DNA of 64,000 nt, from positions 16,226 to 80,225 of the forward strand of contig SZXV01000007.1 in NCBI GenBank assembly GCA_005862225.1, in the 5' to 3' direction. Of this stretch, positions 1-64,000 are shown in pieces. The notes beneath the pieces were generated by a model, which was not told the DNA's origin, did not search any database, and worked only from the letters and a program-made list of their open reading frames with translations. Each line of letters begins with the position of its first letter. The stretch's first letter is position 1. Source of the DNA: Chlorobium sp. (lineage in GTDB: Bacteria; Bacteroidota; Chlorobiia; Chlorobiales; Chlorobiaceae). The translations under genes were made by a program, and so were the position numbers.

Positions 1-113
1 TCAGCAATATAAGGTCTCAATATTTTTTGAGGGTTTTGCAGCCATCTTCGAATTCCATTATCGAGCCCTCCAGCACTTTCAACCGGGCATATACGCTTAT
101 TGTTCTTACTCAT
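1..113 (-). CDS. N-terminal fragment of a class I SAM-dependent methyltransferase (partial, runs off the left edge)
   Basis: The reverse strand opens with an ATG at 113 preceded by a GGGAGA ribosome binding site eight bases upstream (122-127). The visible 37 residues begin MSKNNKRICPVESAGGLDN and continue IRRWLQNPQKIL, a leader typical of a family of small class I methyltransferases in which it directly precedes the glycine-rich SAM-binding motif. That motif would lie beyond the window, so the catalytic part cannot be checked. The assignment rests on recognition of this leader only; the substrate is unknown. Confidence 0.5.
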   Translation of the reverse strand, partial: MSKNNKRICPVESAGGLDNGIRRWLQNPQKILRPYIA

Positions 114-371
114 TTCAGTATTCTCCCTATAAAGTGACCTCATTCGGAAAAAGCAGAATATTTCTTTCTGAATCACAAAACCGTAGAGCAATGCAAGAAT
201 ATGAAAGGAGTAGAGATAAATCCACAATTAGAGAGATATACAAACCAGTCATTACATCAAGCCGATGCAGAAACACGTCCTGACAGATACTTCTTGAGGG
301 TTACGAAGGTGATCTGATACTTCATATTTTGTTGTAATGGTTTTGACATAGTTATATCGAGACCAACAAAA
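114..371. other. Gene-poor stretch
   Basis: No recognisable gene. The only readable item is a 38-codon plus-strand frame at 201-317 that resembles nothing I know and lacks a convincing ribosome binding site. The promoter of the leftward methyltransferase must lie near 130-200, but I cannot assign -35/-10 boxes. Confidence 0.4.
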
Positions 372-896
372 CTATCCCTCCCCCACAAGCAACAATGCCT
401 TGTTGATCAGGCTGTCGCCCAGGAAATATCCAGATTGAGTGAGTTGTTCCAGCAAGGGTTTTAGTGCGGGTATAAGTCGCTTCTGTTTAGCCAGTACCAA
501 AACGCCCACCGTACCTATGGTTGCAATACCAAGATTTTTTGCCATGCTGCGCCCAGCTTTGTCGTCCATGAGAACGCCATAGCCCAACTCAAGAGCAACA
601 GCGATAGCACTTGCCTCGCCAACATCCACACAGAGTGCCAACTCAAAATGCAAAGTCGGGGTGTCGCATCGCTGTAACTGCTTGTTATGGAATGCCTCAC
701 AGATAACTTTAGTCTCGGGGAAATCAGTTCGCATGGTGCACTCATTGAAGACCTCATCGGTCACCAACACGCCCTCAAACACCTGCGTTAACAGGCCCAA
801 CTGATTGATGCGTGCAAACGCGATAAGCGGCCCTGCATCAGCGATAACGATCTTACGCAAAGGAGGCAACCTCTTTGGCCAACTCATCGGCTCCAT
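372..896 (-). CDS. DUF3368 PIN-like toxin of a toxin-antitoxin pair
   Basis: A 174-residue protein. The segment IVIADAGPLIAFARI near residue 17 is the conserved N-terminal strand and acidic residue of DUF3368/PIN-like toxins. GEASAIAVALE and VLMDDKAGR follow, supplying the further acidic residues expected of a metal-dependent RNase fold. It lies directly downstream of its antitoxin and overlaps it by 44 bases, so translation is probably coupled. The true start is uncertain: ATG codons at 896 and 887 are both possible, and the conserved domain begins only 15 residues later. RNase activity is inferred from the family and was not seen directly. Confidence 0.75.
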   Translation of the reverse strand: MEPMSWPKRLPPLRKIVIADAGPLIAFARINQLGLLTQVFEGVLVTDEVFNECTMRTDFPETKVICEAFHNKQLQRCDTPTLHFELALCVDVGEASAIAVALELGYGVLMDDKAGRSMAKNLGIATIGTVGVLVLAKQKRLIPALKPLLEQLTQSGYFLGDSLINKALLLVGEG

Positions 897-1176
897 AACG
901 AGCGATCGGGATTTTTAACGCCCCAAGATGGTTCATGAATTCGTTTTGAGAAACGCCAGCAAGTTTAGCGGCCTTGCCTAGGCTGATGACCTCTTCATCA
1001 AATAATTTAACAGCCAATGCAACGCAAACACCCGATGTCAGCAGTACCTCGTCAAAGGGCACCGCTACAAAAACAGCCTGTCCATGCTTGGTGATAACGG
1101 AGAGTTTTCCTGCCTCGGCATCGCGCACCAGTTCTCCAGTGCGTTCTCGTAAATCCCGAATTGTAAACGTTTCCAT
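853..1176 (-). CDS. Antitoxin with Phd/YefM-like N-terminus and UPF0175 C-terminus
   Basis: A 107-residue protein. Residues 1-45 (TIRDLRERTGELVRDAEAG, then VITKHGQAVFVAVPF) match the Phd/YefM antitoxin DNA-binding fold. Residues 50-105 carry the UPF0175 signature (AVKLFDEEVISLGKAAKLAG, then VSQNEFMNHLG), a helical domain typically paired with DUF3368 toxins. The toxin gene follows with a 44-base overlap. Antitoxins of this kind usually repress their own operon, and the 200-base stretch upstream (1177-1380) would hold the operator. The two-domain arrangement gives both a DNA-binding and a second module in one chain. Confidence 0.75.
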   Translation of the reverse strand: METFTIRDLRERTGELVRDAEAGKLSVITKHGQAVFVAVPFDEVLLTSGVCVALAVKLFDEEVISLGKAAKLAGVSQNEFMNHLGALKIPIARYGADELAKEVASFA

Positions 1177-1380
1177 AGGGTTTCTCCAGAAAGAATAGAA
1201 CGGTAAAGTTGGCGACTATGGCATAATCACTTGCGACACAAAATCCGGATTTCATGAATCCCGATTAAGCAATGTTTTTTCAATAACACAATCTACGCAA
1301 CACCAAGCCTCAATGTAAAATGTTTCAGCAAATAACCCATAGCATACACTGCACAACCGAGGCAGAAACCGTGCGGCCTG

Positions 1381-2529
1381 TCACACGTTATCCAGCTCCT
1401 CCATCAATGCTTTTCGCTGACGATATTCTCTCCTGAAAAACGATATCAATTCATTAGCCTTCTCTCGTGCACCAAGCTTGATCATCCTCCGGAGATATCG
1501 GCACGCCTCTTTGTAGTGGCTCCTTCCCATATTGGTTTTCATATAGTCAAGAAGAGCATTGACATACAGCTCAACAACTTCAGGAGTATATTTTTCAGCA
1601 AGATGTGGTTCGTACTGCCCGATAGTCTGCAAGTCGGGAAACCTGCGTACCAGCTCCAAAAGCCTCTCCATCCACCCTTCTTTGATGAAAATTCCGGCGA
1701 CCTGTTCTTTGTTAAACCATCTCTTTTTTGCAGCAATCTCCTGTATAACCCTCTCCACAAACACAACCCAGGTATCGGGCGGTACATGCTGTTTCAAGAT
1801 GGCGTAATAATCCTGCTCAGGCTTGAAATTCTCAATAAACAAGTGGCGAGCATAGGCTATAATCTTCTCTTTCTCGCCTTGAGCCTGAGCTATTTTCAAT
1901 AACCAGTTATACCACTCTATCACCAGTCCCGGCTTCTTGTTTTTATCATAATCCACCCCGCCTTGCGCTACCAAACCAGCTTTGGTGTAATTCCCTCGCT
2001 CCATGGCAGTCTGAAGTACCTTTCTCCGTAATTCCGGGTTGGCTATATGTGCTTCCAGAAAGTCTTCAGCCTCTTTTTCGCCCTTCGTTTTAAGGATAAC
2101 TTCATAGTTGATGCTTTGCGCCTCTTCTCTTTCGTGCTCTGACCTTTGCGATCTATCAAGCTGCTTGCCAAGAGACTCAATTTCCTCTTCGGTTTTCAGA
2201 AGCTTGGCGGCAATTCGTAACATGCCAACATGCCAGTCCCATTCGGCATATACTCTTTTATCAACCACTGAAAAAGCATAATCAATGATCATCTTCCGGA
2301 TATCTTCATCGGGTTGAGAGGCTGCAAGAGTGTACAGCATTTCATAAGCCGCTTCGATGGCGTAGCCTATATCGCCATTGCTGTCATCGACATACTCAAG
2401 TGCACCGACCATCTGTTCCATAATGGCGGTACAGATAAAAACCGCGCTTTTGTTGTTCCGGTTATCAATCTGTTTTTTCGCCGATTCCAACAGATGTTCT
2501 ACGGCATTGCCCGCCTGACTTGCTGAGTA
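1381..2529 (-). pseudogene. C-terminal part of a SWIM zinc-finger protein, separated from its N-terminus by an in-frame TGA
   Basis: This frame continues directly from the SWIM gene at 2530-3093. After the TGA at 2530-2532 the same frame stays open for 382 codons to a stop at 1381. The longest separately startable frame begins at a TTG at 2490 and gives 369 residues. The protein is helical and repeat-like (tandem helix pairs such as YTKAGLVAQGG and YKEACRYLRRMIKLG), as in the long C-terminal part of SWIM proteins, with no catalytic motif visible. As it stands the part is either untranslated, made by reinitiation, or made by TGA readthrough. The simplest reading is a tryptophan TGG changed to TGA, or a sequencing error. 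Confidence 0.7.
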
Positions 2530-3093
2530 TCAGCTAATAAAACCATCCCGGTCTTTGGCACTGCGAAGAATTGCTTTAATCTGCTTTTCATAGAACTCCT
2601 TCGATTCATCGGCATTATGTCGGGCAAACGATGACAACAACAGATTTCTGAACGTCACATTCAGGCGTGCCTGTTCCCGCACGAATTGTTGAAGCTCATC
2701 GTGAGGAACGTTCTCAAGCAATTCATCAATCTGCTCGGCAACAGTTTTACGCTTCTTCTTTTTTTGGGCCGCAACAGGCTTCGTCCGCACAGGTTTCTGC
2801 TTCAGTTCAAGCTCATCCTGCAGCAAATCCTTCTGCAAATAAAAGATAACTGCCACCACATGTTTACAAATTGGACCCATATCGTAAGGACAATTGCAGA
2901 CATGCTCGGTAATGTCTCCATTGTTAATAGTCATTCGTACCGTATAATCCTCGGTACCCTCTACAATCGCTTCATACTCACCTGTGCGTATCTCTTCCGG
3001 CTCGTGCACCTGCCCGTTTTTAAAATACGATAACCCTCTCCGCAAAATGGTTTCGTCTATGAAGTCCTCAAAATGGCGTAATGGAATATGCAT
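2530..3093 (-). CDS. SWIM zinc-finger domain protein, N-terminal part
   Basis: A 187-residue product. The SWIM motif CxCx(n)CxH appears as CNCPYDMGPICKHVVAV around residues 66-82, a zinc-binding module thought to contact DNA or proteins. A lysine-rich linker follows (KKKKRK near residue 114), then the start of a helical domain. The frame stops at TGA 2530-2532 in the middle of that domain, and the downstream frame to 1381 carries the remainder. Intact relatives are single proteins of roughly 570 residues. If the stop is real, this truncated protein would keep its zinc finger but lose most of its repeat domain. Function unknown. Confidence 0.7.
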   Translation of the reverse strand: MHIPLRHFEDFIDETILRRGLSYFKNGQVHEPEEIRTGEYEAIVEGTEDYTVRMTINNGDITEHVCNCPYDMGPICKHVVAVIFYLQKDLLQDELELKQKPVRTKPVAAQKKKKRKTVAEQIDELLENVPHDELQQFVREQARLNVTFRNLLLSSFARHNADESKEFYEKQIKAILRSAKDRDGFIS

Positions 3094-3245
3094 TTTTATA
3101 ACCGGTTACATGATTTTTTGCATTACATGGATTCATACATCACAGACTATCCGATCAATCTGGTTGACCAGATAAAACGGCAGGTGGATCAGCCTGAACG
3201 GTTTTGCTGTTTTATTCACCTTTGCCACAAGTTCCTGAAGTTCAA

Positions 3246-4124
3246 TCAGCCATACAGGAACTGAATGGTAATTCCTGCGACAGTGCTGATGGCAACGAGC
3301 AGAAGCAGAATTCTGATGGTGTCGCGACTGTCGTGGTTCTCCCTGAACAGCACCAAACCACCAAGTCCCGCACTGCTGCATAACCCTGCTATTGCAGAGC
3401 CATAACTCAGTCCGCCTTTCAGAAACAATTCAGCGATCGCAACTGAAGCCGCACAGTTGGGAATGAGTCCAATCAATGCCGCCAGGAATGGCTGCAAGAG
3501 ATTCTGTTTGAGTAAAACTCTGCCGAGATTCTCTTCCCCCACAAACGCAATCAGCAGATTGATGGCAAAGGTAACTGCCGTGATAAAGAGGAATATCTTT
3601 GCCGTGTGGATGAGTGGATGCTTGAGCCACTGCCACTTGCCGATTGTGCCTGAAAGATCATGGTTGCAACAACCAGCATCAAGGGGTGCTTCGACATGGT
3701 GTTGGTGGCCATGATCCTCTTTTTTCTGTGACAAACTCCCAACAGCCAGATCAATCGCATATCCGGCGACAAGTCCGATGATCAGTTTCGTAAACAGAAG
3801 AGTCACAACAAACTTACCCTTGCCTGGTTGCGCGAGAATCACAGGAATTGCCTCGTCCGAGGTTGCCAGAAACACGGCCAGCAAGCTCCCTTGGGTAATC
3901 AGTCGGCGAGCATACAGCGCACTGGCTACCACCGAAAAGCCGCACTGGGGAATGCAACCAAAGACCGCACCCAGTGCCGGGCCAGCTTTCGCGGTCTTCT
4001 CCAATAAGTGCGTTATTCTTCCATTAAATCGCCGTTCAAACAATTCAACAAGAAGATAAATGAGCAACAGAAAAGGGATCATAGCTGCGCTATCAGCAAG
4101 CGCATCAAGAAAAAGTCCTCTCAT
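3246..4124 (-). CDS. ArsP_2-type multi-spanning heavy-metal/manganese exporter-like permease
   Basis: A 292-residue membrane protein with about eight to ten hydrophobic segments. It has two pseudo-symmetrical halves, each with a conserved cysteine motif in a membrane segment: GCIPQCGFSV near residue 56 and LIPNCAASVAIAELF near residue 221. Between them is a histidine/cysteine-rich loop (HGHQHH and CCNHD) that could bind metal. This matches the family annotated as putative 10TM heavy-metal exporter (ArsP_2), also called putative manganese transporter. The substrate is not established from sequence. No neighbouring regulator is visible. Confidence 0.65.
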   Translation of the reverse strand: MRGLFLDALADSAAMIPFLLLIYLLVELFERRFNGRITHLLEKTAKAGPALGAVFGCIPQCGFSVVASALYARRLITQGSLLAVFLATSDEAIPVILAQPGKGKFVVTLLFTKLIIGLVAGYAIDLAVGSLSQKKEDHGHQHHVEAPLDAGCCNHDLSGTIGKWQWLKHPLIHTAKIFLFITAVTFAINLLIAFVGEENLGRVLLKQNLLQPFLAALIGLIPNCAASVAIAELFLKGGLSYGSAIAGLCSSAGLGGLVLFRENHDSRDTIRILLLLVAISTVAGITIQFLYG

Positions 4125-4203
4125 GGCTTTTCTCCATTGGTGCCTGAATGCACGGCATCAATGGTTACACACAACGGAGTCGACTGCTTGTTTAACATCT
4201 CAA

Positions 4204-4719
4204 TCACCCCTCCGTGTAGGTCTGTATATACGAATCATCAAGATCATCATGAAATCCCCAGCCAATACCTCGTGTTTCATGAACAATCTGTACCGCTCGT
4301 TCTGCAAATTTTGGCAGAAGATGCTCCTGTTTGATTAATTGCATGGCATGGTCATACACACTGGCAACACTGTTGTAAAAGGGCATATCAATATCACCAT
4401 ATTCGTTGGTGTAGTCTACCCCCTTCTCTGCGTAGAAAAGCATGAGGTCGGCCAGCAATTCGCCATTTGATGAACATTTTTTAAAATCCGCAATGGCTTT
4501 TTTCCCTTCGGCAAGCCGTAGTTTATAGCCACGTTTCGGAAAAAACGCATGTAAAATCCTCTCCCGGCATTTCCTGTGCATCGCCTCTTCATCGGGGTTC
4601 ACATAAAAATCAAGAAACTCCCGCGTTGCTTTGTCTTTGCTGTACAACTCGGCCAGTAACTTGATAAGCCCCTCCTTGTCCAGACGGGCAAGCTCTTTTT
4701 TTACGGATCCAATCCCCAT
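4204..4719 (-). CDS. DUF6155 family protein
   Basis: A 171-residue soluble protein with the family hallmarks: a KELARLDKEGLIKLLAELY start, FLDFYVNPDEE, then ILHAFFPKRGYKLRLAEGKK and ADFKK, and a YGDIDMPFYNS segment. The role of the family is unknown. It stands alone between the ArsP_2-type permease and the PEBP gene, all leftward, with gaps of about 80 bases on either side. No membrane segment or signal peptide. Confidence 0.7.
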   Translation of the reverse strand: MGIGSVKKELARLDKEGLIKLLAELYSKDKATREFLDFYVNPDEEAMHRKCRERILHAFFPKRGYKLRLAEGKKAIADFKKCSSNGELLADLMLFYAEKGVDYTNEYGDIDMPFYNSVASVYDHAMQLIKQEHLLPKFAERAVQIVHETRGIGWGFHDDLDDSYIQTYTEG

Positions 4720-4795
4720 AGTTGTTTAGTGGTCAATTGTGGCAAAATTGCCGGGCCAGCCGAAATACTGTCGCCGATCAAGTTAATTTGATTGG

Positions 4796-5350
4796 TTATC
4801 GACCATATTTAGCCGTAAAGCTCGCTTTGTCCAAGGTATTCGCATGGATCATGAAGCCGATTAATGCCGCAGAGGCTTCTGCTGGAGCATCAATTTTGTC
4901 AATTTTCAAGGCATAGAGAGTAAAAATATAACGATGGGGTTTGTCGCCTTTTGGTGGACATGCACCGCCAAACGCATGAGTGCCATAATCAGTACGACCT
5001 TGAAGAGCTCCTGAAGGCAGCAACTTCCCTGTTGCATCTCCTGCGCCATAAGCCAATTCAGTCACAGTCGCCGGGATATTGTAAACAACCCAATGCCACC
5101 AGCCTGAACCTGTAGGCGCATCGGGATCATACACCGTGATTGCATAGCTTTTTGTGCCTGTCGGACCTGGTGTCCATTTCAGCGCAGGTGATTGATTTTG
5201 CCCCGTACAACCAAAGCCATCAAATACCTGCTCCTCAGTGAGAGTAGCACCAGCTTTAATAGTTAGGCTTGTAAGCTTAAAGTTACCGGCAAGCGCTACA
5301 GTTGCTGTACAACAAAGAGCAACAACGACCAAAAACAATTTTCTGAACAT
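4796..5350 (-). CDS. Secreted YbhB/YbcL-type phosphatidylethanolamine-binding (Raf kinase inhibitor-like) protein
   Basis: A 184-residue protein with a clear Sec signal peptide (MFRKLFLVVVALCCTATVALA, cleavage after ALA near residue 21). The PEBP core follows: SPALKWTPGPTGTKSYAITV, then DPDAPTGSGWWHWVVYNIP, and GGACPPKGDKPHRYIFTLYAL. The DPDAP and GxCPP segments line the family's ligand-binding pocket. Probably periplasmic. The family's bacterial function is poorly defined. A purine-rich GGAGAA lies just upstream of the ATG. Confidence 0.85.
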   Translation of the reverse strand: MFRKLFLVVVALCCTATVALAGNFKLTSLTIKAGATLTEEQVFDGFGCTGQNQSPALKWTPGPTGTKSYAITVYDPDAPTGSGWWHWVVYNIPATVTELAYGAGDATGKLLPSGALQGRTDYGTHAFGGACPPKGDKPHRYIFTLYALKIDKIDAPAEASAALIGFMIHANTLDKASFTAKYGR

Positions 5351-5698
5351 AACAATTCTCCTTTTTTTTATTGAGATGTTTACCCTCCTCTAACATTGAG
5401 TAAAGTGATCTGCAAAATTATGCAAAACGCAAATCAATATGCCGCCCATTGATCGCTTTATCGAAAAAAGGAGCAAGAAAGGCTGCCTCTTCCTCTTTGC
5501 TCATATTTTCCCGATTGGCGTCCACCCCGCTTTGGTTTTGTTTCTGCTGGCAGACCACAGGCCTTTATAAAACGCCTCCACAATTGACAGGCCCAACTCT
5601 TTGAAATACACAAAACAGCGGGACACTTGGTCAATAGAAAAACTGGCTTCAGGAATGGGGCTGTTAACGTTTTTCATGTAATCTGACGTTAAATCGGT
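5351..5698 (-). mobile_element. Decayed remnant of an IS630-like transposase N-terminus
   Basis: No intact gene lies here. Read on the minus strand from an ATG near 5678, one frame gives about 59 residues beginning MKNVNSPIPEASFS and then stops. In the next frames the pieces KPKRGGRQ and MSKEEEAAFLAPFFDKA appear, ending at TAA near 5418. The order GGR, then a short gap, then SKEEExxFLxPFxxKA is characteristic of the helix-turn-helix to catalytic linker region of IS630-type transposases. The need to change frame and the lack of a DDE domain indicate a broken fragment. I could not find flanking inverted repeats. Confidence 0.4.
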
Positions 5699-8644
5699 TC
5701 AATAACCAAAAACATCCTTGAGCGTCAGTTCCTTGACGGTTCCATATTTTCTAAGGGTTTTTATGTCAAGACTGCCTTTATTGCCCAGCACCAGCATGAC
5801 ATGGTGTCTCTGTCCAAAATGTTTCCTGTGAAATTTCTGGACATCGTCGAGGCTCATTGCAGGAATATCTTTATAAATGTCTTTTCGGATGTCATAGCTG
5901 TGACCAAGCCTGACTGCATCTTCATAATTGAAAAGGATTTTGGATTTTGTCAGCCGGTCGCTTGAAATCTTCTGCAGAATACCGTTACGGGTTGCAGTAA
6001 ACAGTTCGGGTGATTTCGGCAGATCCATCATCAGATTATTAATCCCTTCAAGTGCTTCTGGCAGCTTGTCGGCCTGGGTGCCAATATAAGTGATAATATA
6101 GTTGTGCCTGCCTTTCTGTTTCGGGGCCTTGTAGACTGAAAAAACCGAATAGGCAAGAGCTTTGGCTTCTCTCAGTTCCTGGAAAACGACAGAAGACATT
6201 CCACCTCCATAATATTCATTAAAAAGGGTGGCCAACGGCACCATCGAGGGATCGTAGACTTCATCTCTCGTCAGCATAATTACCTCTGCCTGGGTCATTT
6301 CATGGTCCACGATATAGACAAGATTGTCAGGCTGTTCCAGTTCCGGAAAAGGATTGGAGAGGGGCGGTATATTGAACGATTCCGGATAGTGCCGTACCGA
6401 ATGCAGCTCGCTGAGCAACTCTGTCGATGAAGCGGGCCCATAGTAGAGTACCCGGTGCTGATAGTGCAGAAGATGATGTACTTCCTCAAGCAGCTCCTCG
6501 GGAGTCACTTTTTGCAGTTCTTTATTGCTGAGTACATTGGTAAATGGAGATAACTGACCGTATTTACCATAATTGGTCATGGCCTCGAACAGTATTTTCT
6601 CCTTCGAAAGTTTGTCGTCAGCTCGCTGTTTCAGGACGCTGGCCTTGAGCTTTTCAAGAGCATCTGCATCAGGTTTGGCGTCGGTCAACAGATTTTCAAG
6701 CATTCTGATGGCGGCCGGAGCGTTTTTGCCGAGACCAGAAAGCTGCAGGTAAAGGTAATTCTCGGAGGTAAAAACTGAAAAGTTTGCCCCGATCTTGTAA
6801 AGTACCTGGCTGAACTCTTTAGGGGTGAGTTTTGAAGTACCTAAATAAGAAAGATAATCAAGCGCAAGATCGATTTTTCGGCTGTTGTTTTTCCCTATAT
6901 CGAAGACGTAATAAAGCGAGAAAAGCTCGTTTTCCCGGTTTTGCAGATAATGCAGCTTGACCGAAGGGTTGACATCGAGAAAGATGATATCCTTGCTGTA
7001 ATCGACAAAAGATGGCTCTATTTTTTTTGATTTCTTGGCTAAAAGCTTTTTTGCAAAAGTAGATGAGGTGTTCCTGTTCATCTTGATCGGTGTGATCGGT
7101 GGCTTCTGTATTTTTTTCTCACTCTCTGCAATACCGTGCTCCTTGTAGACTGCGACATAATTCGAACTGTAGTGTTTTCGCGCAAACGTCACGAGTTCTT
7201 CCTTGGTGATCTTCCCAAGTCGTTCGAACTGGTGTACCTGATTCGGCCACGGCATACCCCAGATGAAAGTATCAACATAAGCGTCGACTCGGCCCTGATT
7301 ACTTTCATACCGTTTCAACTCCTCTATTTTCAGATCGTTGATTGCCGCTTCGATCAGCCAGTCAGGAAACTGTCCTGCCTTCAGTAGTTCGAGCTGGTCA
7401 AGTAAAAGTGTTCTGACCTGGTTAAGGCTCTGTCCTTCCCTCGGCTTTGCGCTCAGAATATGGACTGAGTAATCTTTCATCATAACCAGCATCGAACCAG
7501 CATCCAGCACTTTCTGCTGCTGGTTCAGGTTGAGGTCGATCAGACCGGCCCTTTGGTTGAACAGAATTTTGTCGATCAGTGTCAGGTAATCTGCATCAGC
7601 GGCGTTGACGCCGTTAAAACGGAATCCTATAACGATTTCCTCAGCTTCCGGACCCTTTGCCTTGATGACGGTTGGCATGGTAATGGCCTCTTCGACGGCA
7701 GGTGTAAAATGCGGTACCTCTTTAGGTTGAAAAACGCAAAACTTCTCGTCGATCAGTTTTATGGTGGCATCAGGATCGAAATCTCCCGCAATACAGAGTG
7801 CCACGTTGTTTGGCACATAGTAGGCGCGGTAATAGTTGATGACATTTTTTATCGAGGGATTTTTCAGATGCTCTGCCTTGCCGATGGTGGTTTGGGTTCC
7901 GTAAGTGTTTGTTTTAAAAAGTCCAGCAAACAAGTTTTCCCATATTTTGCGTTGATCACTGTCCATACCCATGTTCTTCTCTTCATAGACGGTTTCAAGT
8001 TCCGTATGAAAGAGCCTCATGACCGGATTACGGAACCGTTCGGCTTCGATGGTCAGCCACTGATCGAGCTTGTTGGAGGGGATATCATTGACAAAGACGG
8101 TCTCCTCCGCTCCGGTGTGGGCATTGGTACTGCGGGCTCCGATTGAGTTCAGCAGTTTGCTATACTCGTTGGGAATGGAAAAGCGGGCGGCAACATTCGA
8201 AATACTGTCGATATCCTTGTAGATTGCCGCTCTTTTTTTGATGTCAGAAGTCGAACGATACTGCTCGTAAAGCTCAGCGATCTTGTCGAGTTCAACGCGT
8301 TCTTTTGAATAGTCAAGCGAGCCAAGTGAATCCGTCCCCTTGAAAAGCATGTGTTCAAGATAGTGTGCAAGCCCGGTTGTTTCGGCAGGGTCATTCTTGC
8401 TTCCTGCACGGACAGCAATGGATGTGTAGATTCTCGGCTCATCCTTGTATGGACTCATATAGACAGTAAGTCCGTTTTTCAGCGTATAGATTCTTGTATG
8501 GAGAGAGTCTCCCGGAACGGTGAGGTATGAATACTGTTTGTTTTCTTTGATCAGGGGCGTACAAGACATTAAATGCAAAATGAGTATGCCGATGGCGAGC
8601 ATTGGAAGACTCATTTTCCTGAATACCTGAAAATTATACCGCAT
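5699..8644 (-). CDS. M16 family (insulinase/pitrilysin-like) zinc protease, predicted lipoprotein
   Basis: A 981-residue protein. The N-terminus is a lipoprotein signal with lipobox LMSC (Cys28), so it is probably anchored in an envelope membrane. The inverted zinc motif HYLEH is at residues 94-98. A downstream [12 protein letters not shown] segment supplies the third zinc ligand. A second, catalytically silent M16 repeat occupies the C-terminal half (around residues 560-960, including the [15 protein letters not shown] segment). The length fits a one-chain, two-repeat M16 protease. A divergent promoter region separates it from the cytochrome genes starting at 8860. Confidence 0.9.
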
Positions 8645-8776
8645 TATAAAAATTTTAATGATGGTGTTTAATACGGATAAGATAAGTATTTATGCTGGCC
8701 AGCCATGATGATGATGAAAAAATTTCACCGTCGGAGGCTTGTTTGTTGTTGTTCAATGTCTGGAACATTTTAATTG

Positions 8777-8809
8777 TCTTTTAAGTCTCTTTTCATCTTC
8801 TTTTAAGCA
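8777..8809. promoter_or_regulatory. Three direct repeats with 11-base period upstream of the cytochrome operon
   Basis: TCTTTTAAGTC, TCTTTTCATCT and TCTTTTAAGCA begin at 8777, 8788 and 8799, exactly one helical turn apart. They end 50 bases before the cytochrome b-like start codon. Tandem half-sites at an 11-base spacing are the usual target layout of PhoB/OmpR-type winged-helix response regulators. The regulator is unknown and the operator role is inferred from spacing and position. A related pattern is seen at 50138-50165. Confidence 0.4.
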
Positions 8810-8859
8810 ACACTGTTTATTTTTTGGGGAAAAATGATATTACCTATTAATACTGAACG

Positions 8860-9438
8860 ATGTGGAAATCACTCCTTGTACAACGCACCCTGCCTCTTTC
8901 GATATCCTATCTGCTGCTGATCATTGCCGGAATTGCACTTGACTACATTCTTCATATTGCGCATCTCGTCTGGATAGGGCGATATTTTGGCATTGTCGGT
9001 ACCGTTTTTCTTGCTTTGTCTTTTGGATATTCAGCCCGCAAAAACAAAATTATCAAGAATGGCGCCATCAAGTTCTTTCTCAAGTTTCACTGTTATACTG
9101 GATGGATTGGAACCCTGATGATTCTTGTTCATTCGGGTATTCATTTCAACGCAATTCTACCCTGGGCTGCAACACTGCTCATGATGGTAGTAACCGCAAG
9201 CGGACATGTCGGGCAATACCTGATAAAAAAACTCAAAGAGGAGATGAAGCTGAAGCTGAAACAGCTTGGAATCAATGCAACAGTAGATGATGAACTGGAG
9301 CTGCAACACTATTGGGACAGCTTGACCGTCAAAACTCTTGATCAATGGAGAAGCGTGCATAAGCCGATGGTCTCATTTTTAATCGCATTAACGACAACCC
9401 ATATTTTTGCCATATTTTTCTTCTGGAACTGGAGGTAA
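8860..9438 (+). CDS. Cytochrome b-like membrane protein, partner of the downstream multihaem cytochrome
   Basis: A 192-residue protein with about five hydrophobic segments. Histidines sit within or at the ends of the membrane helices (FHCYTGWIG near residue 76, LVHSGIHF near 87, and HIFAIFFFW at the C-terminus), a layout suited to b-type haem coordination as in small cytochrome b561/ferric-reductase-like proteins. A charged cytoplasmic-type loop (residues 121-165) lies between them. The gene ends with TAA at 9436-9438, inside the ribosome binding site of the next gene, so the two are translationally coupled. Together they probably move electrons between the quinone pool and the periplasm. The exact reaction is unknown. 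Confidence 0.65.
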   Translation: MWKSLLVQRTLPLSISYLLLIIAGIALDYILHIAHLVWIGRYFGIVGTVFLALSFGYSARKNKIIKNGAIKFFLKFHCYTGWIGTLMILVHSGIHFNAILPWAATLLMMVVTASGHVGQYLIKKLKEEMKLKLKQLGINATVDDELELQHYWDSLTVKTLDQWRSVHKPMVSFLIALTTTHIFAIFFFWNWR

Positions 9439-9442
9439 CCTG

Positions 9443-10573
9443 TTGAAACCAATTTTTGTTTTTTTAGCTTCTGCAATTATTCTTGCGGCCTTGGCCATAG
9501 CATATCCAGATGTGCTTTTGAACCCCGGAAAGCTCACGAAAGGCCATCAGGCGCTGAGCAAAGATTGTCTGGCTTGCCACACACCATTTCGAAGCATCAC
9601 GTCAGTCCAGTGTATCAGTTGTCATAAACAGGGAGAAATTGGCCTGAAAACTGTCGCAGGTGTTACGATCATAAAGAATAACAGCAAGGCTCTTTTTCAT
9701 AAAGGCCTTGCCGAAAACTCATGTATTGATTGCCATACTGATCACAAAGGTACGGTCACCAATGATCCTGCCAAACCTTTCCGGCATGCATCGCTTTCTG
9801 CTCAACTCAGGAACGACTGCATTGCCTGTCATAACAATCAAAAACCGGCAGATACCCTGCATCAATTTGCAAAAGGGAATTGTTCTGAATGCCATCAAAC
9901 CACAAAATGGAAACCTGCAACATTTGATCACAAGAATCTTGCTGCTTCCGATCGAAAGCAGTGCATCACCTGCCACAAAACCGACCGGCCAAATGACCAA
10001 CTGCATCAGAGCGTCTCGACAAACTGCGGAGAATGCCATCGCACCAGCACATGGAAACCGGCAACGTTTGATCACAAAAATCTTTCTGCTTTACGCGGAA
10101 AACAATGCGTCAGTTGCCACAAGAGCGACCGGCCAAATGACCGACTGCACCAGAGCCTCTCTGCAAGCTGCTCTGAATGCCATCTGACCAGCAAATGGAA
10201 ACCGGCAACATTCGATCATAAAAAGTATACCGCTTCAAGCGGAAAACAATGTATCAGTTGCCACAAGGCTGATCAGCCCGCTGACGATCTGCACCGTCAG
10301 TCGCAGGCGAGCTGCGGAACATGCCATAGCACTTCCCGTTGGGAACCCGCTACGTTTAATCATAGCCGGTATTTCAGACTCGACGGTGATCACAGGGCCA
10401 GTTGCAAAACATGCCACACCGATCCCGGCAATTACAAAAAATATACCTGTTACAACTGCCATGAACACTCTCAATCCAATATTGCCGCCGAGCATCGTGA
10501 AGAGGGAATCTACAATTACCAGAACTGCATGAAATGCCATCGCAACGGCAGGGCGGAGGAGGAAAATGATTAG
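9443..10573 (+). CDS. 14-haem c-type cytochrome with 48-residue tandem repeats
   Basis: A 376-residue exported protein. I chose the TTG at 9443 because GGAGGT lies at 9431-9436, six bases upstream, and the frame then begins with a signal-anchor helix (KPIFVFLASAIILAALAIAY). Fourteen CxxCH motifs are present (CLACH, CISCH, CIDCH, CIACH, CSECH, CITCH, CGECH, CVSCH, CSECH, CISCH, CGTCH, CKTCH, CYNCH, CMKCH). The middle is built from three to four copies of a 48-residue unit with two haems each, containing WKPATFDHK and DRPNDxLHQS. The 144-base unit is also repeated at DNA level. Periplasmic electron transfer is the natural role, with the upstream membrane protein as redox partner. Confidence 0.85.
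   Translation: MKPIFVFLASAIILAALAIAYPDVLLNPGKLTKGHQALSKDCLACHTPFRSITSVQCISCHKQGEIGLKTVAGVTIIKNNSKALFHKGLAENSCIDCHTDHKGTVTNDPAKPFRHASLSAQLRNDCIACHNNQKPADTLHQFAKGNCSECHQTTKWKPATFDHKNLAASDRKQCITCHKTDRPNDQLHQSVSTNCGECHRTSTWKPATFDHKNLSALRGKQCVSCHKSDRPNDRLHQSLSASCSECHLTSKWKPATFDHKKYTASSGKQCISCHKADQPADDLHRQSQASCGTCHSTSRWEPATFNHSRYFRLDGDHRASCKTCHTDPGNYKKYTCYNCHEHSQSNIAAEHREEGIYNYQNCMKCHRNGRAEEEND
9887..10355 (+). repeat. Tandem 144-base coding repeat inside the multihaem cytochrome
   Basis: Units starting at the ECH haem motif recur every 144 bases (48 residues): CSECH...KWKPATFDHKN, CGECH...TWKPATFDHKN, CSECH...KWKPATFDHKK, and a shorter, more diverged CGTCH...RWEPATFNHS. The first three share long identical stretches, which suggests recent duplication or homogenisation by recombination. 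Copy number may vary between strains. Confidence 0.75.
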
Positions 10574-10762
10574 TCTTTCCCTGATGAAGAGACGCTGAAA
10601 CGAAGAGAGTGTGCGTGACAAGTCATGGTTTCAACAGTAATTGATTTCCAATACTTCCGGGGTGAAGGTTCATTTATTGCAGAGTGATGCTTATATTGTG
10701 CCGTTCAGATCGTGGCTATGTGTGCAGATCTGTTTTTGCCCCACTCTTAATCCCTGGCCATT

Positions 10763-11008
10763 ATGCCTGAAGATCATTCGCTACCGCCTCAGAAACCAAT
10801 AACCCTCCCAGAACTACCCTCAGGTTCTGCATTACTGGCACCGGTCCTTGGCATCCCTCTTGTTATGCATGCCCTGACAGGTGCTGCTTTTGGTGCGTTA
10901 ACCTTTGGAGTGGGAGCTCTCGTTGTTGGACTGGCCAAAAAAAAACTTCTCAAAACTCCCGTTCAGCCGCCCTCCAAAAGCCCTGAAGCTCCTGAAACAC
11001 CGATATGA
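10763..11008 (+). CDS. Small membrane protein of unknown function
   Basis: An 81-residue protein with a proline-rich N-terminus, one long hydrophobic, glycine-rich segment (around residues 24-60, GAAFGALTFGVGALVVGLAK) and a proline-rich C-terminus. Its stop overlaps the start of the Nudix gene (ATGA at 11005-11008), so the two are co-translated. I do not recognise a family. Confidence 0.55.
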   Translation: MPEDHSLPPQKPITLPELPSGSALLAPVLGIPLVMHALTGAAFGALTFGVGALVVGLAKKKLLKTPVQPPSKSPEAPETPI

Positions 11009-11403
11009 GACACCTTGGCGCCAGTATCATTTTTTATAACCGTTCTGAACAGGTCTTGCTGGTTCTGAGAGATAACATTCCAACCATTCCCTACCCAAAC
11101 CTCTGGAACTTACCTGGTGGACATATTGAAGAAGATGAAGCCGCTGAAGAGTGTATTGTCAGAGAGATGTTTGAGGAAATCGAAATCAATGTGGTGGGAT
11201 GCAAACTTTTCCGTGTTTATGAATTTTCAGATCGCACGGAGTATGTCTTTGTGAAAGAGGAAAATTTTGACCTCAAAAACATTACCCTGCATGAGGGACA
11301 GAGACTCCAGTGGTTTACCAGGAATGAAGCCGGGCAAGCGGAACTTGCACACGGCTTCAAAGAGGTTCTTGATGACTATTTCAAGAGTCTCCCTGGAAAA
11401 TAA
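11005..11403 (+). CDS. Nudix hydrolase
   Basis: A 132-residue protein, the normal length for a one-domain Nudix enzyme that cleaves nucleoside-diphosphate-linked substrates. The Nudix box is seen as GHIEEDEAAEECIVREMFEE around residues 39-58. The glycine expected after EE is replaced (EEIEI), a minor deviation, while the catalytic RExxEE core is intact. NLWNLPGG precedes the box, as is usual. It starts inside the stop codon of the upstream small membrane protein gene and converges on trxB with a 16-base gap. The substrate cannot be read from sequence. Confidence 0.85.
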   Translation: MRHLGASIIFYNRSEQVLLVLRDNIPTIPYPNLWNLPGGHIEEDEAAEECIVREMFEEIEINVVGCKLFRVYEFSDRTEYVFVKEENFDLKNITLHEGQRLQWFTRNEAGQAELAHGFKEVLDDYFKSLPGK

Positions 11404-11419
11404 GGGCATGAGCCGCTGC

Positions 11420-12355
11420 TCAACGTATCGTTTCAAGAAAACGCTCAGCATCAACGGCCGCCATACAACCTGTACCAACTGCTGTAACGGCCTGACGGTA
11501 AGAAAAGTCCTGAACATCTCCGCAGGCAAAAACTCCAGGAACATTGGTTTCTGTTGATGATTTTTTGGTTTTAATATAGCCATAGTCATCAAGGTCAAGC
11601 TGATCCTTGAACAAGCCGGCATTTGGCGCATGACCGATAGCCAGAAAAACACCATCACAGGCATGTTCTGAAACTTCACCCGTCAACACATTCTTCAACC
11701 TTATTCCCGTTACCTTTTGGCCATCACCAAGAATTTCGTCAATAACCTCATTCAGCATCATACTGATTTTCGGATTTTTTCTGGTTCGAAGGCTCATGAT
11801 TTTTGACGACCGAAACTCTTCTCGACGATGCACAAGGGTCACATGAGAAGCAAATTTGGTCAGATAAAGAGCCTCCTCCATTGCAGTATCACCCCCACCA
11901 ACAACAAAAACATGGCAGTCACGGAAGAAAAAACCGTCACAGGTTGCACAAGCCGAAACTCCTTTGCCACGATAACGTGCTTCTGACTCAATACCAAGCC
12001 ATTTGGCATTTGCACCGGTTGCCACAATAAGAGCATGAGTTAAAAATTCACGACCATCATCAAGCGTCAGGCAGAACGGTCTTCTTGAAAGATCAACTTC
12101 TGTCACACTCCCACTGACAAACTCAGCATCAAATTTGGCAGCCTGATCACGCATTTTAGCCATCAGCTCCGGTCCGCGTATCCCTTCAGGAAAACCTGGA
12201 AAATTCTCGATCTCCGTCGTGATCATAAGCTGACCACCTGGCTGAAAACCCTCAATAACAAGAGGTTTGAGATTTGCCCGCCCCGTGTAAATGGCCGCCG
12301 TATAACCAGCCGGGCCGGTCCCCATAATAACGATGTCACGTACGTTACTCTCCAT
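11420..12355 (-). CDS. trxB: Thioredoxin-disulfide reductase
   Basis: A 311-residue flavoprotein that uses NADPH to reduce thioredoxin. The FAD-binding GTGPAGYTAAIY is at residues 12-23. The redox-active CATC is at residues 136-139 in the context ACATCDGFFF. The NADPH-binding VVGGGDTAMEEA and the C-terminal FAD motif GVFACGDVQD follow. The length and order are those of low-molecular-weight bacterial TrxB. It lies just downstream of trxA on the same strand with a hairpin between them, so the substrate and the enzyme are encoded together. Cytosolic. Confidence 0.95.
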   Translation of the reverse strand: MESNVRDIVIMGTGPAGYTAAIYTGRANLKPLVIEGFQPGGQLMITTEIENFPGFPEGIRGPELMAKMRDQAAKFDAEFVSGSVTEVDLSRRPFCLTLDDGREFLTHALIVATGANAKWLGIESEARYRGKGVSACATCDGFFFRDCHVFVVGGGDTAMEEALYLTKFASHVTLVHRREEFRSSKIMSLRTRKNPKISMMLNEVIDEILGDGQKVTGIRLKNVLTGEVSEHACDGVFLAIGHAPNAGLFKDQLDLDDYGYIKTKKSSTETNVPGVFACGDVQDFSYRQAVTAVGTGCMAAVDAERFLETIR

Positions 12356-12369
12356 GATGATTGCCGGGA

Positions 12370-12425
12370 TGAGATTAAAAAAAAATAAAGGAAAGTTTAT
12401 CCCGACACAGAGAGGTCGGGATAAC
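12370..12425 (-). terminator. Hairpin between trxA and trxB
   Basis: TTATCCCGAC (12397-12406) pairs perfectly with GTCGGGATAA (12415-12424) across an 8-base loop. On the minus strand it is followed, after a short gap, by a long T-rich tract (complement of the A run at 12377-12385). It sits after the trxA stop and before trxB, so it may end or attenuate trxA transcripts. Confidence 0.55.
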
Positions 12426-12446
12426 AGGATTGGTGATACTACACTA

Positions 12447-12770
12447 TCAGATGTACTGGTCTATTTTCTTTGCGATTGCATTCTTCGGCTGGGCGCCAAC
12501 AATCTGATCAACAACCTGACCATTCTTGAAAATGAGCAGCGAAGGAATACTTCTGATACCATACTGGGCAGCAGTATTCGGGTTCTCGTCAACATTAACT
12601 TTTGCTATAACAGCCTTGCCTTCATAATCACCGGCAAGTTCATCGATAACAGGGCCAAGCATCATGCACGGGCCACACCAGGCTGCCCAGAAATCAACCA
12701 GAGCCACCTTATCAGATTCAAGAATCTCAGCCTTGAAATTCTTGTCAGTTGCCACAAGATATGCACTCAT
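12447..12770 (-). CDS. trxA: Thioredoxin
   Basis: A 107-residue protein of standard thioredoxin length. The active site WCGPC is at residues 31-35 within VDFWAAWCGPC, and the conserved cis-proline segment RSIPSLLIF follows around residue 73. It is the cytosolic dithiol donor reduced by the TrxB encoded just downstream. In green sulfur bacteria thioredoxin also serves ribonucleotide reductase and redox control. That last point is general family knowledge and is not shown by this sequence. Confidence 0.95.
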   Translation of the reverse strand: MSAYLVATDKNFKAEILESDKVALVDFWAAWCGPCMMLGPVIDELAGDYEGKAVIAKVNVDENPNTAAQYGIRSIPSLLIFKNGQVVDQIVGAQPKNAIAKKIDQYI

Positions 12771-12883
12771 TGTATTATATACCAGTTTAAATTAATGAAT
12801 AGTATCAACGGGAAATTATATTTAGCCAGCTTATAAAGTAATAAAAAAATCAATAAATCAATCGAACAGCCAAGAAATCCTCA

Positions 12884-14437
12884 TTATAAACAAGCTTTTT
12901 CAGGGCTGCTTCGTAAAGCGAAACGACGCTTTTTATATTTTGGATCGGTCATCCGTTCAAGAGCGCTAATAAACTGCATGAGAAGCCACGACAGAAGAAA
13001 ATAGAGCATTGCCACCATCACCAGCGGAAAAAAGGCGTCAAACGTACGACTTCGAATAATATCGCTCGCCTTGGTCAAATCCTGAACCGCGATGTAACCA
13101 ACGATTGACGTCATTTTAACCAGCGAGATAAATTCTCCCTTATAAACCGGAAGAATACGTTGGACTGTCTGTGGCAAAACAATATAAAGAAATGTCTTAA
13201 CCTTGCTGAATCCCATGGCAATTCCAGCCTCACTCTGCCCCTTGTCTATGCTTTCAACCCCGCTTCTGAAGATTTCGGCCACATAGGCAGCAAAGTTCAT
13301 CCCAAAAGCAACAACAGCAACCAGCACCGGATCAATATTGACTGAGGCAAAAACAACATAAAAGATAAGCATCAAAAAGACCAGCACCGGAGTGCCCCGC
13401 AAAAGAGAGATATAGAGTTTAGCCGGCATATTCAGGAGGAGGCTTTGCGACATCCTCATAAAACAGACAACTCCGCCAAGCAGCGTTCCGAAAATTGTGG
13501 AGAGCACAGAGATGAGGAGGGTTGTTTTAAGTCCATCCAGAATCAAAAGATACCGATTTTCCTGTATAAGGTTGCTCTGAAAACTGCTGGCAAGCCCCTT
13601 CAAAAAAAGCGAAACACCACCATTGCCGTCGCCCCCTGAACCCGCTGCTGCATGACGAGCTTTTTTAACCAGCATCACCTGGGGGTTGACGAAGTAAGGC
13701 TGTGAAAAATTAACCGATTTTCTGCGCTCCGGCGTCGCAGACATACCGGAAACAATCACGTCAATCTTGCCGGATTTAAGAGCCGGAATGAGCGCCATGA
13801 ACTTCATATTGTAAAATTCGACCGGTCGATTGAGTCCGGCGCCAAGAAGACGAGCCAGCTCTCCATCAAATCCGGTTACCCTCCCATGTTTATCAACAAA
13901 ACTTATCGGCTCACGTGTTGCGCACACGCCCACTTTTAAAGGATCACCAACGCTTGACAGCTCAATCGTTCTCTCCTCATAAGGGCTCAAATCCGATTTC
14001 AACCAGCGCATCTTCATCTCCTTCAACGCACCATCAGCCTTGAGTTCTCCGATAATGGCATTGATCTTTGCAAGCAACGCATCATCACCCTTTCTTGCGA
14101 CCGCACAAGTCTCCTCATCTTTGAGTGACTCCGGAAGAGACCACAACTCCTGATTCTTCTTCGACACCTGAATCGCCGTTGTGGAAAGTGTGACAATCGC
14201 ATCAAGTTGACCGGCTTTAAGAGCCGCAACGGCATCCATGACATCATCAAAACGCTGTATCTTCGCCTGGGGAAATCTGGCAACAGCAAGAGCTTCGCCG
14301 GTCGTCCCTGTCATCACGCCGATTTTTGCATCTCGTGCATCATCAAGGGTTGTAATGACCGTGTCGGACTTGCCACAACCGACAAACAGCGTCACAAGCA
14401 TCAATAACGCAACAACCAACAGTCGATTTTGTCTCAT
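12884..14437 (-). CDS. Fused substrate-binding/permease protein of a polar amino-acid ABC transporter
   Basis: A 517-residue single chain. It opens with a lipoprotein-like signal (VTLFVGCGKSD, Cys near 21). Next come a partial periplasmic-binding domain (residues about 25-140), a second complete SBP_bac_3 domain beginning LKVGVCATREPISFVDKHG (about 155-265), and a five-helix BPD_transp_1 permease domain (about 290-500) with a membrane-loop segment FGMNFAAYVAEIFRSGVESI typical of HisM/GlnP permeases. A matching ATPase gene is not adjacent. Glutamine/arginine-type substrates are likely from the family, but the exact ligand is unknown. Confidence 0.85.
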   Translation of the reverse strand: MRQNRLLVVALLMLVTLFVGCGKSDTVITTLDDARDAKIGVMTGTTGEALAVARFPQAKIQRFDDVMDAVAALKAGQLDAIVTLSTTAIQVSKKNQELWSLPESLKDEETCAVARKGDDALLAKINAIIGELKADGALKEMKMRWLKSDLSPYEERTIELSSVGDPLKVGVCATREPISFVDKHGRVTGFDGELARLLGAGLNRPVEFYNMKFMALIPALKSGKIDVIVSGMSATPERRKSVNFSQPYFVNPQVMLVKKARHAAAGSGGDGNGGVSLFLKGLASSFQSNLIQENRYLLILDGLKTTLLISVLSTIFGTLLGGVVCFMRMSQSLLLNMPAKLYISLLRGTPVLVFLMLIFYVVFASVNIDPVLVAVVAFGMNFAAYVAEIFRSGVESIDKGQSEAGIAMGFSKVKTFLYIVLPQTVQRILPVYKGEFISLVKMTSIVGYIAVQDLTKASDIIRSRTFDAFFPLVMVAMLYFLLSWLLMQFISALERMTDPKYKKRRFALRSSPEKACL

Positions 14438-14466
14438 CTGCCTTCAGTTTTGTGCAAGAAAACGTT

Positions 14467-17400
14467 TTACCCGGAAATCCTCACATTGTCAGGCCCAAGA
14501 ATTTCTTCAAGCTTTGCAATCGTACTCTCACCGGCATCAATTGGAGTGCTGCGCGCAAAAATCGTTATTGTTTCAATATTTTCTCCTGACTGCGCTTTGA
14601 CCTCAAATTCAACCGGAGTGCCACCCTTGTTTGAGTCAAATACTTTTTTGACCTTGCCAAGCTTTTCCATCTGAACCTGATCATCCGCATCCACTTTAAG
14701 AATAATTTTTTTGACAAGGTTCTGTCTGACCTTTTTTATCGGCACCACATCCCGCACAAGCAGTTTCAGCATTCCGCCGCTGACCTCTCCTTCCGCAACC
14801 AGCATCAACACCTCCTCAGGCTTTATAAGATGGCCGCACTGTTCGTACAGGCTGGCAAATACCGTAAAATCAGCCTTGCCCGTAAAGTCCTCAATACAAC
14901 CAAAAAGCATCTGCTTGCCTTTCTTGTCCTGATGATGCTTCACAGACACAATAACACCGATAACCTTATACTGCTTGGCGGCAACCACCTCCTTTGCATT
15001 GAGCTGAAGCGTCGTAAAGGCCTGCCAGTCGCGACGCCATGACTCAAGCGGATGATGGCTCAAATAAAATCCAACCAGTTTCTTTTCATGGAGAAGCTTT
15101 TCAGCTTCAGGCATCATTTCAGCAGCATCCATATCCGGATAGTGAGACTCTTCAAACTCCGCTCCATCTTCAGCAGAAAAAAAGCCGCACTGCCCAAGTG
15201 TCACCGAACGGTTCTGCATCTGTCCAAACTTGATGGCCTTGTCAACATTGGCCAGCAGTTTTGCCCGATGGCGGTCAATTTCGTCGAATGCCCCTGAAAG
15301 AATCAGACACTCAAGCGCCTTGCGATTCATCACCCTCAGATCGACCGACACGGCAAGATCAAAAAGATTGACAAAATCACGCTTTCTGCGAAGTCTTGAC
15401 GTAACCACTGCTCTTGCTGCTCCACCAACCTGCTTGATGGCACTCAGCCCCACGCGGATATATGATCGACCTTTAAAATCCTCAACAGAAAACAGCGCGT
15501 CACTTTTGTTGATTGAGGGCGGCAAGGTTGCTATACCAAAACTTTTTGCCTCGTCGGTCAAATGCTTCATCCGTTCAATATCACCAATTTCACTGTTCAG
15601 TACCGCCGTCACAAACTCAATGGTGTAATGAGCCTTGAGATAGCCCGTCCAATAGGCAAGTACCCCGTAAGCCGCCGAGTGACTTTTGTTGAAACCATAA
15701 CCGGCAAACTCAGCCATAAGCTCAAAAACTCGTGTTGCAAGCGTATCGTGAACACTCTGCTGAACAGCTCCCTTAACAAAATCAGCCTTGTATTTCTCCA
15801 TAATCTCAGGCTTCTTTTTGCCCATGGCCTTGCGCAGATTATCCGCCTTGGCCAGCGAAAATCCGCCCATCACCTGAGATATCTGCATCACCTGCTCCTG
15901 ATAGACTATTACGCCATAGGTCTCCTTCAGAATCTCTTCAAGCATCGGATGCATATAGTCAATTGCCTCCCGGCCATGCTTGCGGTCAACAAAAAGATCC
16001 ACAGCATTGCGCCGCTCATCAATCTTTGCATTGAGCGCCCCCGGACGATAGAGTGCGCTCATGGCAATGATATCGCCGATCTGTGTCGGTTGCAGGCGGG
16101 TCATATAACTCTGCATACCAGACGATTCAAACTGGAAAATACCGGCCATCTTGCCTTCCTGAAAAATTTTGAAGGTCTTCCGGTCATTCATGGGGACTTT
16201 TTCAAGCTCAATATCAACATCATGCCGACGCTTGATCATCTTGAGCGTCTCATCAATAACAGCAAGGGTTTCAAGACCGAGATAGTCAATCTTGAGCAGG
16301 CCGGCAGTTTCGATCCAGTTCTTGTCAAACTGGGTTACAACCTGCTTTTCATCATTTCCATCGGCACTCTTTGCCTTGACGTGCTCAGGTTCATCAAGAT
16401 CAAACTCATCAGCAAATTTTCGAACCTCAGTTTCAATCTTGTTGGAAACATAAAGTGGAACCTGCTCTTCAAGCGGCCCGTCAGTAATAACCACTGCACC
16501 GGCGTGCATTGAGACGTTTCGCGCCCGTCCCTCCAGAGCCTGGGCAGAGACCATCAGCTCACGAAGCTCGGGCGAACTTTCAGCAAACTGTTTCAGCTCC
16601 CTTGACTCACTAAGCGCTTTTTCAAGCGTAATGCCTGCCTTTACCGGCACAAGCTTGGCAAGTTTGTCCACCAGTGAAAGCGGAACCTCAAGCACCCGAC
16701 CAGCATCACGAATTGCCGCCTTGGCGCCAAACGTACCAATAGCAATAACTTTCGCAACACTCTCGGTGCCATACTTTTCAACCGTATATTCAAGAACCTT
16801 CTGCTTGCCGACCGGAGTAAAATCGATATCAATATCAGGCATGGAGGAGCGCTCCGGATTAAGAAAACGCTCAAAAAGCAGTTTATACTTCAGTGGATCA
16901 ATTCTTGTGATTCCGGTAAGATAGGCGACAATGCTTCCTGCCGCCGATCCACGGCCAGGGCCAACCGAATAGCCCAGACGCCGGGACGCCGCAATAAGAT
17001 CACTGACAATAAGAAAATAGGAGCTGAACCCCATCTTTTCGATCACTCCAAGCTCAAGCTCTATTCTCGACCTCACATCCTCGGCACTAATCCCGTCAGA
17101 GGCAGAATCAGCATACCGCTCCTTCACCCCCTCCCATGTCAGATGACGGAGATAGGAAAACTCGTTGTCAAACCCCTCCGGAAGAGGAAAGTGTGGAAGA
17201 ACCGGCTCTTTATCGCCAAAACTGTAGGAACATTTTTCTGCGATAAGCAGCGTGTTGCTCAACTCTCCATTTGCATCAGTGAAAAGCGCACTCATCTCCT
17301 CAGATGACTTCAGATAATGATCGCTTCCGCCAAGCGCCAGCAAATGCTGATTGGAGAGTTTTTCCTTGGTTCGGTTGGCAACCATGGCCCGATAGCAACC

Positions 17401-18036
17401 GGCATCCTTTCGTTCAAGATAATGGACGTTATTGGTGGCAACCAGTTCAATCGAAAATTTTTCTGCCAGAGCAATAATCTGCTCATTCAGCTTGTCATCA
17501 AACGGGGTAGAGTGCCGTTGCAGTTCCAGATAAAAGTTATCGCCAAAAATCTCCTGATAGTAAGCTGTGAAGGTTTCAGCCTCATCAATGGATCCAGCAA
17601 GAAGCGCCCTGCCGATTCTCCCCGACGAGTACGCTGAAAGACAAACAAGACCATCATGACAGCTTTCAAGCAGACGACTTTCAATATGCGGCATTCCATT
17701 GACAAACCCCTCCCTGGCAGCCCTCGACAAAAGAATACAGAGATTGCGATATCCCGCTTCATTTTGAACAAGCACTACCAGCGAAGGCGACACCGGAACA
17801 CGACTGTGCTGGTGCGTATCATTTTCAAGCAGCAGCAGCTCACTGCCGATAACCAGCTTGATGCCAGCATGTTTTGCCTCACTGAACAGCTCCGGCATGT
17901 TGAACATTGCGCAATAATCAGTGACGGCAATACTCTTCATGCCAAACCGAACTGCCGCAGAAAACAACTCATGAGGAAAAATCGGACTACTCTGCATCGA
18001 ATAGTGCGTATGAGTATGTAAATGTATAAAATCCAT
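14467..18036 (-). CDS. dnaE: DNA polymerase III alpha subunit
   Basis: A 1189-residue replicative polymerase of normal DnaE1 length. The PHP domain opens the protein (FIHLHTHTHYSM at residues 3-14). The polymerase core carries GPGRGSAAGSIVAYLTGITR and the catalytic PDIDIDFTPVGKQKVLEY aspartates. GVIVYQEQVMQIS and GYGFNKSHSAAYG are also conserved. A helix-hairpin-helix and an OB-fold (residues about 1000-1090) lie near the C-terminus. It begins on its own leftward transcript with about 240 bases of spacing from the divergent LRR gene. Confidence 0.95.
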   Translation of the reverse strand: MDFIHLHTHTHYSMQSSPIFPHELFSAAVRFGMKSIAVTDYCAMFNMPELFSEAKHAGIKLVIGSELLLLENDTHQHSRVPVSPSLVVLVQNEAGYRNLCILLSRAAREGFVNGMPHIESRLLESCHDGLVCLSAYSSGRIGRALLAGSIDEAETFTAYYQEIFGDNFYLELQRHSTPFDDKLNEQIIALAEKFSIELVATNNVHYLERKDAGCYRAMVANRTKEKLSNQHLLALGGSDHYLKSSEEMSALFTDANGELSNTLLIAEKCSYSFGDKEPVLPHFPLPEGFDNEFSYLRHLTWEGVKERYADSASDGISAEDVRSRIELELGVIEKMGFSSYFLIVSDLIAASRRLGYSVGPGRGSAAGSIVAYLTGITRIDPLKYKLLFERFLNPERSSMPDIDIDFTPVGKQKVLEYTVEKYGTESVAKVIAIGTFGAKAAIRDAGRVLEVPLSLVDKLAKLVPVKAGITLEKALSESRELKQFAESSPELRELMVSAQALEGRARNVSMHAGAVVITDGPLEEQVPLYVSNKIETEVRKFADEFDLDEPEHVKAKSADGNDEKQVVTQFDKNWIETAGLLKIDYLGLETLAVIDETLKMIKRRHDVDIELEKVPMNDRKTFKIFQEGKMAGIFQFESSGMQSYMTRLQPTQIGDIIAMSALYRPGALNAKIDERRNAVDLFVDRKHGREAIDYMHPMLEEILKETYGVIVYQEQVMQISQVMGGFSLAKADNLRKAMGKKKPEIMEKYKADFVKGAVQQSVHDTLATRVFELMAEFAGYGFNKSHSAAYGVLAYWTGYLKAHYTIEFVTAVLNSEIGDIERMKHLTDEAKSFGIATLPPSINKSDALFSVEDFKGRSYIRVGLSAIKQVGGAARAVVTSRLRRKRDFVNLFDLAVSVDLRVMNRKALECLILSGAFDEIDRHRAKLLANVDKAIKFGQMQNRSVTLGQCGFFSAEDGAEFEESHYPDMDAAEMMPEAEKLLHEKKLVGFYLSHHPLESWRRDWQAFTTLQLNAKEVVAAKQYKVIGVIVSVKHHQDKKGKQMLFGCIEDFTGKADFTVFASLYEQCGHLIKPEEVLMLVAEGEVSGGMLKLLVRDVVPIKKVRQNLVKKIILKVDADDQVQMEKLGKVKKVFDSNKGGTPVEFEVKAQSGENIETITIFARSTPIDAGESTIAKLEEILGPDNVRISG

Positions 18037-18274
18037 ATCGATAGAAAACCTTCATCCTTTAAAAAAACAGCAGCGTCATACCATGCGCCAAGAACATAGC
18101 CAGCAAATCAGCAGCGATTTCTGAATTTGAAAATAGTACATTTTTTGCGGATCAAGGGCCGGTATCTCCAATAATGTCAGCCCGCTTTTATGGCAGTAAC
18201 ACTTTTTTTCTTTATTATTTAAATAAATTATATTTACGGGGCATTTTTTCAATGAATCAACCTGCATTACAATT

Positions 18275-19477
18275 TTGGAGCAAAATACCTACAATCAATG
18301 CCCGGTCTGCGGCTATCCACTCTCTCACAACAGTGCGATATGCCCTCGGTGCGGAAACGACATTCTTGAAGATATATCCTCCTTTGACCAGCAATCCCAG
18401 GAACTTCACCATCAAAGCTTAGAGGGTAAAAAAGCAGCGTGGTATACCCGCTGCCTTACTGAAAAGCTTAATGTCAGCACAAACGATCTGATTCCTCCGT
18501 CAGGAGAGCACGCCCATCAGGAAAGTCCACGCCAGATATTCAATCGATCTGATGAAATTGACTACCTTCGCCGTGTCTCAAGAGCTGAACTGCTTCAGGA
18601 AAGTGGCGCACGAAAAAAGTGGTGGAACTCACTGACCTCTGACTGGAAAGAGGTGGTTAAAACAACCCTGAAAGTGCTCAAGGATCCATCAGATCAGGAG
18701 CTGCTTGACTTTTTTGAAACAACACATCTCCGGTGTGACAACCGCAGAATTCATAATCTTCTCCCTGTACGGGTTCTTGAAAAGCTCCAGCAACTCCGTT
18801 GCGATGAGTCCCCTGTCGAAGATCTCGAACCACTGCAGCACCTGAAGATGCTGCAACGCCTTTACGCATTTGACTGCGACTTTGCATCGCTCGAACCTCT
18901 GCGCAATATTACAAGCCTGAAGCTTCTCTGGATCTCAAGCACCCAGGTCAGCTCCCTTGAGCCGATCAGCCAGCTTTTCAAGCTTGAAGAGCTTTATTGC
19001 TCCGAAACCATGATCACCGACCTCTCTCCTCTGAAAGATCTCGTCAATCTTGAAAAACTGAGCTGTTACAAGACCGGCATCACCTCTCTTGAACCAATCG
19101 CTCATCTCGAAAATCTTATTGAGCTCGGCATAGACAATTCAAAGATTACTGATCTCACTCCGCTGGCGGGCCTCAACAGTCTCGAATATCTCCGCTGCAA
19201 CAAAACCGGCATCAGAAATATCGACGCATTAAGCGCTCTGACCGAACTTCGGGAGCTGAGTCTGGCAAATACCCGCCTTACCTCTATTGAGCCACTGGAG
19301 GAGCTTGTCAACCTTGAAGAACTTGATCTATCAAACACGCTCATCGAATCGATCGGCCCGATCATGAGCCTTCAGCATCTTGAAAAAATCCAACTCCCGG
19401 CCGACAGGATTCCAGAAGAAGAGATTGAACGCTTTCTTGAGCTTCACCCGGATTGCGAAGTAGATCTCAAAGCATAG
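18275..19477 (+). CDS. Double zinc-ribbon protein with leucine-rich repeats
   Basis: A 400-residue protein. A four-cysteine zinc ribbon (CPVCGYPLSHNSAICPRCG) occupies residues 9-27. A charged helical middle follows, then about nine leucine-rich repeats of 22 residues (LEELYCSETMITDLSPLKDL and similar) from about residue 175 to the end, resembling internalin-type repeats. No signal peptide, so it is probably cytosolic and a protein-binding scaffold. The start is uncertain: no ATG or GTG is available in frame near the ribbon, and TTG at 18275 is the best candidate. It is followed, about 180 bases on, by the caspase-like gene on the same strand. Confidence 0.65.
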   Translation: MEQNTYNQCPVCGYPLSHNSAICPRCGNDILEDISSFDQQSQELHHQSLEGKKAAWYTRCLTEKLNVSTNDLIPPSGEHAHQESPRQIFNRSDEIDYLRRVSRAELLQESGARKKWWNSLTSDWKEVVKTTLKVLKDPSDQELLDFFETTHLRCDNRRIHNLLPVRVLEKLQQLRCDESPVEDLEPLQHLKMLQRLYAFDCDFASLEPLRNITSLKLLWISSTQVSSLEPISQLFKLEELYCSETMITDLSPLKDLVNLEKLSCYKTGITSLEPIAHLENLIELGIDNSKITDLTPLAGLNSLEYLRCNKTGIRNIDALSALTELRELSLANTRLTSIEPLEELVNLEELDLSNTLIESIGPIMSLQHLEKIQLPADRIPEEEIERFLELHPDCEVDLKA

Positions 19478-19655
19478 ATTAAAACACACTGATTCTTCGT
19501 GTCGCTCACGTTTTTCCATTAGAAGATTTTGGCTTGAAGGACAGATTTACTATCATTACTTCAGGGTTTTTTCACGTCAACGAACACCGCAGAAGCAAAA
19601 AACCGAATTTAACCCTGCGGCTCTTTTCACAATATTAAATAACGGAGTAGTGCTC

Positions 19656-20510
19656 ATGGCAAAAAAAGCTTTTCTTGTCGGGGTCAATGATTATGCCCCA
19701 ATTGGCGCCGGAGGACCTGATCTGCGTGGATGCGTGAACGATGTTCAGGATATGGCAAATACACTTTCTGTTCTTGGGATTATCCCGGCAAACCCGACGA
19801 ACATGAAAATTCTTACCGATTCACGGGCAACCAGGGCTGCAATTATGGCCGGACTGAAGTGGTTGATCACAGGAGCACAGGCTGGCGACGTTTTGGTTTT
19901 TCACTACTCTGGCCACGGCTCACAAGTTGTGGATGTTGACGGCGACGAACCTGATGGAAAAGACGAAACCATTTGTCCGCACGACTTTGCAACCGCAGGC
20001 ATGATAAAAGATGATGATTTACGTGCCGTATTTTCAACGCTGCCAGCAGGGGTAAATTTGGACGTCATTCTCGATTCCTGCCATTCCGGCAGCGGCACCA
20101 GAGAGCTGTCTGCCCTCGCCGCAACACCCGAAGAGTTATCGGTCTCCTATCGCTTCGTTGAACCGCCCATTGATGTAAGCTTCTTCCTTGATTCCAATCC
20201 TTCACTCCCGGTCCGTGGTATACTCAAAAAGAAAAAGGGAGCGAAAGATGTAAGCCTGGCGCCAGGATTGAACCACGTCCTGTGGGCAGGATGCCGCGAT
20301 AACCAGACCTCAGCCGAAGCCTCAATTGGGGGCGTTTACCGGGGATTGTTCACCCTGAACTTCTGCAAAATTCTGAGAGCTGCGGGTGTCACCATCACAA
20401 GAAAAAACCTCGACATCCAGATTTGCAGAAATATTAAAGCTCTGGGTTATGCGCAGGTTCCACAACTTGAAGGCGTAGCAGCATCACTTGGTGAAAAAGT
20501 CTTTACCTGA
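19656..20510 (+). CDS. Caspase-family (peptidase C14, metacaspase-like) protease
   Basis: A 284-residue protein starting at the ATG at 19656 (GGAG at 19643-19646). The caspase fold is recognised from KKAFLVGVNDY at the first strand, the catalytic histidine in HYSGHGS (His87), the acidic DVDGDEPDGKDE loop, and the catalytic cysteine in DSCHSG (Cys142), all in the order of bacterial type I metacaspase-like proteins. No transmembrane or signal segment and no fused adaptor domain, so its activator must come in trans. It converges with ogt and lies close to the NACHT gene. Bacterial caspase homologues are often effectors of immune or cell-death systems, but that role here is inference. Confidence 0.85.
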   Translation: MAKKAFLVGVNDYAPIGAGGPDLRGCVNDVQDMANTLSVLGIIPANPTNMKILTDSRATRAAIMAGLKWLITGAQAGDVLVFHYSGHGSQVVDVDGDEPDGKDETICPHDFATAGMIKDDDLRAVFSTLPAGVNLDVILDSCHSGSGTRELSALAATPEELSVSYRFVEPPIDVSFFLDSNPSLPVRGILKKKKGAKDVSLAPGLNHVLWAGCRDNQTSAEASIGGVYRGLFTLNFCKILRAAGVTITRKNLDIQICRNIKALGYAQVPQLEGVAASLGEKVFT

Positions 20511-20532
20511 GTTTGTTTGAAACATCTCTGCT

Positions 20533-20556
20533 GCCCCTCCCATTTTCGGGCGGGGC
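20533..20556. terminator. GC-rich hairpin between convergent caspase and ogt genes
   Basis: GCCCCTCCC (20533-20541) faces GGGCGGGGC (20548-20556) with one mismatch and a 6-base loop. It sits between two convergent stop codons, where a bidirectional terminator is expected. There is no good T tract on either side, so termination is only probable. Confidence 0.45.
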
Positions 20557-20563
20557 GACAGAT

Positions 20564-21025
20564 TTACACCTCCCGCTCAAGATCCAGCAACATCTTCTTC
20601 AATACCAAACCTCCACGATACCCGGTCAGCTTGCCATTGCTGCCGATTACCCTGTGGCATGGAATAAAAATCGGCAAAGGATTTCGATGATTTGCCATCC
20701 CCACCGCCCTGACCGCACGAGGATTTCCGATGGAAACCGCAACATCACGATAGCTTGCCGTCGTCCCGCAGGGTATTGTGGCGAGAAACTGCCAGACCGC
20801 CTGCATAAATGGAGTTCCCGCAGAAGCGAGCGGCAGTGAAAACGTTCTGAGATCACCCTCAAGGTACCAGTTCAACTGCCGGAAAGCCTCATGAAGCAAA
20901 GCCGTTTCTCCTTGTTCAACACCAACAGGGAGCGAGTCCTGCTCAAAATAGAGATTGGTTATGCACTCGTTATGTTCGGCTATGCCTACAGTGCCGATCA
21001 GGGTGGTTTGAATATGGAGCTTCAT
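20564..21025 (-). CDS. ogt: Methylated-DNA--protein-cysteine S-methyltransferase
   Basis: A 153-residue suicide DNA-repair protein that transfers alkyl groups from O6-alkylguanine to its own cysteine. The active-site motif IPCHRVIG places the acceptor Cys at residue 123. FMQAVWQFLATIPCGTTASY (helix-turn-helix region) and YRGGLVLKKMLL follow the normal order of the one-domain Ogt/MGT family. Its ATG shares bases with the stop codon of a 57-residue upstream frame (ATGA), so translation is coupled to that fragment. Confidence 0.9.
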   Translation of the reverse strand: MKLHIQTTLIGTVGIAEHNECITNLYFEQDSLPVGVEQGETALLHEAFRQLNWYLEGDLRTFSLPLASAGTPFMQAVWQFLATIPCGTTASYRDVAVSIGNPRAVRAVGMANHRNPLPIFIPCHRVIGSNGKLTGYRGGLVLKKMLLDLEREV

Positions 21026-21195
21026 TGTCTCTTCTGTTTACCGTCCTCAAGCATCCGCCCCACATAACTCTCTCCATCCTCCTCCTGAAACAGGATATTG
21101 CGCCGCTGCATCTCCGGCTTTAAATCGAGGTTAGACTGGTCGAGCCGAAACAGCTCAATCAACAGGGTCTTCAGCTTGTCATAGTTCCGGGTCAT
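21022..21195 (-). CDS. 57-residue frame resembling the N-terminus of type III-like DNA methyltransferases
   Basis: ATG at 21195, stop overlapping the ogt start. The protein begins MTRNYDKLKTLLIELFRLDQ, which closely resembles the first helices of large adenine methyltransferases of type III restriction-modification systems (NYxKLKxLLxELFQLDQADLDFGIYR). The continuing family sequence is lost after SNLDLKPEMQ, so this is probably a truncated remnant kept as a leader for ogt. It has no catalytic motif. It is below usual gene-finder limits and could be unexpressed. Confidence 0.4.
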   Translation of the reverse strand: MTRNYDKLKTLLIELFRLDQSNLDLKPEMQRRNILFQEEDGESYVGRMLEDGKQKRQ

Positions 21196-21343
21196 AACAT
21201 ATTTTCTGCTTTGTTCTCCCCTGTTGGGAGATTATTTTACGGCACATCGGGTGGTAAAAAAATTTTCCAGCCTCCCAATGTCAGTTTTTCCTGGTCGAGT
21301 GAGTTTCTTTTTTCAGGGTTCCAGATATCAGGGGATCAGATTT

Positions 21344-24300
21344 TCAGGAAGAGGGACTGGAACGCACCACTCGAATACCCACAACGCTGCCCCCGAAGCC
21401 CGGGTTGCAGTAGTAGTCCCGGGAGGAGCAGCGCAGGGCATCAGCATTACTGCTATAATACGATCCGCCCCGTTGTGAACGCCAGTCTTCACCTTTTTTA
21501 TACAAATCCTCCGTCCACTCCCACACATTGCCCGCCATATCATGTAACCCTTCTGGTGTAGCGCCTTCAGGGTAACGACCTGTCGGTGTTGTGGAACCCT
21601 CATTTTGATTATAATTGGCAAGTGTTGGCGAGGGCTCTTTATCGCCCCACGGATACAGTCTGCTCTCTTTTCCACCTGCGGCATATTCCCACTCTTTTTC
21701 AGTTGGCAGACGATACAGATTGGTCTTTGCGCTATCACTCTCCAGCAATGAGAGCCACAGGCAATATGCCCGGGCGGCATACCAGGTTGGACGAAGCACC
21801 GGCTGATCATCCTTGTTAAACTGTTTGTCATCATCAAAAGGAGAACGAAATCGTGTTGCCAGCGATATTTCTTTCTTTATAAAGTCGCTGAAGCCCTTGA
21901 TACTCTCAGCAAGGGCACGCAGGCTTTTTTTGTAAGTTTCAAACGGCAGTATGGCGGAATAACCGGCCTCTTTTGAATCCAGATAGTTGATAAACTGACG
22001 GTAGTGCTTGTTGGTCACCGTGTATTTTGCAACGTAGATATCATCCACTGTTTCCTGCTTTTTCGTCAATGAGGAGGTGAAGGTTCCCCCCTTGATAAGA
22101 ATATAGTGAGCACCCAACTTGTCCATTATGATCGAGGCATTTGCTCCACAACTCTCACGATTGCTGACTCCACCTGGCCGCTCTGCAACAGTCACAATAT
22201 CACATGCAACATCCAGCGCTTCGGTTTTTTTCTCAAAGGGAGCATCAAGAAACTTTCGAACAGCATCGAGGGCATCCTGATTGCCGATGGCTTTCAGGCA
22301 TTGCATAATGTAGCGCTGCCGGTTTGTTGTGGTCGCCGAATCAAGCAACTTCTTCTGAAATGCATCCGTCTTTGTCTGCCGTGCCTCTTTGATAAGCGTG
22401 ACCAGTAAATCCTGCTGCTTTTGATTCAACGTGGCGCTGACCTCTGTATCGAACAGCTTCCCCATAAAGGCATCAAAGGCGTTGGCATCAACCTCGGCGA
22501 TATAAAAACGGAGGGGCTCTTCCCACCAGTCTTTGCCGAAATTGCTCACCAGCTTGTCGAGATGGCCCGTGCTGCTGTGCATTTTTTTCTCAAGCTGCAA
22601 GCCTGCCATGTACTCACGGAACGATTTGTGCCGGAACCGATACTCCTTATCACCATAGGCCACCAGTAAAGCCGCGCGATCAATCAGGTTCTCACAGAAC
22701 TTCTCGACTGAAGGGGGATCATGAAGCGTTTTCAGGTGTTTCTGCATCTCCGCCTGCATCAGCGCCTTGTCAGCCTCATCCTTTTCGAGATCCTCCTGCA
22801 TCCAGAGCGATACCGGTGTCAGGACTCGCCGGGCATCTTCAGCGCCGAGCAGGGGATAGATCTCTTTTTGGCGGTCGCGATAGTCAAGAATATAGTTCAC
22901 TGCGGCATTGTATAACTCTGAACGGGTTTTCGGCAGGTACTGGCGATCTTTCCAGAGAATCGCCATAATCTGCAACAGCATGGGAACTGCGGCCAACATG
23001 CGCAAACTCTGGTTCTCTTCCCTCTCCAGAAACTCAATAATGGTAGCGGCTTTCGTTGCGGCTGTTTTTGCCTGCTCCTCTCTCCACTCCTGAAGCGTTT
23101 TTGTTGAAGGACGAAGTTCACGGCACAAGACCGAGCTGAACCACTTCTCCAGAAACTCTTTCTGCTGATCCGGTGAAAAATCCATGATATCAGCACGCAC
23201 ATGGCGGGATCGAAGCTCTATCCCGTCCCCTTTCCGGTAGCCGGTATAACGGGAGGTGACCACCACCTTTGCTTTTTCAAAACCGCTGACAATCCGGTCA
23301 ATCCAGTCGCAAGCCTTGATGCGCTGCTGCGGGTCGCTGATTTCGTCAAGGCCATCAAGCAGAAGGAGGGTTTGACGGTTATGCAGCCACTCAAAGAAAA
23401 CAGTTTCCGCTATACCAAGAGAGTGCTTTTCACTCCATGCAAAGAGGTTGGCTGAAAGGGTATCAATATCTGCGCCTTTTTTGACCAGCTCGCGCAAGGG
23501 GAGATAAAAAACCAGAACAGGCTCCTTGAACCCAAGTGTGGTGTAGTGCTCATTTTCGAGGCATGAAAGAGCATAGTGTTTGAGCAGGGTTGTTTTGCCG
23601 GAACCGGGATCGCCGATAACCAGCAGGAGAGGACAGGTTTCAAAGACAAGGCTGACCACCTCTACAGGGTTACGAATCCGCTCATCCTGTTGCGATTCGT
23701 CACTGACTTTAGGGCTCCACCGCATATCGCTGCGCCAGGTATCGGAAATACGCAGAGAGACAAAAGTGTCGGTCAGGGTTACCGGAATGTTCTCAAGCGC
23801 ATGAGTGCCCAGCAGGCTGATGGTGCCAAGTTCGGTTTTGAGCGCCCCCTGATAACGGCGCAACTCTTCGGCATTGTTTGACAGCTCCGCAGTCGGGTGA
23901 GTTATATCAACGGAAAGAATATCGGCGATGGCAATCCGAACCTTTTCGCGAACAATGGTTTTGAGATGCTCACTATCCTCATAAAGCGGGCAGGGTGTTA
24001 CTGAAGATGAGTCGGGGTTTGTCCACTCCGTCGTCAGCTCTTCCTGGCGCTCCAGTAATGTCGTCCAATCGCGTGCCGCCTGCAGTTTTGCCTGGGCATT
24101 TGGAAACTTTGCCTGAAGTGGAGATGTCTCAGGGAAAAACGCAAAAACATGGGACTGTACTGCTTTGCTCCCCTTTCTGGCCTTCTCAAGCTCTTGCCAG
24201 GTCACCTTTCCAACCCGCTCCCTGAAAACAAAAATGGCTATCTGTGCTTTGTCAAGCGCGGGAGTAACTGCCCTCTCCTGGCCTCCGGGTAGCGCCAGAG

Positions 24301-24517
24301 CATCGAGTGTCCACTCCCACAGCCTGAGACGCTTGAAAATTGAACGATGACCGTTAGATTTCAGTAGTAGCCGGAAGTCCTTTTCGATCTCCGATTGCAG
24401 CTCAAGAATGGCATTTGCTTCCGCAGAAGCGTCGTCGCTGTGCCCGATGAAAATCAGCAGCTCATCGGGCGGGAATTCATGGGATTCAGGCAACATGAAT
24501 TTGGTATCTGATTGCAT
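21344..24517 (-). CDS. NACHT (STAND) ATPase with C-terminal FGE-sulfatase/C-type-lectin-fold domain, DGR-like target
   Basis: A 1057-residue protein. Residues about 18-135 form an N-terminal module (LLIFIGHSDDAS ... IAIFVFRERVGKVTWQELEK) reminiscent of TIR-like/DUF4062 sensor or effector domains. The NACHT ATPase follows, with P-loop VIGDPGSGKTT near residue 305 and Walker B LLLLDGLDEIS near 385. A helical region spans to about 780. Then comes an FGE-sulfatase domain (about 790-1057: ILIKGGTFTSS, LPTEKEWEYAAGG, GLHDMAGNVWEWTEDLY, QRGGSYYSS). The last 45 residues match the layout of DGR variable regions: RGGS, a variable block, LRC, SR, a second variable block, then GIRVVRSS. Such STAND proteins typically sense a ligand, oligomerise and trigger an effector. 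The cellular role here is inferred. Confidence 0.85.
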   Translation of the reverse strand: MQSDTKFMLPESHEFPPDELLIFIGHSDDASAEANAILELQSEIEKDFRLLLKSNGHRSIFKRLRLWEWTLDALALPGGQERAVTPALDKAQIAIFVFRERVGKVTWQELEKARKGSKAVQSHVFAFFPETSPLQAKFPNAQAKLQAARDWTTLLERQEELTTEWTNPDSSSVTPCPLYEDSEHLKTIVREKVRIAIADILSVDITHPTAELSNNAEELRRYQGALKTELGTISLLGTHALENIPVTLTDTFVSLRISDTWRSDMRWSPKVSDESQQDERIRNPVEVVSLVFETCPLLLVIGDPGSGKTTLLKHYALSCLENEHYTTLGFKEPVLVFYLPLRELVKKGADIDTLSANLFAWSEKHSLGIAETVFFEWLHNRQTLLLLDGLDEISDPQQRIKACDWIDRIVSGFEKAKVVVTSRYTGYRKGDGIELRSRHVRADIMDFSPDQQKEFLEKWFSSVLCRELRPSTKTLQEWREEQAKTAATKAATIIEFLEREENQSLRMLAAVPMLLQIMAILWKDRQYLPKTRSELYNAAVNYILDYRDRQKEIYPLLGAEDARRVLTPVSLWMQEDLEKDEADKALMQAEMQKHLKTLHDPPSVEKFCENLIDRAALLVAYGDKEYRFRHKSFREYMAGLQLEKKMHSSTGHLDKLVSNFGKDWWEEPLRFYIAEVDANAFDAFMGKLFDTEVSATLNQKQQDLLVTLIKEARQTKTDAFQKKLLDSATTTNRQRYIMQCLKAIGNQDALDAVRKFLDAPFEKKTEALDVACDIVTVAERPGGVSNRESCGANASIIMDKLGAHYILIKGGTFTSSLTKKQETVDDIYVAKYTVTNKHYRQFINYLDSKEAGYSAILPFETYKKSLRALAESIKGFSDFIKKEISLATRFRSPFDDDKQFNKDDQPVLRPTWYAARAYCLWLSLLESDSAKTNLYRLPTEKEWEYAAGGKESRLYPWGDKEPSPTLANYNQNEGSTTPTGRYPEGATPEGLHDMAGNVWEWTEDLYKKGEDWRSQRGGSYYSSNADALRCSSRDYYCNPGFGGSVVGIRVVRSSPSS
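21347..21480 (-). repeat. Candidate DGR variable region at the 3' end of the NACHT-FGE gene
   Basis: The region encodes the C-terminus of the lectin-fold domain. All eight codons between the RGGS and ALRC motifs, except the alanine before LRC, belong to a block ending uniformly in C or T. The first five codons after the SR pair also end in C or T, as expected when AAC/AAT codons of a template are mutagenised at adenines. The conserved frame RGGS/LRC/SR/GIRVVRS matches known FGE-type DGR targets. Downstream sequence rich in CTGA and CCCTG repeats (21300-21343, minus strand) is where an IMH-like element would lie. No template repeat or reverse transcriptase is in the window. Confidence 0.5.
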
Positions 24518-24624
24518 GAGATCGAATAAATTGACTTGTTGACTTTCGGGCTTTTATCTGCTCATTACAGCAAATTCAGCGGGAGTTCTTTTCTCTTGGG
24601 AACTGTTTGACAATGGATGATCTG

Positions 24625-25812
24625 TCATACTGCATCAATATCAGGAATAACCCTACTCATAAATTCGTCGAAAAGAGGCACTGTGAAGGCCATCACACCA
24701 TGCGAGGGACTGTAGATCATTCCTTTTTTGATGAGCCCTGAACGCACGGAGCTGAGCGCTGTAATTTCAACACCAAGCGCATTGGCAATTTCAGCGGTAC
24801 GATAGGGGCCTGGCCCCAACACTGCCATTGCGCGCAGAAATGTTTTTTCGCGGTCGGGAAGACGGTTAAAGCGCACCCGAAAGAAATTTTCATCCAGACG
24901 GTTGATGACAAGCTTGGTTGTTTTCTCGACAACCGACAAGGTAATGGGTGAACTTTCTGCCTGGTTCCACACCTGATACCCCCACTCCTGAAGAAAATAG
25001 GGATAGCCTTTGGTCAGGCGGAATATTTCGTGGAGGGCTTCAGCGTCAAATGAGACTTCGGCCTCTGCAACTGGTTCCTGAAGTGCTTTGGCGGCATCCT
25101 GCTCATTGAGCGCACCGATGTCGGGAAAATTAAAGAGCCGCTCTGCATAGGACTTTGCCTCACCGGCAAGCCCCGGCAGAATTGGCAGACCTGCGGCAAC
25201 CAGCACAACGGGCAGTTGGCGCTGCTGCATTTTGTGCATGGCCATAATGATGGCATTCAGTTCTGATGAAGAGAGGTACTGAATTTCGTCAATCAGAATG
25301 GCCACAGCGCTCTTGCGCTCCTCGGCCGCTTCACCCACAGCAACAAACAGGCTCGAAAGATCGACCTCCAGGTCTCCACTGTCAGCACTCCCCTTTTCAG
25401 GATCAATATCCAGACCAATCTCAACATCGCCCAGCGATACCTTTACGCCTCCAATGAAGCTTTTCAGCACAGCAAGAGCCCTGCGAACCTTCTCCCCACC
25501 GCCTGCAAGCCTGTCCAAATCGAAAAGAAGCTTGCGCAACTGCGGCACAAGGAGCAACACCAATGACTTGCTCTCCTGCGCTTCAAGAAAAAGAGTACGA
25601 TATCCGTCATGCAGAGCCATCCGCTCCATTTCATTCAGGAGAACTGTTTTGCCTACACCACGCAGTCCTGTCATCATCATGCTCTTTTCGGATCGTTTCA
25701 GGCGCACCCGTCCGAAAAGCACATTGGCAAGCTCCAGAATGGCATCACGTCCTGCCAGTTCGGGAGGAGGAGAGCCAGCGCCGGGAGAGAAGGGATTTCT
25801 GATATTGTCCAT
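24625..25812 (-). CDS. AAA+ ATPase (AAA_16/ORC-like) with C-terminal winged helix
   Basis: A 395-residue protein. RNPFSPGAGSPPPELAGRD at the start is typical of archaeal-type AAA ATPases of the ORC/Cdc6-like group. P-loop TGLRGVGKTVLL is near residue 50, Walker B AILIDEIQYLS near 172, and a sensor region with VLVAAGLPILPGL near 203. A helical lid (LTKGYPYFLQEWG) and a C-terminal winged-helix segment (TAEIANALGVEITALSSVRS) follow. It lies 107 bases upstream of the NACHT gene on the same strand and may be co-transcribed with it. A role in replication seems unlikely; mobile or defence association is more probable. Confidence 0.8.
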   Translation of the reverse strand: MDNIRNPFSPGAGSPPPELAGRDAILELANVLFGRVRLKRSEKSMMMTGLRGVGKTVLLNEMERMALHDGYRTLFLEAQESKSLVLLLVPQLRKLLFDLDRLAGGGEKVRRALAVLKSFIGGVKVSLGDVEIGLDIDPEKGSADSGDLEVDLSSLFVAVGEAAEERKSAVAILIDEIQYLSSSELNAIIMAMHKMQQRQLPVVLVAAGLPILPGLAGEAKSYAERLFNFPDIGALNEQDAAKALQEPVAEAEVSFDAEALHEIFRLTKGYPYFLQEWGYQVWNQAESSPITLSVVEKTTKLVINRLDENFFRVRFNRLPDREKTFLRAMAVLGPGPYRTAEIANALGVEITALSSVRSGLIKKGMIYSPSHGVMAFTVPLFDEFMSRVIPDIDAV

Positions 25813-26121
25813 CGATAATCCTGATTTATTGGAATTTATATTCGATTATACAAGTTTATACATAATTATACAACAATACCAGTATAATTATCCCTCTGCC
25901 CGATCATGCGACAGTCCGTTCAACACTGATACAGAACTAATGTGGTTGCGGGGTTAAGCAGATTTTTGCAGAGAGCCGCGAATTGAGGTGTCGGGAGCAC
26001 CATTGCAGATGCAATCGCTTTCTGTGTATATTCGCTGGAGATATTCAGCAAACCGATCCATTGATGAAAAATCAAAATCGATATTCATGATGGTTAACGT
26101 TTCACATCGAGGTTGAGTGCC
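25813..26121. other. Divergent intergenic region between two ATPase genes
   Basis: An AT-rich stretch of about 300 bases holding the promoters of the leftward ATPase and the rightward DUF1703 gene. A 44-codon minus-strand frame starting near 26090 (MNIDFDFSSMDRFAEYLQ...) lacks a ribosome binding site and resembles nothing I can name. Nothing else stands out. Confidence 0.4.
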
Positions 26122-27642
26122 ATGAAAAAGCTGCCAGTAGGAATACAGACCTTCAGGACAATCATCGAGGGTGATTATCTCTACATCGACAAAACGGAGA
26201 TTGCCCGTGTTTTGATTGAGAATTATCGCTATGTCTTTCTGTCGCGACCACGCCGTTTCGGCAAAAGCCTGTTTCTTGATACGCTGAAAAATATTTTCGA
26301 GGGAAAACGGGAGCTTTTCCGTGGACTTTTGATTGAGGAGCAATGGAATTGGGAGGTAACCTGCCCGGTCATCAAGATAAGTTTCAGTGGCGGAGTTCAC
26401 TCAACAGCCGATCTTGAGGAGGATTTGCTGCACATACTCAAATCCAACGAGGAGCGACTTGGGCTGAAGTGTGAAAACAAGTCAAAAGCACAATACTATT
26501 TTGCGGAATTAATCAAAAAAGCATCCGAGAAATATCAGCAGAAGGTTGTTGTTCTTGTTGATGAGTACGACAAGCCAATTTTGGACAATATTGAAAATAT
26601 CCCTGAGGCGCTCTCCATCCGGGATGGAATGCGCGACTTTTATACAAAAATCAAGGAGAACGACGAGTATCTGCGCTTTACCTTTCTCACCGGTGTGAGC
26701 AAGTTCTCAAAAGTGTCGCTCTTCAGCGGTCTGAACAATCTCGAAGATATCAGCCTCAATCCCGATTATGGCGCCATCTGCGGCTACACCCAGCTTGATG
26801 TGGAGACCGCTTTTGCTCCTTATCTTGAGGGTGTGGACATGGAAAAGGTCAAGCGGTGGTACAACGGGTATAACTTTTTGGGCGAAAAAGTCTATAACCC
26901 TTATGACATTCTGCTCTTCATCAAGAACCAAAAGATGTTTAAAAACTATTGGTTCGAGACAGGAACACCCCGGATTCTGATTGAACTCATAAAAAAGAAC
27001 AACTATTTTATTCCCAATTTTAATGGATTGAAGGCTGATGACTCTCTGGTCAACAGCTTTGACATTGAAGCGCTCAATCTGGAAACGATTATGTTTCAGA
27101 CCGGATATTTGACCATCACGCGCCTGATGGATTCGGGCATGGGAGTTGGCTACGAGTTGGGATTTCCGAACAAAGAGGTACAGATCAGTTTTAACAACTC
27201 TATTTTGCAGTCGATGATGGCCAGCGGTTCACAAAAGGAGCCAATCCGCCATGAGCTGCTCAATTTGATCAACGCCGGGGATGTTGAGAGTCTGGAACCC
27301 GTTATCCGTCGCCTTTTTTCGAGCATCGCCTACAATAATTTCACCAACAACGATATCGAGAGGTATGAGGGCTTTTACGCCAGCGTGCTCTATGCCTATT
27401 TTGCCAGTCTCGGCCTCGACATTATCGCCGAAGATGTGAGCAACAAGGGCAGGATTGACCTGACACTGAAGGCCGAAGGGAGAGCCTTGCTGTTTGAGTT
27501 CAAGGTGACCGACACTGAGCCGCTTGAGCAGATCAAAACAATGAAATATTACGAGAAATACAGCGGTGAACGCTACCTGATTGGTATCGTTTTTGATCCC
27601 AAAGCAAGAAACATCAGCAAGTTTGAGTGGGAGAAGATCTGA
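26122..27642 (+). CDS. AAA-ATPase-like protein with C-terminal PD-(D/E)XK nuclease domain (DUF1703 family)
   Basis: A 506-residue protein from the ATG at 26122 (CGAGG ribosome site nine bases upstream). The N-terminus PVGIQTFRTIIEGDYLYIDK and the P-loop-like SRPRRFGKSLFLDTL are diagnostic of the AAA-ATPase_like family. VVVLVDEYDKPILDN is its Walker B. The C-terminus carries RIDLTLKAEGRALLFEFKV, a PD-(D/E)XK nuclease signature. The family is abundant, often multi-copy and strain-variable in Bacteroidetes/Chlorobi and is suspected to be a mobile or defence element, but no function has been shown. Confidence 0.85.
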   Translation: MKKLPVGIQTFRTIIEGDYLYIDKTEIARVLIENYRYVFLSRPRRFGKSLFLDTLKNIFEGKRELFRGLLIEEQWNWEVTCPVIKISFSGGVHSTADLEEDLLHILKSNEERLGLKCENKSKAQYYFAELIKKASEKYQQKVVVLVDEYDKPILDNIENIPEALSIRDGMRDFYTKIKENDEYLRFTFLTGVSKFSKVSLFSGLNNLEDISLNPDYGAICGYTQLDVETAFAPYLEGVDMEKVKRWYNGYNFLGEKVYNPYDILLFIKNQKMFKNYWFETGTPRILIELIKKNNYFIPNFNGLKADDSLVNSFDIEALNLETIMFQTGYLTITRLMDSGMGVGYELGFPNKEVQISFNNSILQSMMASGSQKEPIRHELLNLINAGDVESLEPVIRRLFSSIAYNNFTNNDIERYEGFYASVLYAYFASLGLDIIAEDVSNKGRIDLTLKAEGRALLFEFKVTDTEPLEQIKTMKYYEKYSGERYLIGIVFDPKARNISKFEWEKI

Positions 27643-27680
27643 ACTCATCAAACGTGGATAAACGAGATTTCACCACCATG

Positions 27681-27706
27681 CTGCCCCGCACGGTATCACG
27701 GGGCAG
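27681..27706. terminator. Perfect inverted repeat between convergent genes
   Basis: CTGCCCCG (27681-27688) and CGGGGCAG (27699-27706) form an 8-bp stem with a 10-base loop, located 39 bases after the DUF1703 stop and 17 bases before the end of the convergent carboxylase gene. No T tract follows on either strand, so a bidirectional terminator is plausible but not proved. Confidence 0.4.
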
Positions 27707-27722
27707 AAGTGAGCAAACGTGT

Positions 27723-29654
27723 TTACTCGATGGTCATCATAATTTCACCCATGCCAACGGGATCACCTTTGGCTACGGTGATGGAGAGGATTCTTCCTGA
27801 ACAAGGGGCTTTGACGGGGGTCTCCATCTTCATGGCCTCGATAACGGCAACCTCTTCTCCCTCTTTGACCTCATCACCAACCTTGACGGAAATTGAGAAA
27901 ACATTACCCGGCATCACTGCGGGTACAGGAATGCCGGCGTGTATCTGGGGTGCAGGAGCAGCATCAGCCTCTGCCACTGGTGCAGCAGCAACTGACTGTG
28001 GATTGATCGCGGAACCTTCGGCAAAGGAGACGGTATAAGGGGCGCCATCAACAAAAACGGTAAAGTTGCCGGCCATCGAAATGACTTTTGATGCCGATTG
28101 CACTGGAACCGGCGTTGCGGATGGAAGCTTTGAAAAAAGCTCCTCAAGCCGGTGGTTCACCTCTTTCTGGTGAATATCATGCTTGTGTGCTTCATGGTAA
28201 GCTGCCACCACCTCGGCTCTTGGTGTTGCCTTAATTTCAACGGCGATATCAGCCTTGTAGCGAATGCCGGTTGCGCAATCTCCCTGAAGGAAAGCAATAC
28301 CTTTGGCGCCACAGGTTGCCGCAATAAATATGTTTTCGTCAGTCTGCGGAATATGAGCTTTCTGAAGCAGCGACTTGTTGTAGGCGACGCCAAGTTCAGG
28401 GTTACGGTCGTTGATATCGTGCACATCTTCAACTGTTGGGGCAAGGCCAAGTTGTTCTGACGCAAGCCTCACAACCTCTTCGTCCGGGCGGGCAGGTGTT
28501 TTGCCAAAGTAACCAAGCACCATTTTGCCGTATCCATCGGTGATTTTTTTCCAGTGACCCTGAACGGTATTGGCAAATGCCTGCTGGAAATAGAATTGTG
28601 AAACAGGCGTAACCGAGGCTCCAAAACCGCCCTTGACCACAACCTCCCGCATATTATTGATCACTTGCGGAAAGAGGTGAAGTGTGTTGTTGTCGCGCAT
28701 CATCTGGGTATTGGCCGTGAGTGCGCCACCTGGCATAGGTGAAAATGAGATCACCGGATTGACCGCCGTCGCTTCGGGCGGCATGTAGTATTTGTACATC
28801 TGGTCAATAAAGAGCGCCTCCACCTCAAGGTATTTTTCCTGATCGATGTCAAGAGTGTATTCGGTGCCCCTGAGCCGCTGCCACATGGTAAGGATATCAA
28901 CTTCAGCGGTTCCTCCGCTGACGGGAGCCATGGAGAGATCAATAATGTCGGCGCCCCCGGTGATGGCTGCAAAGTTGCAGGCTACGCCCATTCCGGCAGT
29001 GTCGTGCGTATGGAACTGGATGATTGTCCCTTCAGGCAGCATTTTTCTTGCGCCCTTGATGGTTTCATGAACAACCGCCGGAGTGGTTGTGCCTGAGGCG
29101 TCCTTGAAGGCGACACTGTCGAAAGGAATTTCGGCATCAAGAATCTCTTGCAGTTTGTCGAGGTAAAACTGCGGAGTATGGCAGTAGGTCTCGGTCAATC
29201 CGGGAGGCAGCCCCATCAGTGCAACCACAACCTGGTGCTTGAGCCCTGCGTCATGAATACACTGCCCTGAAAAGGCGAGGTTGCGAACATCCATCAGTGC
29301 ATCAAAGTTTCTGATGGTCGTGATGCCATGTTTTTTGAAAAGACGGGCATGAAGATCGATAATATCACGAGACTGCGACACAAGACCAACAACATTGGCG
29401 CCTCGTGACAGTGTCTGAAGGTTGATATCGGGCCCCACAATCTTGCGGGCAGTATCCATCATGGTAAAGGCATCCTCTTCGCAATAGAAGTAGAGGCTCT
29501 GAAAACGGGCTCCGCCTCCTATTTCAAAGTTGTCGGTGCCTGCGTGAACGGCGGCCTCCAGGGCTGGCAGAAAATCTTCTGTTTTTACCCTGGCACCAAA
29601 ACATGACTGAAAACCGTCCCGGAAAGAGACGTCCATAAATCTTATCTTTTTCAT
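27723..29654 (-). CDS. Pyruvate carboxylase subunit B / oxaloacetate decarboxylase alpha subunit (biotin-dependent carboxyltransferase)
   Basis: A 643-residue protein from the ATG at 29654 (AGAGAAAG upstream). A longer in-frame extension to 29831 would overlap the fumarase gene and has no homology. The carboxyltransferase TIM barrel starts KIRFMDVSFRDGFQSC and holds FKDASGTTTP and FHTHDTAGMGVA (metal ligands). The PYC_OADA domain follows. The C-terminal biotinyl domain has the carrier lysine in EAMKMETPVKAP. It carries the carboxyl group between biotin and pyruvate/oxaloacetate. It follows the fumarase by 50 bases and presumably feeds four-carbon acids into the reverse TCA cycle. A biotin carboxylase partner is not in the window. 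Confidence 0.9.
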   Translation of the reverse strand: MKKIRFMDVSFRDGFQSCFGARVKTEDFLPALEAAVHAGTDNFEIGGGARFQSLYFYCEEDAFTMMDTARKIVGPDINLQTLSRGANVVGLVSQSRDIIDLHARLFKKHGITTIRNFDALMDVRNLAFSGQCIHDAGLKHQVVVALMGLPPGLTETYCHTPQFYLDKLQEILDAEIPFDSVAFKDASGTTTPAVVHETIKGARKMLPEGTIIQFHTHDTAGMGVACNFAAITGGADIIDLSMAPVSGGTAEVDILTMWQRLRGTEYTLDIDQEKYLEVEALFIDQMYKYYMPPEATAVNPVISFSPMPGGALTANTQMMRDNNTLHLFPQVINNMREVVVKGGFGASVTPVSQFYFQQAFANTVQGHWKKITDGYGKMVLGYFGKTPARPDEEVVRLASEQLGLAPTVEDVHDINDRNPELGVAYNKSLLQKAHIPQTDENIFIAATCGAKGIAFLQGDCATGIRYKADIAVEIKATPRAEVVAAYHEAHKHDIHQKEVNHRLEELFSKLPSATPVPVQSASKVISMAGNFTVFVDGAPYTVSFAEGSAINPQSVAAAPVAEADAAPAPQIHAGIPVPAVMPGNVFSISVKVGDEVKEGEEVAVIEAMKMETPVKAPCSGRILSITVAKGDPVGMGEIMMTIE

Positions 29655-29704
29655 AAACTTTCTCTTTTCATTTAAATGAGCATGACGAACCGCTCGAAAA
29701 CGGA

Positions 29705-31237
29705 TTAGTGCGTATCGCTGGCGAAAGTGCCAAGTTGACGGAACGACTCCTCTTCTACCAAACTGTGGAGACTGTTGCCATGTGCATCCATGGTGACAAT
29801 AGCCGGGAATGAGCTGACCTCCAGATGCCACATGGCTTCGGGCACGCCCATCTCTTCAAGAAAATCGACACCGGTCACCTTTGTAATGCAACGGGCATAA
29901 TACTGCGCTGCGCCACCAATGGCGTTGAGATACACCGCCCCGTGCTCCTGCAACCCCTTGAGGGTTTTCGGGCCCATGCCTCCTTTACCGATAATGGCTC
30001 TCAAGCCAAGTTTTTTGATGACATCAGCCTGGAATGGCTCTTCACGAATCGACGTGGTCGGGCCTGCAGCAGTCACCCGATAGCTGCCGTCCTCGTTTTT
30101 CATGATAACCGGTCCGCAATGAAAGAGAACTCCGCCTGTTGTATCAAGACCTTCCGGCAGATCGTGGTGCATGATGTAGTGGTGGAAGGCGTCCCTGCCG
30201 GTGTGCATAGTTCCGTTGACAAGCACTACATCACCAACCTTCAGGCTGCGTACCTGCTCCTCGGTAACCGGCGCCTGCAGAACCACCTCTTTTCCGGTCA
30301 GCGGCATCCCTTCGCCTTTGGCCATTCGTTTGATCTCGTCGGCATCCCTGTAATACCAGCGCTCAATTGAGCCTGTAGCCGGATCAATCAAAACGCCAAG
30401 CCTGCGGTATGCCCAGCAGTTGTAGGCTACCGAAACAAAAAAGCTTGCAGGTACACGGTGTGATTTGCCGATTTTACATCCAAACAGGGTGGTTTTTCCG
30501 CCAAACCCCATTGGGCCGATATCCATGGTATTTGCTTTTTCAAGCACCTCCTGTTCGAGCGCATCAAGTTCGCTGTCGGGGTTGCGGTCGTCAATGGTAC
30601 GGAAAAGCTGCTGTTTGGCAAGGTCAAAACCGCTGGTACGGTCGCCGCCGATGCCCACGCCAATAACTCCGGGGCTGCATCCCTGGCCCTGTGCCTGATA
30701 GACAGCATGAAGCAGACATTTGCGCACGCCGTCAAGGTCACGCGAAGCGCTGCCGAGCCCGGGAATGACATCGGGCAGTGAGTACTGGATGTTTTTGTTT
30801 TCGCATCCTCCGCCTTTCAGAATCAGCTTCACCTCAATCTCATCCTTTTCCCAGGGCTCAAAATGGATAACCGGAAAGTGGCATCCGAGATTATTGCCGG
30901 AGTTTTTGCCGCTGATGGCGTCAACTGCATTGGGACGAAGTTTGCCCGTTTTCGATGCTTCGGCAACTGCGGCTTCTATCTCCTTTTTCATGAGAAGCTG
31001 ATCAGCGCCACGAGGAGTATGAATGAAAAAGGTTGGCATACCGGTATCCTGACAGACCGGTGAAATATTGTCAACAGCCATATCAATATTAACCGAGATG
31101 GTAGACATGGCAAGGCCTGCCTGGGATGCAGGATCTTCACGATCAATCGCGGCAGCAAGTGCACAACGAACGTCACTCGGAAGATTGGCCGATGTTTCCG
31201 TAATAAGCGCAAGGACTGATTCCCTGAAATGTTCCAT
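29705..31237 (-). CDS. Fumarate hydratase class I (iron-sulfur type)
   Basis: A 510-residue enzyme from the ATG at 31237. The N-terminal alpha half carries DTGMPTFFIHTPRG, GSASRDLDGVRKCLLHAVYQ and GVGIGGDRTSGFDLAKQQLF. The C-terminal beta half has GPTTSIRE and IGKGGMGPKTLKGLQEHGAV. This is the fused alpha/beta, [4Fe-4S]-dependent fumarase/tartrate dehydratase family. It hydrates fumarate to malate; in green sulfur bacteria the cycle runs in the reductive direction (malate to fumarate). It is 46 bases from the Usp gene upstream and 50 bases from the pyruvate carboxylase-like gene downstream, a likely three-gene operon. Confidence 0.9.
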   Translation of the reverse strand: MEHFRESVLALITETSANLPSDVRCALAAAIDREDPASQAGLAMSTISVNIDMAVDNISPVCQDTGMPTFFIHTPRGADQLLMKKEIEAAVAEASKTGKLRPNAVDAISGKNSGNNLGCHFPVIHFEPWEKDEIEVKLILKGGGCENKNIQYSLPDVIPGLGSASRDLDGVRKCLLHAVYQAQGQGCSPGVIGVGIGGDRTSGFDLAKQQLFRTIDDRNPDSELDALEQEVLEKANTMDIGPMGFGGKTTLFGCKIGKSHRVPASFFVSVAYNCWAYRRLGVLIDPATGSIERWYYRDADEIKRMAKGEGMPLTGKEVVLQAPVTEEQVRSLKVGDVVLVNGTMHTGRDAFHHYIMHHDLPEGLDTTGGVLFHCGPVIMKNEDGSYRVTAAGPTTSIREEPFQADVIKKLGLRAIIGKGGMGPKTLKGLQEHGAVYLNAIGGAAQYYARCITKVTGVDFLEEMGVPEAMWHLEVSSFPAIVTMDAHGNSLHSLVEEESFRQLGTFASDTH

Positions 31238-31283
31238 AGCAAGAAAAAAATATAATTGAAAGAAACCTGGTGTGCAGTAATGG

Positions 31284-31769
31284 TTATTCCACCACAATTT
31301 TTGCCGCCGCCTGCTCCTTGACCAGGAGTACCGGAATATCGGAACAACGAAAGACCTCTTCAGCAACGCTCCCCATCATGATCCTCTGCAGGCCGGTCCG
31401 ACCATGTGAACCCATAATGATAAGATCAGCGCCCCATGAACTTGCCTGTTCAGCGATAACCTTGGGAGCTTCACCCTTGAGAATGCGGAAATCGGCATTT
31501 AAGCCTTTCTTTTTCTCGGCCATAAGGACTTGCGAAAAATTGTCGGGAAGAGCATCTCCATCATCTTCTGGAGGAAGAGCACCTTCTGTAATGGTTGTTG
31601 AACCTTCTGAAGTAACTGTTGTTTGTGCGGGAACAGCTCCGGGAGAAAGGATGTGCACAAACCGGACATGAGCGCCGACTTTTCGGGCAAATTCAACCGC
31701 ATAACGGACGGCATTATCCGATGTGGGCGAGTAATCGGTAGGGCAAAGTATCCTTGTAAGATGTATCAT
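31284..31769 (-). CDS. Universal stress protein family (UspA)
   Basis: A 161-residue protein from the ATG at 31769. It opens with RILCPTDYSPTSDNAVRYAV (the Usp beta-strand and ATP-binding aspartate). The nucleotide-binding motif GSHGRTGLQRIMMGSVAEEV fits GxxGx(9)G(S/T). A longer-than-usual, threonine/glutamate-rich insert (residues 47-75) separates the halves. Probably ATP-binding and cytosolic. It heads the fumarase-carboxylase gene cluster. Confidence 0.85.
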   Translation of the reverse strand: MIHLTRILCPTDYSPTSDNAVRYAVEFARKVGAHVRFVHILSPGAVPAQTTVTSEGSTTITEGALPPEDDGDALPDNFSQVLMAEKKKGLNADFRILKGEAPKVIAEQASSWGADLIIMGSHGRTGLQRIMMGSVAEEVFRCSDIPVLLVKEQAAAKIVVE

Positions 31770-31938
31770 AGCGGTTAGTTGAGTACATGAATGTGATGAA
31801 GCGGCATATCTCGGCAATGAAAAAGCAATTTACATTTTTTTTAAAGTAATCCATTCGACTGTACGATTCTTGGCCACGTCACTTTCTGCCTGTATATTGA
31901 AGAAAAGACCGTTTTTCAGCTTTTTCACCGGCAACGAT

Positions 31939-33492
31939 ATGGAACCCCTGGTTGAAGCATTAAGTCATCCGGAAGCTTATTCCCATGCGACAGGAACCAT
32001 CGAGGTTGTTGAGACCCATATTTCGTGGATTTTCCTTACCGAGTCTCTGGCCTACAAAATAAAAAAGCCGGTCAACCTGGGATTTCTGGATTTTTCAACC
32101 CTTGAAAAACGCCATTACTACTGCAATGAGGAGCTTCGCCTCAACCGGAGACTCTGCCCCGACCTCTACCTCTCTGTGGTGCCGATTGTTCGAAGTGGAG
32201 CAACTTTTCGTGTTGACACCGAGGGAGAGATTGTCGATTACGCGGTTACCATGGTACGATTTGACCGGACAATGGAGCTTGACAGAATGCTTGCGCACAA
32301 GCTTCTCACTGAAGAACATATTGATCATCTTGCCATTCTCGTTGCCTCGTTTCACCGCTCACAGCCTCCTGCGCCTCTGGAAAGCGGCTTTGGCCTTCCG
32401 GATAATCTGGTCAAGCCAATGCTGCACAATTTTACCGCCATGGAGTCGATCACCTCAAACCCTCTGGAAATCGATCGGCTTGAAGCATTGAAAACATGGA
32501 CCATTCAGGAGCACCGGCGTCTTTATCCTCTTTTTCTCCAGCGAAAGAGCGAGGGGTTTATCCGCCAATGCCATGGAGATATGCATACCGGTAATATGGT
32601 TTTGTGGCAAAACAGGATTTTTCTTTTTGACTGTATTGAGTTTAACGAAACGCTCAGCATTATTGATGTCATCAGCGATCTGGCGTTTCTCTTTATGGAT
32701 CTTGACCATGGAGGGGAACCGGGGCTGGCCTGGAGACTCCTGAACAGCTACCTGATGGAGACGGGCGATTACGGCGCTCTCCCGCTTCTTCACTTTTATG
32801 CTCTCTACCGCGCAATGGTGCGGGCAAAAGTAACCGCCATCCGCTATTCGCAGACTACTGACCTGGGGCTGGCTCAACAGATTCTTGAAGAACATTGCTC
32901 ATACATCAGGATTGCACAGCACTACACCAGCAAAAAAACACCAATTCTTGTGTTGACTTGCGGGGTTTCAGGAAGCGGAAAATCAACTGTTTCAAGTACT
33001 CTCGCCGAGATGCTGGCCTGCGTGCATGTCCGTTCGGATATTGAGCGGAAAAGACTGGCGGGGCTCAAGCCGCTTGAACGACACAGAGAAGACTCCTCAC
33101 TCTATTCTGAAGAGATCAGCAATCAAACCTACCAACGGCTTTTCGAGGTCGCAGAGCTTTGCCTTAAAGCCGGAATAACCGTCATTGTGGATGCAACCTT
33201 TCTCAGGACTGACAAGCGGAAACGCTTCATTGACCTTGCTGAAACACTCAACACTCCTTGCAGGATTCTTCACTTCTCTGCACCTGAACAGGTGCTCATG
33301 GAAAGAGTGCGGCAACGCATTCTGAGGGATAACGATGCTTCAGATGCCGATACAGCCGTACTTGCATCACAGTTCACAAAACAGGAGGAGTTTTCTGGAG
33401 AAGAGAAGAGAATTACTCTGGACATTGACACGCAACAGAAGGTCGATACAGCAGCTCTTGCCGAGCTGCTGCAATCGGCGACAACCTTGTGA
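31939..33492 (+). CDS. Bifunctional protein: aminoglycoside-phosphotransferase-like kinase plus P-loop ATPase/kinase
   Basis: A 517-residue protein from the ATG at 31939. The N-terminal half (residues 1-330) is an APH-fold kinase, with catalytic CHGDMHTGNMVLW and metal-binding IFLFDCIEFNE. The C-terminal half is a zeta-toxin/gluconate-kinase-like P-loop domain with LTCGVSGSGKSTVSSTLAE and VIVDATFLRTDKRKRF. This fusion (COG2187-COG0645) is widespread; the substrate is unknown and drug resistance should not be assumed. It converges with the VIT-type gene with a 3-base gap. Confidence 0.85.
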   Translation: MEPLVEALSHPEAYSHATGTIEVVETHISWIFLTESLAYKIKKPVNLGFLDFSTLEKRHYYCNEELRLNRRLCPDLYLSVVPIVRSGATFRVDTEGEIVDYAVTMVRFDRTMELDRMLAHKLLTEEHIDHLAILVASFHRSQPPAPLESGFGLPDNLVKPMLHNFTAMESITSNPLEIDRLEALKTWTIQEHRRLYPLFLQRKSEGFIRQCHGDMHTGNMVLWQNRIFLFDCIEFNETLSIIDVISDLAFLFMDLDHGGEPGLAWRLLNSYLMETGDYGALPLLHFYALYRAMVRAKVTAIRYSQTTDLGLAQQILEEHCSYIRIAQHYTSKKTPILVLTCGVSGSGKSTVSSTLAEMLACVHVRSDIERKRLAGLKPLERHREDSSLYSEEISNQTYQRLFEVAELCLKAGITVIVDATFLRTDKRKRFIDLAETLNTPCRILHFSAPEQVLMERVRQRILRDNDASDADTAVLASQFTKQEEFSGEEKRITLDIDTQQKVDTAALAELLQSATTL

Positions 33493-33495
33493 GCG

Positions 33496-34374
33496 TTACA
33501 TCATCATATCGGGAAAGAGTGCATGGATACCATATCCGGCAAGAAAACTCAACGCCGCAACGGTAAAACTTAACCCGACCATTTCAAAAAAGCGACTTTT
33601 GAAGGGCAGATCACGAGCCACAGAGATGTAGTAGTTGAAAAACCCGATAATACAGACGGCAATAAAAAACGAAAGCCCGAGGGAGACATAGCGATCTTCA
33701 AAAACAAGATAGGGGGTAATCAGTGCCAGAACAGTGAGAATATAGGCAACCCCTGTATAAAATGAGGCCATGAAAGGGTTTTTGCCACCCGGATCAGATT
33801 TTGTTGAGAGATAACCGGATGCAGCCATGGAGAGGGCTGCGGCAATACCGGTAATCGAAGCGGTCAAGGCAACAACAGTAGTGTTGTGCAAGGCGAAGGT
33901 CAGACCAGCAAGGACACCCATCAGCTCAACAAGCGCATCGTTCAGGCCAAGCACGATGGAGCCAGTGTATTTCAGGCGATCCTCGTCAAGGAGCGTCAGC
34001 AATGCCTGTTCATGCTCCTCCTCATCACTGATGATACCGTTAATCTCCTTGAAGGAACCCGGAATACGGCTATAGACGGCATGAGCCCCCTTTTCGCCTT
34101 TTTCCATCAACTTGATACCAAAAGTAAAGCCAAACAGCATGCTGACCATGGTGTAAAACCATACCTTGAAACGATCAGGGTTGACATCCCTTCCGGTATA
34201 GCCTTTCCAGATGTTGTAGTGACGCAACTCATCATCAGCAATCTGGGAAAGTATGCGGCGATTTTTCACTCCGCCCACCTTTCCGGAAAGATGTTTATAA
34301 ATATGATGCTCGGTTATCTCGTTCTTCTGAAAAACCGATAGCTCCCTTGCATCGAAATCTCTTCCCTTTTTCAC
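33496..34374 (-). CDS. VIT1/CCC1-family iron/manganese transporter with ferritin-like N-terminal domain
   Basis: A 292-residue protein. The N-terminal 125 residues are a rubrerythrin/ferritin-like four-helix domain with metal-ligand EXXH patterns ([34 protein letters not shown]). The C-terminal 165 residues form the VIT1 membrane domain ([20 protein letters not shown], then STKSDPGG, and three further helices). It probably exports or stores Fe(II)/Mn(II) at the cytoplasmic membrane; the ferritin-like part may sense or load metal. The start at 34374 gives a charged [12 protein letters not shown] leader before the first helix. Confidence 0.85.
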
Positions 34375-34404
34375 GAATTCACTGTTTAAAGTTGTTGAAT
34401 CCTC

Positions 34405-36291
34405 TTATCTGGAAAGCGTTGCCGCCTCAATCAATTCATTCATTCTCGACAAAAACCCTGTGGTCGAATCAAGACCGCCCTCAAGAAAGAGCGCACCTTC
34501 ATAAAGCTGCCTGATAACAGTTTTGATCAGCGGATTATTTGCATTGGCAATGACCATCCCTGAAAGATTGCGAATAATCGGATGTGAGGTATTAACCTCC
34601 AGAATCCTTTTGGCCGCAGGCATATTACTCTGCATCATCTTCATCATCTTCTCCATCTGGCTGTCGAGCCCATCTTTGCCGCTCACCAGGGTTACCGGAG
34701 AGTTGACAAGCCGTTGTGACTCAATGACATCCTCAATCTCCTCACCCAATGTTTCACGGAAAAGCTGGAGCACAGGAGTAAGCAGATTCTCTGGCAGGGG
34801 TTCCGCCTTTTCTTTCTTCTGCTTCGAAAAATCAATATCCGCCTTTTCAATTGATTTGAGAGGCTTTTTATCGTATTCATGGATCGAAGGAATAACAAAA
34901 ACATCAACAGGATCACTGAGCAGCAGAACCTCAATGCCCATATCCTGGAAGTACTCAAGATTTGGGTGAGCAAGAAGCTGACTGCGACTGCTTCCAGAAT
35001 GATAGTAAACCTCTTTCTGGTCGGCGCCCATTCTTTCTGTGTACTCTTTGAGGGTCACATACTCATTTTCTTCAGTCTTTGTGCTTTCAAAACGAAGCAG
35101 TTCGATAAGCTTGTCGCGATTGGTAAAGTCTGTATTCAGGCCAATCTTGATAATAGGACCAAATGCCTTGTAAAACGTTCTGAACTTTTCAGGCTGTTCT
35201 TTGGCAAGAGATTCAAACCATCCAAGAATTTTGCCAGTAAGAATCTGGCGAATCTTGGCCATGACCGGGCTGGATTGCACCACCTCTCGCGAAACATTGA
35301 GCGAAAGATCTTCGGTATCAACAACACCGGAAATAAAACGGAGGTATTCAGGCAGAAGGTCACGGCACTCATTCTGGATCAGCACTTTTTTGACATAAAG
35401 CTGCGGGCCACGATTTTCAAGTTCACTCTGCCTGTACAGCATCTCCGGCGGGGCCTCTTTAGGCAGAAAGAGAAGCGCCTTGAAGGAGACCATCCCCTCA
35501 ACGGAAACAGGAAGGTAATCAAGTGGATCGTTGTAATCGTTGGCAATGAACTTGTAGAACTCATTGACCTCTTCATCTTTCAATTCACTCTTTGACCGCT
35601 GCCAGAGCGCCGTAACGCTGTTGACCTGCTTTTCACCAAGGTAGATAGGGAAATCAACAAAGTTGGAATATTTTTTGATGATCTGCTCAACACGATACTC
35701 TTCAGCAAACTCTTTGTGTTCCTCCTTGAGTTTGAAGGATATACGAGTTCCCCGTGAAGCCTTGTCAATTTTTTCAATAGTGTAGGTGCCCTGACCACCC
35801 GAGCGCCAGCGGTATCCCTGCGAATCAGGGCGAGCGCTTCGTGTCTCTACCGTCACCTCTTCAGTGACCATAAACACCGAGTAGAAGCCTACACCGAACT
35901 GTCCGATAAGGTTTCCGTCGAGCTGTTTCTGCTGCTCTTTGAGTGACTGCATAAAGCTGAGTGTTCCCGACTTGGCAACCGTTCCGAGATTGGCAATCAG
36001 CTCCTCTTCCGTCATGCCAAGACCGCTGTCTTCGATGACAAAGGTCATCTCTTTGGAATCGATGCTGATTCTGATGGCAAGATCGGCTTCTTTGTCAAGA
36101 ATGTCCTGATCCGTCAGCGCATTGAAACGCACCTTGCTCAACGCATCGGAAGCATTAGAAATGAGCTCCCGAAGAAATATTTCGGGATGAGTATAGAGTG
36201 AATGGACAATAAGATCCAGAAGCTGCTTCATCTCAGCCTTGTATTCAAACTCCTGAACAGGCATAGTGCCATTATTACTGGTGTTGCTCAT
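34405..36291 (-). CDS. htpG: Molecular chaperone HtpG (Hsp90)
   Basis: A 628-residue protein, the normal HtpG length. The GHKL ATPase domain shows [35 protein letters not shown] and [13 protein letters not shown]. The middle domain has the catalytic-loop region [15 protein letters not shown]. The C-terminal dimerisation domain is complete. Cytosolic ATP-driven chaperone. It stands alone and leftward with about 80 bases to the NeuB-like gene. Confidence 0.95.
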
Positions 36292-36373
36292 AATTAACTA
36301 CTTTATTTAACAGATTTTTACATCAAAAACTATTTCAGCGGCTCTTTTTTTCAGAAAATCATCCTTCACAGGC

Positions 36374-37243
36374 TCAGGAACGACGTAATTTTTTTCTCGC
36401 TGCCGCTTCACCATCATAAACACGCTTGACACCGTCACCCAGCGCTTTCTCAATATCGCGAATATTTGAAACAAGCCTTGACATACCTGAAAGTTCGACT
36501 GATGCCGCCTGGTCAGAGCCCCACATGGCTCGATCAAGAGTCACATGACGCTCAACAAAGGTTGCACCAAGAGCCACAGCCGCCCACGTGGTTGAGAGAC
36601 CAACTTCATGGCCGGAGTACCCGATCGGCACTGTGGGATAAAGAGCTTTAAGCGTTGTAATCATTCGAAGATTCAGCTCATCAATCGGAGAGGGATAGGT
36701 TGAATTGGTATGTGCAATCAAAAGCTTCTCCGTTCCAAGCACCTCGACTGTTTTCTCAACCTCTTCCATGGTAGACATGCCGGTTGAAATAATCAGCGGC
36801 CTGCCGGTTGCAGCCGTTTTCTTCAGCAATCCAAGATCAGTCAGTGAAGCAGAGGCTGCCTTGTAACAGGGCGGATCAAACTGCTCCATAAAATCAACAG
36901 AATCCTCATCCCAGCAGGATGCAAACCACAAAATACCGTGTTCTTTGCTGAAACGGTCTATTTCCTGATATTCTTCGCGCCCGAACTCAACCTTGTAACG
37001 GTAATCAATATACTTCATGCGACCCCACGGGGTATCACGTTCGATATCGCGCTGATCCTTCGGCACACAAAGCTCCGGAGTACGCTTCTGAAACTTGACG
37101 GCATCACAACCAGCCAGAGCCGCGCCCTCAATAAGTTTTTTGGCAGCCTCAATTGAGCCGTTATGATTGATACCGATTTCAGCAATTACAAATACGGGAT
37201 GCCCATCCCCAACTTTCCTGTTCCCTATGGAAATTTCCGCCAT
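36374..37243 (-). CDS. NeuB-family sialic-acid-type synthase, lacking the C-terminal SAF domain
   Basis: A 289-residue protein. The NeuB TIM-barrel is recognised from VFVIAEIGINHNG, AVKFQKRTPELCVPKDQRD, YKAASASLTDLGLLKK, PLIISTGMSTMEEVEKTV, HTNSTYPSP, GYSGHEVGLS and FVERHVTLDRAMWGSDQAAS. The enzymes condense phosphoenolpyruvate with an N-acyl-mannosamine-type sugar to a nonulosonic acid. Typical NeuB chains run about 340-350 residues and end in an antifreeze-like SAF domain. This one stops about 50-60 residues early, with no SAF motif. The KdsC-like phosphatase gene lies 84 bases upstream and probably works in the same pathway. Confidence 0.85.
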   Translation of the reverse strand: MAEISIGNRKVGDGHPVFVIAEIGINHNGSIEAAKKLIEGAALAGCDAVKFQKRTPELCVPKDQRDIERDTPWGRMKYIDYRYKVEFGREEYQEIDRFSKEHGILWFASCWDEDSVDFMEQFDPPCYKAASASLTDLGLLKKTAATGRPLIISTGMSTMEEVEKTVEVLGTEKLLIAHTNSTYPSPIDELNLRMITTLKALYPTVPIGYSGHEVGLSTTWAAVALGATFVERHVTLDRAMWGSDQAASVELSGMSRLVSNIRDIEKALGDGVKRVYDGEAAARKKLRRS

Positions 37244-37327
37244 TACGTTACACTGGATAAAACGAACCGCACTTTCCTTTTACTGGAAATGTCCGGAAAC
37301 GATGTTAATAAAAACAAAAAAACAGAC

Positions 37328-37846
37328 TCAGGAATTTCTGAGCCTGAGAAGCCACTCGGCAAAATCCCTGAATGCCCCGTATCCGCCATCTGCATGAGCT
37401 CGATAGTGACACCAGGGTTCCACAAAAACAGTTGCATCACGGGGAGAGGCCGTCAATCCCTCTTTGGCTATCTCCTCCATAATCTCGACGTCATTGACAT
37501 CATCACCAATATATGCCAGCTCATACCGTTGAAGTCCGGTCTCCGCAAGCACTGTTTCCAGCATGGAGAGCTTGTCTTTTACGCCAAGGTAAAGCCGCTT
37601 CATACCAAGTTTTTCGGCACGCTTCTTCAGATTTGGCGAAACCTCACCTGTCATGATGCTGGTCTCAATGCCACTGTTCCTCAAACGCTCAACCCCCATG
37701 CCATCCCTGACGGAATAGCGCTTCATCTCCTCGCCCCGCTCTGAATAATAAACTCCGTTATCCGTAAAAACTCCGTCATTATCGGATATAACAAGTTTTA
37801 TCTTTTCAGCCCGTTTTGCAAGCTCATCAATGGTTAAAGACAGCAT
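37328..37846 (-). CDS. KdsC-type HAD phosphatase for a nonulosonate or KDO phosphate
   Basis: A 172-residue protein from the ATG at 37846. The HAD motif I is unusual: LVISDNDGVFTDNG keeps the nucleophile and acid aspartates (DxD). Motif II is SIMTGE, a conserved lysine is in GVKDKL, and motif III is YIGDDVNDVEIM. The length and lack of a cap domain match KdsC and the phosphatase halves of NeuA-like proteins. It lies upstream of the NeuB-like gene, so its substrate is more likely a NeuB-type 9-phosphate than KDO 8-phosphate, though both remain possible. Confidence 0.75.
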   Translation of the reverse strand: MLSLTIDELAKRAEKIKLVISDNDGVFTDNGVYYSERGEEMKRYSVRDGMGVERLRNSGIETSIMTGEVSPNLKKRAEKLGMKRLYLGVKDKLSMLETVLAETGLQRYELAYIGDDVNDVEIMEEIAKEGLTASPRDATVFVEPWCHYRAHADGGYGAFRDFAEWLLRLRNS

Positions 37847-38054
37847 AAAAAGTAAAGCTTTTCGGCAAAATACAATGGTTTTGACCGCCAATATATGACT
37901 TTTATTACAAAATCATTACATGCTCAATGTGCGTTCATGCAGGAGCCCGACAATCTCAGAAAAGGCTGGCAGATATTTACACTCCCCTTTTTCACACTTT
38001 ATGTTTATCTTATGGCTGCAAAGCCTTTTCCAGCTTTCTCAATTGACTATAACC

Positions 38055-39356
38055 ATGCGATCATATTTTGATTTTGACACGCACCAGACCGGTTACCGTC
38101 AGGAAACAGTTGCCGGCATCACCACCTTTTTTACCCTCGCTTATATTATAGTAGTCAACCCGGCGATTCTTGCAGCAGCAGGTATCCCGAAAGGCCCCTC
38201 AATGACAGCGACCATTCTGACCTCTATCTTCGGAACACTGCTGATGGGAGTCTATGCCAAACGCCCGTTTGCCGTAGCGCCATATATGGGCGAAAATGCC
38301 TTTGTCGCCTATACCGTAGTACAAACGCTTGGCTACTCATGGCAGACCGCAATGGCCGCGATCTTTATCAGTGGCATTCTTTTTACCCTTATTACCATCG
38401 GCGGTCTGCGTCAATGGCTGGCTGAGGCAATTCCCTCTTCGCTCAAACACAGCTTTTCGGTTGGCATAGGCCTTTTCCTTGCTTTTCTTGGGCTAAATGA
38501 TATGGGTATTGTGTCGCTTGGCGTGCCCGGCGCTCCGGTACAACTTGCCAATATAGCCAAACTTCCTGTTCTCATGAGCCTTGGAGGGCTCTTTATTACA
38601 GCCATCCTGTTGATCAAACGCGTCACTGGCGCTCTTCTTGCTGGTATGGCTGTCACCACTGCTGCATTTCTTCTGACCGGACTTGTTGCGCTTCCCGCAT
38701 CGATCTTCAGTATGCCGCCCTCCATTGAACCCATCTTCATGAAAATCAACATGCAGGGTGCATTGACCTGGGGATTTGTCGGCGTCATCATCAGCGTTCT
38801 GGTGATGGATTTTGTTGATACCATGGGAACTCTCTTCGGATTATCATCCAGAGCCAACCTGCTTGATGAAAACGATAACCTTCCTGAAATTGAAAAGCCG
38901 ATGCTGGTTGATGCACTCTCAACTATTGCCGCTTCGCTCTTTGGAACTACTACGGCGGGCGTCTATATCGAATCTGCTGCCGGTATTGAACAGGGAGGAA
39001 AAACCGGGTTTACCGCAATTGTGGTTGCCGCTCTTTTTGCTCTGGCCCTTTTCTTCTCTCCCCTGCTCACGATTGTTCCGCCCTTCGCCTACGGCCCGGC
39101 AATGCTCGTTGTCGGCATGTTCATGATGCAATCCGTAAAAAAAATGGATTTCAGCGATTACAGTGAGCTGCTGCCCGCATTTCTGACCATTGTGCTCATG
39201 ATTTTTACCTTTAATATCGGCGTCGGCATCACAGCAGGATTTATCGCCTATGTTCTATTGAAACTCTTTACCGGAAAGGTCAGTGAAATACGCGCAGGCA
39301 TGTGGATTCTTGCCTTGCTGTCGTTTACCTTCTATATGTTTTACCCTTACCACTAA
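38055..39356 (+). CDS. NCS2-family purine (guanine/hypoxanthine) permease, AzgA type
   Basis: A 433-residue membrane protein from the ATG at 38055; the longer frame from 37920 lacks homology. RSYFDFDTHQTGYRQETVAG is the usual AzgA/GhxP leader, followed by ITTFFTLAYIIVVNP and twelve or so membrane helices. The conserved FVDTMGTLFGLSS and FGTTTAGVYIESAAGIEQGG segments are substrate-site signatures. It imports purine bases by proton symport in the family. The next gene follows by 13 bases, suggesting co-transcription. Confidence 0.9.
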   Translation: MRSYFDFDTHQTGYRQETVAGITTFFTLAYIIVVNPAILAAAGIPKGPSMTATILTSIFGTLLMGVYAKRPFAVAPYMGENAFVAYTVVQTLGYSWQTAMAAIFISGILFTLITIGGLRQWLAEAIPSSLKHSFSVGIGLFLAFLGLNDMGIVSLGVPGAPVQLANIAKLPVLMSLGGLFITAILLIKRVTGALLAGMAVTTAAFLLTGLVALPASIFSMPPSIEPIFMKINMQGALTWGFVGVIISVLVMDFVDTMGTLFGLSSRANLLDENDNLPEIEKPMLVDALSTIAASLFGTTTAGVYIESAAGIEQGGKTGFTAIVVAALFALALFFSPLLTIVPPFAYGPAMLVVGMFMMQSVKKMDFSDYSELLPAFLTIVLMIFTFNIGVGITAGFIAYVLLKLFTGKVSEIRAGMWILALLSFTFYMFYPYH

Positions 39357-39369
39357 ATTTCAGGCAACG

Positions 39370-40230
39370 ATGCTCAATGCAAAACTGCGAATAGCCCAGA
39401 TTGATTGCACCCTGGCCAATTTTGATACTAATCTTGCCAGCCACTGCACCCTTGCGGAACAGGCAATTCGTGATGGCATGGATGCCATCGCCTTTCCCGA
39501 ACTGTCTCTGACTGGCTACAATGTGCAGGATGCCGCACAGGATATTGCCATGCACATTGAGGATGGCCGGTTTGCCCCCCTGCGTGAACTGAGCCGGAAA
39601 ATCTGTATTATCTGCGGAGGCATTGAGCTGAGCGACGACTACGGCGTCTATAACTCGGCCTTCATGTTTGAAGAGGGAGCTGGACGAAGCATTCACCGCA
39701 AAATATATCTGCCAACCTACGGAATGTTTGAAGAGCTGCGCTATTTTTCTGCCGGTCAGCAGATCAAGGCCGTCACCTCAAAACGGCTCGGCAGAATCGG
39801 CGTGGCCATCTGTGAGGATTTCTGGCATGTCTCGGTGCCCTACCTGCTTGCCCACCAGGGCGCGAAATTGCTTTTTGTGCTGATGTCGAGCCCCCTGCGC
39901 ATGACTCCCGGCAGCGGCAATCCGGCCATTGTCACCCAATGGCAGACCATTGCCTCCACCTACTCTTTTCTGTTCAGCTCCTATGTCGCCTGCGTCAACC
40001 GAGTGGGAAATGAGGACAGCTTCACCTACTGGGGCAACTCTTCACTCAACGGGCCAGAGGGAAATGTAATCTGCGCCGCTCCCCTGTTCAAGCCTCATGT
40101 TATGGATGCGGTGCTTGATGTTACAGAGGTCAAACGTGCCCGCTTGCACTCATCCCATTTTCTGGATGAGGATCTGCGTCTGATCGGGGCAGAGCTGAAC
40201 GAAATTATTGCGCAGGGGCGACGGGGATAA
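39370..40230 (+). CDS. Carbon-nitrogen hydrolase (nitrilase family; resembles the glutaminase domain of NAD+ synthetase)
   Basis: A 286-residue protein from the ATG at 39370. The nitrilase catalytic triad is visible: Glu in IAFPELSLTGY, Lys in HRKIYLPTYGMFEELRYF, and Cys in GVAICEDFWHV. The YGMFEE segment after the lysine is especially like the glutaminase half of glutamine-dependent NadE, but here no synthetase domain is fused. It would release ammonia or hydrolyse an amide, and a separate NAD synthetase partner would be needed for a NAD role. It lies 13 bases after the permease gene. Confidence 0.8.
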   Translation: MLNAKLRIAQIDCTLANFDTNLASHCTLAEQAIRDGMDAIAFPELSLTGYNVQDAAQDIAMHIEDGRFAPLRELSRKICIICGGIELSDDYGVYNSAFMFEEGAGRSIHRKIYLPTYGMFEELRYFSAGQQIKAVTSKRLGRIGVAICEDFWHVSVPYLLAHQGAKLLFVLMSSPLRMTPGSGNPAIVTQWQTIASTYSFLFSSYVACVNRVGNEDSFTYWGNSSLNGPEGNVICAAPLFKPHVMDAVLDVTEVKRARLHSSHFLDEDLRLIGAELNEIIAQGRRG

Positions 40231-40234
40231 GCAA

Positions 40235-41098
40235 TCACTGTTCCATAGCAAAACCCGGAGGCGTCAAACTCATCCTGTATGATTCTGGCACACGCTTCAT
40301 GGCTGCCAGCGCATCATCTTCACGTTCAAACAATCCAAAAACGGCTGAACCGCTGCCGGATAGAGATGCAAACACACTCCCAGCGTCAAGCAAAGTGTTT
40401 TTGACTCGGCAAACGGCTGGAAAGTGATCAAACACTGCGGGCTCGAAATCATTTTCAAAGGCAGGAAAGCCCTTGGTTTTCCCGAAACGGCAAAGTTCAG
40501 ACGCAAGTAACTTCAGGTAGGGAAGCTCACGGTCAAAACGGGGATAAAAATTCTTGTAGGCCCAAACTGTTGAAATGTGCTCCTCCGGAAAGACGGTGAC
40601 TATATAATAAGGAAGAGTCAAACCAAGATCTTCAAGCTGATCGCCAATACCTGTCGCATAGGCAAGCCCTTTCATGGCAAGAAAGTATGGCACATCGGCC
40701 CCGAGCTTCACTGCAAGGGCATGAAGCTCCTTTGTGGAGGCGTTGACCTGCCAGAGATCATTGAGTACTCTCAGTACGGTCGCCGCATCACTGCTTCCTC
40801 CTCCAAGTCCTGCGCCAAAAGGCACCTCTTTGTGCAGCGTCATAGCCACACCTTTCTTGACAGAGGCAAACTGCTGCAAGGATTTGGCCGCCTTGATACA
40901 GAGGTTGTTGTCGTCAACCGGAAGGTCAATATTGGAGCAGCTCATCGAAATCAACTCTGAATCGGCAAATTCGATGGTGTCATACCAGTTGATCGGGGCA
41001 AAAATGGTCTCAAGGGTATGGTATCCATCAGGACGTTTTGCGGTAATTAAAAGACCAAGATTGATCTTCGCAAAAGCTTTGACTGTGAGAAGATGCAT
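40235..41098 (-). CDS. ispE: 4-diphosphocytidyl-2-C-methyl-D-erythritol kinase
   Basis: A 287-residue GHMP kinase from the ATG at 41098 (a TTG at 41107 is also in frame but less likely). KAFAKINLGLLITAKRPDGYH is the IspE N-terminus, VPFGAGLGGGSSDAA the ATP-binding motif, LGADVPYFLA the substrate region, and ASLSGSGSAVFGLF the C-terminal GHMP loop. It phosphorylates CDP-methylerythritol in the MEP isoprenoid pathway, which feeds carotenoids, quinones and the bacteriochlorophyll tail in phototrophs. Convergent with the nitrilase-family gene, divergent from the SPOR gene. Confidence 0.9.
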   Translation of the reverse strand: MHLLTVKAFAKINLGLLITAKRPDGYHTLETIFAPINWYDTIEFADSELISMSCSNIDLPVDDNNLCIKAAKSLQQFASVKKGVAMTLHKEVPFGAGLGGGSSDAATVLRVLNDLWQVNASTKELHALAVKLGADVPYFLAMKGLAYATGIGDQLEDLGLTLPYYIVTVFPEEHISTVWAYKNFYPRFDRELPYLKLLASELCRFGKTKGFPAFENDFEPAVFDHFPAVCRVKNTLLDAGSVFASLSGSGSAVFGLFEREDDALAAMKRVPESYRMSLTPPGFAMEQ

Positions 41099-41189
41099 GG
41101 AATGCAATTAATTTTATATGAAAATATTTGGCATATTGAATAGAATGAAAATCTTTCCGCAAAACAGTAAAAAAAATATACGCAAGCCC

Positions 41190-41918
41190 ATGTTTTCAGA
41201 CAAGATACAATTGCTTATCCTTAAAAGCGTTGCGCCAATCTGCGTTACAGTCTCTCTTGCTCTTTTCTCTCCACCCGCTCTGCACGCAGCCGTTGAACGA
41301 TCATTCTCCAAAGAAATCGTGCAGTATGTCGCTGAAGATAAGGTTTATTTGTTAGAAAATATCCGTCAAAAAGTCACCCGACCTTCTGAAAAAACTGTGG
41401 TTGAAGCCCTTCTGACCGAAGATGCCCCAAAAGCGGTTTCACTTTATCAGAAACAGTTATCACTCTATCCGGATCCGGCGCTTGACCAAATCAGCAGAGC
41501 CCGAATAGCCGCCTACACCCTGATGATGGAGAGCACGGCAGCTTCTCTCCAACCACTTCCGTCAAGTCTACAGGACTCCACAAAACAGCAGCGAGCTGCT
41601 CAAACAACAAAGATCGCTGCGAAAGCGCCCAGCACGCCCATAATAACGACCAAAACTCAACCACCCGCAGCAGAGCTTCCAAAACAGAAAATGGCCGTCA
41701 CCCCAAAAAATTACGTAACCATTCGGTTCGGAAGTTTTCAAAACAGGGAAAATGCTGATGCTCTTGCACAGAAAATCTCCTCTTATGCTCCTGTAGAGAC
41801 AATGCAGCAGGGAGATTTTTACCGGGTGCAACTGAAAAAGAAATATGAATCGAGAACCGAGGCGGAGGCAGAAGGAAAAAAGATCCCATTTGCGGGAGTT
41901 GTTTTTTCAGTACAATAA
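41190..41918 (+). CDS. SPOR-domain envelope protein
   Basis: A 242-residue protein (upstream ATGs at 41118 and 41145 are possible, but 41190 gives a compact signal peptide and leaves room for a divergent promoter). A signal sequence near the start (VAPICVTVSLALFSPPALHA) is followed by a helical region with YQKQLSLYPDP, a proline/lysine/alanine-rich linker, and a C-terminal SPOR domain (VTIRFGSFQNRENADALAQK, then FYRVQLKKKYESRTEAEA) that in the family binds denuded peptidoglycan. Probably periplasmic and related to cell-wall dynamics. It is followed 36 bases on by a sigma-54 activator. Confidence 0.7.
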   Translation: MFSDKIQLLILKSVAPICVTVSLALFSPPALHAAVERSFSKEIVQYVAEDKVYLLENIRQKVTRPSEKTVVEALLTEDAPKAVSLYQKQLSLYPDPALDQISRARIAAYTLMMESTAASLQPLPSSLQDSTKQQRAAQTTKIAAKAPSTPIITTKTQPPAAELPKQKMAVTPKNYVTIRFGSFQNRENADALAQKISSYAPVETMQQGDFYRVQLKKKYESRTEAEAEGKKIPFAGVVFSVQ

Positions 41919-41954
41919 CGGCGCCTTACCCTGAATCGAAATCAGAAATCCCCG

Positions 41955-43082
41955 ATGAAGCGAAAGCCTGAAATAATTGGACAATCCCTGTTGATCTCTC
42001 AGCTCAAGCAACTTGCTCTACAGGTTGCGGAAACTGACATTACTGTGCTGATCATTGGAGAGACCGGATCCGGAAAAGAGGTTTTAGCGCGCTTTATCCA
42101 TAATAACAGCCTTCGGGCCGACAAAAGCTTTATTCCAGTCAATTGCGGCGCCATACCGGCTGGTATTCTTGAGTCCGAATTGTTCGGTCATGAAAAAGGG
42201 GCTTTTACCGGAGCGATACAAAGCAGAAAGGGGTACTTTGAAACCGCTGACAGGGGAACGATTTTTCTTGATGAAATCGGGGAAATGCCGCTTGAAACCC
42301 AGGTGAAATTTCTCAGGGTGATTGAAACCGGAGAGTTTCAGCGGGTAGGATCATCGGAGACCATCTATTCTGATGCGCGCATTATTGCGGCCACAAACAA
42401 AAACATGTACCAGGCGGTCGCAGAAAAAAACTTTCGGGAAGATCTCTTTTACCGGCTTCGCAGTGTTGAACTCCAGATTCCGCCACTCAGGGAACGGGGA
42501 CGAGACATTCTTCTGCTTGCAGAAAATTTTGTTCATGAGTTTGAACAGAAACACAAAATTGTTTTTGAAGGGTTCAGTCCTGATGCCGGAGAAATGCTGA
42601 TGCGCTATCCCTGGCCAGGAAATGTCAGAGAACTCAGAAATCTTATAGAATCGCTGCTTGTGCTTGAAAAAGGCAAATACATCACGCCGGAAATTCTTGA
42701 AAAACATCTGGTTCAGCGAAACAGGTACAAAAGCCTGGTGCATGATCCGGCACGATCCGAAAAAAACGAGCTTCAGGTCATTTACAGCAATATTATACAG
42801 CTTCGCCAGGAGGTCAGTGAAATACGGCTGTTGCTACAGCATCTTGTTCAAACCAAACCTTTGATACCGCTGCTGCTTCCTGACGCGCCTGCAGCAATTC
42901 AGCCATCCAGCGAAAACAGCCATGACAATGAAGCCCAACCTTTACGCTCCCTGGACGACATAGAAAAAAAGTCAATCACTGAAGCGCTTGAAACATACCA
43001 GGGCAACAAACGGAAAACGGCGCTCGCACTTGGCATCACCGAACGAACCCTCTACAGAAAATTAAAGGCTTACGGACTGTAG
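41955..43082 (+). CDS. Sigma-54-dependent transcriptional activator without a sensor domain
   Basis: A 375-residue protein. The AAA+ domain starts at the N-terminus with [17 protein letters not shown] (Walker A), [19 protein letters not shown] (intact GAFTGA sigma-54 contact loop), [20 protein letters not shown] (Walker B) and [20 protein letters not shown]-terminal Fis-type helix-turn-helix ends the protein ([20 protein letters not shown]). There is no receiver, PAS or GAF domain in front, so activity must be controlled by expression or by a partner protein. The sigma-54 factor itself is encoded at 60422-61873. Confidence 0.9.
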
Positions 43083-43125
43083 CAGTTCAACTGGTTTTAT
43101 TCACCCCCGCACGCCATAACCCCTG

Positions 43126-44700
43126 TCAATGAAAATCCCTTGTTTTTTTCTTGAAAAAAGCTGCCAAAAATAATACCGCTGATATTACCGATGCTGATTT
43201 CGGAAGCAGATCGGGATAGCGAGTATAAAAAGTAAGGCTGTTTTCAAGTGGCACATCCGCCGTTAACGTCTCAGCCTTCCACCATGGAATTTCAGCAATT
43301 GTACGTCCAAACTTGTCGAGCACAACGGTAAGCCCGGTATTGGCACATCGAGCTATCGCCCGACGGTTTTCAATACAACGCAACCTGCCAATAGCCAGAT
43401 GCTGATAAGGACCATAAGAGGTGAAATACCAGCCATCGTTGGTTACAAGGGTCAGAACCCTTGCGCCCTTACGTACAAACTCTGCCACATGCGCTGGAAA
43501 AATGGATTCATAACAGATAAAATCTGCAACAACTACTTTCTTCCCCGATGCAGAAAGCTTCATGATCGCAGTATCAGCTCCCCGTTCCCATCCACTGAGG
43601 CCCGAAAGCGAAAAGGTTGCATAACCAAGCCATGGAAAATAATCGATATACGGCACCCGCTCCGCAAACGGCACAAGGTGCATTTTGCGATAAATCCGGG
43701 GCGCCTCATTGCCAGGCTCTAGCAGCATCGAAGCATTATAGATACCGGTTGAACGGTTCCTGTTATGCAGAACATCAATAAACCCGGTCAGCAAGGCAGC
43801 ATTCCACTGCCGCAACGATAGTCGCAAAGTCCTCAGATCATCAGCAAAAGGTGGTTCAAGAATTGAAAAAAGAATTGCTGTTTCAGGCCATATTACCAGA
43901 TCAGGGCGGTTTTCACGAACCGCCTTGTCTGTTATGCGGTAATATCTCTCCATAATATCCGCACTGCTGTTCGGTTCCCATTTGCCGTGTGGGTCAACAT
44001 TCGGCTGAACAAGCGTCACCCGCAGTGTATCTCTTGATGATGGCGTCTCCACACCCTGACGCAAAAACATCACCGAAGCATAGATGAGCGGCGCCAGAAT
44101 CATGAGCATCATGATAACGATATAACGGAGCCTCTCTTTTTTATTTCCTTCCAGAGCCATCACAACACAGATATTAAACCACAGAAGCCAGAAACTGATT
44201 CCCCATACGCCAGTAAGATCCGCATATTGAATCATGTAATTCAGATTGGCCTGTGAATTACCAAAAGTCAGCCATCCGAGCGAAAGATCCTGCTGCATGT
44301 AGGCCCACTCCCAGGCAACCCAGAGAAAAGGAAGAGAGAAAAGAGCAAAGCGATAACCTGCCATTTTTTTTATCGCATAAAAAGCCAAAAAAGGCACTGT
44401 CAAAAAGCATGCCTGTGTGAGCATGGTAAGAATTCCCCCAGGGAGAGTCGCAAGACTGACCCACCAGAGACTGATCAAACAATAAAGAAGCATTGAGAGA
44501 TAGACTCGCCGAAACAACTCCCCTGCGCTCTCAACAGTCCGAAGAGAGAGAAGAAGCGGTACCAGGGCGACCCAGGCAAGAAGTTCAAAACGGATAAAAG
44601 GATAGGACGGAAATGATATCCCAAGAAAAAGACCACTTAAAAGAGGGGCCGCATAACGGGATTGACTCAACTGGTTTATTGTCCGGGATAATGACGTCAT
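43126..44700 (-). CDS. lnt: Apolipoprotein N-acyltransferase
   Basis: A 524-residue integral membrane enzyme that N-acylates the N-terminal cysteine of outer-membrane lipoproteins. The N-terminal half holds about six to seven membrane helices. The periplasmic nitrilase-like domain carries the triad Glu in VIWPETAILFS, Lys in YRKMHLVPFAERVPY, and Cys in DFICYESIFP. RFENRRAIARCANTG is a variant of the conserved product-binding region. The order and length fit Lnt. It points away from fmoA, with 217 bases between them for divergent promoters. Confidence 0.9.
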   Translation of the reverse strand: MTSLSRTINQLSQSRYAAPLLSGLFLGISFPSYPFIRFELLAWVALVPLLLSLRTVESAGELFRRVYLSMLLYCLISLWWVSLATLPGGILTMLTQACFLTVPFLAFYAIKKMAGYRFALFSLPFLWVAWEWAYMQQDLSLGWLTFGNSQANLNYMIQYADLTGVWGISFWLLWFNICVVMALEGNKKERLRYIVIMMLMILAPLIYASVMFLRQGVETPSSRDTLRVTLVQPNVDPHGKWEPNSSADIMERYYRITDKAVRENRPDLVIWPETAILFSILEPPFADDLRTLRLSLRQWNAALLTGFIDVLHNRNRSTGIYNASMLLEPGNEAPRIYRKMHLVPFAERVPYIDYFPWLGYATFSLSGLSGWERGADTAIMKLSASGKKVVVADFICYESIFPAHVAEFVRKGARVLTLVTNDGWYFTSYGPYQHLAIGRLRCIENRRAIARCANTGLTVVLDKFGRTIAEIPWWKAETLTADVPLENSLTFYTRYPDLLPKSASVISAVLFLAAFFKKKTRDFH

Positions 44701-44917
44701 AGGACAAAAAAAAGAAAAAAATCCTCATGAAACAGAAATGCGCCGAAAGTAAACGATAATTCCGGAAAAAAGATAATCACAGAAAACACATTTTACTTTA
44801 ATTATTGATTTTTATTCTTTAAATTTGTTACAATCTGTTACTTAACAGGAATAGTCTCCATGAATTTTTTCCTGAAAATATCCCATTTCAACGCCATCAG
44901 AAAAAGGAGAACTCATT

Positions 44918-46020
44918 ATGGCTCTTTTCGGCACTAAAGACACCACAACCGCTCACTCAGATTATGAGATCGTACTCGAGGGCGGTTCAAGCTCGTGGGG
45001 CAAGGTAAAATGTCGGGCAAAGGTTAATGTGCCCCCGGCACTTCCCTTGTTACCGGCTGACTGTAACATCAAGATCAATGTGAAACCTCTCGATCCCGCA
45101 AAAGGGTTTGTCAGGTTTTCGGCTGTGATTGAGTCAATTGTTGACAGCACAAAAAGCAAGTTGGTTGTTGAGGCTGATATTGCCAATGAAACCAAGGAAA
45201 GAAGAATCTGCGTCGGAGAGGGCTCTGTTTCTGTGGGCGACTTCTCTCATGCATTCTCTTTTGAAGGCTCCGTTGTCAACCTCTTCTACTACCGCTCAGA
45301 CGCAGTAAAAAGAAATGTCCCGAATCCAATCTACATGCAGGGGCGCCAGTTCCATGACATCATCATGAAGGTGCCGCTTGACAACCCTGATGTTATTGAC
45401 ACTTGGGAAAACACACTTCGCGCAATGCAGTCAACTGGCGCATTCAACGACTGGATTCGTGAATTCTGGTTTATCGGTCCTGCCTTTACAGCTCTGAACG
45501 AAGGTGGTCAGAGAATTTCAAAAATCGAAGTCAACAGCATTGGCACCCAGAGTGGTGAAAAAGGGCCTGTCGGCGTTACCAGATGGCGTTTCTCTCATGG
45601 CGGCTCAGGTATTGTTGATTCGATTGCACGCTGGGCAGAACTTTTCCCTGCTGTGAATCAGAACGGAAACCAGCATCAGTTGAAGCCGGTTTCCGTTCTG
45701 ATTCACAGGGCATTGAAGTCAAGGTTGATGGCGAGTTCCCTGGCGTTTCGGTTGATGCCGGCGGTGGACTTCGCAGAATTCTGAACCATCCTCTCATCCC
45801 GCTGGTACACCACGGTATGGTCGGAAAGTTCAACGACTTCACCGTTGATGCACAGTTGAAGATTGTTCTTCCAAAAGGATTCAAAGTGCGCTATGCAGCA
45901 CCTCAGTTCCGTTCCCAGAACCTTGAAGAATATCGCTGGAGCGGTGGCGCTTATGGCCGCTGGGTAGAGCATGTCTGCAAGGGCGGTACCGGGCAGTTTG
46001 AAGTACTGTACGCTCAATAA
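44918..46020 (+). CDS. fmoA: Fenna-Matthews-Olson bacteriochlorophyll a protein, with a frameshift near 45665
   Basis: Encodes the chlorosome-to-reaction-centre antenna protein, normally 366 residues. The N-terminus MALFGTKDTTTAHSDYEIVL and later DAVKRNVPNPIYMQGRQFHD are unmistakable. The first frame stays true through WRFSHGGSG and RWAELFP, then runs out of register and stops at 45784. The correct continuation (KPASVEAGFRSDSQGIEV through YSGG-like RWVEHVCKGGTGQFEV) is in the other frame to TAA 46020. Losing one base around 45664-45667 explains it; restoring it gives 367 residues. AGGAG lies eight bases before the ATG. FmoA is peripheral to the cytoplasmic membrane. Because the gene is usually single-copy, an assembly or sequencing error is more likely than true loss. 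Confidence 0.9.
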
Positions 46021-46035
46021 GGAGCAGATTGAAGC

Positions 46036-46070
46036 AAACAAAAAAACCGGCCAAAAGCCGGTTTTTTTGT
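46036..46070 (+). terminator. Rho-independent terminator after fmoA
   Basis: AAACCGGC (46044-46051) pairs with GCCGGTTT (46057-46064) across a CAAAA loop, and A/T flanks extend the stem. TTTTTTTG follows on the plus strand and a long A run precedes it, so it can also end the convergent merR-type transcript from the other side. A strong, classical terminator fits the very high expression expected for fmoA. Confidence 0.85.
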
Positions 46071-46087
46071 TTCACCTCTTTTTATTT

Positions 46088-46489
46088 TTATCCCAGCATC
46101 TGAAGAATATCCTCAATCTCTCCCTTTATCTCCTTTAACAGCAACGTACGCCTTTCATCAACGGCGCTGTGACGATTTTTTTCATGGCCAATCTGTTTCT
46201 GCAACTTGAGAATCTCGGTGGTCTTATGATCATCTTCGCTGTTGCGCAGGTTGCCCTTGACCATTTCACTGGCCTTGCCCAGCTTATAACCCTTCTCATA
46301 GACCAGATCCTTGATATTAAGCACCATGGCAATATCACGGTTGGTGTACCGTCTGTTTCCCCGAGTATCCCTGGCCGGAGTCAGTTCATTAAAAAAACTC
46401 TCCCAGTACCGGAGCAGATAAGCAGGAACACCAGCAATTCTGGTCACCTCACCGATCGAGTAATAGTTTTTTGTTGAATCAAATGCCAT
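46088..46489 (-). CDS. MerR-family transcriptional regulator
   Basis: A 133-residue protein. The MerR winged-helix is complete: YYSIGEVTRIAGVPAYLLRY and WESFFNELTPARDTRGNRRY, then TNRDIAMVLNIKDLVYEKG. The rest is a coiled-coil dimerisation helix without metal-binding cysteines, so its ligand is unknown. This type, common in Chlorobi/Bacteroidetes, may act with an unlinked effector. It is divergent from the ABC exporter at 46547 and could regulate it, but no operator is evident. Confidence 0.85.
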   Translation of the reverse strand: MAFDSTKNYYSIGEVTRIAGVPAYLLRYWESFFNELTPARDTRGNRRYTNRDIAMVLNIKDLVYEKGYKLGKASEMVKGNLRNSEDDHKTTEILKLQKQIGHEKNRHSAVDERRTLLLKEIKGEIEDILQMLG

Positions 46490-46546
46490 TTTGTTTTCTC
46501 TATTCTTGTTTTACATTACTAACGTCACTTCACAAACCTATGATGA

Positions 46547-48298
46547 ATGAAAAACCTTCTCAGCCTTAAGCCTTATTTGTTAAGGTATAAAAAAAATCTC
46601 TGGTCTGGATTCCTCTTCATCATTCTGACCAACCTCTTCGCCGTCATAGCACCAAAATATATCGGGCTTGCCATCGATACCATGAACCGGAAGTTTGAGT
46701 TGTGGGACGTTCTTCGCGACACTGGTCTTTACTTTCTCTTCGCACTGCTGAGCGGCTACTTTCTCTTTCTGGTTCGCCAGAACATTATTGTTGCCTCACG
46801 ACACATAGAGTTCGACCTGAAAAATGACTATTACAAACATTTGCAGACCCTGCCGAGACGGTTTTACAATACCACAAGCACGGGCGAACTCATTTCAAGA
46901 GGCACCAACGACCTGAATGCCATCAGAGAGTTCCTCGGCCCCGGCATCATGTACTCCCTCAACACCTTTTTCCGCCTCGTTTTTGCACTTGTAGCCATGA
47001 TTGCCATCTCCCCAAAACTGACCCTTTTTGCCCTGCTGCCAGCCCCAATTCTGAGTTATTCAGTTTATAAAATTGGCAGCTCAATGCAAAAACGATCAAA
47101 AAGCATTCAGGAGAGCTACGCCGCCATAACCAATCTGGTACAGGAAAACCTCTCCGGTATCAGGGTCGTAAAGAGCTACACCCGTGAATCCTTTGAAATC
47201 GACAGATTTGCAACGCTTAATAAAGAATACTACCACAAAAACCTCTCTCTCGGAAAACTGCAAGCGCTCTTTTTCGCATTTCTCACCTCCATGACCGCAT
47301 TCTCGCTGCTGCCTGTCGTCTGGGTCGGTGGAATCAATGTTATAAACGGAAGCATGACCGTCGGAGGCATTGCCGAATTTATCGTCTATGTGTCAATGCT
47401 GAGCTGGCCAATCATCTCCATCGGCTGGGTTACCAGCATCATCCAGAGAGCCTCTTCCGCACAGATACGGCTGAATGAGATTTTCAGTATCAAACCAGAT
47501 ATTACTGAAAGCAAGGAAAGCTTCAGTGAACATATCAATTTCACCGGCACACTCTCGTTCCGGAACATACGGTTTCACTACCCCGGTCAGGAGAAGCATC
47601 CCATCCTGAAAAACATCACTTTCGACCTTGCTGCTGGCTCAAAAGTGGCAATCGTTGGCGCAACCGGTTCTGGTAAAACAACACTGGTCAACCTGATACC
47701 AAGACTTTACGAACCTGTCGAAGGCTCAATACTCCTTGATGGCCGCGACATCCGAAGCTTTCCGATCACCACGTTGAGAGAACAGATCGGTTTTGTTCCC
47801 CAGGTCAATTTTCTCTTTTCCGACACCATCGCGCACAACATCAACTGGGGCAGCAAGGAAAATGATGCCGATGCCGTTATTGAGGCAAGCAAAATAGCCA
47901 TGCTTCATGACGACGTTGAGGATTTCCCGGATGAATTCGAGACCATGCTTGGCGAAAAAGGGATCAACCTCTCCGGCGGACAAAAACAGAGAGCATGCAT
48001 TGCCAGAGCCATTGCCTGGAAACCGCAACTTCTTGTGCTTGACGACGCGCTCTCAGCCGTTGACACCGACACTGAAGCACGCATCTTTGAAGCCCTGCTT
48101 CAGAAACTCCCCGACACCTCGATCCTGCTGATCAGCCACCGGATTTCAACGGTGAAAAACTGCGACCGGATTCTTGTGCTTAAAGAGGGCGCTATTGTGG
48201 AGAGCGGTACCCACCAGGAACTCCTGGCCCAGCAGCACCTCTACGCTGAGCTATATAACCAGCAGTTGCTGGAAGAGGAGATTCTTTCAATTTCGTAA
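46547..48298 (+). CDS. ABC exporter (fused membrane and ATPase domains, MsbA/MdlB type)
   Basis: A 583-residue half-transporter. Six membrane helices occupy residues 1-310. The ATPase domain follows with Walker A VGATGSGKTTLVNLI, Q-loop IGFVPQVNFLFSDTI, signature INLSGGQKQRACIARAIA, Walker B LLVLDDALSAVD and H-loop LLISHRISTV. It works as a homodimer or with another half-transporter; lipid or drug export is the family norm. It overlaps nothing, but is convergent with purT by 6 bases. A MerR gene lies divergently upstream. Confidence 0.9.
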   Translation: MKNLLSLKPYLLRYKKNLWSGFLFIILTNLFAVIAPKYIGLAIDTMNRKFELWDVLRDTGLYFLFALLSGYFLFLVRQNIIVASRHIEFDLKNDYYKHLQTLPRRFYNTTSTGELISRGTNDLNAIREFLGPGIMYSLNTFFRLVFALVAMIAISPKLTLFALLPAPILSYSVYKIGSSMQKRSKSIQESYAAITNLVQENLSGIRVVKSYTRESFEIDRFATLNKEYYHKNLSLGKLQALFFAFLTSMTAFSLLPVVWVGGINVINGSMTVGGIAEFIVYVSMLSWPIISIGWVTSIIQRASSAQIRLNEIFSIKPDITESKESFSEHINFTGTLSFRNIRFHYPGQEKHPILKNITFDLAAGSKVAIVGATGSGKTTLVNLIPRLYEPVEGSILLDGRDIRSFPITTLREQIGFVPQVNFLFSDTIAHNINWGSKENDADAVIEASKIAMLHDDVEDFPDEFETMLGEKGINLSGGQKQRACIARAIAWKPQLLVLDDALSAVDTDTEARIFEALLQKLPDTSILLISHRISTVKNCDRILVLKEGAIVESGTHQELLAQQHLYAELYNQQLLEEEILSIS

Positions 48299-48304
48299 GT
48301 GACA

Positions 48305-49477
48305 CTACTCGCTGACCACCCTCACCTTCCTGGCATTGGCAATCGCTTTCTCTTTTATAGCTTTCACATCGCTCCCCAACTGGTCTGAAGCAAACGCCAC
48401 GGCCATTCTCCGGTAAGGGCGTGTTGTGGGTTTTCCGAAGATGCGTATGTCGGTGCAAGGTTCTTTCAAAGCCTCTTCGACGCCGATGTACTGGGGATTT
48501 GTCCCTGCTGTTTCAGCTAACACCACAGCGCTGGCGCCAACTCGCAGCAATTCTATACCTGGAATTGGAAGCCCAAGCACCGCCCGTGCATGAAGCTCAA
48601 ACTCTGAAAGGTTTTGCGTTCCTGCCAGCGTCACCATGCCGGTATCGTGAGGACGAGGAGAGAGTTCTGAAAAATAAAGCCCGTCATCAGCAAGGAAAAA
48701 TTCTACACCCCAGATACCCGCGCCGGTCAGCGACCGGGTCACTTTTTCAGCAATCTCCCGAGCCTCCTGCAACTGCTCATCGCGGATAAGACAAGGCTGC
48801 CAGCTCTCCTGATAATCGCCCCGCTCCTGACGATGGCCAATGGGAGGGCAGAAGAGCGTCGTACCGTTTTTTTGTGTCACGGTAAGCAGGGTAATTTCGG
48901 TATGGAAGTTGACAAACGACTCCACAATCACCTCAGCAATATCCCCACGCTTGCCACTCTGCGAATAGCTCCAGGCTTTTTCTATATCAGCTTCACTTTT
49001 CACCGTTGACTGCCCCTTGCCCGATGAACTCATCAGCGGTTTAACCACGCAGGGAATACCGATCACCCCTACCGCTACCCGTAACTCATCAAGCGATGCC
49101 GCATAACGATAGTTGGCCGTGCGAAGACCAAGCTCTTTCGAGGCCAGATCGCGAATGGCCTTGCGGTTCATGGTAAAGTTGGCGGCACGAGCCGAAGGCA
49201 CCACCTGTATACCCTGCTTTTCGTAATCGTAAAAACGCTCAGTGCGAATGGCTTCAATTTCAGGCACAATGATATCCGGCTGATGCCTGGCCACAATGGC
49301 ATCAAGCGCCTTGCCATCAAGCATGTCAATCACTTCACGCTCATCAGCCACCTGCTGCGCTGGCGCCTCGTTGTAGCTGTCAACGGCTATCACGTAGTGA
49401 CCAAGACGTTTGACGGCAATGACAAATTCCTTGCCCAGTTCTCCGCTGCCGAGCAGCATGATTTTTTTTGGTCTCAC
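48305..49477 (-). CDS. purT: Formate-dependent phosphoribosylglycinamide formyltransferase 2
   Basis: A 390-residue ATP-grasp enzyme starting at a [23 protein letters not shown] is the PurT N-terminus. The ATP-grasp motifs [35 protein letters not shown] and [13 protein letters not shown] are all present. It uses formate and ATP to formylate GAR in purine biosynthesis, so the cell may not rely on folate-dependent PurN here. Length is the family's usual. Confidence 0.95.
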
Positions 49478-49533
49478 GGGTATAAAATTTTCTTTAGAAA
49501 ATGAGATAAAGATAAAATTCAGAAAAATGCGTT

Positions 49534-49725
49534 CTACTTCTGGAAAACTTCTTCAATGGGAATATCCTCAACACGCCTCGCCCGATACGCTTTGAGACGC
49601 TTCTCTGCTTCAACAGCCAAGAGTTCATCAGTTTTTTGATCTGACTCATCAAGGCTCCGCAATAATTCACACAGCCTGTACTCTTCCCTCATTTGAGGAT
49701 TCATCTTCTTTTTCATTGAGACCAT
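49534..49725 (-). CDS. Putative addiction-module antitoxin, apparently orphan
   Basis: A 63-residue protein (ATG at 49725; an in-frame upstream extension to 49770 is possible). The C-terminus [20 protein letters not shown] is like the small antitoxins annotated as putative addiction module component that accompany ParE/RelE toxins. No toxin frame follows: only 56 bases separate it from purT. The N-terminal part is helical and charged. Without a toxin it may be a remnant or act on a distant partner. Confidence 0.45.
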
Positions 49726-49738
49726 GAACAGAACACTG

Positions 49739-49954
49739 TCATATAGTAAATTCTTGATCCGAAGCCTCATCCCCCTTTTTTTTCTGCTCCTGAGACTTGG
49801 AAGTCGGTGCCACCTGATAATTCGGGGGTGGGGAACGTTTAGTTATAACACGTGGAAGATTCATATTTCTCACCGTGCCGATCTTTATGGCGATAGGCTG
49901 ACCTTTGAAAGGAGTCTGAGGTTGAGTTATTGCAGTTGCATTTAAGGTTAACAA
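49739..49954 (-). CDS. Doubtful small frame, 71 codons
   Basis: It begins with TTG and gives a proline- and lysine-rich product ending KSQEQKKKGDEASDQE. It has no recognised family or convincing ribosome site. It sits 13 bases upstream of the antitoxin-like gene on the same strand, so it could be its leader or be spurious. Confidence 0.2.
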   Translation of the reverse strand: MLTLNATAITQPQTPFKGQPIAIKIGTVRNMNLPRVITKRSPPPNYQVAPTSKSQEQKKKGDEASDQEFTI

Positions 49955-50272
49955 TAACTACGGAACACATCTGAATTCCAAAACAGCATTTTTTCGATCA
50001 AGGCCAAGATACAAAACAGGAATTGTATTAACCTGCACCAACCCCTCATGACCTGAGTCATCAAGATGAGCCGGTGACGAAATAAATCCATGACAAAGCA
50101 ATTAGCCCATAGGTAAAAATTCATTTTTTAACACTTTTTAAGAATCTCTTAATGATTGTTTAAGATGCCATTTCTTAAGATTGAACAGTAACTGATGACT
50201 TGGCATTTTAGCTGAATCTTGTCAGATGCCTATTTGAATTATGACAATTATCTAACCAAAAAGAGGTACACC
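49955..50272. other. Non-coding region upstream of the TPR gene
   Basis: About 320 bases with no supported gene. The right half is AT-rich and contains the periodic TTAA repeats described separately. The left half (49955-50100) shows no structured RNA that I can recognise. Confidence 0.5.
50138..50165. promoter_or_regulatory. TTAA repeats with 11-base period upstream of the TPR gene
   Basis: TTAA cores start at 50138, 50149 and 50160 (exact 11-base spacing), with further copies at 50128 and 50175. The half-sites read CTTTTTAAGAA, CTCTTAATGAT and TGTTTAAGATG. They resemble the repeats at 8777-8809 in core (TTTTAAG) and spacing, as if bound by the same helical-phase regulator. They lie about 108 bases before the start codon at 50273. 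Confidence 0.35.
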
Positions 50273-51163
50273 ATGAAAAAACTATTCAGATTTCTTTTTT
50301 TACCTTTGGTCATTTTATTGCTGGCTGGAAATGCTGCTTATGCTGGCAATCATGAAGCAAACTATTTTTTGTCAAATGGTGAGGCAAAGTTGAAAGCAGG
50401 GAATTATAACGAAGCGATAGCCGTTTTTACCAAAGCTATTGAATATGAGCCGAAACTCTCCCGAAGCAACCTTTCAGAAGCATATTTCAAGCGAGGATTT
50501 GCAAAATCATCTCTTGGAGATATCGAAGGAGCAAAAAGTGATTATAAAATTTCAATAGAACTTGACCGAACCCCTAAAAATGCGGAAGCATACTATAATC
50601 GAGGAATAGCAAAAAAAACACTTGGGGATAACGAGGGCGCAAAAGCAGATTTCAGGCTAGCTTCAATGCATGGTTATACCAATGCAAAAATAATGCTGCA
50701 GAACAATAATGCCAAGGAAAAATCTTTTGATGCAAATACCGATGCAAAGAGTTTTCTTTCCAGTGGCAAATCAAAGCTTGAATCGGGTAATCACAACGGC
50801 GCTATAGCTGACTTCACAAAATCGATTGAGCTTGACCAGAAATTGGCCGCAGCCTACTTTAATCGTGGAATTGCAAGACACCTGACAGGAGACAAGCAGG
50901 GCAGTCTGGATGACTTCAGAAAAACAATAGACGTTGATCGGACACCCAATAATGCTGAAGCCTATGACAATCGAGGAACGGCAAAATCATTTACTGGAGA
51001 TAACAACGGTGCCTTAGCCGACTATTCAAAAGCAATAGATCTTAACCCGGCGTACGGTGACGCATACGCTCATAGAGGAAAAATAAAAGAAGCTATGGGT
51101 GATAAACAGGGGGCCACATTGGACTATAAATCCGCCGACAAATTTCATGGTACTTTACAGTAA
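50273..51163 (+). CDS. Exported tetratricopeptide-repeat protein
   Basis: A 296-residue protein from the ATG at 50273 (AAGAGG at about -10; the longer frame from 50219 lacks a signal peptide). The signal peptide MKKLFRFLFLPLVILLLAGN is cut near AYA. About seven TPR units follow, with repeated signatures such as GNYNEAIAVFTKAIEYEP, AYYNRGIAKKTLGDNEGAK and NGALADYSKAIDLNPAYGDA. The two halves look internally duplicated. Probably periplasmic protein-binding scaffold; no partner is apparent. Confidence 0.85.
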   Translation: MKKLFRFLFLPLVILLLAGNAAYAGNHEANYFLSNGEAKLKAGNYNEAIAVFTKAIEYEPKLSRSNLSEAYFKRGFAKSSLGDIEGAKSDYKISIELDRTPKNAEAYYNRGIAKKTLGDNEGAKADFRLASMHGYTNAKIMLQNNNAKEKSFDANTDAKSFLSSGKSKLESGNHNGAIADFTKSIELDQKLAAAYFNRGIARHLTGDKQGSLDDFRKTIDVDRTPNNAEAYDNRGTAKSFTGDNNGALADYSKAIDLNPAYGDAYAHRGKIKEAMGDKQGATLDYKSADKFHGTLQ

Positions 51164-51206
51164 ACAATAACACCCTATCCCTGAGAATCAGACGACAAAA
51201 AATACT

Positions 51207-51242
51207 CTTAAACATTTCAGAATTTTTAAGAGTATTTTTTTG
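51207..51242 (+). terminator. Rho-independent terminator after the TPR gene
   Basis: AATACTCTTAAA and TTTAAGAGTATT pair almost perfectly across an 11-12-base loop and are followed by TTTTTTTG. It lies 45 bases after the TPR stop codon. Confidence 0.8.
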
Positions 51243-51378
51243 TCTTGCACCAAACCCATCTAAAATATTCAGTTATTCTTATAAAAAATCACCTCCCTCA
51301 TTTTTTGGCAATCCTTGTCAGAATCGGCGTTAATTTTTTTATCTTTGTGGCTTTAGCGGAACAAAACAGTTTGCAGTC

Positions 51379-52638
51379 ATGAAGCGATCTCCTCTGGTCA
51401 TTTTACTCCTGACAGTTTTACTTGATCTGATCGGATTCGGTATTGTGCTTCCATTGCTGCCAACATACGCCAAGGCGCTTGGTGCAAATCCTTTCATGAT
51501 CGGACTGATTGCGGCGATTTTCTCGATCATGCAGTTTATTTTCTCCCCGATATGGGGCAAGTTGAGTGACAAGATTGGCCGTCGTCCCGTCATGCTGATC
51601 AGCATTTTCATTACCGCCATATCCTATCTGATGCTGGCACAGGCAGCCACCATTCCACTGCTCATTTTCGCCCGAGGCCTTTCGGGTACAGGCTCGGCAA
51701 ACATTGCGGCCGCACAAGCGTACATCACTGATGTTACTGACAGCAAAAGCCGATCTGGAGCGATGGGTATGATTGGCGCGGCATTTGGTATTGGCTTTAT
51801 CATTGGACCACTTGTTGGCGGTATGCTCAAGCACAATTATGGCATTGAAATGGTGGGCTATGTCGCTGCAACACTGATTTTTATCGACTTTGTGCTGGCT
51901 ATCTTTTTACTTCCCGAATCAAACAAGAGTGCCAGGAAAATCTCCACTTTTTTTGTGGAAAAGTCTAAAGATAATACTGCTCCCAAGCAATCGATGCATG
52001 GATATCTTGCGCAAAAAACACAAGAGTATGGCGAAGGGCTGAAGCTGGTTTTCAGCTCGCGTCCACTGGCATTGCTGATGATTGCCAACTTCATCTACAC
52101 CGTTGCCATTGTGAATATGCAGCTCGCCTCGATTCTGCTCTGGAAAGAGTATTTTGCAGCTTCAGACCAGCAGATTGGTTACATTTTTGCTTATGTCGGC
52201 GTCTGGTCAGTAGTGGTACAAGGTGGCCTTATCGGTAAACTCATCAAAAAATTTGGTGAACATCAACTCTTTTTATGGGGACATATTTTCACCTTTATCG
52301 GTGTCTTTTTTGTCCCGTTTGCTCCACAGAGTGCGCTCTTTTCCATTGGCCTCGTTATCCTCTTCTTTTTTGCCATCGGCACCAGCCTTGTTGCTCCAAT
52401 CAACCTCTCCATGATATCACTCTACAGCTATAAACAGCAGCAGGGACAGATTATGGGGCTGTCTCAATCAGTGAACTCATTTGCCCGGATTATGGGGCCA
52501 TTCAGCGGCAGCATCCTTTACGGCATGAATTTTCACGCTCCTTATGTTGTGGCAGGGGCATTAACCATTGTGGGTGCAATCATTGCCACGAATCTCTTCA
52601 AATACAACATTGACGCACTTGATTCATCAAAAAGCTGA
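51379..52638 (+). CDS. MFS transporter (TetA/drug:H+ antiporter-like)
   Basis: A 419-residue twelve-helix protein. [16 protein letters not shown], the loop 2-3 motif [17 protein letters not shown], and motif C-like [17 protein letters not shown] identify the TetA-like drug:H+ antiporter branch. The substrate is not predictable from this. It stands alone after a strong terminator and 33 bases before an oxidoreductase gene on the same strand. Confidence 0.9.
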
Positions 52639-52671
52639 GTCACCCATTTTATCGATAGAGGAGAGTAACGC

Positions 52672-53706
52672 ATGAATATTGGAGTTATTGGTGTAGGCAA
52701 GCTGGGAGAGTTTCATACGAAGTTGCTCGCCGACATAGCAAATGATCAGCCTGATGTTCATCTTTCGGGCATTTATGATCTCAACACCCAGCGAGCTGAA
52801 GAGATGGCCACAAAATACAGTACTCCCTGCTTCAGCTCACTTGAACAGCTTGCCTCCACCTGTGACGCTGCCATTATAGCCACAACAACAAGCTCACATT
52901 TCGTGATTGCAAAAAGACTGCTTGCCGAAGGCCTTCATCTCTTTATTGAAAAGCCGATAACAACCACGGTTGAAGAGGCTGATGAATTGATCCGGCTCGA
53001 AACTGAAAATAAGGTTCAAATACAGGTCGGCCACATAGAACGCTTCAACCCTGCGTTGCGTGCCGTTGAAGCTAAAATCGGTCGCCCAATGTATATTCAG
53101 GCTGAACGACTGACGGGCTTCTCAAAACGTGTAACCGATGTCTCTGTTGTGCTCGACCTGATGATTCACGATATTGATCTGGTGCTCTCCCTGATCAAGT
53201 CGGATATCAAACATATCGCTGCATCAGGAGTAAAGGTCTTTTCCAACGAGCTCGATATGGCGACTGCCAGAATCGATTTTGTCAACGGAGCAACAGCAAA
53301 TGTTACGGCGAGCAGACTCAGCCGCAGCCGAATGCGAAAGCTTCGTTTTTTTTGCAGCAATCCAAAAAGCTACGCATCACTCGATTTAACCACCGGCAAA
53401 TCGGAGGTCTTCCGGCTGGTCAAGCACGATGAAGTAACATCAAAAAGCCGCCTGAAATCGTTTGCTGCACGAAAAATTCTCGAACAGTTCGGCGAAATCC
53501 ATGAGACTATGGAGGGGATGGCGCTCGATTATATCCATCCCGAAGTGCCAAAAATTAATGCACTGCACGATGAACTTGAACATTTCATCAATGCTGTCCG
53601 AAATAACACTCCAGTTGCCGTCAGCTCGGCTGATGGGCGCCGTGCCATCATGGTTGCTGGTAAAATTGCAGACGAAATAGCAGCCAACCCCGCTTCGATT
53701 GAATGA
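52672..53706 (+). CDS. Gfo/Idh/MocA-family NAD(P)-dependent oxidoreductase
   Basis: A 344-residue protein. The Rossmann start IGVIGVGKLGEFHTKLL, the signature LFIEKPITTTVEEAD and the substrate-domain VGHIERFNPALRA are typical. VLDLMIHDIDLVLSLI holds the conserved catalytic-region histidine/aspartate. The family oxidises or reduces sugar-type substrates with NAD(P). GAGG precedes the start. Its stop overlaps the cca start (ATGA at 53703). Confidence 0.85.
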   Translation: MNIGVIGVGKLGEFHTKLLADIANDQPDVHLSGIYDLNTQRAEEMATKYSTPCFSSLEQLASTCDAAIIATTTSSHFVIAKRLLAEGLHLFIEKPITTTVEEADELIRLETENKVQIQVGHIERFNPALRAVEAKIGRPMYIQAERLTGFSKRVTDVSVVLDLMIHDIDLVLSLIKSDIKHIAASGVKVFSNELDMATARIDFVNGATANVTASRLSRSRMRKLRFFCSNPKSYASLDLTTGKSEVFRLVKHDEVTSKSRLKSFAARKILEQFGEIHETMEGMALDYIHPEVPKINALHDELEHFINAVRNNTPVAVSSADGRRAIMVAGKIADEIAANPASIE

Positions 53707-55160
53707 CTGACAATTGCAATGGCCAACTCGTCATGACACCACGCTCACTGGACGCCATACCAGAACTCCTGTACCGGATAGGTGATCTTGCCGACAAATG
53801 CGACATGGCCTGTTACCTTGTGGGGGGTTACGTACGCGACATGCTCATGCAGAGACCCTGCACCGACATCGATATTATGGTGATTGGCGATTCCGTTGCT
53901 TTTGCAAAAATGGTGCATGATGAGCTGAACGGCAGAAATTTTGTGCTTTTTGAACGATTCCGCACGGCCCAGCTTGAACTCTCTGACCCCATTTATGGCA
54001 GTTTCAAGGTTGAATTTGTCGGTGCCCGCAAAGAGTCCTATAACAGCGCTTCAAGAAAACCGGTAACCCTTATCGGAACTCTCGACGACGATCTTTCACG
54101 ACGTGATTTCACCATCAACGCACTGGCACTCACGCTCAACCTGGAGGGACGAAACCAGATTATCGACCGTTTTCATGGAGTTCAGGATATCGAGGCCAGA
54201 ATACTCAGAACGCCGCTTGATCCGGAAAAGACCTTTTCTGATGACCCGCTCCGCATGATGCGAACCGCTCGTTTTGCAGCACAGCTCAACTTCAAACCGC
54301 TTCCTGAAGTGCTGGACGCAATGAAGTCAATGTGCGAACGAATCAAGATTGTTTCGATGGAGAGAGTCAGTCAAGAGTTCCTCAAAATCATGCTCTCCCC
54401 GCGCCCGTCACTCGGACTGACGATTCTGTACGAAACAGGATTACTGAAAGAGTTGATGCCTGAGGTGGCTGCCATGGCAGGAATTGAGCAGGTGGATGGC
54501 ATGGGGCACAAGGATACTCTCTTCCACACATTCCAGGTTATTGATAATGTTGCTGCACACTCCGACAATCTCTGGCTCAGGGTTGCCGCGCTTCTGCACG
54601 ATATTGCCAAACCGGTCACAAAACGCTTCACAAAAAGCACAGGCTGGACATTTCATGGCCATGATGCCGTCGGCATAAAATTTGTTTCAAAAATTTTCAG
54701 ATACATGCGGTGGCCTCACGATCCGCTCGACTATGTTCAGAAAATGGTACGTCTTCACCACCGTCCCATTCCCCTGTCGAAAGATGAGATCAGCGATTCG
54801 GCCATCCGGCGACTCATGTTTGATGCAGGAGAGGATCTGCAAGATCTTATGTGCCTCTGCAAGGCAGATGTGACCAGCAAAAATCCGAAAAAGGTCATGC
54901 GAATCATGAGCAATTTCAACCTTGTCGAGGCAAAAATTGCTGAGGTTGGAGAAAAAGATCAGCTCGCAAAATGGCGGCCCCCGGTAAGTGGCGAAGATAT
55001 CATGCAGCTCCTTGGACTTCCTGAAGGAAAAACAGTAGGGATCATCAAAAAAAGGATGGAAAATGCCGTGATCGACGGGCTCATCCCCTACGATCGGAAT
55101 GCTGCTCTCGAATACATCCGTGAAATATATCAGGAGATGACAAATTCAGAAAAACCGTAA
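53703..55160 (+). CDS. cca: CCA tRNA nucleotidyltransferase (poly(A) polymerase family) with HD domain
   Basis: A 485-residue enzyme. The nucleotidyltransferase motif YLVGGYVRDMLM and TDIDIMVIGDS (catalytic aspartates), RRDFTINALALTL, and FSDDPLRMMRTARFAAQL show class II head and neck domains. An HD phosphohydrolase domain follows (LRVAALLHDIAKPVTK, then FHGHDAVG), as in many bacterial CCA-adding enzymes. It repairs or adds the 3' CCA of tRNA. It overlaps the Gfo/Idh gene by four bases and is followed by a terminator. Confidence 0.85.
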   Translation: MTDNCNGQLVMTPRSLDAIPELLYRIGDLADKCDMACYLVGGYVRDMLMQRPCTDIDIMVIGDSVAFAKMVHDELNGRNFVLFERFRTAQLELSDPIYGSFKVEFVGARKESYNSASRKPVTLIGTLDDDLSRRDFTINALALTLNLEGRNQIIDRFHGVQDIEARILRTPLDPEKTFSDDPLRMMRTARFAAQLNFKPLPEVLDAMKSMCERIKIVSMERVSQEFLKIMLSPRPSLGLTILYETGLLKELMPEVAAMAGIEQVDGMGHKDTLFHTFQVIDNVAAHSDNLWLRVAALLHDIAKPVTKRFTKSTGWTFHGHDAVGIKFVSKIFRYMRWPHDPLDYVQKMVRLHHRPIPLSKDEISDSAIRRLMFDAGEDLQDLMCLCKADVTSKNPKKVMRIMSNFNLVEAKIAEVGEKDQLAKWRPPVSGEDIMQLLGLPEGKTVGIIKKRMENAVIDGLIPYDRNAALEYIREIYQEMTNSEKP

Positions 55161-55190
55161 ACCACACCCGACAGGAGCGGTGGTTTTTCA
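55159..55190 (+). terminator. Rho-independent terminator after cca
   Basis: AAACCAC (55159-55165) pairs with GTGGTTT (55180-55186) and is followed by TTTC. The stem begins inside the cca stop region. Confidence 0.65.
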
Positions 55191-55247
55191 CGATTCAGGT
55201 CGTTATATTGAACAAAGTTTTGACAACACACTAAACAGACCCAGCAA

Positions 55248-56552
55248 GTGATACCACGTTATTCACCGAAAGATATTTCTGCAATCTGGACAGAAGAGGC
55301 CAAATTCCAGCGCTGGCTCCAGCTTGAAATTGCCGCTGTTGAAGCACGAATGGAAGCAGGGGTTGTGCCTGCTGAGGCACTTGCAGTCATAAAAGAAAAG
55401 GCGACGTTCAATGTTGCTGAAATTCTTGAAATTGAAAAGGAGACGAAGCACGATGTCATAGCCTTTTTGACCAACGTTGCCAACAATGTTGGCCCGGAAT
55501 CACGTTACATTCATGAAGGACTCACGTCGTCAGATGTTGGTGATACATCGCTTGCTATGCAGATGCGCGATGCCGGCATAATTCTTGTCGCCGATATTGA
55601 GCGCCTTATTGAGGTGCTTGCAAAACGGGCTGTGGAGTTTAAATACACCCTTGAAATGGGCAGAACCCACGGAATTCATGCCGAGCCAACCACCTTCGGC
55701 CTGAAGCTGCTGCTCTGGCATCAGGAGATGCTCCGCAATCTCGACCGGATGAAGAGAGCTGTTGCAAATATCTCTGTCGGCAAGATTTCCGGCGCTGTCG
55801 GCACCTACCAGCACCTCTCCCCCGACATCGAAGCTGCGGTATGCGAAAAACTTGGCCTGACCCCATCGTCAATTTCAACGCAGATTCTCCAGCGTGACCG
55901 ACATGCTGAATATGCAACAACGCTTGCTATCATCGCCTCATCCATCGAAAAGTTCTCTGTTGAACTGCGCCACCTGCAACGCACTGAAGTTCGTGAAGCC
56001 GAAGAGTTTTTCAGCAAGGGGCAGAAAGGAAGCTCTGCCATGCCGCACAAACGCAACCCTATCACCTTTGAACGCCTCACCGGCCTTGCCCGCGTTGTCC
56101 GATCCAACTCTCTGGCCGCCATGGAAAATGTGGCGCTCTGGCATGAACGAGATATCTCACACTCCTCGGTTGAGCGTATCATCATGCCCGATTCGACAAC
56201 TGCCCTCTGCTACATGCTGCGCACCTTCAGCGAAGCCCTGGATACCCTGCTGGTTTATCCGGAAAGAATGGAAGAGAACTTCAACTCATCATACGGCCTG
56301 ACCACCTCTCAAACCGTCCTGCTTGCCCTTACCGCGAAAGGATTGACCCGAGAAGTTGCCTACAAGCTTGTGCAGCGCAACGCCATGGAGAGCTGGTCAA
56401 GCAAGGTACACCTTCGTGACCTGCTGCTGAAAGATGAAGAGTTGCTGAACTATCTTGATGCCGACGATATCGCCAGACTTTTCAGCACAGAAACAATTCT
56501 TGGGAAGTTGAAAAACAGTGTTGATATTATCTTCAAAAGAAACGGGCTATGA
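55248..56552 (+). CDS. purB: Adenylosuccinate lyase
   Basis: A 434-residue enzyme of the fumarase/aspartase superfamily, starting at GTG 55248. [20 protein letters not shown] is the PurB N-terminus; [15 protein letters not shown] and [15 protein letters not shown] carry the catalytic His; and the signature [12 protein letters not shown] is intact. It cleaves SAICAR and adenylosuccinate in purine biosynthesis, releasing fumarate. The DoxX gene starts inside its stop codon. Confidence 0.95.
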
Positions 56553-57031
56553 GTGACGTAACAAAAAACCATCTTCTCAGAAAGACAGGAATCATTCTTT
56601 TTCTGTTTGGCAGATATTTTTTTGCATCGTTTTTTATCTACGGCTTCTGGCACAAGCTGGTGAAGGGCTGGTTGTGGAGCGACCTCATGCAACACTATTT
56701 CATCCAAAGGCTGGGTGAACTTCCCGCTGATTCATTTCAGGCCAACTATCTGGAGCATTTTGCAATACCAAATGCCTTGACCATTGCCTGGATTGTGACC
56801 ATTGGTGAGCTTATCATAGCCATTTCGCTTATTTTTGGACTTACCGTCAGGGCAAATGCTGCATTTGCCCTTTTTCTGCTGCTCAATTTTGCGGCTGGCG
56901 GATATTACAACCTCACTTTGCCCCCATTAATTCTTTTTGCCATTCTGATGATCATATTTCCGTCAGGCCATTGGTTTGGTTTTGACAAACAACTCCACCG
57001 CAAGTACCCGGATTCAATCTGGTTCAGATAA
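56549..57031 (+). CDS. DoxX-family membrane protein
   Basis: A 160-residue protein with four hydrophobic segments. [19 protein letters not shown] and [20 protein letters not shown] are characteristic of DoxX, and GGYYNLT precedes the last helix. The family is linked to thiosulfate/quinone oxidoreductase and redox-stress functions, but most members are uncharacterised. It is co-translated with purB (ATGA overlap) and followed four bases later by a TPR gene. Confidence 0.8.
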
Positions 57032-57035
57032 CATA

Positions 57036-57854
57036 ATGACTAAAGCTCAACATCGAGTTCTCTGCAACAATCTCATCCTTTTCGCTATTCTTGCCTTTTC
57101 GCTGACAACTCTTGGCCTCGCTCATCCGACCAATACTGCTGAAAAAAAGCATATTCATACTCTGATGAATCTTGCTGACCAGGAGTTAAGGAAAATGAAC
57201 TACCCGAAGGCCGATTCTCTCTACACACTGATCCTTCACAAACATCCTGATAATCCAGAGCTTTACTGGAAACTGGCACGGTTGCAGATAAGCCTTGGCG
57301 AATCAATTCCTTATGAAAAAAACGATATCCGAGAGCAACATTATCTCAAAGCAGAGGAGTATGCCCGCACCTGCATAAGCCTCGACAGCACCAACGGAAA
57401 AGGACACACATGGTTTGCAGCGTCACTCGGAATGATAGCAGATAATAGCGGAACCAAAGAGAAGCTGAAGCGTGCTGCAAAAATAAAACAGGAGCTTGAT
57501 ATTGCCCTGCGATTAAACCCGAACGACGAAACCGCCCTCTCCATGCTGGGCTCTTATTATCGTGAAGCTGCCGGTATCGGATGGTTCAAGAGAATGATCG
57601 GCAACACCTTCGTCGGAGATGTTCCTGTGGGAAATTATGAGCTTGCCGAAAAAGCATTCCGAAAAGCAATCAGTATTGATCCGGAAATTATCCGGAACTA
57701 CCACGAACTTGCACTGATCTGTATCAAGAACGATAATTTTCCGGAAGCCATAAGTCTGATAAAAACCGCCCTCAACCAGCCAGTCCTTATAGAAAGTGAC
57801 AGAAAACGTCTTGAAGAGATGCGAAAACTCCTGAAAAAATATTCCGAAGAGTAG
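57036..57854 (+). CDS. Exported TPR protein
   Basis: A 272-residue protein from the ATG at 57036 (a longer frame from 56976 runs back into doxX). A hydrophobic leader (LILFAILAFSLTTLGLAHPT) is consistent with a signal peptide. TPR-like helices follow, with NYPKADSLYTLILHKHPDNP, AEKAFRKAISIDPEIIRNYH and FPEAISLIKTAL. It resembles the regulator-of-microtubule-dynamics-like bacterial TPR group. Function unknown. Confidence 0.75.
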   Translation: MTKAQHRVLCNNLILFAILAFSLTTLGLAHPTNTAEKKHIHTLMNLADQELRKMNYPKADSLYTLILHKHPDNPELYWKLARLQISLGESIPYEKNDIREQHYLKAEEYARTCISLDSTNGKGHTWFAASLGMIADNSGTKEKLKRAAKIKQELDIALRLNPNDETALSMLGSYYREAAGIGWFKRMIGNTFVGDVPVGNYELAEKAFRKAISIDPEIIRNYHELALICIKNDNFPEAISLIKTALNQPVLIESDRKRLEEMRKLLKKYSEE

Positions 57855-57865
57855 TAATAACCAGA

Positions 57866-58309
57866 CTACAACTGATTATTGCGGACAATATCCATAAGAG
57901 CCCTGACACCAAGATGATAACTGTTTGCTCCGAAGCCGCTTATGACACCAACACAAACCGCTGAAATCACTGATTTGTGACGAAACTCCTCACGGGCATA
58001 AATGTTTGAGAGGTGAACCTCAACCACAGGAAGAGTAATGGCGCTGATAGCATCACGCAGCGCAACAGAGTAATGGGTAAGAGCACCGGCGTTCAACACA
58101 ACACCATTGTACCCACCTTTATCTTCGATATGAAAGAGTTTTTCAAGCAAGAGGCCCTCATCCTCTGACTGAAAAAACTCAAACGACACCGCAGGAAAAC
58201 TCTCCGCCAGTTCACGATTGATATCGTCAAGAGTACGGTCACCGTATACCTCTGGTTCTCGTTTTCCGAGCCGGGAGAGGTTCGGCCCGTTGAGCACAAG
58301 TATTGACAT
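57866..58309 (-). CDS. aroQ: 3-dehydroquinate dehydratase, type II
   Basis: A 147-residue protein from the ATG at 58309. LVLNGPNLSRLGKREPEVYG carries the active-site Arg and Tyr. LNAGALTHYSVALRDAI and VEVHLSNIYAREEFRHKS hold the substrate-binding Asn/His and the Ser/Arg. It performs the third step of the shikimate pathway as a dodecamer. It lies 33 bases downstream of hslU and may be read from the same transcript. Confidence 0.95.
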   Translation of the reverse strand: MSILVLNGPNLSRLGKREPEVYGDRTLDDINRELAESFPAVSFEFFQSEDEGLLLEKLFHIEDKGGYNGVVLNAGALTHYSVALRDAISAITLPVVEVHLSNIYAREEFRHKSVISAVCVGVISGFGANSYHLGVRALMDIVRNNQL

Positions 58310-58341
58310 CACGCCCATCATCTCTTTTTTTATTGCAAAAA

Positions 58342-59802
58342 TTAAAGAATATACTGGCTGAGATCCCGGTCTGCCACCACATGGTTCAATTTTTCCTTAA
58401 CCATTGTCTCATCAATCTCTACGCGGTCATCAGAAAAGTTTTCAGGAATATTGAACATCAGCTCCTCAAGAAGATTGGTCATAATGGTGTGTAGTCTTCT
58501 TGCCCCTATATTTTCAACGCTTTCATTGACTTTTGCCGCAATTCTTGCAATTTCGCGGATAGCTCCCTCGCTGAAGGTCAAGTCAACCCCTTCTGTCGCC
58601 AGAAGCGCTGAATATTGCTTGATCAGTGCATTATCCGGTTGGGTGAGAATCAGGTAAAAATCCTCTTCAGTCAAACTTTTCAGCTCAACCCTGATAGGAA
58701 AACGACCTTGAAGCTCAGGAATAAGATCCGAAGGCTTCGCAACGTGAAAAGCGCCTGAAGCGATAAAGAGCACATGGTCAGTCTTCACCATACCATGCTT
58801 GGTCGCAACATTTGAACCTTCAACAATAGGGAGAAGATCACGCTGCACACCCTCACGGCTGACATCCGGCCCCTTGCCGCCAGCACCAGAAGATGGAGAT
58901 GCAATTTTATCAATTTCATCAATAAAGACAATTCCTGACTGCTCCACCTTGTTGATGGCCTCCTTGACAACACTGTCCATATCAATAAGCTTCTGAACCT
59001 CTTCCTGTTCAAGAAGCTTGCGGGCCTCGGCAATAGAGACTCTTCTTTTCTTGCGTTTGCGGGGCAGACCGCTCATCAGATCCTGCATGATTCCCCCTAT
59101 CTCCTCCATCTGACCGAGAGGACCAAACACCTGCATCATACCGCCGGGTGAATCACCTGACGTATCCATTTCAATCTGACGATCTTCAAGCTTGCCATTG
59201 CGAAGACGCTCAAGCATCTTCTTGCGACTACGGCGATTTACCTCAACCGACTTGTCGTGCCCATCATTAGCGGTGCTCTCACTACCTTCTTCCTCGCCAT
59301 TTTCTTCATCAGCGGTCTCATGCGAAGGGGTAACGGGCGGAAGAAGAATATCAAGCAGACGATCTTCAACAAGCAGCGCTGCCTTTTCACGAACCTCCTC
59401 TGAGCGCTCGCTTCGCACCATCGCTACCGACTGATCAACAAGGTCGCGGATCATCGACTCTACATCGCGCCCGACATAGCCAACTTCCGTAAATTTTGAA
59501 GCCTCAACCTTGACAAACGGAGCCCTTGCCAGTTTTGCCAGCCTCCGGGCAATTTCCGTTTTGCCAACACCTGTAGGTCCAATCATGATAATGTTGTTGG
59601 GCATGATCTCGTCGCGAAGATCATCACTCACATTCTGACGGCGAAGCCTGTTGCGCAAGGCTATGGCAACCGATTTTTTTGCATCCTTCTGGCCAATAAT
59701 ATATTTATCAAGCTGCGAAACAATCTGGTTGGGAGTCAGATTACTCTCTGCGATAGAACTTTGCCTCCCAACATCCACTCCACTCTTCGTACTCATATCC
59801 AT
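58342..59802 (-). CDS. hslU: HslUV protease ATPase subunit
   Basis: A 486-residue AAA+ unfoldase. [19 protein letters not shown] begins the domain, Walker A GPTGVGKT is at residues 75-82, [15 protein letters not shown] is the pore loop region, and [12 protein letters not shown] the Walker B. The I-domain insert (residues 130-250) is acidic and long. The C-terminal hexapeptide-like end DLSQYIL is the HslV-activating tail. Encoded next to hslV with a 67-base gap. Confidence 0.95.
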
Positions 59803-59869
59803 TCAATAAATTGTAAATTTCAAAAAAACACACTGTGCCTGCAACCCGCTGATCCTGAATGCAAGAGCA

Positions 59870-60418
59870 TCAAACTTCTTCAACAATAATATGGTCGTTG
59901 GTGTAGATACAGATATCGGAGGCTATCTTCAAACTTTCAAACACGATCTCCTTTGCAGAAAGAGAGGTGTGTTTCATGAGTGAGCGTGCTGCCGCAAGCG
60001 CATACATGCTTCCACTTCCTATAGCGACAATACCATCCTCCGGTTCAATCACATCACCAGTTCCCGATATAATCAGCGCCTTGTCGTTGCTCACGATGGC
60101 AAGCATTGCTTCAAGACGACGAAGATATTTATCAGTTCTCCAGTCACGCGCAAGCTCCACCGCCGCACGATCAAGCTTTCCATTATATGCCTCAAGCTTC
60201 TCTTCAAAACGGTCGAGCAGTGTCACGGCATCAGCAGTGGCTCCGGCAAAACCGGCAACAAGTTTGCCATGAAACAATCTTCTTATTTTCCGGGTTGAAT
60301 GTTTGATGACCGTATTTCCAAGGGTCATCTGGCCATCGCTTCCGAGCGCAGCCTTGCCGTCACGGATAACACCGATAACCGTCGTCGAACGAATCTCTGG
60401 CCTCTCTGTATTCTTCAT
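59870..60418 (-). CDS. hslV: HslUV protease proteolytic subunit
   Basis: A 182-residue threonine protease of the proteasome beta-subunit family; ATG at 60418 (the codon before is TTG). The nucleophile Thr12 lies in [11 protein letters not shown] after a short N-terminal extension that is presumably removed. [20 protein letters not shown] and [17 protein letters not shown] are conserved. It forms two hexameric rings in complex with HslU. The rpoN stop lies three bases upstream. Confidence 0.95.
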
Positions 60419-60421
60419 CAA

Positions 60422-61873
60422 TTAAAATATTTTTTTTCTTAATCTTGCCACTGGAATTTGCATTTGTTCACGGTATTTTGCAACCGTTCTGCGTGCAATA
60501 TGTATTCCTCTTTTCACCAGCATTTCAGCCAGACTGTCATCACTCAACGGATGAGCAGCATCTTCGTCCCTTATCATATCTGCAATATACTGACGGATAA
60601 TCTTGCTCGACAGATCATCGCCATCCTCTCTGGAGAGTCCAACGCTGAAAAAGTATTTCAGTTCAAACAGACCAAAACGGGTCTGCACATATTTGCCATT
60701 GACCGCCCTGCTGATGGTTGAGATATCAAGACCCGTCTCTGCAGCGATAGTTTTCATACCAAGCGGCATAACGTGCTCCGGGCCGGAAATAAAAAAAACG
60801 TACTGGTGCTTCATCAAGGCTTCAATGACCTTCAAAAGGGTCTGGCGCCTCGTTGCAAGAGCATTGGTAAACTCATTGGCCCGTTGAATATTCTGGCGTA
60901 TAAACTGTTTTTCCTCTTTTGGAGCTTTCCTGTTTTTGAGAAGCTCCTGATATCGGTCAGTAACCTTGACAGAAAGAGAACTCCTGTCGTTCAGGGCCGC
61001 TGTCAACTCACCATTTTCATAAGTGACCACAAAGTCGGGAGTGATGTAATGACCACCCATGTCCTGAAAAATACCAGGGTGAGGATCAAGAGCAATAATG
61101 GCTGAAACCGCCGACTCAACCCTCTCCTTCGCCACCCCCAGCTTCTTAATCAGCAGTTCAAACCGCCGATGAAGAAAATCATCAAAATGATCATTGAGAA
61201 GACGATTTGCAAGCTCAACAGTTCTGGCATCATAACGACTGGAGGCAACCTGCAACTGCACCAAAAGACGCTCCTGCAAATTACAAGCCGCAACACCCGG
61301 CGGATCAAGAAAGAGGATTTTGCGTCGAATCGCCTCCAGCTCCCCTTCCCTGACATCCAGTTCCTGAAAATGCAGACTGTCAATAATCACCCCATGCCCT
61401 TCGGTGAAGTACCCATCGCCATCAAGATTGCCAAGAATTTCAATGGCAATCTTCACCTCACGCTCTTTGATATCTTCATGCAAAGCCAGTTGCTTGAGAA
61501 GGATATCATGAAAACTGTCGTGCTGTACCGCCTGGAAAAACCTCTCTTTTGAAGGGCTTTCATGAGTATAATTGAGACGACCTTCTGAAGTTTCACCCGA
61601 AGGAAAAACCTCTGAGTGCTCCTTGAGAGAACTTTTGCTGAACCGTTCAACCGAATCAAACATATCGTCACCGATCTGGCGGTCACTCTCTCCGTTACCT
61701 TCACTCGCACTTTCTCTTTGCTCATCGACAAGCTCCAGGAGCGGATTCTCCTGTAACTCCTCATAGATCCGCTGTTCAAGATTCTGCATCGGGAGCTGGA
61801 GAAGCTGGCTGCTGAGTATCTGCTGTGCAGAGAACTGTAATTGCTGCTTCTGTTGAAGCCTGATTTCAGCCAT
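60422..61873 (-). CDS. rpoN: RNA polymerase sigma-54 factor
   Basis: A 483-residue protein from the ATG at 61873. Region I is glutamine/leucine-rich (RLQQKQQLQFSAQQILSSQL, the activator-interaction part). An acidic region II follows, then a core-binding domain with FLDPPGVAACNLQERLL. The RpoN box ARRTVAKYREQMQIP is at the C-terminus, after DSLAEMLVKRGIHIARR. Its start overlaps the DUF3109 stop (TAATG). Its target regulator may include the activator at 41955. Confidence 0.95.
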   Translation of the reverse strand: MAEIRLQQKQQLQFSAQQILSSQLLQLPMQNLEQRIYEELQENPLLELVDEQRESASEGNGESDRQIGDDMFDSVERFSKSSLKEHSEVFPSGETSEGRLNYTHESPSKERFFQAVQHDSFHDILLKQLALHEDIKEREVKIAIEILGNLDGDGYFTEGHGVIIDSLHFQELDVREGELEAIRRKILFLDPPGVAACNLQERLLVQLQVASSRYDARTVELANRLLNDHFDDFLHRRFELLIKKLGVAKERVESAVSAIIALDPHPGIFQDMGGHYITPDFVVTYENGELTAALNDRSSLSVKVTDRYQELLKNRKAPKEEKQFIRQNIQRANEFTNALATRRQTLLKVIEALMKHQYVFFISGPEHVMPLGMKTIAAETGLDISTISRAVNGKYVQTRFGLFELKYFFSVGLSREDGDDLSSKIIRQYIADMIRDEDAAHPLSDDSLAEMLVKRGIHIARRTVAKYREQMQIPVARLRKKIF

Positions 61874-62445
61874 TATTGAAAGGAAGACGCATCGACATAG
61901 GATTTCAGATCTGCCACCCACTCACAACCATACCGCAACTCAAGAGCAGACGAGAGATAATCAATAAGTTGTACCTTGCACTCCCGGCCTGCCTTTCTGG
62001 CAGCGCGACACATAGGGTGCTGTTCATAAACAAGATAATCCAAACCAAACTTTTTTCTTACCCTGATTGGAAACAATCGGCATGATATCGGCTTGTCAAA
62101 CTGAAGAATACCCTCGCGAAAAGCAATTTCAATGGCACAGAAGGTGATACCATCACGAATGCAGGTAAAAACACACTCCTCCGTCTCAACTGTTCTGGTG
62201 TACTGAACGCCCTGATACACCTCTACCGGGCCATGCTTCTGGAGATAGCGCAACCCTTTTTGGGGAAGCATTCGGAGCAGCTCCCCAGGCAACTCCTGAA
62301 GCTGCTCGGCCTCGGCCGGGGATAACGGAGCGCCAAGCTCCCCTTCAACGCAGCACGCTCCCCTGCATTCATTGAGATCGCATGAAAAAAAGGCCTTTAG
62401 AACATCTTTTTCTATCAGAACACTACCAATGGAAACCAGCGACAT
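61873..62445 (-). CDS. DUF3109 family cysteine-rich protein
   Basis: A 190-residue protein. The spaced cysteines CDLNECRGACCVEGELG at the start, then EECVFTC and ISCRLFPIRV, and HPMCRAARKAGRECKVQLI, are typical of DUF3109, which resembles Fe-S or zinc-binding YkgJ-like proteins. The function is unknown. It is the first gene of a leftward block (DUF3109, rpoN, hslV, hslU, probably aroQ), overlapping rpoN by one base. Confidence 0.8.
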   Translation of the reverse strand: MSLVSIGSVLIEKDVLKAFFSCDLNECRGACCVEGELGAPLSPAEAEQLQELPGELLRMLPQKGLRYLQKHGPVEVYQGVQYTRTVETEECVFTCIRDGITFCAIEIAFREGILQFDKPISCRLFPIRVRKKFGLDYLVYEQHPMCRAARKAGRECKVQLIDYLSSALELRYGCEWVADLKSYVDASSFQ

Positions 62446-63381
<936 letters not shown>

Positions 63382-63632
63382 AGAACTGGTGTGAACGGTT
63401 GACTTAAAAGATTGGACTATCGTGACTTTTGACGGTTTATCATCCAATAAATAATAAGTGCAAATATCTATAATAAGACTATACCCGATTATCTTAGCGC
63501 GAGATGGATTGTTTTATATAATCATTGTTAATATAGTAATTTCCAACGACTAGGACGGGTCGACTAAAATCTGATTTCTTTAGGGAAAGTGACAGCTACA
63601 GTGAATCACCCTTGGCACTTAATGGATAGAAA
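63382..63632. other. AT-rich intergenic region
   Basis: A run of AT-rich sequence without a readable frame, RNA structure or repeat that I can support. It separates the pheS fragment from a leftward gene at the edge. Confidence 0.4.
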
Positions 63633-64000
63633 TCATGTAGTCAATTCCGCAACGAGAGATTCTAACTCGGTCATGCCGCTTTGCTCAGCAAGCCAGCGCA
63701 AGTCAGCAAGGATGGTAATGGGCAAAGCTACCAGTTGAGATTTGAAGCCAAGTTGAGATTTCATAGATTCTTTTAAAGCGTTACTAAGCCCCGGGATTTT
63801 TGATTTTAACTTAAGAATTCTGGCGATGCCCAGCAATACAAAAAATGAACTGACGTTATTTCCAATCAGCTTACGTAGATGGTCTGAGTTGTATATGCGT
63901 TCAATGGACTTTGAACCGATGTCCTGTCCGTCGAACTGATCGAAATGATGGGCTCCGACAAGTTCCATTAGGAATCGGAGGTATGCCAGCTCCTTTTCCG
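63633..64000 (-). CDS. Unrecognised gene, partial at the right edge
   Basis: The frame is open to the window end and continues beyond it. The visible part has about 121 residues, including EKELAYLRFLMELVGAHHFD, a basic middle (KLKSKIPGLSNALKESMKSQ) and a helical C-terminus ADLRWLAEQSGMTELESLVA. I recognise no family and see no signal peptide. The true start lies outside, so the total length is unknown. A mobile or accessory protein is possible given the adjacent pheS fragment. Confidence 0.45.
   Translation of the reverse strand, partial: EKELAYLRFLMELVGAHHFDQFDGQDIGSKSIERIYNSDHLRKLIGNNVSSFFVLLGIARILKLKSKIPGLSNALKESMKSQLGFKSQLVALPITILADLRWLAEQSGMTELESLVAELTT

Follow-up and report, generated by a model that had tools for sequence, protein, structure and literature searches.

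A NACHT-FGE gene of Chlorobium sp. as a likely former DGR target without a fitting template in its own assembly

Introduction

According to the accessible part of Dore et al., NACHT/nSTAND-CLec targets of multicellular bacteria are diversified by DGRs, and the Chlorobi are listed among the hosts; antigen sensing is proposed there for these targets and is stated as still to be tested (Dore et al. 2024, PMC10907252). Multi-VR DGRs, with four and two variable regions (VRs), are described from the green sulfur bacteria Pelodictyon and Chlorobium in the available text of Schillinger et al., where changes at adenines without other changes are given as the hallmark of diversification that is still going on (Schillinger et al. 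2012, PMC3521204). A Nostoc PCC 7120 paralogue, all3226, retains remnant homology between template repeat (TR) and VR and has no reverse transcriptase (RT) nearby; from this gene, the part of the source at hand suggests removal of the diversifier after selection of a good variant (Vallota-Eastman et al. 2020, PMC7517822). NACHT-lectin proteins diversified by DGRs, degenerate DGR loci and an orphan VR have all been published already. The gene presented here, located in a 64,000-nucleotide stretch of a Chlorobium sp. contig (SZXV01000007.1; the window), adds one case with unusually clear internal controls.

Results

The coordinates of the gene, its domains and the related features are collected in Table 1. 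The reading frame is intact: the translation of 21344-24517 contains no internal stop. A preliminary description of this DNA had proposed a fusion of a STAND/NACHT ATPase to an FGE-type lectin domain, and this is borne out by Pfam, as both domains score above the cut-offs used and the Walker A and B motifs are present. Assignment of the FGE part to the formylglycine-generating-enzyme family is by domain homology only. The profile of the lectin domain matches the DGR variable protein TvpA of Treponema denticola (PDB 2y3c, E 3.5e-17): both have an FGE-type C-type-lectin variable domain, but, to our knowledge, TvpA has no NACHT domain. In Foldseek, the full model matches NLRP3 best; this full-length search was dominated by the NACHT part. 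The N-terminal domain has no Pfam match; its top structural matches are plant TIR domains (model mean pLDDT 65), and the conserved glutamate E109 in 'WQEL' presumably sits at the TIR catalytic place. PADLOC returned weak matches only, for the NACHT part. From this domain architecture, the sensor may be coupled to a death or signalling response.

Table 1. Positions of the NACHT-FGE gene, its parts and neighbours, and of the DGR components of the same genome.
Feature	Position	Strand	Description or evidence
NACHT-FGE CDS	21344..24517	minus	1057 aa: TIR-like N-terminus / NACHT ATPase / helical region / FGE C-type-lectin domain with VR
N-terminal domain, residues 17-204, TIR-like Rossmann fold	23906..24469	minus	fold inference
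NACHT domain, residues 298-461, motifs GDPGSGKTT and LLLLDGLDE	23135..23626	minus	PF05729, 65.4 bits (curated Pfam cut-off 26.7 bits)
FGE-sulfatase / C-type-lectin domain, residues 805-1052	21362..22105	minus	PF03781, 135.8 bits (Pfam cut-off 23.3 bits)
Variable region RGGS...RSS, residues 1016-1054	21356..21472	minus	alignment to relatives' TR
Variable block 1, YYSSN, residues 1020-1024	21446..21460	minus	alignment to TR and orthologue comparison
Variable block 2, DYYCNPGFGGSV, residues 1034-1045	21383..21418	minus	alignment to TR and orthologue comparison
Conserved 3' flank, common to relatives' target genes	21256..21343	minus	homology in most relatives stops at 21256
7-nt inverted repeat GTTCCAG/CTGGAAC, arms 32 nt apart, across VR 3' end	21318..21363	.	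also in L055
57-aa ORF, deletion scar: DNA-methylase-type gene start fused to ResIII-type gene end	21022..21195	minus	locus comparison
AAA_16 ATPase, directly upstream of NACHT-FGE gene	24625..25812	minus	arrangement repeated in G043, G057, G045
DGR1 RT	L013:7510-8547		beside TR and targets
DGR1 Avd	L013:6771-7106		NF033474, 113.2 bits (NCBIfam equivalog cut-off 80)
DGR2 RT	L014:7376-8437		beside TR and targets

The tail of the protein has the layout of a DGR target, as had been described: RGGS, a variable block, LRCSSR, a second variable block and VGIRVVRSS. The VR thus named lies at the 3' end of the gene, in the part encoding a ligand-binding (C-type-lectin/FGE) domain, and the variable codons, said to end almost uniformly in C or T, do so in 14 of 15 cases within the aligned core. 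Compared with the TR of relatives, the VR core carries changes at 18 of 31 adenines and at 7 of 65 other bases, plus one inserted codon. Template adenines make up 31 of the 96 sites and take 18 of the 25 mismatches (hypergeometric P 2e-6). The bias is sharpest at codon positions 1 and 2, where template adenines take 17 of 18 mismatches (P about 5e-7). At position 3, they take one of seven. Six of the seven non-adenine mismatches are third-position changes, silent given the other changes. Control comparisons of one TR with another have no adenine bias (e.g., 3/29 adenines vs. 23/76 other bases). These mismatches confirm that the tail is a DGR-type VR, and the window tail was very likely diversified by a DGR in the past. 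The inverted repeat across the 3' end of the VR is possibly a target-recognition element; DNA folding gave no strong DNA hairpin 3' of the VR (z -0.84).

NACHT-FGE genes are numerous in the genus, with matches in 38 of 65 genomes at E 1e-30, and the gene could on that ground be an FGE paralogue that never was a DGR target, its lectin loops having diverged by ordinary positive selection. The adenine bias at the first two codon positions speaks against this, as does the fact that the TR in question adjoins Avd and RT genes in the relatives, and we hold such an origin to be extremely improbable, refuted by the bias unless the agreement with the relatives' TR arose by coincidence.

The RVT_1 profile has three matches in the genome. 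Two are RTs of DGRs; the third, on contig C12, is a group II intron-like fragment (236.6 bits, cut-off 300). The genome-wide search suggested earlier for a DGR-type RT with Avd thus yields two such RTs, one Avd (examined for DGR1 alone of the two DGRs) and two TRs. A DGR RT and an Avd are available in the genome, though they serve TRs other than that of the window gene. DGR1 (contig C4) is organized as target A, Avd, TR1, RT and target B. The VRs of targets A and B differ from TR1 at 16 and 14 of 29 adenines, respectively, and at none of the 76 other bases.

On the same contig, a 1932-aa open frame ends in a NACHT-FGE part (L096:8162-13960; G000:C4 about 606-612 kb). Its VR differs from TR1 at 18 of 30 adenines and 0 of 95 other bases; judged by this fit, it is likely a remote (trans) target of DGR1, about 75 kb from the template. 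DGR2 (L014:3618-10080; G000:C4 about 265-272 kb) has two separate targets, one a NACHT-FGE protein and the other a 430-aa FGE protein lacking NACHT; in their VRs, template adenines account for 13 of 16 mismatches in one case and 18 of 19 in the other. A 153-aa ORF sits between a DGR2 target and the RT, and we take it that it may be another type of DGR accessory protein. All five VRs of the two DGRs agree with their own TR at nearly every non-adenine base.

The window tail, in comparison, has mismatches to TR1 at 17 of 29 adenines and 18 of 76 other bases; against TR2, 31 of 71 non-adenine bases are changed. It was accordingly rejected as a trans target of either DGR. Searching the whole assembly by similarity with the window tail recovered the tail, TR1 and the targets of DGR1; everything else was a short, weak match. 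Six of the loci with these short matches were inspected (L004-L009) and have no AAC-rich repeat. With a relative's TR, no fitting template was found either, the remaining matches again being short and weak. In an ungapped scan, 12 stretches of the genome were examined for a sequence whose departures from the window VR are confined to its own adenines; the best place had 27 violations in 99 bases, and TR1 falls among the chance places. The anticipated template repeat, matching the tail except at adenines, is therefore not found in the assembly: no TR there confines the VR mismatches to its adenines. A search for hidden Avd or RT remnants in the window found no trace.

Tails resembling that of the window protein are present in several of the 65 genus genomes searched, and a TR of the family that fits the window VR in eight. 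The gene order in G063, G041, G043 and G062 is NACHT-FGE, Avd, TR, RT, with Avd at 76-78% to Avd1 and RT at 75-78% to RT1. Two of these genomes, G063 and G043, have the cassette in one stretch with counterparts of the AAA_16 ATPase and PDDEXK neighbours of the window gene. There, the counterparts of positions 21256 and 21121 lie about 3.85 kb apart, with Avd, TR, RT and a PDDEXK gene between them; in the window, the two positions are separated by 135 bp matching the start of a DNA-methylase-type gene. This difference fits the loss of a cassette, but also a mosaic rearrangement.

Since the locus is mosaic, a target may have been transferred into a place that never held a DGR, with no cassette loss here. 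The mosaic 3' flanks and the existence of solo VR 3' ends agree with such a recombination, and the same flank abuts the start of the methylase-type gene, which follows NACHT-FGE genes in G062, G057, G056 and G033. Nevertheless, the neighbours are about as diverged from G063 as the gene itself (amino-acid identity of 93% for the AAA_16 ATPase, 85% for the PDDEXK protein and 85% for the NACHT-FGE protein), and the cassette shares its stretch with these very neighbours. We regard the transfer as rather unlikely.

Several other features were observed at these loci. Fuller versions of the methylase/DUF1016/ResIII operon occur in L061 and L063. Solo NACHT-FGE 3' ends, consisting of the VR end and about 90 nt of flank, are found at L054:6199-6318, L060:9207-9335 and L058:10169-10298; the first two resemble remains of deleted targets, and the last is truncated by the contig end. 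In G058 (C97 and C113), a DGR has an RT frame with one TGA, Avd/RT fragments (L099) and VRs with 2-3 non-adenine changes: perhaps a cassette in the process of decay. A caspase-family gene (19650-20510) and a leucine-rich-repeat gene (18275-19477) lie a few kb from the window receptor gene; the caspase protein has no tblastn match above 60 bits in 18 loci.

The window VR ranks first of 25 cores in non-adenine changes (7/65); the next two have five and four, and the other 22 have 0-2. These cores were drawn from the fetched loci with a pattern that omits strongly drifted VRs because it demands an intact LRCSSR stretch. Among 46 VRs of a broader set picked by hand (TRs, contig-end pieces, duplicates, TR1-type repeats and stretch L150 omitted), the window VR is fifth. 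Drift in this set does not differ significantly between the 15 VRs of TR-less genomes, including the window, and the 31 of TR-bearing ones (Mann-Whitney P 0.075). At least five non-adenine mismatches are seen in 5/15 and 0/31, respectively (Fisher P 0.002, with a cut picked after seeing the data). Some of the drifted VRs may come from different TR lineages. Across the genus, the association between a missing TR and a drifted VR is weak, a point against a frozen sensor.

In a longer alignment, 9 of 69 non-adenine bases differ between the window VR and the TR (13%). The gene before the tail has the same nucleotide divergence, 13.0%, from its G063 orthologue, so that the window VR now seems to evolve as coding DNA ordinarily does when the protein is under constraint. 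The orthologue tails of G063 and G062, in comparison with the TRs of their own genomes (about 13 kb and about 8 kb away), differ at 0/62 non-adenine bases in a short core and at 1/65 and 2/65 in a longer one. The G045 orthologue (L097:320-420; G045:C129) has 16/62 non-adenine changes, and the same gene has possibly been frozen a second time there; three other VRs of G045 fit a relative's TR perfectly.

Could the window gene still be an active target? Its TR could sit in an assembly gap or an unassembled copy, with the Avd and RT of DGR1 acting in trans. The fit of TR1 to its remote target would be a precedent, and 8 of the 15 VRs from genomes in which no TR was found agree perfectly with the TR of a relative, which suggests that assemblies may miss templates. 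The assembly is, however, 99.96% complete in 13 contigs, with the gene mid-contig, one of only three RVT_1 matches is group II intron-like, and the seven non-adenine mismatches, mostly silent, stand against 0-2 in 22 of the 24 relatives' VR cores. Present activity therefore appears improbable.

Variation was compared over all pairs of seven close orthologues, namely the window protein and six others at 80-88% identity to it (the seven closest of 120 listed homologues; P0006 was omitted because its tail is the same as that of P0005). At the 16 TR-adenine codons, 89 of 324 residues are identical (27%); the figures are 393 of 483 for the fixed part of the tail, and 18126 of 21183 (86%) for the remainder of the protein. 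The comparison of tails among relatives that had been called for accordingly reveals hypervariability at the TR-adenine codons, at the level of species orthologues with one genome per species. Another protein, P0034, has a tail identical to that of the G063 orthologue but a different body, through gene conversion between targets or as an assembly chimera.

Discussion

The adenine bias against the relatives' TR, together with the lack of a matching template in the own assembly, makes the window NACHT-FGE gene a likely former DGR target, and its sensor face is now likely frozen. Within its own assembly, where no fitting template was found, the gene is an orphan, and it is probably frozen. The idea of a retargetable sensor put forward in the preliminary description holds for the lineage, through the hypervariability of the orthologues and the adenine bias; for present retargeting of the window gene itself, the missing TR and the non-adenine drift argue against it. 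The non-adenine changes could also have arisen in the TR before it was lost.

In the ancestor, Avd and a DGR RT would have copied a TR of the relatives' family with errors at adenines. The mutated copy would have been written into the 3' end of the NACHT-FGE gene, so that as many as 16 residues of the lectin face were altered. TR, Avd and RT would then have been lost from the locus in the window lineage, a loss being preferred here to their never having been present. Thereafter, the VR would have undergone ordinary, mostly silent drift, with the reading frame staying intact. In the scheme of NLR biology, a sensing part, a NACHT switch and an effector domain are combined. By its architecture, the window protein would work as a TIR-NACHT (NLR-type) receptor: the lectin face would bind one fixed ligand, the NACHT ATPase would oligomerise and the TIR-like domain would serve as the effector. 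A role in defence may be supposed.

The window genome shares with the targets of Dore et al. the NACHT domain with a C-terminal FGE/CLec VR and several DGR classes per genome, and with their systems the remote targets and degenerate loci, as far as the accessible text covers them (PMC10907252). One VR of their DGR1 is likewise described there as not diversified, yet it fits its TR at all non-adenine sites, whereas the window VR has drifted at silent sites and fits no TR of its own genome (PMC10907252). By the hallmark given in the available part of Schillinger et al. (PMC3521204), the window VR fails and the three VRs of DGR1 in the window genome pass. The all3226 gene, as presented in the portion of that article at hand, is cyanobacterial; the freeze of the window gene is measured against the TR of relatives and against orthologues (PMC7517822).

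A selective origin is a tentative and rather unlikely idea: selection may have fixed a hypermutated receptor, a useful lectin face having been found and the loss of the template then favoured. The result would be an innate, germline-like NLR with one specificity, beside sister receptors in the same cell that still hypermutate, some in cis and some in trans. A single genome holds three states of one receptor family, with the template nearby, about 75 kb off, or missing. The fate of a hypermutated receptor after the departure of its mutator can thereby be tested directly: silent VR positions would be a clock that runs only once the template is gone.
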